DNA of 36,094 nt from contig JAOUGW010000007.1 of the NCBI GenBank assembly GCA_029865465.1, forward strand, positions 1-36,094, given 5' to 3'. Origin of the DNA: Gammaproteobacteria bacterium. Its GTDB lineage: Bacteria > Pseudomonadota > Gammaproteobacteria > Steroidobacterales > Steroidobacteraceae. Positions 1 to 36,094 of this stretch are shown here, piece by piece; within the stretch, counting starts at the first letter, position 1, and every line of letters starts with the position of its first letter. The notes under the pieces were generated by a model. That model worked only from the letters and a program-made list of their open reading frames with translations, did not search any database and had not been told where the DNA came from. The translations under genes and the position numbers were made by a program.

Positions 1-1
1 G

Positions 2-496
2 CCGGGACATTTCCTGCACTTCCTGCACGTGAACCGCAATCCGTCGAAGGTGGCGCAGCTGTTCCAGAGCTACGCTTACACCGAAGGCTGGGCGCACTAC
101 ACCGAGGAAATGATGAAGGACGAGGGCCTGCGTGCCGGCAGCGCCGAATGGCAGATCGGCCAGCTGCTGTCGGCGCTGCGCCGCAACGCGCGCTATCTCT
201 CGGCCATCGGGTTGCACACGCAGGGCATGACGGTGGCGCAATCCGAGAAGCTCTTCCGTGAGGGTGCGCTCGCGGACCCGGGCAACGCGCGGCAGCAGGC
301 GCTGCGCGGCACCTACGATCCGGCGTACCTCAACTACACGCTCGGCAAGTTGATGCTCCTGCAGTTGCGCACCGACTGGATGGCGGCGCATCCACAGGCG
401 TCACTGCGCGCATTCCACGACGCGTTCCTGTCGTACAGCGGGCCGGTGCCGCTGGTTCGCAGGCTGATGCTGGGCAACGACTCTCCGCCGCTCTAG
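2..496 (+). CDS. DUF885-like protein, C-terminal part (5' end outside window)
   Basis: Frame 2 is open from the window edge (PGHFLHFLHVNRNPSKVAQLFQSYAYTEGWAHYTEEMM...); PGH...EGWAHYTEE resembles the DUF885 C-terminal motif. Confidence 0.75.
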   Translation, partial: PGHFLHFLHVNRNPSKVAQLFQSYAYTEGWAHYTEEMMKDEGLRAGSAEWQIGQLLSALRRNARYLSAIGLHTQGMTVAQSEKLFREGALADPGNARQQALRGTYDPAYLNYTLGKLMLLQLRTDWMAAHPQASLRAFHDAFLSYSGPVPLVRRLMLGNDSPPL

Positions 497-501
497 CGGC
501 T

Positions 502-522
502 GGGGCTTGGGGGCTGGTGGGG
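502..522 (+). repeat. Short G-tract cluster (GGGGCTTGGGGGCTGGTGGGG), G-quadruplex candidate
   Basis: Read directly; three tracts of 4 or more G plus one GG, starting 5 nt after the DUF885 stop codon. Confidence 0.5.
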
Positions 523-538
523 CGCGCGCGGCGGCACG

Positions 539-1120
539 CTATACGTTCGGGTCGTGGTGCCCGCTCCTGATCTCGACAGGCATGCGTGAGATGCATTCGA
601 ATCGCTGCTGCTGGCGCCGGATCGGCCACCAGTCGTAAAGGAATATCTCGACCGGTCGCCAGAGCGCCACCCAGCCGATGAGCAGCAGGCCCTCGGCCAG
701 CACGCCAGTGCTGCCGATCGCGGCGAGCCAACGTCGCGTGGTCAGGCACGCGAACATGAATGCGAGCCCGATCAGCAGGCTTGCCACGCCGCGCCCCAGC
801 AGCCGACGCAGTTCGACCCGGGACTGGCGCGCGCGATATTCGAAATAGTGTGCGAAGGCCTCCGGAAGGGCTCCAGCACCCGCGGACTCGCGCTCCACCG
901 CGGGCAGGTACACGACCAGCTTGCACGGCTTGCGCGGACCGATTTCACGCACCGCATCGTCGATGTAGGTCTCGGCCGCCGGATCGATATCCTTCTCGTG
1001 AAACGGCGCCGGATCGAGGTGATGGAACAATTGCCGCAGTTCGCGCAGCCGGATCTCGATGAGCCAGGTGTCGCCGTCGCGGCGATAGTCCGATGACTGC
1101 GATGATCTCCTGCGTGTCAC
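539..1120 (-). CDS. Hypothetical protein with two predicted TM segments
   Basis: 193 aa from GTG (MTRRRSSQSSDYRRDGDTWLIEIRLREL...); the 669-aa ORF in the track is an upstream over-extension through other genes. Confidence 0.6.
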   Translation of the reverse strand: MTRRRSSQSSDYRRDGDTWLIEIRLRELRQLFHHLDPAPFHEKDIDPAAETYIDDAVREIGPRKPCKLVVYLPAVERESAGAGALPEAFAHYFEYRARQSRVELRRLLGRGVASLLIGLAFMFACLTTRRWLAAIGSTGVLAEGLLLIGWVALWRPVEIFLYDWWPIRRQQQRFECISRMPVEIRSGHHDPNV

Positions 1121-1195
1121 GGGGAGAGTATAAAGGTCATCGCCTGTGCAGCCTGATGATCGTCCTGCCGTAAGCCTCTCGCCCCGGGGTACGTC

Positions 1196-1876
1196 GTGAT
1201 CCGTCGCCTGGCAATGGATGGAATTCAGCGGAGTGTGCTCCGGGTCGGCTGCGCGGCCCTGCTCGGCGGCTGCGCGGTGAATGTAGCGCAGCCGCCTGCT
1301 ACCTGGGACGGACTCGACTATCGACCGGGCCAGGAGAGCGGTGCGTTGTACGTGCGTCCCGGAGCGCAATCCATGGCCTATCGCACGGTCATGGTCGATC
1401 CGCTGGCGGTCGCGATCCCCGAGCACTGGTACCCGGTCGGCGGCACGAGCGAACACCTCGGAACGGGGCCCCGAAAACTCTCGAGCAGTGAGCTGCAGCA
1501 CATCAAGGACACTCTGGCGGGGAGGTTCCGCTACCTGTTCGTGGCGGAACTGACCGACGGCGGTTACCGCGTCGTGGAGCGGCCGGGCGACGACACCGTC
1601 CGCGTGAGCCCGGGCCTCGCCGATGTCTACATGAACACGCCGGAGCGCAGCCTGACCGCCCGGCGGCGCGCCGACAGCATGACGCTGGTGATGGACGTGC
1701 GCGACGCGACGACCGGGGAACTGCTGGCGCGGCTTGTCGACAGGCAGAAAGGGGTGATGGGTGCCCTGCAGTTCCCGAACACGGTCGCCAACTCGGTCGA
1801 CTTTCGCCGTGCCGTCGAGGCGTGGGCGCAGAGGTTGCGAGCGGGCCTCGACGAGATGAGCAAGCAGTCGCCTTAG
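1196..1876 (+). CDS. DUF3313-like lipoprotein
   Basis: 226 aa, lipobox-like LLGGC near the N-terminus; overall pattern resembles DUF3313. ATG at 1214 is an alternative start. Confidence 0.65.
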   Translation: MIRRLAMDGIQRSVLRVGCAALLGGCAVNVAQPPATWDGLDYRPGQESGALYVRPGAQSMAYRTVMVDPLAVAIPEHWYPVGGTSEHLGTGPRKLSSSELQHIKDTLAGRFRYLFVAELTDGGYRVVERPGDDTVRVSPGLADVYMNTPERSLTARRRADSMTLVMDVRDATTGELLARLVDRQKGVMGALQFPNTVANSVDFRRAVEAWAQRLRAGLDEMSKQSP

Positions 1877-3021
1877 CTGCGCGGAATCCACCGCGCGACG
1901 ATCCAACCCGCAAGGCACGCGATCAGCAGGTCGACCCAGCCGTAGGCGGGCGCCGGCGCGCCGAGCTGCAGCATCGTGAGCAGCAGCACGAACAGCACCG
2001 TCATCCCGGCCGCCACGTACGGTGCGATGCCCGCGCCGGTGAGCAACCAGCCCAGCGAGAGATAGCTGAACGACTTGTTCGCGAGCAGCGGAGGCGGCGG
2101 CACGTTGCGCAGCAGCATCTCGCGCAGTTCGGGCATGCCCGCCGCAGACGCCGCCGAGCCGTCGAACAGCATGCGCACCGTGCCCCAGGCGAGCCAGATG
2201 CCGAGCAGCACCGCGACGATCGTCGAGCGCATGCCGTCCTCGAGCCGGCTGTAGGGCACCAGCAACGGCAGCAGCAGCGCAATGGCCGCGATCTCGGCCA
2301 CCTCGAGCGTGCTTCCCGCCACGAACGTCCGGCCCACCAGCACCGTGGCGATCACGATCAGCAGCACGTCCATCGCGCGCTGTCGACGCACGAGAGTGAA
2401 GATGACCTGCGTGACGACGAGCCAGCCGACGAAGAAGCCGGCGAGCGACATCCAGTCGACGTGCGGCGTGAGCAGCGGCCGCACGGCACGCTTCAACTGG
2501 CGCAGGCCAGGATCCGGCAGCAGCGGCCAGAGCCTCTCGATCAGCCACAGCACGAGGATCGACATTGCGACGAACGCCGAGCGGCCGCGGGAGATACCCT
2601 GCGGTGAAACGCGGCTGCCGAGCGCATGGAAGACCGTGCCGAGGATGGCACCGAGCAGGGAGCCGGTTGCGTTCAGCGACAGGTCGCGCAGGCTGGGCAC
2701 GCGGATCGCAACCGAGGCCTGCAGCAGCTCGAGTCCGAGCGACAGCGTCGCGCCGAGCAACGTGCCTGCGACGATCCCGGTGAAGCGGCCCCAGCGCGGC
2801 TCGATCAGCAGCGCAACACAGAAGCCGAACGGAACGTACAGCAGCACGTTGTTGAACATGTCGCCGCGGCCGGCGCGCGCCCAGCTGAGCGAGCGCAGTG
2901 CGTCGACCAGCGCCGGGCCGTCGGGGATGAAACGGAACGGGTACAGCGAGACGTAGACGATCAGGCCGGTGACCACGGTCAGCAGCAGGGGCGCGGCGAA
3001 ATGCTTGGATCTGCCGGCCAT
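1873..3021 (-). CDS. VanZ-like family membrane protein
   Basis: 382 aa, multi-TM; N-terminal YVSLYPFRF...DMFNNVLLYVPFGF...LELLQ pattern typical of VanZ-like proteins. Confidence 0.8.
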   Translation of the reverse strand: MAGRSKHFAAPLLLTVVTGLIVYVSLYPFRFIPDGPALVDALRSLSWARAGRGDMFNNVLLYVPFGFCVALLIEPRWGRFTGIVAGTLLGATLSLGLELLQASVAIRVPSLRDLSLNATGSLLGAILGTVFHALGSRVSPQGISRGRSAFVAMSILVLWLIERLWPLLPDPGLRQLKRAVRPLLTPHVDWMSLAGFFVGWLVVTQVIFTLVRRQRAMDVLLIVIATVLVGRTFVAGSTLEVAEIAAIALLLPLLVPYSRLEDGMRSTIVAVLLGIWLAWGTVRMLFDGSAASAAGMPELREMLLRNVPPPPLLANKSFSYLSLGWLLTGAGIAPYVAAGMTVLFVLLLTMLQLGAPAPAYGWVDLLIACLAGWIVARWIPRS

Positions 3022-3028
3022 CGCGCCG

Positions 3029-3937
3029 TCAGGGACGAATCTGCACGTAGTGATCGAGCAGCAGCGCGGCGAACAGCACCATCAGGTAGTTGATCGAATA
3101 GCGGAACGCCTGCATGTGGAGCTGGTCGGGTGCGTCCGGCCTGCGCATCGCGATCGCGTAGCGCATGAAGATCACACCGAGCACCACGGCGGTGACGAGG
3201 TAGATGAGGCCGCTCATCCCCGTGAGGTACGGCAGCAGCGTCACGAGAACCAGGATGATCGTGTAGAGCAGGATGTGCAGCTGCGTGAATTCGACGCCGT
3301 ACGCGACAGGCAGCATCGGGATGCCGGCCTTGGCGTATTCCTTGCGGCGCGCGATCGCGAGCGCCCAGAAGTGCGGCGGCGTCCACGCGAAGATGATCAG
3401 GAACAGCAGCAGCGAATGCGGATCGGCGGAACCGGTGACCGCCGTCCAGCCGAGCACGGGAGGCGCGGCGCCGGCCGCACCGCCGATGACGATGTTCTGC
3501 GGCGTCACGTGCTTGAGCCACACCGTGTAGAGCACCGCGTAGCCGATCAGCGAGAAGAACGTCAGCACTGCGGTCAGCGGATTCACCAGCCGCCACAGGA
3601 TGACCATCGACGCGACGCCGATGATCGCGGCATAGGTGAGCGCCTGCCGCGTCGTCACGTGACCCGTCGGGATCGGTCGGTTCATCGTGCGGGCCATCTT
3701 CGTGTCGAACTTGCGGTCGACGACGTGGTTGATGGCGGCGGCGCTCGACGCCGCGAGGCCGATGCCGAGTGTGCCGTAGAGCATGGCCTGCCAGGGCGGC
3801 ATGCCCGGCACGGCCAGGAACATGCCCACCACCGCCGTGAACACGATCAGCGCGACGACGCGCGGCTTACCGAGCTCGTAGTAATCCCGCCAGGAAGCGA
3901 CGGCGGACGCGGCGATGTCGGGGTGGGCGGGGGTCAT
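3029..3937 (-). CDS. cyoE: Heme o synthase (protoheme IX farnesyltransferase)
   Basis: UbiA-superfamily motifs [19 protein letters not shown] and YT.WLKH; ATG at 3937 preferred over the upstream TTG. Confidence 0.93.
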
Positions 3938-3939
3938 TG

Positions 3940-3961
3940 GGGGCGGCAATTGTACCGCCCC
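3940..3961. promoter_or_regulatory. Stem-loop immediately upstream of the cyoE start codon
   Basis: GGGGCGG-caattgta-CCGCCCC, 7-bp perfect stem, 2 nt upstream of the cyoE ATG. Confidence 0.4.
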
Positions 3962-4015
3962 GGGCCGCAGACAGCCCGCAGCCGCCGGACAGCGTGCAAA
4001 ACATCGTGCCGCAGG

Positions 4016-5035
4016 TCAGTAGCTGCCCGATCCCCGCGGCGGGAACAGGAATCGCAGCAACGCGACCATCGCGAGCACCAGCAGCGCCGCGATGGCGTTG
4101 TGCGCGGTGGCGAGCGGCAGCGGGAACGTCCTGATCACCATCAGCGGCCCGACCAGCAGCTGCGTCACGAGCGCCGCCGCAAGTGCGAGGCCGGCGGTCC
4201 GGACGCCGAGGGACTGACCGGTCCGCATGGCCTTCCATGCGACGAAACCAAGGACGAGCGCTGTTACGATGGCGCCGATGCGATGCGTGAAGTGGATCGC
4301 GACCCGGGCCGGGTGGTCGAGCACGCCACCCTCGTAGTCGATGCCGAGTCCGCGCCAGAGCACGAACGCATCCCTGAAATCCATGGTTGGCCAGAACGAA
4401 CGCTGGCACGTCGGGAAGTCGGGACAGGCCATGGCCGAGTAATTGGCACTGACCCATCCGCCCAGCAGGATCTGCGCGACGAGCGCGACCATGCCGATCA
4501 CGGCCCAGCGGCGCAGGCTGTCCTCGGACTGCGGCCGTGAACGGCGCGTGGTCTGCAGCGACATCCACCACAGCAGCGCCATCGTCGTCAGGCCGCCAGC
4601 GAGGTGAGCGGAAACGATCGCCGGCTTCAGCAGCAGCGTCACCGTCCACATGCCGAGCAGCCCCTGGAGGACGACGAGCCCGACCACGGCGAGCGGCAGG
4701 CGGACTGGTTGCGTGGAGTCCTGCCGATTGCGCCAGGCCAGCGCGCCGATGACCAGGATGACGAAGCCCAGCGTTGCCGCGAGGTATCGGTGCAGCATCT
4801 CCTTGAGCGCCTTCGCGTACTCGACCGGGCGGTCGGGGTACTCGGCGTTCACGGCGTGCTGGTTTTCGGCAGCTTGCCCGGCCGTGAGGTGGCCGTAGCA
4901 GCCGGGCCAGTCGGGGCACCCGAGGCCGGCATGGCTCAGGCGCACGTAGGCGCCCAGCACGATGACGCAGAACGCGAGGATCGCGCCGAACAGGCAGAGC
5001 TTGCGGAACGTGGTCAGGCGTTTCTTGGTATTCAC
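4016..5035 (-). CDS. ctaA: Heme A synthase (COX15/CtaA)
   Basis: 339 aa, multi-TM, GAYVRLSHAGLGCPDWPGCYG and HRYLA motifs; adjacent to cyoE. Confidence 0.92.
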   Translation of the reverse strand: MNTKKRLTTFRKLCLFGAILAFCVIVLGAYVRLSHAGLGCPDWPGCYGHLTAGQAAENQHAVNAEYPDRPVEYAKALKEMLHRYLAATLGFVILVIGALAWRNRQDSTQPVRLPLAVVGLVVLQGLLGMWTVTLLLKPAIVSAHLAGGLTTMALLWWMSLQTTRRSRPQSEDSLRRWAVIGMVALVAQILLGGWVSANYSAMACPDFPTCQRSFWPTMDFRDAFVLWRGLGIDYEGGVLDHPARVAIHFTHRIGAIVTALVLGFVAWKAMRTGQSLGVRTAGLALAAALVTQLLVGPLMVIRTFPLPLATAHNAIAALLVLAMVALLRFLFPPRGSGSY

Positions 5036-5043
5036 GGGAATCC

Positions 5044-5667
5044 TCAGCCGATGTGCGAGAGCCGCAGCAGCTTCTTCACGTCCGCGAGCAGGGCCTTGTC
5101 CGGGGCTGCGGCAGAATAGCTGAGCACGAGGTTGCCGAGCGGGTCGATCAGGTAGAGCCGGCCCGCGGCCGTGGGGGCGACGCCGTCGAACGCGGGAAAC
5201 GTCGCGAGCAGCGTCTTCGAATCCACGTCGTCGCCCATGATCGCCACCAGCAGGTCGACATGTTCCGTCGCCACGAACTGCGTGTCGACACTCGACCCCG
5301 TCGCGAGGAACACCCGCTGGACGCGGTCCATGTCCTTGTTGAGCGCGATCCAGGACTGGCGCGACAGGTACAACGCCTTGCGGCAGCGCTCGTCACAGGC
5401 TCCGTCACCCAGGTACGCGATCGTCCACTTGCCTTGCAGGAAGTCGGCGGGCGTCCGCGTGCCGTCAGGTTTCGCGAGCGCGACGGCCGGCAACGGCACA
5501 GCCGGGTTGACCAGGTCGCCCTTGTTGGTGCCGCCGGCCGGCCGCCAGCCCGAACCGCCGTAATACAGCCAGAAGGCCACGAGCAGCGGCACAAAGAAGA
5601 GGGACGCCAGGAGGATGAGCTGGCGGCGGCCGCGCCGGCGCCGGGTGTCGTCGACTGGCGCGTTCAT
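5044..5667 (-). CDS. SCO-like / cytochrome oxidase assembly protein
   Basis: 207 aa, N-terminal TM, CDERC (CxxxC) motif in a thioredoxin-like context; ATGA overlap with the SURF1 gene. Confidence 0.7.
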   Translation of the reverse strand: MNAPVDDTRRRRGRRQLILLASLFFVPLLVAFWLYYGGSGWRPAGGTNKGDLVNPAVPLPAVALAKPDGTRTPADFLQGKWTIAYLGDGACDERCRKALYLSRQSWIALNKDMDRVQRVFLATGSSVDTQFVATEHVDLLVAIMGDDVDSKTLLATFPAFDGVAPTAAGRLYLIDPLGNLVLSYSAAAPDKALLADVKKLLRLSHIG

Positions 5668-6440
5668 GGTGAGCCGCAAGTCGAATCCGTGGGCGCCAGC
5701 GGATCGCCCGGGAGGCGGCGCAGGCTGAGGGCAAGGAAGATGATCAGCGCGACGATCGCGAGGGCGAACCACTGGATCGCGTACCCCAGGTGACGCTCGG
5801 GACCGAACTGCATGGCGGGACGCCATACGCGCTCGTACCCGTCGGGCGCCGACGGATCGAGCAGGACGATCCGGGCTTCGACCTTGGCGCCGAGCGCTTG
5901 TTCGAGGTCGTGCTGCCGGGGGAAATTCAGCACGCGTGGCCAGCTCGTGTCGGTGGCGACGCCTGCGTCACCGACGCGTACGCCCGGAGCGGGCAGCGCA
6001 TCGAGGCGACCGGACACGGCGCGGAATCCGGGCGATACGAACACCGGCGGCAGGTCCTGGCGGGTTGCGCCGAGCGGCACCCAGCCGCGATCGATCAGCA
6101 GCAGGCGCTCGCTGCCCTCCCGCTGGAAGGGCGTCAGCACGCGATACCCCGGCCGGCCTGCCTGCGACGGCATGTTGTCGATGAGCACCTGGTGCTCCGG
6201 CCGGTAATGGCCTTCGGCCCGCACGTGCTGGTAACGCGGCAGCTCGTCGACGGTGACGTCGCCGGCGAGGTCGACGCTCGAAAGCGTGCCCCGCTGGAAC
6301 GAATCGATCATCGCCTGCTTTTCGCGCGCGCGTCCCACCTGCCACCAGCCCAGCGCGACGAAGGCTGCGAGCAGGGCCGCGGTCAGCAGCGCCGCCCACG
6401 GGCGCGGGGCGAACTCGCGATTGGCAATCCGCAGGCTCAT
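5664..6440 (-). CDS. SURF1 family cytochrome oxidase assembly protein
   Basis: 258 aa; GWWQVGRAREK, LLIDRGWVP and C-terminal HLGYAIQWFALA motifs. Confidence 0.9.
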   Translation of the reverse strand: MSLRIANREFAPRPWAALLTAALLAAFVALGWWQVGRAREKQAMIDSFQRGTLSSVDLAGDVTVDELPRYQHVRAEGHYRPEHQVLIDNMPSQAGRPGYRVLTPFQREGSERLLLIDRGWVPLGATRQDLPPVFVSPGFRAVSGRLDALPAPGVRVGDAGVATDTSWPRVLNFPRQHDLEQALGAKVEARIVLLDPSAPDGYERVWRPAMQFGPERHLGYAIQWFALAIVALIIFLALSLRRLPGDPLAPTDSTCGSP

Positions 6441-6486
6441 TTATACTTCGTCCTGCCCGCGCGCGACGCATTCAGACCGGCCGGAC

Positions 6487-6693
6487 ATGCTCATCAAGAT
6501 CCTCATCGTCGTCGTCCTCGCCGCCATCATCCTGAGCCTGTTTTCCGGGCTCTTCCACCTGGTGAAGGAAACGGGCGAATCGAAGCGCATGGTCAACGCG
6601 CTGACCGTGCGCATCGCGTTGTCCGTCGCGCTGTTCATCCTGCTGTTCATCGCCTGGTACGCGGGGTTGATCACGCCGCACCACGTCAGATAG
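6487..6693 (+). CDS. DUF2909-like twin-TM protein
   Basis: 68 aa, two TM segments; lies between SURF1 and ctaE, opposite in strand to both, an arrangement I recall from Pseudomonas cox loci. Confidence 0.8.
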   Translation: MLIKILIVVVLAAIILSLFSGLFHLVKETGESKRMVNALTVRIALSVALFILLFIAWYAGLITPHHVR

Positions 6694-6747
6694 GGGGGGG
6701 GGAAAGGGGAAAGGGGATAGGGGTTAGGGGTTAGGGGTTAGTCGGAA
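6693..6747 (+). repeat. Heptameric G-tract array copy A, ending in GTCGGAA
   Basis: G10-AAA-GGGGAAA-GGGGATA-GGGGTTA-GGGGTTA-GGGGTTA-GTCGGAA read directly. Confidence 0.9.
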
Positions 6748-6804
6748 GGTGGAACCTGAAAGATCTCTCGCAATCGAGGCCGTCACATTCGAGCTTCGCT
6801 AGCA

Positions 6805-6831
6805 AAGAAGGCCGGCATTGCCGGCCTTCTT
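6805..6831. terminator. Probable bidirectional intrinsic terminator
   Basis: Perfect 12-bp stem AAGAAGGCCGGC-att-GCCGGCCTTCTT between convergent DUF2909 and ctaE. Confidence 0.85.
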
Positions 6832-6863
6832 CGTTCGGTTAGGCGGAAAGGCGTCAGTCTGCG

Positions 6864-6900
6864 TTCCGACTAACCCCTAACCCCCAACCCCTATCCCCTT
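6864..6900 (-). repeat. Heptameric G-tract array copy B, inverted relative to A, ending in GTCGGAA
   Basis: Minus strand reads AAGGGGATAGGGGTTGGGGGTTAGGGGTTAGTCGGAA. Confidence 0.9.
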
Positions 6901-6905
6901 CTTCG

Positions 6906-7787
6906 TCAGAGCCAGTAGACGAAGATGAAGAGCCCCAGCCAGACCACGTCGACGAAGTGCCAGTACCAGGCCACCCCCTCGAAGGCGAAGTGCTGCTTGG
7001 GCGTGAAGTGGCCCTTCATGACGCGCAGCCAGATCACGACCAGCATGATGGCGCCGAGCGTCACGTGCAGGCCGTGGAAGCCGGTGAGCATGAAGAACGT
7101 CGAGCCGTAGACGCCGCTGCCGAGCGTCAGGTTCAGCTCGGTGTACGCGTGGTGGTACTCGGTCGCCTGCAGGTAGACGAACGCGAAACCCAGCAGAAAC
7201 GTCGCCGCGAGGAAAGTCTTGAGCACCCCGCGCTTGCCCGCCTGCAGCGCATGGTGGGCGATCGTGATCGTCACGCCCGAGGACAGCAGCAGCGCGGTGT
7301 TGATCGCCGGCAAGCCGAACGCCGGGATCGTCTCGAACGCGCCGCCTACGGCCATCGGGCCATTGGTGGGCCACGCCGGCTCGTAGTCCTTCCACAGGAA
7401 CAGGTTGCTCAGGAACTTGGTGCCCTCGCCGCCGAGCCACGGCACCGACAGGTTGCGCGCGTAGTACAGCGCGCCGAAGAACGCGGCGAAGAACATCACC
7501 TCCGAGAAGATGAACCACATCATCCCCATGCGGAACGAGCGGTCGACGCCGGCGTTGTACAGGCCCGCCTGGTTCTCGCTGATCACCGTGCCGAACCAGC
7601 CGTAGAACATGAACAGCACGGCGGCGAAACCCGCCCAGAAGATGATGGGTCCGATACCCACGCCGTTCAGCAGCGAGGCCGCGCCGAGCATCATGACGAA
7701 CAGCGAGACCGCGCCGATGATGGGCCATTTGCTGCCGTGCGGGATGTAGTACTTCCCCGCGTCGTGCGCGGTGTCTGCGTGGGCCAT
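6906..7787 (-). CDS. ctaE: Cytochrome c oxidase subunit III
   Basis: 293 aa; GFHGLHVTLG and AWYWHFVDVVWLGLF motifs. Confidence 0.95.
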   Translation of the reverse strand: MAHADTAHDAGKYYIPHGSKWPIIGAVSLFVMMLGAASLLNGVGIGPIIFWAGFAAVLFMFYGWFGTVISENQAGLYNAGVDRSFRMGMMWFIFSEVMFFAAFFGALYYARNLSVPWLGGEGTKFLSNLFLWKDYEPAWPTNGPMAVGGAFETIPAFGLPAINTALLLSSGVTITIAHHALQAGKRGVLKTFLAATFLLGFAFVYLQATEYHHAYTELNLTLGSGVYGSTFFMLTGFHGLHVTLGAIMLVVIWLRVMKGHFTPKQHFAFEGVAWYWHFVDVVWLGLFIFVYWL

Positions 7788-7839
7788 GTGGGGTGCCTCT
7801 GTCCTGTGCTGACTGCGAACCGTTAAACCAGGCCGGTCG

Positions 7840-8415
7840 TCACTGCCGCTGCGGAGTGACTGCCGCCGCCAGCCGCTGGGGCTCGGCGTCGGCCACCGTG
7901 TACATCGAATAGGCTAGCGTCATGCGGTCCACGTCCTGCGGCAGGTCCGGGGCCACGATGAAGCGCACCGTGAATTCTCGCTGTTCCGCCGCCTGGAAGG
8001 TTTGCGGCGTGAAGCAGAAGCACTCGGTCTTCTGCAGGTACTTCGCCGTCGTCGACGGGGCGACGCTCGGGATGGCCTGTCCCACCACTGGCACGTCGGC
8101 GCGGCTCCTGATGAGGAACTTCGCCTCGTAGAGCTTGCCCGGCTGCAGCTTCATCTCGCGGGTCCCGGGCGTGAGCTCGAACGCGCTGCCGGGCGGGATC
8201 AGCGACATGAACTCGAGCGTGACCTCGCGGCCCACGCCGGCTGCGGACGCCTGGACCGCGGACGGCGCCGCGTTGACGCGGATACCCGCGGCCTCGCAGA
8301 TGACGTCGTAGAGCGGCACGAGCGCGAAGCCGAACGCGAAGCTGCCCGCCGCCATCACCCAGAGGCTCCGGGTGAGCGAGCGGTTCGCCTTGGCGTGCGG
8401 GATCGTGCTCGTCAT
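7840..8415 (-). CDS. ctaG: Cytochrome c oxidase assembly protein CtaG/Cox11
   Basis: Cox11 motifs [13 protein letters not shown] and [12 protein letters not shown]; start at 8442 is an alternative. Confidence 0.93.
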
Positions 8416-8428
8416 GCCGCGTGCCGTC

Positions 8429-8557
8429 TCAGGGTTGCGCATTCATCACGCCCGACGCGATGAAGGCGACGTAGATGGCGATCGCGACCACCGCCAGCAC
8501 GATGGCTGTACGGCGGATGCGACGGCGCTGCTCTGCGGCCGGGTCGAACTCGGTCAT
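8429..8557 (-). CDS. Small single-TM protein, possibly a cytochrome oxidase small assembly protein
   Basis: 42 aa [42 protein letters not shown] between ctaD and ctaG. Confidence 0.6.
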
Positions 8558-8576
8558 TTCGTTCAACGCCGCGCCC

Positions 8577-10178
8577 TTACTTGACGACCGGAGCGTCTTC
8601 GAACGTGTGGTACGGAGCCGGCGAAGGCACAGTCCACTCCAGGCCGTGGTTGTACGCGCCTTCCCAGACGTTATCCGACGCCCTGGCGCCGCCCCTGGCG
8701 CACTTGATGATGATGTACACGAAGAGCAGCTGCGACAGGCCGAAGCCGAACGCACCGACCGACGAGACCATGTTCCAGTCCGCGAATTGCGTCGAGTAGT
8801 CCGGGATGCGGCGCGGCATGCCGGCCAGGCCCAGGAAGTGCTGCGGGAAGAACAGCACGTTGACGGAGATCGCCGACAACCAGAAGTGGATGTTCGCGAG
8901 CTTCACGTCGTACATGTGGCCGGTCCACTTCGGCATCCAGTAGTAGACGCCCGCCATGATGGCGAACACGGCGCCCGGCACCAGCACGTAGTGGAAGTGC
9001 GCCACGATGAAGTACGTGTCGTGGTACTGGAAGTCGACCGGGGCGATGGCCATCATCAGGCCCGAGAAGCCGCCGATCGTGAACAGGAACAGGAACGCCA
9101 GCGCGAACAGCATCGGCGGCTCGAACGTGAGCGAGCCGCGCCACATCGTCGCGGTCCAGTTGAACACCTTCACGCCGGTGGGCACGGCGATCAGCATCGT
9201 GCTCAGCATGAAGAACATTTCTCCCGCCAGTGGCATGCCGACCGTGAACATGTGGTGGGCCCAGACGATGAACGACAGGAACGCGATCGAGGCGGTCGCG
9301 TAGACCATCGCGTCGTAGCCGAACAGCTTCTTGCGCGAGAACGTCGGGATGATCTCCGACACGAGCCCGAACGCGGGCAGGATCATGATGTAGACCTCGG
9401 GATGCCCGAAGAACCAGAAAATGTGCTGGTAAAGTACCGGGTCGCCACCGCCTGCCGCGGCGAAGAACGTCGTGTGGAAGAAGTGGTCGGTGAGCAGCAT
9501 CGTGACCGCACCCGCGAACACCGGCATCACCGCGATCAGCAGGTAGGCCGTGATCAGCCAGGTCCAGGTGAACAGCGGCATCTTCATCAGCGACATGCCC
9601 GGCGCGCGCAGGTTCATGATCGTGACGATGATGTTGATCGCGCCCATGATCGAGGAGGCGCCAGCAAGGTGAATCGCGAAGATCGCGAGCGGGAACGCGT
9701 CACCGGTCTGCAGCACGAGCGGCGGGTACAGCGTCCAGCCGGCCGCGGGGCCGCCGCCCGGCATGAACAGCGACAGGATCAGCAGCGAGAACGCCGCCAC
9801 CAGCAGCCAGAAGCTGAGGTTGTTCATGCGTGGCAGCGCCATGTCGGGCGCGCCGATCTGCAGCGGGATCATCCAGTTGGCGAGGCCGACCGTCGCGGGC
9901 ATGACGGCGCCGAACACCATGATCAGCGCGTGCACCGTGGTCATGGTGTTGAAGAAGCCGGGGTCGACCAGCTGCATGCCGGGCATGAACAGCTCGGCGC
10001 GGATGACCAGCGCCATCGCCCCGCCAATGAAGAACATGACGAGGCTGAACACCAGGTACATCGTGCCGATGTCCTTGTGATTCGTCGTCGTCAGCCAGCG
10101 CAGGATGCCCTTGGCCGGCCCATGATCGTCGTGATGGTCGTGCGCGGCGGCGTGGCCGTGAGTCTGGGAAGCGCTCAT
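8577..10178 (-). CDS. ctaD: Cytochrome c oxidase subunit I (aa3 type)
   Basis: 533 aa; WFFGHPEVYI, VWAHHMFTVGM, PTGVKVFNW and GAPDMALPRMN motifs. Confidence 0.97.
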   Translation of the reverse strand: MSASQTHGHAAAHDHHDDHGPAKGILRWLTTTNHKDIGTMYLVFSLVMFFIGGAMALVIRAELFMPGMQLVDPGFFNTMTTVHALIMVFGAVMPATVGLANWMIPLQIGAPDMALPRMNNLSFWLLVAAFSLLILSLFMPGGGPAAGWTLYPPLVLQTGDAFPLAIFAIHLAGASSIMGAINIIVTIMNLRAPGMSLMKMPLFTWTWLITAYLLIAVMPVFAGAVTMLLTDHFFHTTFFAAAGGGDPVLYQHIFWFFGHPEVYIMILPAFGLVSEIIPTFSRKKLFGYDAMVYATASIAFLSFIVWAHHMFTVGMPLAGEMFFMLSTMLIAVPTGVKVFNWTATMWRGSLTFEPPMLFALAFLFLFTIGGFSGLMMAIAPVDFQYHDTYFIVAHFHYVLVPGAVFAIMAGVYYWMPKWTGHMYDVKLANIHFWLSAISVNVLFFPQHFLGLAGMPRRIPDYSTQFADWNMVSSVGAFGFGLSQLLFVYIIIKCARGGARASDNVWEGAYNHGLEWTVPSPAPYHTFEDAPVVK

Positions 10179-10186
10179 GTGATCGA

Positions 10187-11071
10187 TTACTCCGCGTTCG
10201 CGACCAGCACGGTCGTCGTCTCGTTGTTCGTCGTCGCGGCTGCGGTCTGGGCCGCCGGGGCGGCCGCGGCCTGTCGTGCAGCCTTCTGGCCCGCGAGCCA
10301 GCTGTCGTACTCAGCCTGCTCGACGACGCGCACGACAACCGGCATGAAGCCATGGTCGCGGCCGCAGAGTTCGGCGCACTGGCCGCGGTAAGTGCCGACC
10401 TTTTCGGCCTTGAACCACAGCTCGTTGATGTAGCCCGGGATCGCGTCCTTCTTCATGCCGAAGTCCGGCACCCACCAGGCGTGCAGTACATCCGCTGCCG
10501 TCACCAGCACGCGAACCTTCGTATTGACGGGAACGACCAGCGGGTTGTCCACGTCGAGCAGGTAGTTCTCGACCCTGTACACATCGACGCCCGAATCGAG
10601 CTGACGGGCCTCGTTGCTGGCCTGGGCCAGCGTCGAGAAATAGGAGACGCCTTCGTCGACGTAGTCGTACTGCCATTTCCACTGGTAACCGGTGACCTTG
10701 ATGGTGAGTTCCGAGCCGCTGGTATCCTCGATCTTGACCAGCGTCCGGGCGGCCGGGATTGCCATGGCGACCAGGATCATTACCGGGATCAAGGTCCAGA
10801 CGACTTCAGCCGTGGTGTTGTGGCTGAAACTCGCGGACACGGCGCCCTTCGACTTACGGAACGTGGCGATCGAATAGATCATCACGCTGAACACGGTCAC
10901 GGCTATGGCGACACAGATCCAGAAGATCAGCATGTGCAGGTTGTAGATGTCGTGGCTCAGTTCGGTGACGCCCTGGCGCAGGTTCAGGGTCCACGCGGCG
11001 GCAGCCGGTACCGACCACAACGCGGCCAGGGCCGTCGCCGAAATCGCCCCGAGGGCACGCTTCATCTTCAT
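10187..11071 (-). CDS. ctaC: Cytochrome c oxidase subunit II (CuA)
   Basis: Signal peptide, COX2 TM hairpin, CuA motif GQCAELCGRDHGFM. Confidence 0.95.
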   Translation of the reverse strand: MKMKRALGAISATALAALWSVPAAAAWTLNLRQGVTELSHDIYNLHMLIFWICVAIAVTVFSVMIYSIATFRKSKGAVSASFSHNTTAEVVWTLIPVMILVAMAIPAARTLVKIEDTSGSELTIKVTGYQWKWQYDYVDEGVSYFSTLAQASNEARQLDSGVDVYRVENYLLDVDNPLVVPVNTKVRVLVTAADVLHAWWVPDFGMKKDAIPGYINELWFKAEKVGTYRGQCAELCGRDHGFMPVVVRVVEQAEYDSWLAGQKAARQAAAAPAAQTAAATTNNETTTVLVANAE

Positions 11072-11151
11072 TGGCACTACCGCAACTCCCGTGTCATTGA
11101 CCGGCACCGCCCGCAGGGACGGGCTTGACCCGCGCGCCGGGCCGGTCGTAA

Positions 11152-11667
11152 TTACCGTGCCTGCAGCGCAGGGGATTCACTCGACTTGCCCACCAGCTGG
11201 CGGAGACGCCCGGCCAGGCCGATGCGCTCTTCCTCGGTGAGAAAGCGCCCCACCTCGCAGGCACGGCCGTGCGACTCGATGACGAGCCGGCTCGGATGCT
11301 GGGCCGCGGGCGGGCCGCGCAGTTTAACCGTCGCCCAATGGCGTGCAAATACCGTGCGGTCAGGTTGAGCGAGGCCTTGACGCTCGATCACTACCGAATC
11401 GTCGGTAATTAGAATGAGTTCACGCTGCCGGCCGACGCGCATGCTTGCGCGGACGGCCCACCAGAGCAGGCCGATTTCCAGTCCCGCGAACGGCAGGATC
11501 GGCCAGAGGCCCTGCAGGGCAAAGTATCCCGCGGTCCCGAACGTGACCAACGCCAGGCCGCCCACGAACCGGCGCGCGGACCGGGGCGTCAGCGAGCAGT
11601 TCGGCGCCAGCTCGATCCGGTGACCAGATTCGGTGGCAGGGTGGGGTTCGAACGTCGAAACGACCAT
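11152..11667 (-). CDS. DUF2244-like membrane protein
   Basis: 171 aa; ELAPNCSLTPRSARRF N-terminus, two TM segments, adjacent to ctaC. Confidence 0.8.
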   Translation of the reverse strand: MVVSTFEPHPATESGHRIELAPNCSLTPRSARRFVGGLALVTFGTAGYFALQGLWPILPFAGLEIGLLWWAVRASMRVGRQRELILITDDSVVIERQGLAQPDRTVFARHWATVKLRGPPAAQHPSRLVIESHGRACEVGRFLTEEERIGLAGRLRQLVGKSSESPALQAR

Positions 11668-11781
11668 GGGCAGCGCGGCGACAGGAGAAAGACGGAGGCT
11701 GAATCTACCCTTGCTGCCCGGCGACGAACATCCTGTACACGACGGTTTCTTGCTTGCGCGCGAGGTTTTCCGCTGTACAAG

Positions 11782-12501
11782 CTAGCGCCGCACGGCAGCC
11801 AGCAGTGTCTCCCGCAGGCGCACGCCACCGCTGATGTCGAGCACGGCATGGCCGAACGCGGACCTCTCGGGCGTCCAGCCCGTGATGGCGAGCGGCGGGG
11901 TGCCCAGCAGCCGCTCGAGGGTGGCCAGGTTCTCGGGCAGGCGCTCGAACCCGGGGTCGATTCCGTTGGCGATCCACCCCAGCAGGCGGCAGCGGCCCGC
12001 CACGTGGATGGCTTCGGCGGTGAGACGGGCATGGTTGAGGCAGCCGAGCGTGGCCCCCACCACCAGGATCACGTCGAGGCCGAGGGTTTCGGGCAGGTCA
12101 CTCAGGAAACCTTCCGGGTGCAGCGGCACGCGCCATCCGCCAGCGCCTTCGACGAGCGCGAATTCCGCGTCCACCGTGACCCGCTCGTACCACTGCGACA
12201 GCGAGCTCAGCGGCGTGACTTGTCCGGCTTCCGCCGCTGCGAGGTGCGGCGCAATGGCCGGCTCGAAGCACCACGGGTTGATGTCGGCGTAGGGCAGTCG
12301 CACCGGCGCGGCGGCCTGCAGTTCGAGTGCGTCGGCGTTGCGGAGCGGCTCACCCGGACTACGGCGCTCGCTGCCGCTGGCGATGGGTTTCAGGCCGACT
12401 GCCCGCACCCCTTCCGCCGCCAGCAGCCGCAGGATCGCGGCGGAGATCGCCGTCTTGCCGACGCCGGTGTTGGTGCCGGTGATGAAGAGGCCGGGTGTCA
12501 C
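11782..12501 (-). CDS. bioD: Dethiobiotin synthase
   Basis: GTG start; MTPGLFITGTNTGVGKTAISAAILR (P-loop) and VEGAGGWRVPL motifs. Confidence 0.95.
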   Translation of the reverse strand: MTPGLFITGTNTGVGKTAISAAILRLLAAEGVRAVGLKPIASGSERRSPGEPLRNADALELQAAAPVRLPYADINPWCFEPAIAPHLAAAEAGQVTPLSSLSQWYERVTVDAEFALVEGAGGWRVPLHPEGFLSDLPETLGLDVILVVGATLGCLNHARLTAEAIHVAGRCRLLGWIANGIDPGFERLPENLATLERLLGTPPLAITGWTPERSAFGHAVLDISGGVRLRETLLAAVRR

Positions 12502-12507
12502 GAGGAA

Positions 12508-12541
12508 GGGGATAGGGGATAGGGGATAGGGGATAGTCGGA
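12508..12541 (+). repeat. Heptameric G-tract array copy C: (GGGGATA)x4 followed by GTCGGA
   Basis: Four perfect GGGGATA units at 12508-12535 then GTCGGA at 12536-12541. Confidence 0.93.
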
Positions 12542-12617
12542 GGTGCAGTTGTTATTCAAACAGGTTATTCAAATACATCAATTCTTGATATTAGACAACC
12601 GTATTAAACATATAAGA

Positions 12618-14396
12618 TTATGAATTGTGGCGACGGATCTGGCTGACGGGAACGACCGTTTCCGCCCGCGGCTGATCCCTGGAGCGGAGCGGGCCGGTCG
12701 GACACCAGGCCTGCGCGAAGACCACCTCGTACGTCGCCGGCAGTTTCCCCGCGTGACGGAATCCTTCGTAGGCGGCGAGCATGCGGGCGAGCGTCGACTT
12801 GCCCGTGAGGCCGCGGGCCCGGCCTGCCGTCGCGTTGTGCGCGCCGATCGCCTTGAGGTCGCGCATCAGGCTGCGCGCGTCGTCATACGTCAGCGTGTAG
12901 CGCTCGACGTCGAGCACGGGTTCGGCGAACCCTGCCCGCATCAGCGCGTCGCCCAGGTCGTGCATGTCGACGAACTGGTTCACGTGAGCGTGGCCTGGGT
13001 CGGCGGCCTGCCAGGATTTCCGCAACTCGACCAGGGTGTCGGGGCCAAGCGTGGTGAAGTGCAGCACGCCCCCCGGCCGCAGCACCCGCCGGCATTCGCG
13101 CAGCACCTGGTCCGGGTCGTTGCACCACTGCAGCATCAGGCTCGAGAAGAGCATGTCGACCGAGGCGTCCCGCAGCGGGAGCACCGCCGCATCGGCCACG
13201 ACCCGGTCGAAGCGTCGCAGCAGGGTCTGGCACTTGCGCGCCTGCAGCAGCATGCCATGGGCGATGTCCATCGCCACGACGCGGCTGTGCGGGTATCTGC
13301 GTTTGAGCGCGATCGTCGCCTGTCCGGTGCCGGCACCGAGGTCGACGACGACTTCCGGCTCCATGCGCAGGACGTCGAGCCGGCGCAGCAGTTCGTCACG
13401 CACCTGCGCCTGCAGCACCGCCGCCGCGTCGTACGTCTCGGCCGCCTGCGAAAAAGAATCGCGGATGCGCCGGACGTCGAGCGCGAACTCGCCGTCTGTC
13501 TTCACCTCTCCCGCCGCCATCGCCTTTCCGGCAGCAGCGGAAGAGGTCGAGCTGCGCGCGGGTGAGGATTCCGCAGCAGAATGCTCACGCCGGCCTTCGC
13601 CCGCTGGCGCTGGAGAGGGAGCAAGGAAAGAGAGGAAGTCTTCGATTTCCCCCCGCACCGCATCCGCGTGCGACAGGAACGGTGCGTGCCCCGCTTTCGG
13701 CACCTCGACGAAACGTGCGGACGGCAGCCGCGCCGCCAGTTCACGTCCCGCCGCCACCGGCGTGATGCGATCGTGCTCGCCGGCGATGACCAATGTCGGG
13801 ATCGCGATGGTGGCCAGATCATCGCGCAAGTCCGCGGTACGAAGAATCTCGAGTCCAGCGGCAAGAGCCTGCGAATCGGGTTCGCCGTGCGCGTCCAGGC
13901 TGGTCCGCAGCGAGCGCAGTGCCTGGGTCGCGTTTTCGTCGCCCCAGGTCTGCAGCGCGAGGAAATTGGACAGGGTGCGGCGGTAATCACCGGCGAGGCC
14001 CGCCGCGAAACCATCCAGCACGCCCGGATTCATGCCCGCAGGCCAGTCGTCGCGTGCAAGAAAACACGGCGTGGTCGCGATCAACACCAGTGCGGCCAGG
14101 TCGCCGGGCCGCGAGCGCGCGAGTTCCAGGGCCACCATGCCGCCGAGCGACCATCCGAGTACCGCCGCGCCGTTCGGCACGTGCGGCGAGACGGCGCGCG
14201 CGAGGTCACGCAGCGTCGATGCGCCAGCAGGCCACGCGCTGCGACCGTGCCCCGGCAGGTCGATGCAATGCAGGCGCGCCCGACGCGCAAGCTCCTCGAT
14301 CCATGGGCCCCACATGCCGCCATGCAGGGCCCAGCCGTGCAGCAGCACGACGTCGGGACCGTCACCGCGGACTTCGACGTGCAACGCCGGGCTCAT
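12618..14396 (-). CDS. bioHC: BioH-BioC fusion: pimeloyl-ACP methyl ester esterase plus malonyl-ACP O-methyltransferase
   Basis: Single 592-aa ORF; N-terminal alpha/beta hydrolase (LLHGWALHGGMWG, GWSLGG, AGHAPFLSH), C-terminal SAM methyltransferase (VVDLGAGTGQ, GVLHFTTLGPDTL). Confidence 0.9.
   Translation of the reverse strand: MSPALHVEVRGDGPDVVLLHGWALHGGMWGPWIEELARRARLHCIDLPGHGRSAWPAGASTLRDLARAVSPHVPNGAAVLGWSLGGMVALELARSRPGDLAALVLIATTPCFLARDDWPAGMNPGVLDGFAAGLAGDYRRTLSNFLALQTWGDENATQALRSLRTSLDAHGEPDSQALAAGLEILRTADLRDDLATIAIPTLVIAGEHDRITPVAAGRELAARLPSARFVEVPKAGHAPFLSHADAVRGEIEDFLSFLAPSPAPAGEGRREHSAAESSPARSSTSSAAAGKAMAAGEVKTDGEFALDVRRIRDSFSQAAETYDAAAVLQAQVRDELLRRLDVLRMEPEVVVDLGAGTGQATIALKRRYPHSRVVAMDIAHGMLLQARKCQTLLRRFDRVVADAAVLPLRDASVDMLFSSLMLQWCNDPDQVLRECRRVLRPGGVLHFTTLGPDTLVELRKSWQAADPGHAHVNQFVDMHDLGDALMRAGFAEPVLDVERYTLTYDDARSLMRDLKAIGAHNATAGRARGLTGKSTLARMLAAYEGFRHAGKLPATYEVVFAQAWCPTGPLRSRDQPRAETVVPVSQIRRHNS
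13505..13618. repeat. Nested palindrome encoding the BioH-BioC linker
   Basis: Outer arms CCTCTCC (13505-13511) / GGAGAGG (13612-13618); inner arms GTGAGGATT (13562-13570) / AATGCTCAC (13580-13588), 8 of 9 complementary. Confidence 0.6.
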
Positions 14397-15595
14397 GCGG
14401 ACGCCGCCTGCCTGAGTACGCCACTCGTGCGCAGTGCCCGCAACGCGGCGAGCAGCTGCTCGACCTGTGTCGACGTGTGCGACGCCGAGAACGTGACGCG
14501 CAAGCGTGCCGTGCCAGCGGGTACGGTCGGCGGGCGAATGGCCGGCACCCAGAAGCCCTGCTCAAACAAGGCATTGCTGACATTGACCGCGGCGTCGTCA
14601 GCTCCCACCAGCACCGGCTGGATCGGGGTGCGCGAAGGCAGCGATGCCAGTCCCAGGTCCGTGAGACCCGCGCGGAAACGTGCCGCATGCTCGAGCACGA
14701 GGCTGCGACGCCACGGCTCGTCGCGCATCACGCGCAGTGATTCCCGCGTTGCGGCCGCCACCGCCGGCGGCAGCGCCGTCGTGTAGATGTACGTGCGCGC
14801 ACGTTGCAGCAGGCTCTCGATCAGCGTCGGCGAGCCCGCGACGAACGCGCCGAACGTGCCGGCGGCCTTGCCGAGCGTGCACATCAGGATCGGCACGTCG
14901 TCGACATCCAGCCCGGCCTCCTCGACCGCGCCCGCACCGTTGGCGCCGAGCACGCCGAAACCGTGCGCATCGTCGACGAGCAGTTGAGCTGCCGTCCCGC
15001 GGCAGGCCGCGGCGACTTCGCGCAGCGGCGCCACGTCGCCGTCCATGCTGAACACGCCGTCGGTCATCACCAGCGTGCGGGCTGTCGCGCCGGTCTTCGA
15101 CAGCCTGGCGCGCAGCGCCGCTACGTCGCAGTGCGTGAACCGCGCAAAGCGCGCGCCGGAGCCGAGGCCCGCGTCGAGCAGCGACGCGTGGTTGAGCCGG
15201 TCTTCGAGCACGCGATCGCCACGGCCCACCAGCACGGCAGCCACGGCCAGGTTCGCCATGTAGCCGGTCGAAAAGAGCAGGGCGCGAGGACGTGCGACGA
15301 ACTGCGCGAGTTCTTCTTCGAGCGCGTGATGCTCGGCATCGTGGCCGCTCACCAGGTGTGACGCGCCGCTGCCCACGCCCCAGCGGCGCGCGGCCGCGCA
15401 GAACGCCGCGACGATGCGCGGGTGGTCCGCGAGCCCGAGGTAATCATTGCTGCAGAAGGAGAGGCACTCGCGCCCTTCGACGGTGACGCGAACGCCCCCA
15501 GGCTCACGCGCCTCGACCGTACGTCGTCGGCGTGACCGCCCGGCGGCGGCCTGTCGTGCCAGTTCCTCCGCCAGCCTTGCGTCGGCGCGCGACAT
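14393..15595 (-). CDS. bioF: 8-amino-7-oxononanoate synthase
   Basis: 400 aa; FCSNDYLGLADHPR and DDAHGFGVLG motifs; ATGA overlap with bioHC. Confidence 0.95.
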   Translation of the reverse strand: MSRADARLAEELARQAAAGRSRRRRTVEAREPGGVRVTVEGRECLSFCSNDYLGLADHPRIVAAFCAAARRWGVGSGASHLVSGHDAEHHALEEELAQFVARPRALLFSTGYMANLAVAAVLVGRGDRVLEDRLNHASLLDAGLGSGARFARFTHCDVAALRARLSKTGATARTLVMTDGVFSMDGDVAPLREVAAACRGTAAQLLVDDAHGFGVLGANGAGAVEEAGLDVDDVPILMCTLGKAAGTFGAFVAGSPTLIESLLQRARTYIYTTALPPAVAAATRESLRVMRDEPWRRSLVLEHAARFRAGLTDLGLASLPSRTPIQPVLVGADDAAVNVSNALFEQGFWVPAIRPPTVPAGTARLRVTFSASHTSTQVEQLLAALRALRTSGVLRQAASA

Positions 15596-15610
15596 CGGCG
15601 CGTCGCCCGT

Positions 15611-16600
15611 TCAGCCAGCGACGGCGGCGGCTTGCTCCGGCACGATGCCGAGCCGTTCGAACAGCTGCTCGTCGTGGCTGCGGCCGGGATTCGGCGTGGT
15701 GAGCAGGCGGTCGCCGTAGAAAATGGAGTTGGCGCCGGCGAGGAAGCAGAGCGCCTGCACGGCATCGCTCATGTCGGTGCGGCCAGCGGAAAGGCGCACG
15801 TACGACCTCGGCATCAGCAGCCGCGCCGTCGCGATCGCGCGCACCAGATCGAACGGATCGAGTTCGGGCAGGCCGTGCAGCGGCGTGCCCGGCACCTGCA
15901 CCAGCTGGTTGATCGGCACGCTCTGCGGATGCTGCGGCAGGGTCGCGAGCGTATGCAGCAGCGCCACGCGATCAGCCTCGGATTCACCCATGCCGAGGAT
16001 GCCGCCACAGCACACGCTGATGCCGGCGTCACGCACGGCCTGCAAGGTGTCGAGGCGATCCTGGTACGTGCGCGTCGTGATGACCTCGCCGTAGAACTCC
16101 TTCGACGTGTCGAGGTTGTGGTTGTAGTAGTCGAGTCCCGCGTCCTTCAGCTCCGTCGCCTGCTGCGGTGTCAGCATGCCCGCCGTCGCGCACGTCTCGA
16201 GTCCCAGCGCGCGCACTTCCTGCACCATGCGCTTGATCTGCTCCAGCTGCTTCGGTTTCGGGCTGCGATACGCCGCGCCCATGCAGAACCGGGTGGCGCC
16301 GCTCGCCTTCGCGGCCTTCGCGGCTTCGACCACGGCGCTCACGTCGAGCAACTGTTCGCGGTCGAGCCCGGTGTCGTAACGCACGCTCTGCGGGCAGTAC
16401 TTGCAGTCCTCCGGGCAGGCGCCCGTCTTCACGGACAGCAACGTGCTGACCTGCACCTGGTTCGGCACGAAGTTGTCGCGATGCACGCGCTGCGCGTGGA
16501 AAAGCAGGTCGCTGAACGGCGCCGTGTAGATCGCACGCGCCTCCTCGAGCGTCCAGTCGGTGCGTACGGTGCCGAGCAGGCTCAGGTCAGGCGCGGGCAT
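15611..16600 (-). CDS. bioB: Biotin synthase
   Basis: Radical [14 protein letters not shown] motif, [22 protein letters not shown]. Confidence 0.98.
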
Positions 16601-16684
16601 GGTGAGAATCTCGCAGCAGTGGGCAGAAACACCGCAGGCATCGGGCAGACAGGCGGCCCACGCTGTGCGGAGCAGCGTCCGGGC

Positions 16685-16713
16685 AGTATTCGGACCCCGG
16701 CCAACCCTGTCAA
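16685..16713 (-). promoter_or_regulatory. Putative sigma70-type promoter for bioB
   Basis: Minus strand TTGACA - 17 nt - AATACT upstream of bioB. Confidence 0.55.
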
Positions 16714-16739
16714 CCAATGCGCCGCAGCCAGGTTTACAC
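16707..16739. promoter_or_regulatory. Putative BirA operator
   Basis: CTGTCAACC-N15-GGTTTACAC resembles the proteobacterial BirA box TTGTAAACC-N14/16-GGTTTACAA; lies between bioB and comF and overlaps the bioB -35. Confidence 0.75.
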
Positions 16740-17460
16740 GCTCATTGATCGCTGCGCGGGGTGGGTGCTGCCACCGCGCTGCGTCCTGTGCCGCCGTCCC
16801 GGGCAACCCCCGGCATACGACCTGTGTGCGGACTGCGAGGCCGAAATCCCGGTGGTGCCGGACCCGTGCCGGCGCTGCGGACTGCCGCGCGACGCGGAAG
16901 CCGGCGCATCCGACCACGGTTGCGCGCAATGCCGTGCGCTCGACCTGCCGTACTCCCGGTGTGTGGCTCCGTGGGCCTATGAGTTTCCGGTGACGCAGCT
17001 GGTGCAGGCACTCAAGTACCAAGGCGCCCTGGCGAACGCGCGGGTCTTCGGCACGTGCATGGTCGCGCAGGCACTGCGTGAGCAAGCCGACCCATGGCAA
17101 AGAGCGGCACTGGTCGTGCCGATGCCCTTGCACCCGTCGCGGCTGGTCGAACGGGGCTTCAACCAGTCGCACGAAATCGCGCGGGTCGTGTCGCGCCTGC
17201 TGGACCTGCGGCTCGCAGGCCCGGGATTGCGCCGGATACGCAGCACGGCGCCGCAGGTCGGACTCTCGCGCCGGGAACGCGCCGGCAACCTGAGCGGGGC
17301 TTTTGCCGCCGACTCCAGCGTCGTGGCGGGCCAGCAGGTTCTGCTGATTGACGACGTCGTCACCACGGGCAGTACCGTTGCGACGGCCGCACAGGCCTTG
17401 CTCGTTGCCGGTGCATCCGGGGTCGTGGTGTGGGCACTGGCGAGAGCGACGCAGTGCTGA
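16717..17460 (+). CDS. ComF family protein (phosphoribosyltransferase-like)
   Basis: N-terminal Cys clusters ([21 protein letters not shown]), PRPP motif [14 protein letters not shown]. Confidence 0.9.
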
Positions 17461-17557
17461 ACCCCGCTGCGCCCCGCCGGCGAAAGGCCAGCGACCCGAC
17501 CGGCTACACTAGCGGCTTCTGGTCAGCCAGGCGCGCTCGCCCACAGAAAACGGACTC

Positions 17558-20341
17558 ATGTTGCTGTCCCTCGTAATCCTGATCCCGCTGCTGGGCGCGT
17601 GGCTGCCGGCGGCGCTGTCGCGGGCCCTGGGGGTCGACCCGGCGCGCACGGCTGCCGCCCTGGCGGCTGCATCGCTCGCGCTCGTCCTCAGCCAGGCTCC
17701 GAGCGTGCTCGCCGGCGCGACGCTGGTGAGCGGTTGGTCGTGGATCCCCGAGGCGGGACTCAACGCCACCTTCAGGCTGGACGGTTTCGGGTTGCTGTTT
17801 GCCCTGCTGATCCTGGGCATCGGGCTGCTGGTCATCCTGTATTCCCGCTACTACCTGTCGCCCGAGGAGCCCAAGGAGCGCTTCTACGGGCTGCTGCTGC
17901 TCTTCATGGGCGCGATGCTCGGGGTGGTGCTCGCTGAGAACCTGCTGCTCCTCGTCACGTTCTGGGAACTGACCAGCCTCAGCTCGTTCCTGCTGATCGG
18001 ATTCTGGCGGCACGACGCGGACGCGCGACGCGGCGCCCGCCTCGCGCTCATGGTGACCGGTGCGGGGGGCCTGGCGCTTCTCGCCGGGGTGCTGCTGATC
18101 GGCCACGTCGTGGGCAGCTTCGAGCTGTCGGACGTGCTGGCGTCGGGGCCTGTCATCAAGGCGCACCCCCTGTACGAAACCATGCTCGTGCTGGTGCTGC
18201 TCGGGGCCTTCACCAAGTCGGCGCAGTTCCCGTTCCATTTCTGGCTGCCGCACGCCATGGCGGCACCCACACCAGTCAGCGCCTACCTGCATTCGGCCAC
18301 CATGGTGAAGGCCGGCATCTTCCTGCTCGGGCGGCTGTTTCCCGCGTTCGCGGGGACCGAGACCTGGTTCTACATCGTCAGCGGCGTCGGTCTCACGACG
18401 CAGCTGTTCGCAGCCTACGTCGCGCTGTTCCGCCACGACCTCAAGGGACTGCTGGCCTACTCGACGGTCAGCCACCTCGGCCTGATCACGCTGCTGTTCG
18501 GGTTCGGCACGCCGGCCGGCGCCGTCGCCGCGGTGTTCCACATCATCAATCACGCGGTATTCAAGGCTTCGCTGTTCATGGCGGCCGGGATCGTCGACCA
18601 CGAGACCGGCACACGCGACATGCGGCGGCTGAGCGGGCTCGCACGTTTCATGCCCTGGACCGCTGCACTCGCCACGGTCGCTGCGGGCGCGATGGCGGGC
18701 GTACCCCTGCTGAACGGCTTCCTCAGCAAGGAAATGTTTTTCGCGGAGACGCTGCAGGTGCAGTGGCTGGGCTCGCGCTACTGGGTGCTGCCCGTCGCGG
18801 CGACGCTTGCCAGCGTCTTCACGGTGGCCTATTCCACCCGTTTCGTCCACGACGTGTTCTTCGGCCCACCACCCCAGGGGCTCGCGCGCGTGCCGCACGC
18901 GCCGCCGCGCTGGATGAAGGTACCGGTCGAGATCCTCGTGGGACTCTGCCTGCTGGTTGGGCTCCTGCCGGGCCTGATCGTGGACCCGCTGTTGGGGGCA
19001 GCGGGCGGTGCCGTGTTGCAGGCGCCGCTGCCGGAGTATTCCCTGGCCCTGTGGCACGGGTTCGACCTGCCGGTGCTCATGAGCGTGGTCGCGCTCGTCG
19101 GGGGCGCGAGCATCTATTTCGCGCGACGCTATTACTTCGGCCTGCATGGGTACCGCCAGCAAGGCTATGACGGACGGGCCCTGGTGGAGGGGCTTGTTGC
19201 GCTCGCCGTCGCGGGATCACGGCGACTGGTCGACCGCATCGCCAACGCCTCGCTGCAGCGCTACGTGCTGTTGCTCCTGCTTGCCACGCTCGGCGTCGGG
19301 TTCGTCGGCGCGCGCGGCCTGTCGCTGGCGCCTATCGACGCCACGCCGCCGCCGGACGCGCTCGCCGTCGCACTCACGGCGGCCCTCGTGTTCGCAGCTG
19401 TCGCGGCGACGGCCCTGCACGCGCGGAGGCTGCTCGCGCTCGTGCTGATCGGCGTCGTCGGTCTCGTCGTCTCGCTGGCCTTCGTGCGGTTCTCCGCTCC
19501 GGACCTCGCCCTGACGCAGTTGCTGGTCGAGATCGTCACGGTCCTGCTGCTGCTGCTCGCGCTGTACTTCATGCCGGCGGAGAGCCCACGCGAGTCGTCG
19601 GGGCTGCGGCGTGCGCGTGACGCCGTGGTCGCCATCGCGGCCGGCCTTGGCGCAGGGCTGCTGGCATGGGCCGTGCTGACACGCCCCTTCAGCACGATCG
19701 CCTGGTATTACCTGGAAAATGCAAAACCGCAGGGCGGCGGCTACAACGTGGTCAACGTCATCCTCGTCGACTTCCGCGGGTTCGACACGCTCGGTGAAAT
19801 CACCGTGCTCGGCATCGCCGCCGTGGCGATCGTCGCGCTGCTGCAGGAACTCAAGCTCGATGCACCCCAGCGGGACTGGGACGGCCGTCCGTGGGCGACC
19901 GAGCGCCATCCGCTGATGCTGCGGGTGCTGGCGCGCCCGCTGCTGCCGTTGGCGCTGCTGGTGTCGGTATACCTGTTCCTGCGTGGCCACAACGCCCCGG
20001 GTGGCGGCTTCATCGCCGGCCTCGTCACGGGCACGGCGATCCTGCTGCAGTACGTGGCGTACGGCAGTGACTGGGCCCGGGAACGCCTGCCGTGGAACTA
20101 TTCGACAGCGATTGCGCTCGGCCTGCTGCTCGCCACGGCGACCGGCCTCGCGAGCTGGGCGTTCGGCGCGCCGTTCCTGACGTCGACCTTCGGCTACGTC
20201 CACTGGCCCGTGGTCGGCGAGTTCGAACTCGCGAGCGCCATGATGTTCGACCTCGGCATCTACGTCGTCGTGGTCGGCGTCGTGATGGTGATCGTCGGAC
20301 GACTCGGGGCGCTATCCGGCCCAGCCGCGAGGGGTTCCTGA
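17558..20341 (+). CDS. mrpA: Mrp Na+/H+ antiporter subunit A fused with subunit B
   Basis: 927 aa; NuoL-like N-terminal region, C-terminal MnhB-like domain (LFLRGHNAPGGGFIAGL). Confidence 0.92.
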   Translation: MLLSLVILIPLLGAWLPAALSRALGVDPARTAAALAAASLALVLSQAPSVLAGATLVSGWSWIPEAGLNATFRLDGFGLLFALLILGIGLLVILYSRYYLSPEEPKERFYGLLLLFMGAMLGVVLAENLLLLVTFWELTSLSSFLLIGFWRHDADARRGARLALMVTGAGGLALLAGVLLIGHVVGSFELSDVLASGPVIKAHPLYETMLVLVLLGAFTKSAQFPFHFWLPHAMAAPTPVSAYLHSATMVKAGIFLLGRLFPAFAGTETWFYIVSGVGLTTQLFAAYVALFRHDLKGLLAYSTVSHLGLITLLFGFGTPAGAVAAVFHIINHAVFKASLFMAAGIVDHETGTRDMRRLSGLARFMPWTAALATVAAGAMAGVPLLNGFLSKEMFFAETLQVQWLGSRYWVLPVAATLASVFTVAYSTRFVHDVFFGPPPQGLARVPHAPPRWMKVPVEILVGLCLLVGLLPGLIVDPLLGAAGGAVLQAPLPEYSLALWHGFDLPVLMSVVALVGGASIYFARRYYFGLHGYRQQGYDGRALVEGLVALAVAGSRRLVDRIANASLQRYVLLLLLATLGVGFVGARGLSLAPIDATPPPDALAVALTAALVFAAVAATALHARRLLALVLIGVVGLVVSLAFVRFSAPDLALTQLLVEIVTVLLLLLALYFMPAESPRESSGLRRARDAVVAIAAGLGAGLLAWAVLTRPFSTIAWYYLENAKPQGGGYNVVNVILVDFRGFDTLGEITVLGIAAVAIVALLQELKLDAPQRDWDGRPWATERHPLMLRVLARPLLPLALLVSVYLFLRGHNAPGGGFIAGLVTGTAILLQYVAYGSDWARERLPWNYSTAIALGLLLATATGLASWAFGAPFLTSTFGYVHWPVVGEFELASAMMFDLGIYVVVVGVVMVIVGRLGALSGPAARGS

Positions 20342-20342
20342 C

Positions 20343-20669
20343 ATGGAGGCGCTCTTCGCCATCGCCATCGGCACGCTGACGTCCTGCGCGGTGTACCTGC
20401 TGCTCCGCGCGCGGACCTATCCCGTGCTGCTGGGGCTGACGCTGCTCTCCTATGCGGTGAACCTCTTCCTGTTCGCGTCGGGCCGCCTCGTCATGGCCAG
20501 CGCGCCGCTCACGGACCAGGGCCTCGAGCGTTTTCCGGACCCGATCCCGCAGGCTCTGGTGCTGACGGCAATCGTGATCGGCTTCGGCATGACCGCGCTG
20601 ATGGTCGTCCTGGCATTGCGCGCCATCCATGCCACGGGCGGCGATCACGTCGACGGAGGTGAGCGTTGA
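20343..20669 (+). CDS. mrpC: Mrp antiporter subunit C (NuoK-like)
   Basis: 108 aa, three TM; position and LTLLSYAVNLFLF, PIPQALVLTAIVIGFG motifs. Confidence 0.92.
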   Translation: MEALFAIAIGTLTSCAVYLLLRARTYPVLLGLTLLSYAVNLFLFASGRLVMASAPLTDQGLERFPDPIPQALVLTAIVIGFGMTALMVVLALRAIHATGGDHVDGGER

Positions 20670-22207
20670 ATCACCTGCCGATCGTCCCGATCCTGCTGCC
20701 GCTGATCGCGGGCAGCGTGCTGCTGCTGTCGACGAAATGGTCTCCGAACGCGCGTCATGCATTCAGCCTCGCCGCGGTCGTCGGCCAGCTGGCGGCCGCG
20801 AGCATGCTGTTCGTTACGGTCAGGGAGGGCCCGGTGCTGGTGTACGCGCTTGGGGGCTGGGCCCCGCCGTTCGGCATCGTGCTGGTCGTGGACCGGCTGG
20901 CCGCGGCGCTGCTCGTGCTGGCGGGAATAGTCGCCTGTGCGAGCCTGCTGTACGCCGTCGCCCGCGATACGGAGACGTCGGCTCAGCGATTCCTCGCGTT
21001 GTTCCAGTTCCAGTTGCTCGGCATCCAGGGCGCGTTCCTGACCGGCGACCTGTTCAATCTCTTCGTGTTCTTCGAGGTGCTGCTGATCGCGTCGTACGCG
21101 CTGCTGTTGCACGGCCTGACGGCTGATCGGGTCAAGGCAGCGCTGCACGTGGTGGTGCTCAACCTGATCGGGTCCGCGCTCTTCCTGCTGGGCGTTGCGC
21201 TGATTTACGGCGTGGCCGGCACGCTGAACTTCGCGGACCTCGCCCGGGCCATCCCGGCGCTGACGAGCGCCGACGCGCCACTCGCGCGGACTGGCGCGCT
21301 GTTGCTGCTCGTCGTGTTCGCGCTGAAGTCCGCGCTGTTGCCGCTGGGCTTCTGGTTGCCGCGTGCTTACGGTGCGGCCGCGGCTGCGGTCGCCGCGCTC
21401 TTCGCCGTGCTGACGAAAGTCGGCGTGTATGCGGTGCTCAGGGTCTACCCACTGGCGTTCGGTCCGCAGGCAGGCGAGCTGGCCAACGTCGCCGAGGCAT
21501 GGCTACTGCCGCTCGCGCTGGCGACATTGGCCTTCGGTGCGCTGGGCGTCCTTGCCGCCCGGTCGCTGCGGATCGCCGCGGGGTGGGTCGTGGTGTACTC
21601 CGTCGGCTCGCTGCTGGTGGCCGTCGCGCTGTTTACCGAAGGTGGCTACGCCGCTGCGATCTACTACCTGGTGCACTCGACGCTCGCGAGCGCGGCGCTG
21701 TTCCTGGTCGTCGACCTGGTCGCTGGCGACCGCACGTCGGCCGGGGATCGGCTCGACACCGCCGACGCAATGCCGCACGGCGCGCTGCTCGGGTCGTTCT
21801 TCTTCATCACGGCCGCGGCCGTGGCGGGCCTGCCGCCGCTGTCCGGCTTCGTCGGCAAGGTTCTCATCCTCGACGCGTCGAGCGGTCACCCGGCCGCCGC
21901 GCTGATCTGGAGCTCGCTGCTAGGCGCCGCACTCGTCGTCATCGTTGCACTCTCCCGCGCCGGCAGCGCCGTCTTCTGGCGCACCCTGTCACCGTCTGGC
22001 GGTGCGCGGGCACCCCGCCCGAGCCTGGCCGCACTGGCCGCTCCCGCGGCGATCCTCGGCTGCATCGCCGCTCTCGTCGCCTGGGGCGGAAGCGCGACGG
22101 CATTTGCACAGGCGGTGGGGCGCGACCTCGCGAAGCCAGCCGTGTATGTCGACGCGGTTCTCGGTGGCGGCCACGCGCAGCCCGATGATCGCCGGAGGCT
22201 GCGATGA
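20666..22207 (+). CDS. mrpD: Mrp antiporter subunit D (NuoM/N-like)
   Basis: 513 aa from TTG; FLTGDLFNLFVFFEVLLIASYALL and PPLSGFVGK motifs; overlaps the mrpC stop. Confidence 0.92.
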   Translation: MNHLPIVPILLPLIAGSVLLLSTKWSPNARHAFSLAAVVGQLAAASMLFVTVREGPVLVYALGGWAPPFGIVLVVDRLAAALLVLAGIVACASLLYAVARDTETSAQRFLALFQFQLLGIQGAFLTGDLFNLFVFFEVLLIASYALLLHGLTADRVKAALHVVVLNLIGSALFLLGVALIYGVAGTLNFADLARAIPALTSADAPLARTGALLLLVVFALKSALLPLGFWLPRAYGAAAAAVAALFAVLTKVGVYAVLRVYPLAFGPQAGELANVAEAWLLPLALATLAFGALGVLAARSLRIAAGWVVVYSVGSLLVAVALFTEGGYAAAIYYLVHSTLASAALFLVVDLVAGDRTSAGDRLDTADAMPHGALLGSFFFITAAAVAGLPPLSGFVGKVLILDASSGHPAAALIWSSLLGAALVVIVALSRAGSAVFWRTLSPSGGARAPRPSLAALAAPAAILGCIAALVAWGGSATAFAQAVGRDLAKPAVYVDAVLGGGHAQPDDRRRLR

Positions 22208-22710
22208 ACGCAGCGCGACGCTGGCTGCCCCACCCGCTGCTGAGCGCGGTCCTGCTCGTCGCCTGGCTCTGGCTCAACAACAGCATCCACCCCAGTCACG
22301 TCTTGCTCGGTTCGTTGCTGTCGGTCGCGATTCCGTACTTCACGCGGCATTTCTGGCCCGAGCCGATCGCGGTCGACCGGCCGCTGCGGGTCATCCAGTA
22401 CGTCGCCGTCGTCTGCTACGACGTCGTGCTCGCGAACCTGCAGCTGGCCGTGCTGATCCTCGGCCCCGTATCGCGATTGCGCCCCACGTTCGTGCGGGTG
22501 CCGCTCGACCTCCGCACGGACTTTGCGATCACCGTGCTTGCCTCGACGGTCACGCTCACGCCCGGCACGGTCTCTGTCGACGTCGAGGGCGATCCTGTCG
22601 CCGGCCGCCGGCTCGTGGTGCACGTGCTGCGCTGCGTCGATGCGGAAGAAATGGTGCGGGCGATCAAGGACCGGTACGAGGGCCGCCTGCAGGAGATACT
22701 GGAATGCTGA
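22204..22710 (+). CDS. mrpE: Mrp antiporter subunit E
   Basis: 168 aa; LASTVTLTPGTVSVDVEGD motif; ATGA overlap with mrpD. Confidence 0.9.
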   Translation: MNAARRWLPHPLLSAVLLVAWLWLNNSIHPSHVLLGSLLSVAIPYFTRHFWPEPIAVDRPLRVIQYVAVVCYDVVLANLQLAVLILGPVSRLRPTFVRVPLDLRTDFAITVLASTVTLTPGTVSVDVEGDPVAGRRLVVHVLRCVDAEEMVRAIKDRYEGRLQEILEC

Positions 22711-22973
22711 ATCACGCAATCGACATCGCCTTCGGCCTGCTCGGCCTTTCGGTCGTGTTCACGCTGGTGCGCCTGGTTCTCGGGCCCGACATCCTCGACC
22801 GCGTGCTCGCCCTCGACACGCTCTATGTCAACAGCGCGGCCATGCTGGTGATCTACGGGCTCGAGCTGGGCACCGGTCGCTACTACGAAGCCGCGCTGCT
22901 GATCGCGATGCTCGGCTTCGTCACGACCGTCGTGCTGTGCAAGTACATCACGCGCGGCGACGTCATCGAATAG
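22704..22973 (+). CDS. mrpF: Mrp antiporter subunit F
   Basis: 89 aa; RLVLGPDILDRVLALDTL motif; overlaps the mrpE stop. Confidence 0.9.
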   Translation: MLNHAIDIAFGLLGLSVVFTLVRLVLGPDILDRVLALDTLYVNSAAMLVIYGLELGTGRYYEAALLIAMLGFVTTVVLCKYITRGDVIE

Positions 22974-22981
22974 GAGGCTTC

Positions 22982-23326
22982 GTGTCGACGATTCCCTGGC
23001 TGGAAGCAATCGTGGCGGCGCTGGTCGTGATCGGCGCCGGGTTCACGCTCATCGGCTCGCTCGGCCTCATGCGCATGCCGGATTTCTTCACGCGCCTGCA
23101 CGGCCCGTCGAAGGCCACGACCATCGGCATCGGCAGCCTGCTGGTCGCTTCGGCGCTGTACCTGAGTACGCTGGGCGGCGGGCTGTCAGTGCACGAGTTC
23201 CTGATTTCCCTGTTCATCGCGATCACGTCGCCGGTGGGCTCGCATCTGCTCGCCAAGGCGGCGCGGCACCGGCGGCTGCCGGGATCCGAGGGCTGGGTCG
23301 AACCCGATCAGGCCCGGAACAGGTAA
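22982..23326 (+). CDS. mrpG: Mrp antiporter subunit G
   Basis: 114 aa from GTG; GSLGLMRMPDFFTRLHGPSKATTIG motif. Confidence 0.92.
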   Translation: MSTIPWLEAIVAALVVIGAGFTLIGSLGLMRMPDFFTRLHGPSKATTIGIGSLLVASALYLSTLGGGLSVHEFLISLFIAITSPVGSHLLAKAARHRRLPGSEGWVEPDQARNR

Positions 23327-24228
23327 TCGAGCAGGATGCCGCCGAACACGGCGAGGCCGAACAGGTTGTTGTTCAGGAAAGCGCGGAAGCAGTCCGCCGG
23401 GTCGCGCCGGCGGATCAGGTATTGCTGGTGCAGGGAGCTGGCCGCCGCGATGGCGAGACCCAGCCAGTACCAGCGACCGAGCTGCGCGAGGTAACCCGCG
23501 AGCGCGAGCAGGACCAGCGTGCCGGCCTGCAGCAGTGCGACGATCCCGCGATCCGCGCGGCCGAACAGGATCGCCGACGAACGGATGCCGATCACCAGGT
23601 CGTCCTCGCGATCGACCATCGCGTAGATCGTGTCGTACGCCGTGGTCCACAGCACGCCCGCCACGAACAGCACCCACGCGACCAGCGGCAACTCGCCGGT
23701 CTGCGCCGCGAAAGCCATCGGCACCGACCACGAGAAGGCGAGGCCCAGGTACGCCTGCGGCAGCGCGAAAAACCGCTTCAGGAACGGGTAGGTCACGGCC
23801 AGCACGCCGCCGATCAGCGCCAGCACCTGCGTCGGGCGATTGAGCGGGATCAGCAGCGCGAGCGCGATCAGTCCCAGCACGGCGAACACGGCCAGTGCCT
23901 CGGCCGGCGACACCACGCCGCGTGCCAGCGGGCGGCTCGCGGTGCGGCGCACGTGCGGATCGAACTCACGGTCCGCGAAGTCGTTGATCACGCAACCGGC
24001 GGCGCGCATCACGAAGGTGCCGAGCAGGAAGATGACGAAGATCTGCTCGTCCGGGTGGCCGTCCGCCGAGATCCAGAGCGCCCACAGCGCGGGCCACAGC
24101 AGCAGCCAGATGCCGATGGGACGGTCGAGCCGCATCAGGCGCGCGTATTCGACGAGCCGGCCGCGCATCCGGGCGAAGCTGCCGACCGGCGCACCGGCGG
24201 ATTTCTCGTGATCGGTCAGGTGGCTCAT
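23308..24228 (-). CDS. ubiA: 4-hydroxybenzoate polyprenyltransferase
   Basis: 306 aa; CVINDFADREFDPHVRRTASRPLA and AYDTIYAMVDREDD motifs. Confidence 0.93.
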   Translation of the reverse strand: MSHLTDHEKSAGAPVGSFARMRGRLVEYARLMRLDRPIGIWLLLWPALWALWISADGHPDEQIFVIFLLGTFVMRAAGCVINDFADREFDPHVRRTASRPLARGVVSPAEALAVFAVLGLIALALLIPLNRPTQVLALIGGVLAVTYPFLKRFFALPQAYLGLAFSWSVPMAFAAQTGELPLVAWVLFVAGVLWTTAYDTIYAMVDREDDLVIGIRSSAILFGRADRGIVALLQAGTLVLLALAGYLAQLGRWYWLGLAIAAASSLHQQYLIRRRDPADCFRAFLNNNLFGLAVFGGILLDYLFRA

Positions 24229-24239
24229 CGTGGCGATCT

Positions 24240-26324
24240 TCAGGCGTTGCGGAATCGCTCGCCGGCGCCGACCCAGCGGCCGACGAGGCCCGCTATGTTG
24301 GCCTGCGGACCGCCGAGCATCAATGCCGACGCGCGCTGGACGTCCGGCAGCAGGTCCGCGTCGCGGATCAGGTCCGCGACCCGCAGTTGCATCAGGCCCG
24401 TCTGCCGCGTGCCCAGCAGCTCGCCCGGACCGCGCAGTTCGAGGTCCCGGCGCGCCACTTCGAAGCCGTCGTTCGTTTCGCGCAGGACCGCCAGCCGCTC
24501 ACGCGCAATGGGCGACAACGGACCCTGGTAGAGCAGCACGCACGTGCTCTCGACCGAGCCGCGGCCCACGCGGCCGCGCAACTGGTGCAGCTGGGCGAGC
24601 CCCATGCGCTCGGCATTCTCGATCACCATCAGGCTCGCGTTGGCCACGTCCACGCCCACCTCGATCACCGTCGTCGCGACCAGCAGGTCGAGCTTGCCCT
24701 GCTTGAAAGAGGTCATGACCGCGTCCTTCTGCTTGCCAGCCATCCGCCCGTGAATCAGGCCGACGCGCACGCCCGGCAGCGCCGCGGCCAGTTGCGCCGC
24801 GGTCTTCTCCGCGGCCTCGTAGCGCACGAGGTCGGATTCGTCGATCAGCGGGCACACCCAGTACGCCTGGCGGCCGGAGCGGCAGGCCGTGTCGATGCGC
24901 TCGACGATGTCGCTGCGCCGCGTGTCGGGCAGCACTACCGTCTTGATCGGCGTGCGTCCCGGCGGCAGCTCGTCGATGATCGAGACGTCGAGGTCCGCAT
25001 ACGCTGTCATGGCCAGCGTGCGCGGAATCGGCGTCGCGGTCATCACCAGCTGGTGCGGAAACCGGCCTTCGTGCTGTCCTTTCTCGCGCAGCTGCAGGCG
25101 CTGGTGCACGCCGAAGCGGTGCTGCTCGTCGACGATGGCCAGCACCAGGCGCTGGAACGCGATGCCTTCCTGGAACAGTGCGTGCGTGCCGACGGCGACC
25201 TGGATCGAGCCCGATGCCAGGTCGGCTTCGAGCGCTGCGCGCGCTCTGCCGGCCTGCCGGCCGGTCAGCAGCGCGACTCGAATGCCGAGCGGTTCCAGCC
25301 ACGTGTTGAAGTTGCGTGCGTGCTGCTCTGCCAGCAGTTCCGTCGGCGCCATCACGGCGGCCTGTGCGTCGTGCTCGACTGCGCGCACCGCGGCCAGCGC
25401 AGCGACGACCGTCTTGCCCGAGCCGACGTCGCCCTGCACCAGGCGCATCATCGGATGCGGGCGCCGCAGGTCCCGCTCGATCTCGGCCCACACGCGCGAC
25501 TGGGCGCCCGTGAGCCGAAAAGGCAGGTTCGCGAGGCAACGCTCGGCCAGGTCGTTCCTGCGCGGCAATGGCCACGCGGCGTCCTTGTCGGTCTCCTGCC
25601 GCAGCAGTCGCAGGCTCAGCTGATGGGCCAGCAGTTCCTCGAACGCGAGCCGTCGCTGCGCCGGATGCCGGCCCTCCTCGAGCTCGGCGACGTTCGCGTC
25701 GGGGGGCGGGCGGTGCACGTAACGCAGCGCCACGTCGAGCGGCGGCAGGTCGAACGCATCGAGCACGCCGGGCGGCACGTAGTCCTGGATCGCGCCTCGC
25801 GACAGCATCGCCAGTGCCGTGTCGGTGAGCGCGCGCAGGCGTCCCTGCTGCACGCCTTCCGTCGTCGGATAGATCGGCGTCAGGCAGTCGGGCGGCGAGC
25901 CGCTCGCATCGGCGAGCACGCGCCGGTATTCCGGATGCACGATTTCGAGTCCGCCGGGACCGAGGCGCGCTTCACCGAAGCAGCGCAGGCGCTGTCCGCG
26001 CACGAGTTGCGCCTGCTGCGCACCCGAGAAGTGGAAGAAGCGCAGCGTGACGAAGCCCGTGCCGTCGGCGATGCGCACGAGCAGCGTGCGGCGCCGCCGG
26101 AACACGACTTCTGCCAGCTGGACTTCGCCTTCGATGACGGCGCGGTCGCCGTTGCGCAGCGTGCCGATCGGCACGACGCGCGTGCGGTCCTCATAGCGCA
26201 GCGGCAGGTGAAAGAGCACGTCCTGCACCGTATGCAAGCCGAGCTTCGCCAGCAGTTCGGCGAGCGCCGGCCCGACGCCGCGCAGTGCCGTGACCGGACG
26301 TTCGGCGAGCGTGGCGCCGCTCAT
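24240..26324 (-). CDS. recG: ATP-dependent DNA helicase RecG
   Basis: 694 aa; GDVGSGKTVVAALAA, DEQHRFGV, TATPIPRTLA and GRVGRG motifs. Confidence 0.96.
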   Translation of the reverse strand: MSGATLAERPVTALRGVGPALAELLAKLGLHTVQDVLFHLPLRYEDRTRVVPIGTLRNGDRAVIEGEVQLAEVVFRRRRTLLVRIADGTGFVTLRFFHFSGAQQAQLVRGQRLRCFGEARLGPGGLEIVHPEYRRVLADASGSPPDCLTPIYPTTEGVQQGRLRALTDTALAMLSRGAIQDYVPPGVLDAFDLPPLDVALRYVHRPPPDANVAELEEGRHPAQRRLAFEELLAHQLSLRLLRQETDKDAAWPLPRRNDLAERCLANLPFRLTGAQSRVWAEIERDLRRPHPMMRLVQGDVGSGKTVVAALAAVRAVEHDAQAAVMAPTELLAEQHARNFNTWLEPLGIRVALLTGRQAGRARAALEADLASGSIQVAVGTHALFQEGIAFQRLVLAIVDEQHRFGVHQRLQLREKGQHEGRFPHQLVMTATPIPRTLAMTAYADLDVSIIDELPPGRTPIKTVVLPDTRRSDIVERIDTACRSGRQAYWVCPLIDESDLVRYEAAEKTAAQLAAALPGVRVGLIHGRMAGKQKDAVMTSFKQGKLDLLVATTVIEVGVDVANASLMVIENAERMGLAQLHQLRGRVGRGSVESTCVLLYQGPLSPIARERLAVLRETNDGFEVARRDLELRGPGELLGTRQTGLMQLRVADLIRDADLLPDVQRASALMLGGPQANIAGLVGRWVGAGERFRNA

Positions 26325-26334
26325 CGACTCGGGC

Positions 26335-26715
26335 TCAGAGGACGAGGATGCCGTCCACCTCGACGGTCGCGCCCCGTGGCAACGCGGCCACGCCGACGGC
26401 GGCACGCGCCGGGTAAGGCGCCTCGAAGTACTCGGCCATCACCCTGTTGACCGTCTGGAAGTTGCCCATGTCGGTCAGGTAGACGTTGAGCTTCACGGCC
26501 GAGGACAGGTCGCCGCCCGCGGCACGCGCCACGGCGCGCAGGTTCTCGAAGACGCGCCGCACCTGTGCCTCGACGTCGCCCGTCACGAGTTCGCCCGTCT
26601 GCGGATCGAGCGGGATCTGGCCTGACAGGTACACGGTCTTACCGGCCTTGATGGCCTGCGAATAGGTGCCGATGGCCTGCGGCGCCAGCTGGGTCGCGAC
26701 GGGAGTGAAGGACAC
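26335..26715 (-). CDS. ridA: RidA/YjgF-family enamine/imine deaminase
   Basis: 126 aa from [30 protein letters not shown] and [21 protein letters not shown] motifs. Confidence 0.9.
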
Positions 26716-26810
26716 GGGACGGCTCCAGGGTGCGTGGTCGATGCGCAGAGGGTAGTGGACTGCCCGGTGCGTGAACAGCTTCGGGGCCCGCTGCGCCAGC
26801 TGCCCGCGTG

Positions 26811-27146
26811 TCAGGGCGTGAACGTCGCCGTGCGCGTGAGGAAGGTGTAGTCCCCCTCGATCGCCATCAGGCCGATCAGCACCAGCAGGCACAGCGGTGG
26901 CACCAGGATCGCGAGCTTCAGCGCCAGCCGTTCCCACTTCATGTGCATGAAGATGCTGACGATCAGGCCGGCCTTGAGGAACATGAACACGAGGATCAGC
27001 GACCAGCGCAGCAGCCCTTGCACGTGGAAATAGTCGACCATGTAGGAGAACGCGCTGAGCACGAACAGCAGCAGCCAGATCCAGAGATAGACGCTGATCG
27101 GGTGCTGGGTGGTTCCTGCGTGGGCGGTATCGGCGTGGGTGGACAT
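26811..27146 (-). CDS. Cytochrome c oxidase subunit IV-like protein
   Basis: 111 aa, three [17 protein letters not shown] motif; last gene of the oxidase cluster. Confidence 0.8.
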
Positions 27147-27154
27147 GGCTGCTC

Positions 27155-27850
27155 CTACCAGAGATAGAAGAACGCGAAGATGAAGACCCAGACGAGGTCG
27201 ACGAAGTGCCAGTACAGGCCGGCGATCTCGACGACCTCGTAGTTGCCCGCGCGTTCGTAATCGCCGCGCCAGACCCTGAGGGCCACGACGACGAGGTAGA
27301 TGACCCCGGCCGAGACGTGCAGTCCGTGGAAACCGGTGATCATGAAGAATGAAGCGCCGAACTGGGCCGCGCCGAGCGGATTGCCCCACGGGCGGATGCC
27401 CTCTTCCAGGATCAGCTTGGTCCACTCGAAGGCCTGCATGCCGACGAACGTCGCGCCGAAGCCCGCGGTGATCAGCATCAGTGCGGTGGTGCGGGCGCGG
27501 TTGCGGCGGTAGCCGTAGTTGACCGCCATGGCCATCGTGCCGCTGCTGCTGATCAGGATGAACGTCATGATCGCGATCAGGATCAGCGGTATGGGCTGGC
27601 CGCCGAGACTCAGCGCGAAGACCTCGCTCGGGTTCGGCCAGGGCACGGTCGTCGACATCCGCACGTGCATGTACGAGGTCAGGAAGCACGAGAAGATGAA
27701 GGTGTCGCTGAGCAGGAAGATCCACATCATCGCCTTGCCCCAGTGCACCGGGAAGGCCTGCTTGTCCGACGAGAAGTCCGTGACGACGCCGGGCAGTCCC
27801 TCGACGACGCCGGCCGGCGCGATGTGTCCCGACATGGTTTCGACTGCCAT
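27155..27850 (-). CDS. Heme-copper oxidase subunit III (second tandem copy)
   Basis: 231 aa; [10 protein letters not shown] and [20 protein letters not shown] motifs. Confidence 0.9.
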
Positions 27851-27870
27851 AGGCGTACGTATCCCCCGGG

Positions 27871-28563
27871 TCAGGTAGTCAGGAGCAGTCCGAACAGAAC
27901 GAGCCAGACGACCAGCAGGTAGTGCCAGTACACGGTGCACAGCTCGACGCCGAGCTGCGTCGCGCCGCTGATCGCGCGGCCCTGCGCCATCATGCCGGCC
28001 GACCGCGCCCACACGAACAGCCCGCCCAGCAGGTGCAAGCCGTGCAGTCCGGTCAGTACGTAGAAGAAGGCATTCGCGGGATTGCCTGCCGCGTAATAGC
28101 CGGCCGCCAGCAACTGGCGCCATGCCAGCCACTGCCCGGCGAGAAAGGCGATGGCGAAGAACCCGCCCGCGTACATGCCGACGCGGGCGAGATCGAACTG
28201 CCTGTGCTGCAACGAACTGCTGGCTATCTGCATGCACGCGCTGCCGAGAACCAGCATGACGGTATTCGCCCACAGGATCCGCGGCTCCGTGACCGGGCGC
28301 CAGTCCCTCAGGTCGACGCCCTTCACGAGTTCGGGGCTCATGCGCATCAGGTACGCCGTGATGAACAGCGCGAAGAACGACGTCACCACCGCGAGGAACA
28401 CCCACAACCCGGTGCGTGCCGCCCCGGGGCCTGCCATCTGGGCGGTGTCGCGGCCGTCGTAGGTGCCCTGCGCTTCCCACGACTTCGTGGTCAGTCGCCG
28501 CGCGGCCAGCCACCAGACGAAGATGCCTGCGATGAGCGCGACCGTGGCGACGACGAGGTTCAT
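27871..28563 (-). CDS. Heme-copper oxidase subunit III-like protein (first tandem copy, divergent)
   Basis: 230 aa; LTGLHGLHLLGGLFVW and VYWHYLLVVWLVLFGLL motifs. Confidence 0.85.
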   Translation of the reverse strand: MNLVVATVALIAGIFVWWLAARRLTTKSWEAQGTYDGRDTAQMAGPGAARTGLWVFLAVVTSFFALFITAYLMRMSPELVKGVDLRDWRPVTEPRILWANTVMLVLGSACMQIASSSLQHRQFDLARVGMYAGGFFAIAFLAGQWLAWRQLLAAGYYAAGNPANAFFYVLTGLHGLHLLGGLFVWARSAGMMAQGRAISGATQLGVELCTVYWHYLLVVWLVLFGLLLTT

Positions 28564-28574
28564 CGTGGACTCAT

Positions 28575-30320
28575 CTAGCCGTGCTTGGCCGCGACGCGCC
28601 CGTCGGGCGGCTGGTTCTGCGGCACGAAGTCGTCCTTGTAGCCCGGCGCGCCGTATTCATACGCCCAGCGATAGACCACCGGCAGTTCGGGGCCCCAGTT
28701 GCCGTGCCGCGGCGGCGTGTCGGGCGTCTGCCACTCGAGCGTAGTCGCGCGCCAGGGATTGCCGCCGGCCGGCTTGCCGTGCTTCAGGCTCCAGGCCAGG
28801 TTGAACAGGAAGATCAGCTGCGACGCCGCCACGAACAGCGCCGCGATGGAGATGGCGGCATTCATCTCCTGCACCGACTGCGGGATGAAGTAGGTGTCGC
28901 CCATGGCGAAGTAGCGGCGCGGCAGGCCGAGGATGCCGAGGTAGTGCATCGGCAGGAAGATCGCGTAGGTGCCGAGGAACGTGAGCCAGAAGTGCAGCTT
29001 GCCGAGCGTCACGCTGGTCATGCGCCCGGTCATCTTCGGGTACCAGTGGTAGATCGCGCCGCAGACCACCAGCACCGGCGACACGCCCATCACCATGTGG
29101 AAGTGCGCGACGACGAAATAGGTGTCCGAGAGCGGCACGTCCACCGTGACGTTGCCGAGGAACAACCCCGTCAGGCCGCCGTTGATGAACGTGAACACGA
29201 AGCCGATCGCGAACAGCATCGGCACCGTGAGGTGCACGTCGCCACGCCAGAGCGTGAGCACCCAGTTGTAGACCTTGAGCGCAGTGGGAATCGCGATGAT
29301 CAGCGTCGTGGTGGCGAAGAAGAACCCGAAGTACGGGTTCATGCCGCTCACGTACATGTGGTGCGCCCAGACCACGAAGCTCAGCACGCCGATGGCGACG
29401 ATCGCCCAGACCATCATCCGGTAGCCGAAGATGTGCCGGCGCGCGTTCACGCTGATCAGGTCGGAGACGATGCCGAACGCCGGCAGCGCGACGATGTAGA
29501 CCTCGGGGTGCCCGAAGAACCAGAACAGGTGCTGGAACAGGAGCGGGCTGCCGCCCTTGTGCACCGTCGGGTCGCCGAGCGACATGAGCGCCGGCATGAA
29601 GAAGCTGGTGCCGAGGTGGTTGTCCAGCGCCATCATGATGGCGCTGACGAGCAGCGCCGGGAACGCCAGCAGCGCGAGGATGGTGGCCATGAAGATGCCC
29701 CAGACCGACAACGGCATCCGCATGAGCGTCATGCCGCGGCAGCGCGCCTGCAGCACGGTCACGACGTAGTTCAGCCCGCCCATCGTGAACCCGACGATGA
29801 AGATGGCGAGCGAGACCAGCATCAGGGTGATGCCCCAGTCGGCGCCCGGCGTGCCGGCGAGGATCGCCTGCGGCGGGTAGAGCGTCCAGCCGGCGCCCGT
29901 CGGCCCGCCCGGCACGAAGAAGCTCGCGACCAGGACCAGCACGGCGAGCAGGTAGACCCAGTAGCTGACCATGTTCAGGTACGGGAAGACCATGTCGCGC
30001 GCGCCGCACATGAGCGGGATCAGGTAGTTGCCGAAGCCGCCGAGGAACAGCGCCGTCAGCAGGTAGACCACCATGATCATCCCGTGCATGGTGACGAACT
30101 GGTAGTAGTTGCTGGGGTTGATGAAGTGGAACGTGCCGGGAAAACCGAGCTGCAGCCGCATCATCATCGACAGCACGATCGCCACGAGCCCGATGGCCAT
30201 CGCCGTCACCATGTACTGGATGGCGATCACCTTGTGATCCTGGCTCCAGACGTACTTGGTGAGGAACGTCTGCGGGTCGTGCAGGTGCGCGTGCTGGTCC
30301 GCGATCGCGACGTATGACAT
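28575..30320 (-). CDS. Cytochrome c oxidase subunit I, second oxidase
   Basis: 581 aa; WFFGHPEVYIVALPAFG, VWAHHMYVSGM, PTALKVYNW, VVAHFHMVMG motifs. Confidence 0.96.
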   Translation of the reverse strand: MSYVAIADQHAHLHDPQTFLTKYVWSQDHKVIAIQYMVTAMAIGLVAIVLSMMMRLQLGFPGTFHFINPSNYYQFVTMHGMIMVVYLLTALFLGGFGNYLIPLMCGARDMVFPYLNMVSYWVYLLAVLVLVASFFVPGGPTGAGWTLYPPQAILAGTPGADWGITLMLVSLAIFIVGFTMGGLNYVVTVLQARCRGMTLMRMPLSVWGIFMATILALLAFPALLVSAIMMALDNHLGTSFFMPALMSLGDPTVHKGGSPLLFQHLFWFFGHPEVYIVALPAFGIVSDLISVNARRHIFGYRMMVWAIVAIGVLSFVVWAHHMYVSGMNPYFGFFFATTTLIIAIPTALKVYNWVLTLWRGDVHLTVPMLFAIGFVFTFINGGLTGLFLGNVTVDVPLSDTYFVVAHFHMVMGVSPVLVVCGAIYHWYPKMTGRMTSVTLGKLHFWLTFLGTYAIFLPMHYLGILGLPRRYFAMGDTYFIPQSVQEMNAAISIAALFVAASQLIFLFNLAWSLKHGKPAGGNPWRATTLEWQTPDTPPRHGNWGPELPVVYRWAYEYGAPGYKDDFVPQNQPPDGRVAAKHG

Positions 30321-30357
30321 CAGGTCGTCTCCGTGCTCGGCATTGCGTCGCCTGCGT

Positions 30358-31716
30358 TCAGCGCAGGGTGTTGATGTACGCCAGCAAGTCGTCGGTCTGC
30401 TTGCCGTCGGCCAGGATCTTGCTGAGTCGCGCCATCTGCGCGCCGTGGAAATCCTGCGGATGGCGGCCGCGATGTCCTTCCCGGAACTGCTGCAGCTGGC
30501 GCGCGAGGTACCAGTCGCTCATGCCGGCGAGCGGGGGCGCATTGGTCGACCAGGAACCCTGGCCCGTGGCGCCGTGGCAGTACGCGCAGGTGGTATAGCT
30601 CGACGCGCCCGCCGCCGCGTCGCCACGGATGGTCCGGTGCGTCGCGTTGTCCGGCAGCGTCGAGATGTAGGCGACGACGTTGTCGATGGCCGTGTCGTCG
30701 AGCGGCTGGGCGATCGCCGCCATCTGGGCCGCGATGTCGTTGCCGGGTGCGCCGCCGCGCACGCCCTGCTGGAAGTTGTGCACTTGACGCGCGAGGTACC
30801 AGGCCGGCAGGCCCGCGAGCTTGGGTGCGTTGACCGCCTGGTTGCCTTCGGCATTCATGCCGTGGCAGGCCGAGCAGACCGCGAACGTCGCCTGGCCCGC
30901 GACCAGGTCGGCGGCGGGGCGTGCCTGCAACTGCGCGAACGTCCGCTGGCTGGCGAGCCAGGCCTGGTAGGTGCCGGCCTCGTCGACGACGACCCGGCCG
31001 CGCATGGCGAAGTGCCCCATGCCGCACAGTTCCTCGCAGAGGATCTCGAACTCGCCGGTCCGGGTGGGCGTGAGCCACAGGTAGGTGACCATGCCCGGCA
31101 CCATGTCCATCTTCACGCGGAACTGCGGCACGGTGAAGTCGTGCAGGACGTCCTTCGACCGCAGCAGCACCTTGACCGGTTGGTCGAGCGGCAGGTGCAG
31201 CTCGCCCCCGGGGATCAGCACGTCGTCCTGTCCGCGGGGATCGTTGGCGTCCATGCCGAAGGGGTTGTCAGCGCCGACCAGCGAGGCATCGATGGCCCCG
31301 AGCACGCCATCCGCGCCCGGCAGGCGGAAGCTCCACGACCACTGCTGGCCGACGGCCTCGACCACGGTGGCGTCGTCCGGCACGGTCACGAACTTCGCCC
31401 ACACGGCGAGCCCGGGCGCCAGCATCGCCACGACGCCCACCGAGGTCAGCCCGATCAGCCACCACTCGAGCTTCTTGTACTCGGGCTCGTATTCCGCCCG
31501 GCGTGACTCACCCTTGCGATGCCGGTAGCGGACGATCGCGTAGGCCATGAACAGGTTCACGGCCACGAACACGGCCCCGGTGACCCAGAACGTAAGGTTC
31601 ACGGTGTCGTCCATCGTCGTCCAGTTTGACGCGATGGGCGTGAACCACCATGGATTCAGGAAGTGGAACGCAACCGTTCCAATCACCAGCAATACGAGCG
31701 CGAACGCGATTGCCAC
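30358..31716 (-). CDS. Cytochrome c oxidase subunit II fused to two C-terminal cytochrome c domains
   Basis: 452 aa; CuA motif ILCEELCGMGHFAM, heme c motifs CSACH and CAYCH; AAGGAG upstream of the GTG start. Confidence 0.93.
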   Translation of the reverse strand: MAIAFALVLLVIGTVAFHFLNPWWFTPIASNWTTMDDTVNLTFWVTGAVFVAVNLFMAYAIVRYRHRKGESRRAEYEPEYKKLEWWLIGLTSVGVVAMLAPGLAVWAKFVTVPDDATVVEAVGQQWSWSFRLPGADGVLGAIDASLVGADNPFGMDANDPRGQDDVLIPGGELHLPLDQPVKVLLRSKDVLHDFTVPQFRVKMDMVPGMVTYLWLTPTRTGEFEILCEELCGMGHFAMRGRVVVDEAGTYQAWLASQRTFAQLQARPAADLVAGQATFAVCSACHGMNAEGNQAVNAPKLAGLPAWYLARQVHNFQQGVRGGAPGNDIAAQMAAIAQPLDDTAIDNVVAYISTLPDNATHRTIRGDAAAGASSYTTCAYCHGATGQGSWSTNAPPLAGMSDWYLARQLQQFREGHRGRHPQDFHGAQMARLSKILADGKQTDDLLAYINTLR

Positions 31717-31719
31717 GCA

Positions 31720-32295
31720 CTACTCCTTCTGGAGCAGTTGATCAGCCGGTGGCCGGATTGCCGGTTCTCGCTTGAGCGTACTGAACGGATTGATGAAATG
31801 CCGGTCGACTGCAACCAGTTCGGATTCGGGATGGCGCTCGCGCATCATCTTGTTGATCCTGTCTTCCTGCTCTTTCAGCGCATAGATCAGGATCAGGAAC
31901 TTGCCGGCTTCGATGTCGTCATGGAACTTCGCAAGCTTGCGGTTCTCGATGCCGACGCCGATCAGGCCGCCTTCCCATGCCCCGAACAGCGTCGCCACGC
32001 CCACCAGGGCGTAGTAGACGAATGCCGGTATCTCGACGCCGATGGGATCGAAGTAGTCGAGCAGGCCCACGCCGATCAGCCCGACCACGAAACCGAGCAC
32101 ACCACCGATGATGCCGTCCCGCACGACATCCAGCGTCTCGAGATAATTGCTGGAGTGGATATGCTGCTGCTGCAGCCCGGCTTCGTCACGCGAAACGACG
32201 TGGACAAAGAAGTCCTTGACGCCAGCCTCGTGCAGGTCATCCGAAATGACGTGGGTGCTGTCGAGCGTCGGCGCCAGGTAGTAAAGGCACTTCAT
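31720..32295 (-). CDS. Uncharacterised Gly-rich membrane protein, weakly DUF1269-like
   Basis: 191 aa; MKCLYYLAPTLDSTHVISDDLHEAGVKDFFVHVVSRDEAG then Gly-rich TM pair; stop is 3 nt from the subunit II start. Confidence 0.7.
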   Translation of the reverse strand: MKCLYYLAPTLDSTHVISDDLHEAGVKDFFVHVVSRDEAGLQQQHIHSSNYLETLDVVRDGIIGGVLGFVVGLIGVGLLDYFDPIGVEIPAFVYYALVGVATLFGAWEGGLIGVGIENRKLAKFHDDIEAGKFLILIYALKEQEDRINKMMRERHPESELVAVDRHFINPFSTLKREPAIRPPADQLLQKE

Positions 32296-32345
32296 CTGCT
32301 CCCCCCGCTGAAATTGTTGTCGCGACCGTCCTCAGCTAAGCGCGG

Positions 32346-32606
32346 CTACTCCTCTCCCCAGAACCAGGCGAGCAGCCCGAAACCGAACAAAGTGATTGCA
32401 ATGAGCGCGAATGGCAGCGCTGGGGCCCAGATCGGCACATGGTCCAGCGAGCTGGCAGACCGAATGACCGGTTGGCCGACGAGCACCAGGACGACGCCAA
32501 TGGCGATGCCACGGGCCAGATACGACCCTCGCTGCCACGCGAAGAACCACAGCAGCGTGCCACCCAGCAGCATCAACGTGATCACGAATGCAGTCATTGC
32601 GGACAA
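32346..32606 (-). CDS. Small hypothetical membrane protein
   Basis: 86 aa, about three hydrophobic segments; other frames here give only low-complexity Arg/Ala/Ser peptides. Confidence 0.55.
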   Translation of the reverse strand: MSAMTAFVITLMLLGGTLLWFFAWQRGSYLARGIAIGVVLVLVGQPVIRSASSLDHVPIWAPALPFALIAITLFGFGLLAWFWGEE

Positions 32607-32716
32607 ACTCTAGCAGATATTTTCCGCACGGAAGCGTCCGATGCGAATGCGTCTCGATACTGCAATGCAGCGAAATTCATCGCGCGCTGCAGGCCAGTCG
32701 CGCCTGAATCACGGCT

Positions 32717-33550
32717 TCAGGGATTCCTGCGGCCGGCCAGGATGAGCGCGACCGCCACCATGCCGAACACCAACAGGGCGGGGATCGCGGCGGCGAACAT
32801 CGAGTAGTCGGCGCGGTATCTTCCCGCGACCGGATCGTAGACCGAGCAGTAGAGCCGCACGCGCTCGATGAGCCCTTGCAACGAGGTGCGCTCGACGGGA
32901 CGACCGAGCAACAGCGCCTTGAGCGGCTCGATCAGGTCCGGGGGCGAGAACGCCTGTCCGTAGACCTGCTGCGCGACGGTGCCGTTGGCATCCAGGATCG
33001 TGACCTGCGTGATGTGGTCGAACCCCCGGGGAGACGGTAGCCAGGTGAAGCCCACCTCGTCGGTAAGCCGGCGCACCGTCGCCGCGTCGGCGCTCGCAAA
33101 GTGCCAGTCCGGGTCATCGATGCCGCGATCGATTCCATAAGCCAGCATGCGATCAGGGCGGTCGTGCGCGCTGTCAAAGCCGACCGTAAGCACGGCGAAG
33201 CTGCGCGCGCCCAGCGCCTCACGCGCAATCCGCGTGACCTCCCGCAGGTGCAGGGTCTGGCCCGAGCACACGGAGACACAATTGGTGAAGACCAGGCTCA
33301 GCAAGAGCGGTCGTCCCCGCAGGTCGGCGAGACTCAGCGGCTTGCCATGCTGGTCGATGAACTGGTGGTCGCCGGTTTCGCGGCCAACGGCGGCCTGGCT
33401 CGCGCGCAGCGCTGCGGCATCGACCTCGTTGCCGGCCGGTTGCGTTGCGCCGCCGACGGACGCTACGAGCAGGAGTGGCAGCACCACACCGCGTAAGACG
33501 CGAACCCACGGTGTCGCGGATGCGGCCGCTGCCAGGTACGACCTGGTCAT
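32717..33550 (-). CDS. SCO1/SenC-family copper chaperone with C-terminal TM anchor
   Basis: 277 aa; FTNCVSVCSGQT (CxxxC), downstream FDHITQVTILD His, C-terminal TM; ATGA overlap with spoT. Confidence 0.88.
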   Translation of the reverse strand: MTRSYLAAAASATPWVRVLRGVVLPLLLVASVGGATQPAGNEVDAAALRASQAAVGRETGDHQFIDQHGKPLSLADLRGRPLLLSLVFTNCVSVCSGQTLHLREVTRIAREALGARSFAVLTVGFDSAHDRPDRMLAYGIDRGIDDPDWHFASADAATVRRLTDEVGFTWLPSPRGFDHITQVTILDANGTVAQQVYGQAFSPPDLIEPLKALLLGRPVERTSLQGLIERVRLYCSVYDPVAGRYRADYSMFAAAIPALLVFGMVAVALILAGRRNP

Positions 33551-35703
33551 GACAGTGAGCGCGCGACCTTCAGCACGTCCGGCATCCCGCGTACCGCGCG
33601 GATCACGCTCGCGAGCTGCTTCCGGTCGTGCACCATCAGCTCGAAGATCAGTGTGGACGTGTCCGTGTCGCGCTCGACGACCGAGACGCGATCGATGTTG
33701 GTCTGCGTGCCCGCGATCGCGGACGCGACCGACGCCAGCACGCCCATGCGGTTGGTGACGTCGGCGCGGATCTCGACATGGAACAGGCGATCGGTTGCTG
33801 CCTGCCACGTCACCGGAATCCATTTCTCCGGTTGCTTGCGGAACGACGCGAGGTTGCCGCAGGCCTCGCGATGGATCACGACGCCGCGGCCGGTCGAGAG
33901 GCTCGCCAGGATCGGGTCGTTCGGAATCGGGAAGCAGCAGCGTGCGTACGACACGACCAGGCCTTCGGTGCCGGCGATGGCGAGCGGACCGGCAATGGCC
34001 TCGACCACTCCTTCCGAGTCCGCGGGCAACAGCCGGCGGGCGATGAAGGGTGCGACGCGTTCGCCGAGGCCGATCCTCTCGAACAGGTCGTCGTGCGCGC
34101 GCAAGCCGAGCTCGGCCACCACGGCGTCCAGCGCTGCCGTGGGAATCTTGCGCAGCGACAGCGAGAATTCCTCGAGCGCCTGGTTGAGCAGGCGCTTGCC
34201 GAGATCGACCGCCTCGCCGCGCTTCAGGTTCTTGAGGTACTGCCTGATCGCCGCGCGCGCCTTCGCGGTGACGACGAAGTTGACCCAGGCGGGATTCGGC
34301 GTGGCGCCCTTCGCCGTGATGATCTCGACGGTCTGGCCGTTGCGCAGCGGCGTGCGCAGCGGCACCAGGCGCCGATCGACCTTGGCTGCCACGCAGCGGT
34401 TGCCGACGTCGGTATGCACGGCATACGCGAAATCGACGCAGGTCGAGTTGCGCGGCAGGCGCCGGATTTCGCCCTTCGGCGTGAACACGTACACCTTGTC
34501 CGGGAACAGGTCGACCCTGACGCTCTCGAGGAATTCCTCGGGGTTGCCGCCCTGCTGGATCTCGACCAGCTGCTGCAGCCATTCGCGCGCACGGTCGCCC
34601 TGCATCCCGCCTTCCGTGCCGCCGCCTTCCTTGTACTGCCAGTGTGCCGCGATGCCGGACTCCGCGATGCTGTGCATCTCCGAGGTGCGGATCTGCACCT
34701 CGATCGGCGCGCCGTTCGGGCCGAACAGCGTCGTGTGCAGCGACTGGTAGCCGTTGACGCGCGGGATCGCGATGTAGTCCTTGAAGCGGCCGGGCATCGG
34801 CTTGAACACCGAGTGCACTACGCCGAGCGTGCGGTAGCAGGTGTCCGGCTTGTCGACGACGAGGCGGAACCCGTACACGTCGACGATCTCGTTGAGCGAG
34901 ACCTTCTTGCGGCGCATCTTCTCGTAGATGCTGTAGACGTCCTTCTCGCGCCCTTCGATCTGCGCGGGGATGTGCGCCAGGTCGAGCGCTTCCTTGAGCG
35001 ACGCGGCGATGCGGCCGACGAACTGCTTGTGGTTGCCGCGCACGGACTTCACCGCGGACTCGATGACCTTGTAGCGCCGCGGATACAGCGCGCGGAAGCC
35101 GAGGTCCTCGAGCTCGCGCTTGATCGAGTGCATGCCGAGACGGTTGGCGATCGGGGCGTAGATCTCGAGCGTCTCGCGCGCGATCGTGCGGCGCTTGGCC
35201 GGCGGCATCGCGCCCAGCGTGCGCATGTTATGGGTGCGGTCCGCGAGCTTGACCATGATCACGCGGATGTCGCGGACCATGGCGAGCAGCATCTTGCGGA
35301 AGCTCTCGGCCTGCGCCTCGGCGCGGCTCCTGAACTGGATCTGGTCGAGCTTGCTCACGCCGTCGACGAGCTCCGCGACGTCGCTGCCGAAGCGCGCGGT
35401 GATCTCGTCCTTGGTGTTGGGCGTGTCCTCCATGACGTCGTGGAGGATCGCGGCCATCATCGTCTGCGCGTCGAGCTTGAGGTCGGCCAGCATGTCGGCC
35501 ACGGCGACCGGGTGCGTGATGTAGGGCTCGCCCGAGCGGCGCCGCTGCCCGTCATGGGCGTGGAACGCGAAGTCGTAGGCTTCCTGGACCAGCTCGACCT
35601 GGTCCGGCGGCAGGTAGGTTTCCAGCTTCGCAATGAGCTGGTTGATGCCGATGGAGCGTCTTCCGTAGGGCAGCAGGCTGCGCAGGGAAGACGTGACGTC
35701 CAT
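33547..35703 (-). CDS. spoT: Bifunctional (p)ppGpp synthetase/hydrolase
   Basis: 718 aa; HDVMEDT (HD), GYQSLHT and EVQIRT (synthetase), TGS and ACT regions; next to rpoZ. Confidence 0.95.
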   Translation of the reverse strand: MDVTSSLRSLLPYGRRSIGINQLIAKLETYLPPDQVELVQEAYDFAFHAHDGQRRRSGEPYITHPVAVADMLADLKLDAQTMMAAILHDVMEDTPNTKDEITARFGSDVAELVDGVSKLDQIQFRSRAEAQAESFRKMLLAMVRDIRVIMVKLADRTHNMRTLGAMPPAKRRTIARETLEIYAPIANRLGMHSIKRELEDLGFRALYPRRYKVIESAVKSVRGNHKQFVGRIAASLKEALDLAHIPAQIEGREKDVYSIYEKMRRKKVSLNEIVDVYGFRLVVDKPDTCYRTLGVVHSVFKPMPGRFKDYIAIPRVNGYQSLHTTLFGPNGAPIEVQIRTSEMHSIAESGIAAHWQYKEGGGTEGGMQGDRAREWLQQLVEIQQGGNPEEFLESVRVDLFPDKVYVFTPKGEIRRLPRNSTCVDFAYAVHTDVGNRCVAAKVDRRLVPLRTPLRNGQTVEIITAKGATPNPAWVNFVVTAKARAAIRQYLKNLKRGEAVDLGKRLLNQALEEFSLSLRKIPTAALDAVVAELGLRAHDDLFERIGLGERVAPFIARRLLPADSEGVVEAIAGPLAIAGTEGLVVSYARCCFPIPNDPILASLSTGRGVVIHREACGNLASFRKQPEKWIPVTWQAATDRLFHVEIRADVTNRMGVLASVASAIAGTQTNIDRVSVVERDTDTSTLIFELMVHDRKQLASVIRAVRGMPDVLKVARSLS

Positions 35704-35724
35704 GGGCGTGCGACGGGCGGGGCG

Positions 35725-36012
35725 TCAGTCTCCCAGCCCGATCTGCGGTGCGCGGAACTCGCCCATGAATTCCGGTTCCGGCATCAGCTCCGGCGGCGGA
35801 GGCGGCGGCAGTTCCGGTTCTTCGAGGATTTCCACGCCCACGTGGCCGGCTGCGATCTCGCGCAGGGCTAGCACCGTCGGCTTGTCGTTCTCCCACTCGA
35901 GCGTCGCCTCGGCGCCGTTCGCCAGCTTGCGCGCGCGGCGGGATGCCACGAGCACCAGCTCGAACAGGTTGGGGACGTTCTTCAGGCTGTCTTCGACGGT
36001 GATGCGGGCCAT
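35725..36012 (-). CDS. rpoZ: RNA polymerase omega subunit
   Basis: 95 aa from [50 protein letters not shown]. Confidence 0.93.
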
Positions 36013-36026
36013 TTTTGCTGGGAAAC

Positions 36027-36094
36027 GGTTAGGGGAAAGGGGCGAAAGCATAACAGGGTGAAGGGGTTAGCGGGTAGGGGTGAGAAAAGGGGTT
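36027..36094 (+). repeat. Degenerate heptameric G-tract array copy D, running off the window
   Basis: GGTTAGGGGAAAGGGG...AAGGGGTTAGCGGGTAGGGGTGAGAAAAGGGGTT upstream of rpoZ. Confidence 0.8.

What the first reader, a model, noticed from the sequence alone, without database searches (positions are those of the whole stretch)
6693..6900. Symmetrical composite: stop - G array - GTCGGAA - terminator - TTCCGAC - C array - stop
Between convergent DUF2909 and ctaE, inverted copies A and B flank a perfect 12-bp terminator stem (6805-6831). Each array starts at or within a few nt of its gene's stop codon and is G-rich in that gene's mRNA. Both transcripts would therefore carry a potential RNA G-quadruplex in the 3' UTR, and the two arrays could alternatively pair with each other. 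This could affect termination, mRNA 3' stability, or represent an inverted pair like those formed by REP/REPIN elements.
Basis: partly seen in the sequence, partly recalled or inferred. Interest (0 to 1): 0.66.

Follow-up and report, generated by a model that had tools for sequence, protein, structure and literature searches.

The report
Inverted G-repeat arrays bracketing a terminator
The symmetrical structure is real and is one of about 60 such elements scattered at gene ends in this bacterium; inverted arrays of this kind are known from Xanthomonas, but here sister species keep the elements in the same places while swapping the repeated unit for a different one, which shows that the ability to form a G-quadruplex is not the conserved part.

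Summary
Observation confirmed. Window 6693-6900 holds an inverted pair of (GGGGNTR)n arrays, each ending in TTAGTCGGAA, bracketing a 12-bp GC stem between DUF2909 and ctaE. It is one locus of a family: 104 exact (GGGGNNN)3GGGG matches in this 3.36-Mb genome, about 59 loci, 32 of them inverted pairs. 40 of 48 array edges that face a gene's 3' end lie within 13 nt of the stop codon. Pairs also occur between co-directional and divergent genes. A 48-bp palindromic core recurs at nine unlinked loci, so the elements behave like small dispersed (REPIN- or foldback-like) repeats; no RAYT was linked to them. At this very locus the sister genome keeps both genes, the interior and the stem but carries 9-mer GGAAGGGTA arrays; a third species has non-G4 AGTGATT heptads; three congeners have a comparable GC stem and no arrays. 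So the stem does not need the arrays, and G4 potential is not what is conserved, although four G-tracts are strongly preferred for the G4-capable unit only. Closest precedent: GGGAATC inverted arrays of Xanthomonas (Rehm 2015). Verdict: new variant of a known kind; its striking feature is unit turnover at fixed sites.

The parts
6693..6737 (+). Left arm: G array (ten G, then GGGGAAA, GGGGAAA, GGGGATA, GGGGTTA, GGGGTTA, GGGG); its first G is the last base of the DUF2909 stop codon
6738..6748 (+). Border TTAGTCGGAAG of the left arm
   Evidence: border shared by most arrays in the genome, 44 hits against 1 for the reversed pattern
6805..6831 (.). 12-bp perfect inverted repeat with ATT loop, a terminator-like native stem enclosed by the element
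   Evidence: conserved in G004 (AAAGAAGGCCGGCAGTGCCGGCCTTCTT), comparable GC stems in G001/G003/G005/G006; not scored by the consensus scan
6863..6873 (-). Border TTAGTCGGAAC of the right arm (reads GTTCCGACTAA on +)
6874..6898 (-). Right arm: four G4 tracts GGGGATAGGGGTTGGGGGTTAGGGG on the ctaE sense strand, outer edge 7 nt from the ctaE stop codon
6487..6693 (+). DUF2909 gene (68 aa), left neighbour
   Evidence: orthologues in relatives
6906..7787 (-). ctaE / cytochrome c oxidase subunit III, right neighbour
12508..12543 (+). Single half-element of the same family: (GGGGATA)3GGGG + ATAGTCGGAGG, 6 nt from the 5' end of the minus-strand ORF 11782-12501
   Evidence: its interior is conserved in G007 next to 9-mer arrays

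Best explanation
The window holds one long-spacer member of a lineage-specific, genome-wide family of small non-coding elements. Each arm is a short tandem array plus the border NTAGTCGGA. Arms sit singly or as inverted pairs around a short, often palindromic core, and preferentially abut stop codons. Shown: the family, its anatomy, its position bias, the dispersed 48-bp core, and different repeat units at fixed orthologous sites in sister species. Inferred: the elements spread as non-autonomous, hairpin-forming repeats (REPIN- or foldback-like) and survive at gene 3' ends because little is harmed there; their arrays are then remodelled and replaced by slippage and recombination. At ctaE the element brackets the native terminator-like stem and is not part of it. 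When both arms are transcribed they should pair with each other; when only one is, the four-tract array could form a G-quadruplex, which probably constrains the array length of this unit type.
For: 104 array matches, 59 loci, 32 inverted pairs, always G array first; border enriched 44 to 1; 48-bp core at nine unlinked loci, inner identity 0.69 against 0.31 shuffled; arrays at stop codons, 40 of 48 edges within 13 nt; same core type with heptad-G or TAGTGAN arrays; orthologous sites with different units, including this one, eleven arms at eight loci with conserved outer and inner flanks; the family is nearly confined to this clade.
Against: No mobiliser found; no target duplication or clean empty site of a canonical 100-bp element demonstrated; positions shared with sisters are old, so no recent movement was seen. 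Unit replacement by slippage alone does not obviously explain why most loci of a genome use the same unit. All genomes here are fragmented assemblies, and arrays sit at several contig ends. G-tract purity and the four-tract peak hint at some selected function.
Confidence: 0.6

Rival explanations
1. The arrays are selected 3'-UTR RNA elements: a four-tract RNA G-quadruplex (or the arm-arm hairpin) directly after the stop codon protects the mRNA 3' end or helps termination, and the inverted copy serves the opposing gene.
For: Arrays abut stop codons on the sense strand; exact four-tract peak only for the G4-capable unit, 86 of 105 against 7 of 19 and 8 of 51; G-tract purity 452 of 456 in border-ascertained arrays; the same preferences in Xanthomonas (PMC4692102).
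Against: Orthologous sites carry units that cannot form a four-tract G4 (AGTGATT) or form it poorly (GGAAGGGCA); congeners have no arrays at this site; pairs also occur between divergent and co-directional genes.
Confidence: 0.2
2. Plain microsatellites: arrays arise in place by slippage from purine-rich sequence at gene ends, without any mobile element; inverted pairs arise by chance or by template switching between arms.
For: Composite arrays with 9-mers outside and TTAGGGG inside (L260, L264) suggest unit switching by slippage from the outer AGGAAGGGG; C arrays reach 17 units.
Against: Shared border and 48-bp core at unlinked loci; a large share of loci are inverted pairs, always in one orientation; arms of a pair are only slightly more alike than random (0.777 against 0.737, p = 0.03), so template switching is weak.
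Confidence: 0.14
3. True REPINs mobilised by a RAYT (Y1 transposase).
For: Inverted doublets with a palindromic centre, extragenic, downstream of genes; single Y1_Tnp genes in several congeners.
Against: None of seven Y1_Tnp loci checked carries an array or the border. The window genome's Y1 gene is flanked by a different inverted repeat, GTGCCGGTGTTACG. No Y1 hit in G004 or G007 (85% and 78% complete), which carry many arrays; hits in G003 and G008, which carry few or none. The border is neither a GTAG nor a CGTC tag.
Confidence: 0.06

Closest known systems
GGGAATC / GGGGA(C/T)T G4-forming heptad repeats of Xanthomonas and Nostoc (Rehm et al. 2015, PMC4692102)
   Same: G-rich heptads, preference for four units, about 70-75 inverted (convergently oriented) pairs per Xanthomonas genome, intergenic, within 50 bp of stop codons on the sense strand, usually kept at the same gene context between species
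   Different: Unit is GGGGNTR; arrays end in a defined border NTAGTCGGA; a 48-bp core family is dispersed; sister species carry a different unit at the same sites, which the paper does not report in the sections read
REPINs / REP doublets (Bertels and Rainey 2011, PMC3116915; GTAG- and CGTC-tagged REPs, Di Nocera 2013, PMC3733652)
   Same: Inverted doublets with hairpin potential, extragenic, mostly downstream of genes, dispersed in one genome
   Different: Arms consist of tandem arrays; no GTAG or CGTC tag seen; no linked RAYT
TAACTGA heptamer repeats of Beggiatoaceae and cyanobacteria (MacGregor 2015, PMC4679880)
   Same: Heptamer direct repeats at many intergenic sites of a gammaproteobacterial genome
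   Different: Those lie upstream of start codons and are almost all direct repeats without inverted pairs (one indirect repeat)
Foldback-type elements such as Galileo of Drosophila (PMC3573991, abstract only)
   Same: Inverted arms built of internal tandem repeats around a variable middle
   Different: Eukaryotic, much larger, with a known transposase source; analogy only

Membership tests
Rehm-type G-rich heptad inverted arrays | Heptad G-tract repeats dispersed genome-wide, mostly intergenic | tested here: met
   104 matches, 59 loci, 2 inside predicted genes
Rehm-type G-rich heptad inverted arrays | Preference for four units | tested here: met
   65 of 84 border-linked arrays have exactly four tracts
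Rehm-type G-rich heptad inverted arrays | Convergently oriented pairs close together | tested here: met
   32 of 59 loci
Rehm-type G-rich heptad inverted arrays | Sense-strand position near stop codons | tested here: met
   40 of 48 edges within 13 nt
Rehm-type G-rich heptad inverted arrays | Unit GGGNATC | tested here: not met
   Unit is GGGGNTR here; GGGAATC seen in Lysobacter and Xanthomonas controls
Rehm-type G-rich heptad inverted arrays | G4 formation in vitro | not testable with these tools
   CD needed
REPIN | Inverted doublet of a short palindromic repeat, hairpin-forming | tested here: met
   48-bp palindromic core at nine loci; long hairpin predicted at the window locus
REPIN | RAYT gene in the genome flanked by the same repeat | tested here: not met
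   Single Y1_Tnp with a different inverted repeat; no arrays at seven Y1 loci; genome 91% complete
REPIN | GTAG or CGTC tag at one end | tested here: not met
   Border reads NTAGTCGGA
REPIN | Mobility (new insertions, empty sites) | tested here: inconclusive
   Array-free homologous intergenic regions in G001/G003/G006, but divergent; no clean empty site
Intrinsic bidirectional terminator | GC stem followed by a U run | tested here: inconclusive
   Perfect stem 6805-6831 with T-rich 3' half, but the scan found none by its rule
Intrinsic bidirectional terminator | Arrays needed for the terminator | tested here: not met
   GC stems without arrays in three congeners; function itself not tested

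The most novel reading that the evidence does not exclude
The repeated unit of a whole genome's arrays is rewritten in place, between conserved flanks at many sites, by a trans-acting process (ectopic gene conversion from a current master unit, or templated array synthesis), so that sister species carry different 'dialects' of the same elements.
Probability: 0.17. Interest if true: 0.78.

Novelty: new variant of a known kind. Interest (0 to 1): 0.5.

Why it matters
Rehm et al. left the role of G4-capable heptad arrays open. This clade offers a natural experiment. The same element positions carry a G4-capable unit in one species, a 9-mer unit in its sisters and a non-G4 heptad in others. That allows G4-dependent effects to be separated from effects of position or hairpin formation. 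It also argues that such arrays behave as evolving repeat populations rather than as terminator parts, and it raises the question of how a repeat unit is exchanged at many fixed sites.

Tried and rejected
Terminator symmetry as the cause: rejected, because comparable GC stems occur without arrays and pairs also lie between divergent and co-directional genes. RAYT mobilisation: searched in 36 relatives, no link. Arm-to-arm template switching: weak signal only. Convergent-gene enrichment: 14 of 43 against 41 of 240 (p = 0.03), lost when gaps under 60 bp are excluded (p = 0.2). Rfam: only sub-threshold hits, the best being plant/animal miRNA precursor models fitted to the long hairpin. Canonical 100-bp element in plasmid and phage collections: none.

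Full report
What is there. Between DUF2909 (plus strand, stop 6691-6693) and ctaE (minus strand, stop 6906-6908) lies an inverted pair of G-rich heptad arrays, 6693-6737 and 6874-6898. Each ends on its inner side in TTAGTCGGAA. They enclose 136 bp that hold a perfect 12-bp inverted repeat at 6805-6831. The array motif occurs five times in the window and never in 100 dinucleotide-preserving shuffles. The finding is accurate, with small corrections: the two arrays differ in tract number, the shared border is NTAGTCGGA, and the consensus scan does not score the stem as a terminator.

A genome-wide family. The window's genome (3.36 Mb, 367 contigs) has 104 matches to (GGGGNNN)3GGGG. I fetched the DNA around the listed ones. 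They merge into 59 loci; 32 are inverted pairs, always G array first and C array second. The arrays mostly run into NTAGTCGGA[AG]. Searching for that border alone gives 44 hits against 1 for the reversed pattern. Of 84 border-linked arrays away from contig edges, 65 have exactly four G-tracts. In the 38 heptad-G arrays found through the border alone, the three inner tracts are G in 452 of 456 cells, while the spacers vary, mostly within (A/T)T(A/G). Across 369 genomes sampled from the class, only 10 have any such array, and none besides the window's genome has more than 13 matches.

Core. Twenty-nine distinct loci have both borders. Nine share a 48-bp interior (TAGTCGGAGGAGnAGCTGCnGCATCnGG...CTGCACCTCCGACTA) whose inner 30 bp are 69% identical against 31% for shuffles; others have different, often palindromic interiors of 35-62 bp, and some, like the window's, enclose longer intergenic DNA. 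One of the nine (loci L052 and L273, the same place) carries TAGTGAN heptads instead of GGGG heptads, so core and array are separable modules.

Position. Using a codon-usage gene caller on 333 kb, 40 of 48 array edges that face a gene's 3' end lie within 13 nt of the stop codon, and some arrays overlap the stop codon, as here (TAGGGG); 13 of 32 edges that face a 5' end are that close. Among the 32 pairs, 8 lie between convergent genes, 9 between co-directional and 3 between divergent genes; 1 is inside a predicted gene and 11 are cut by a contig edge. A convergent setting is therefore not what makes the pair.

Relatives at this very locus. In G004 (ctaE 94% identical) both genes, the interior and the stem are conserved, but both arms are 9-mer arrays (GGAAGGGTA and the like). 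In G005 (80%) the arms are AGTGATT-type heptads, ending in CTAGTCGGAAGG, and a GC stem lies outside the pair. G001, G003 and G006 have a GC stem there and no arrays.

Turnover elsewhere. Exact counts of the heptad-G / 9-mer / TAGTGNN motifs are 88/18/61 in the window's genome, 7/245/2 in G004, 10/203/0 in G007, 3/0/15 in G002 and 17/0/8 in G005 (overlapping matches in long arrays count several times). Thirty-four of 56 array sites examined in G004 and G007 map to array sites in the window's genome, and most differ in unit. At eight loci (eleven arms) the outer gene flank and the inner sequence are both conserved between the window's genome and G004 while the array between them is heptad in one and 9-mer in the other (inside scores 20-44 against a null 95% of 16, null maximum 26). 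Some other sites have wholly different interiors, so both array replacement and whole-element replacement occur. Sites were chosen through arrays on both sides, so the rate of loss is not measured.

Interpretation. The family looks like a population of small non-coding repeats that disperse, tolerate gene ends, and renew their arrays. That they move is inferred from the shared core at unlinked loci; no transposase is linked. The single Y1 transposase gene of this genome has its own inverted repeats, and no such gene was found in G004 and G007. The sharp four-tract peak is specific to the G4-capable unit (86 of 105 arrays of at least four tracts, against 7 of 19 AGTGATT arrays and 8 of 51 9-mer arrays). 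This suggests that G4 formation constrains the length of that unit, but G4 potential is not what persists at the sites. If both arms are transcribed, the predicted fold is one long hairpin (-127 kcal/mol, z = -8.8).

Precedent. Rehm et al. 2015 (PMC4692102) described GGGAATC arrays in Xanthomonas with four-unit preference, 70-75 inverted pairs and a position just after stop codons on the sense strand; I saw inverted GGGAATC pairs in Lysobacter loci too. The present family is the same kind of thing in another gammaproteobacterial lineage, with a defined border and core, and with unit exchange between sisters as the new observation.

Noticed in passing
window 12508-12543; G007 locus L296 1-110: The second array of the window keeps its inner sequence in G007, but there the outer side is 9-mer arrays joined to the end of a different gene (it matches the gene end at L036): either an exchange between two elements or an assembly chimera at a repeat.
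   Followed up: partly
L168 (G000:C186), about 1360-2390: Single Y1_Tnp (RAYT-like) gene flanked by an inverted repeat GTGCCGGTGTTACG; a separate candidate REP system, unrelated to the arrays.
   Followed up: partly
L366, L368, L373 (G000 C30, C71, C275): Long perfect TAGTGAT heptad arrays (10-17 units) in the same genome, in contrast to the four-tract GGGG arrays.
   Followed up: partly
L066, L078, L056, L053, L061 starts; L032/L272 ends: Arrays sit at or near contig ends; G004 locus L263 spans both L032 and L272, so these elements break the assembly.
   Followed up: no
L308, L310, L317 (Xanthomonas sp. and Lysobacter sp. records): GGGAATC inverted pairs; in the Xanthomonas locus GGGACTC-type units stand beside GGGAATC, so unit change may also occur there.
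   Followed up: no
window 27164-27640: A second, distant cytochrome oxidase subunit III-like sequence (38% identical to ctaE) lies in the same window.
   Followed up: no
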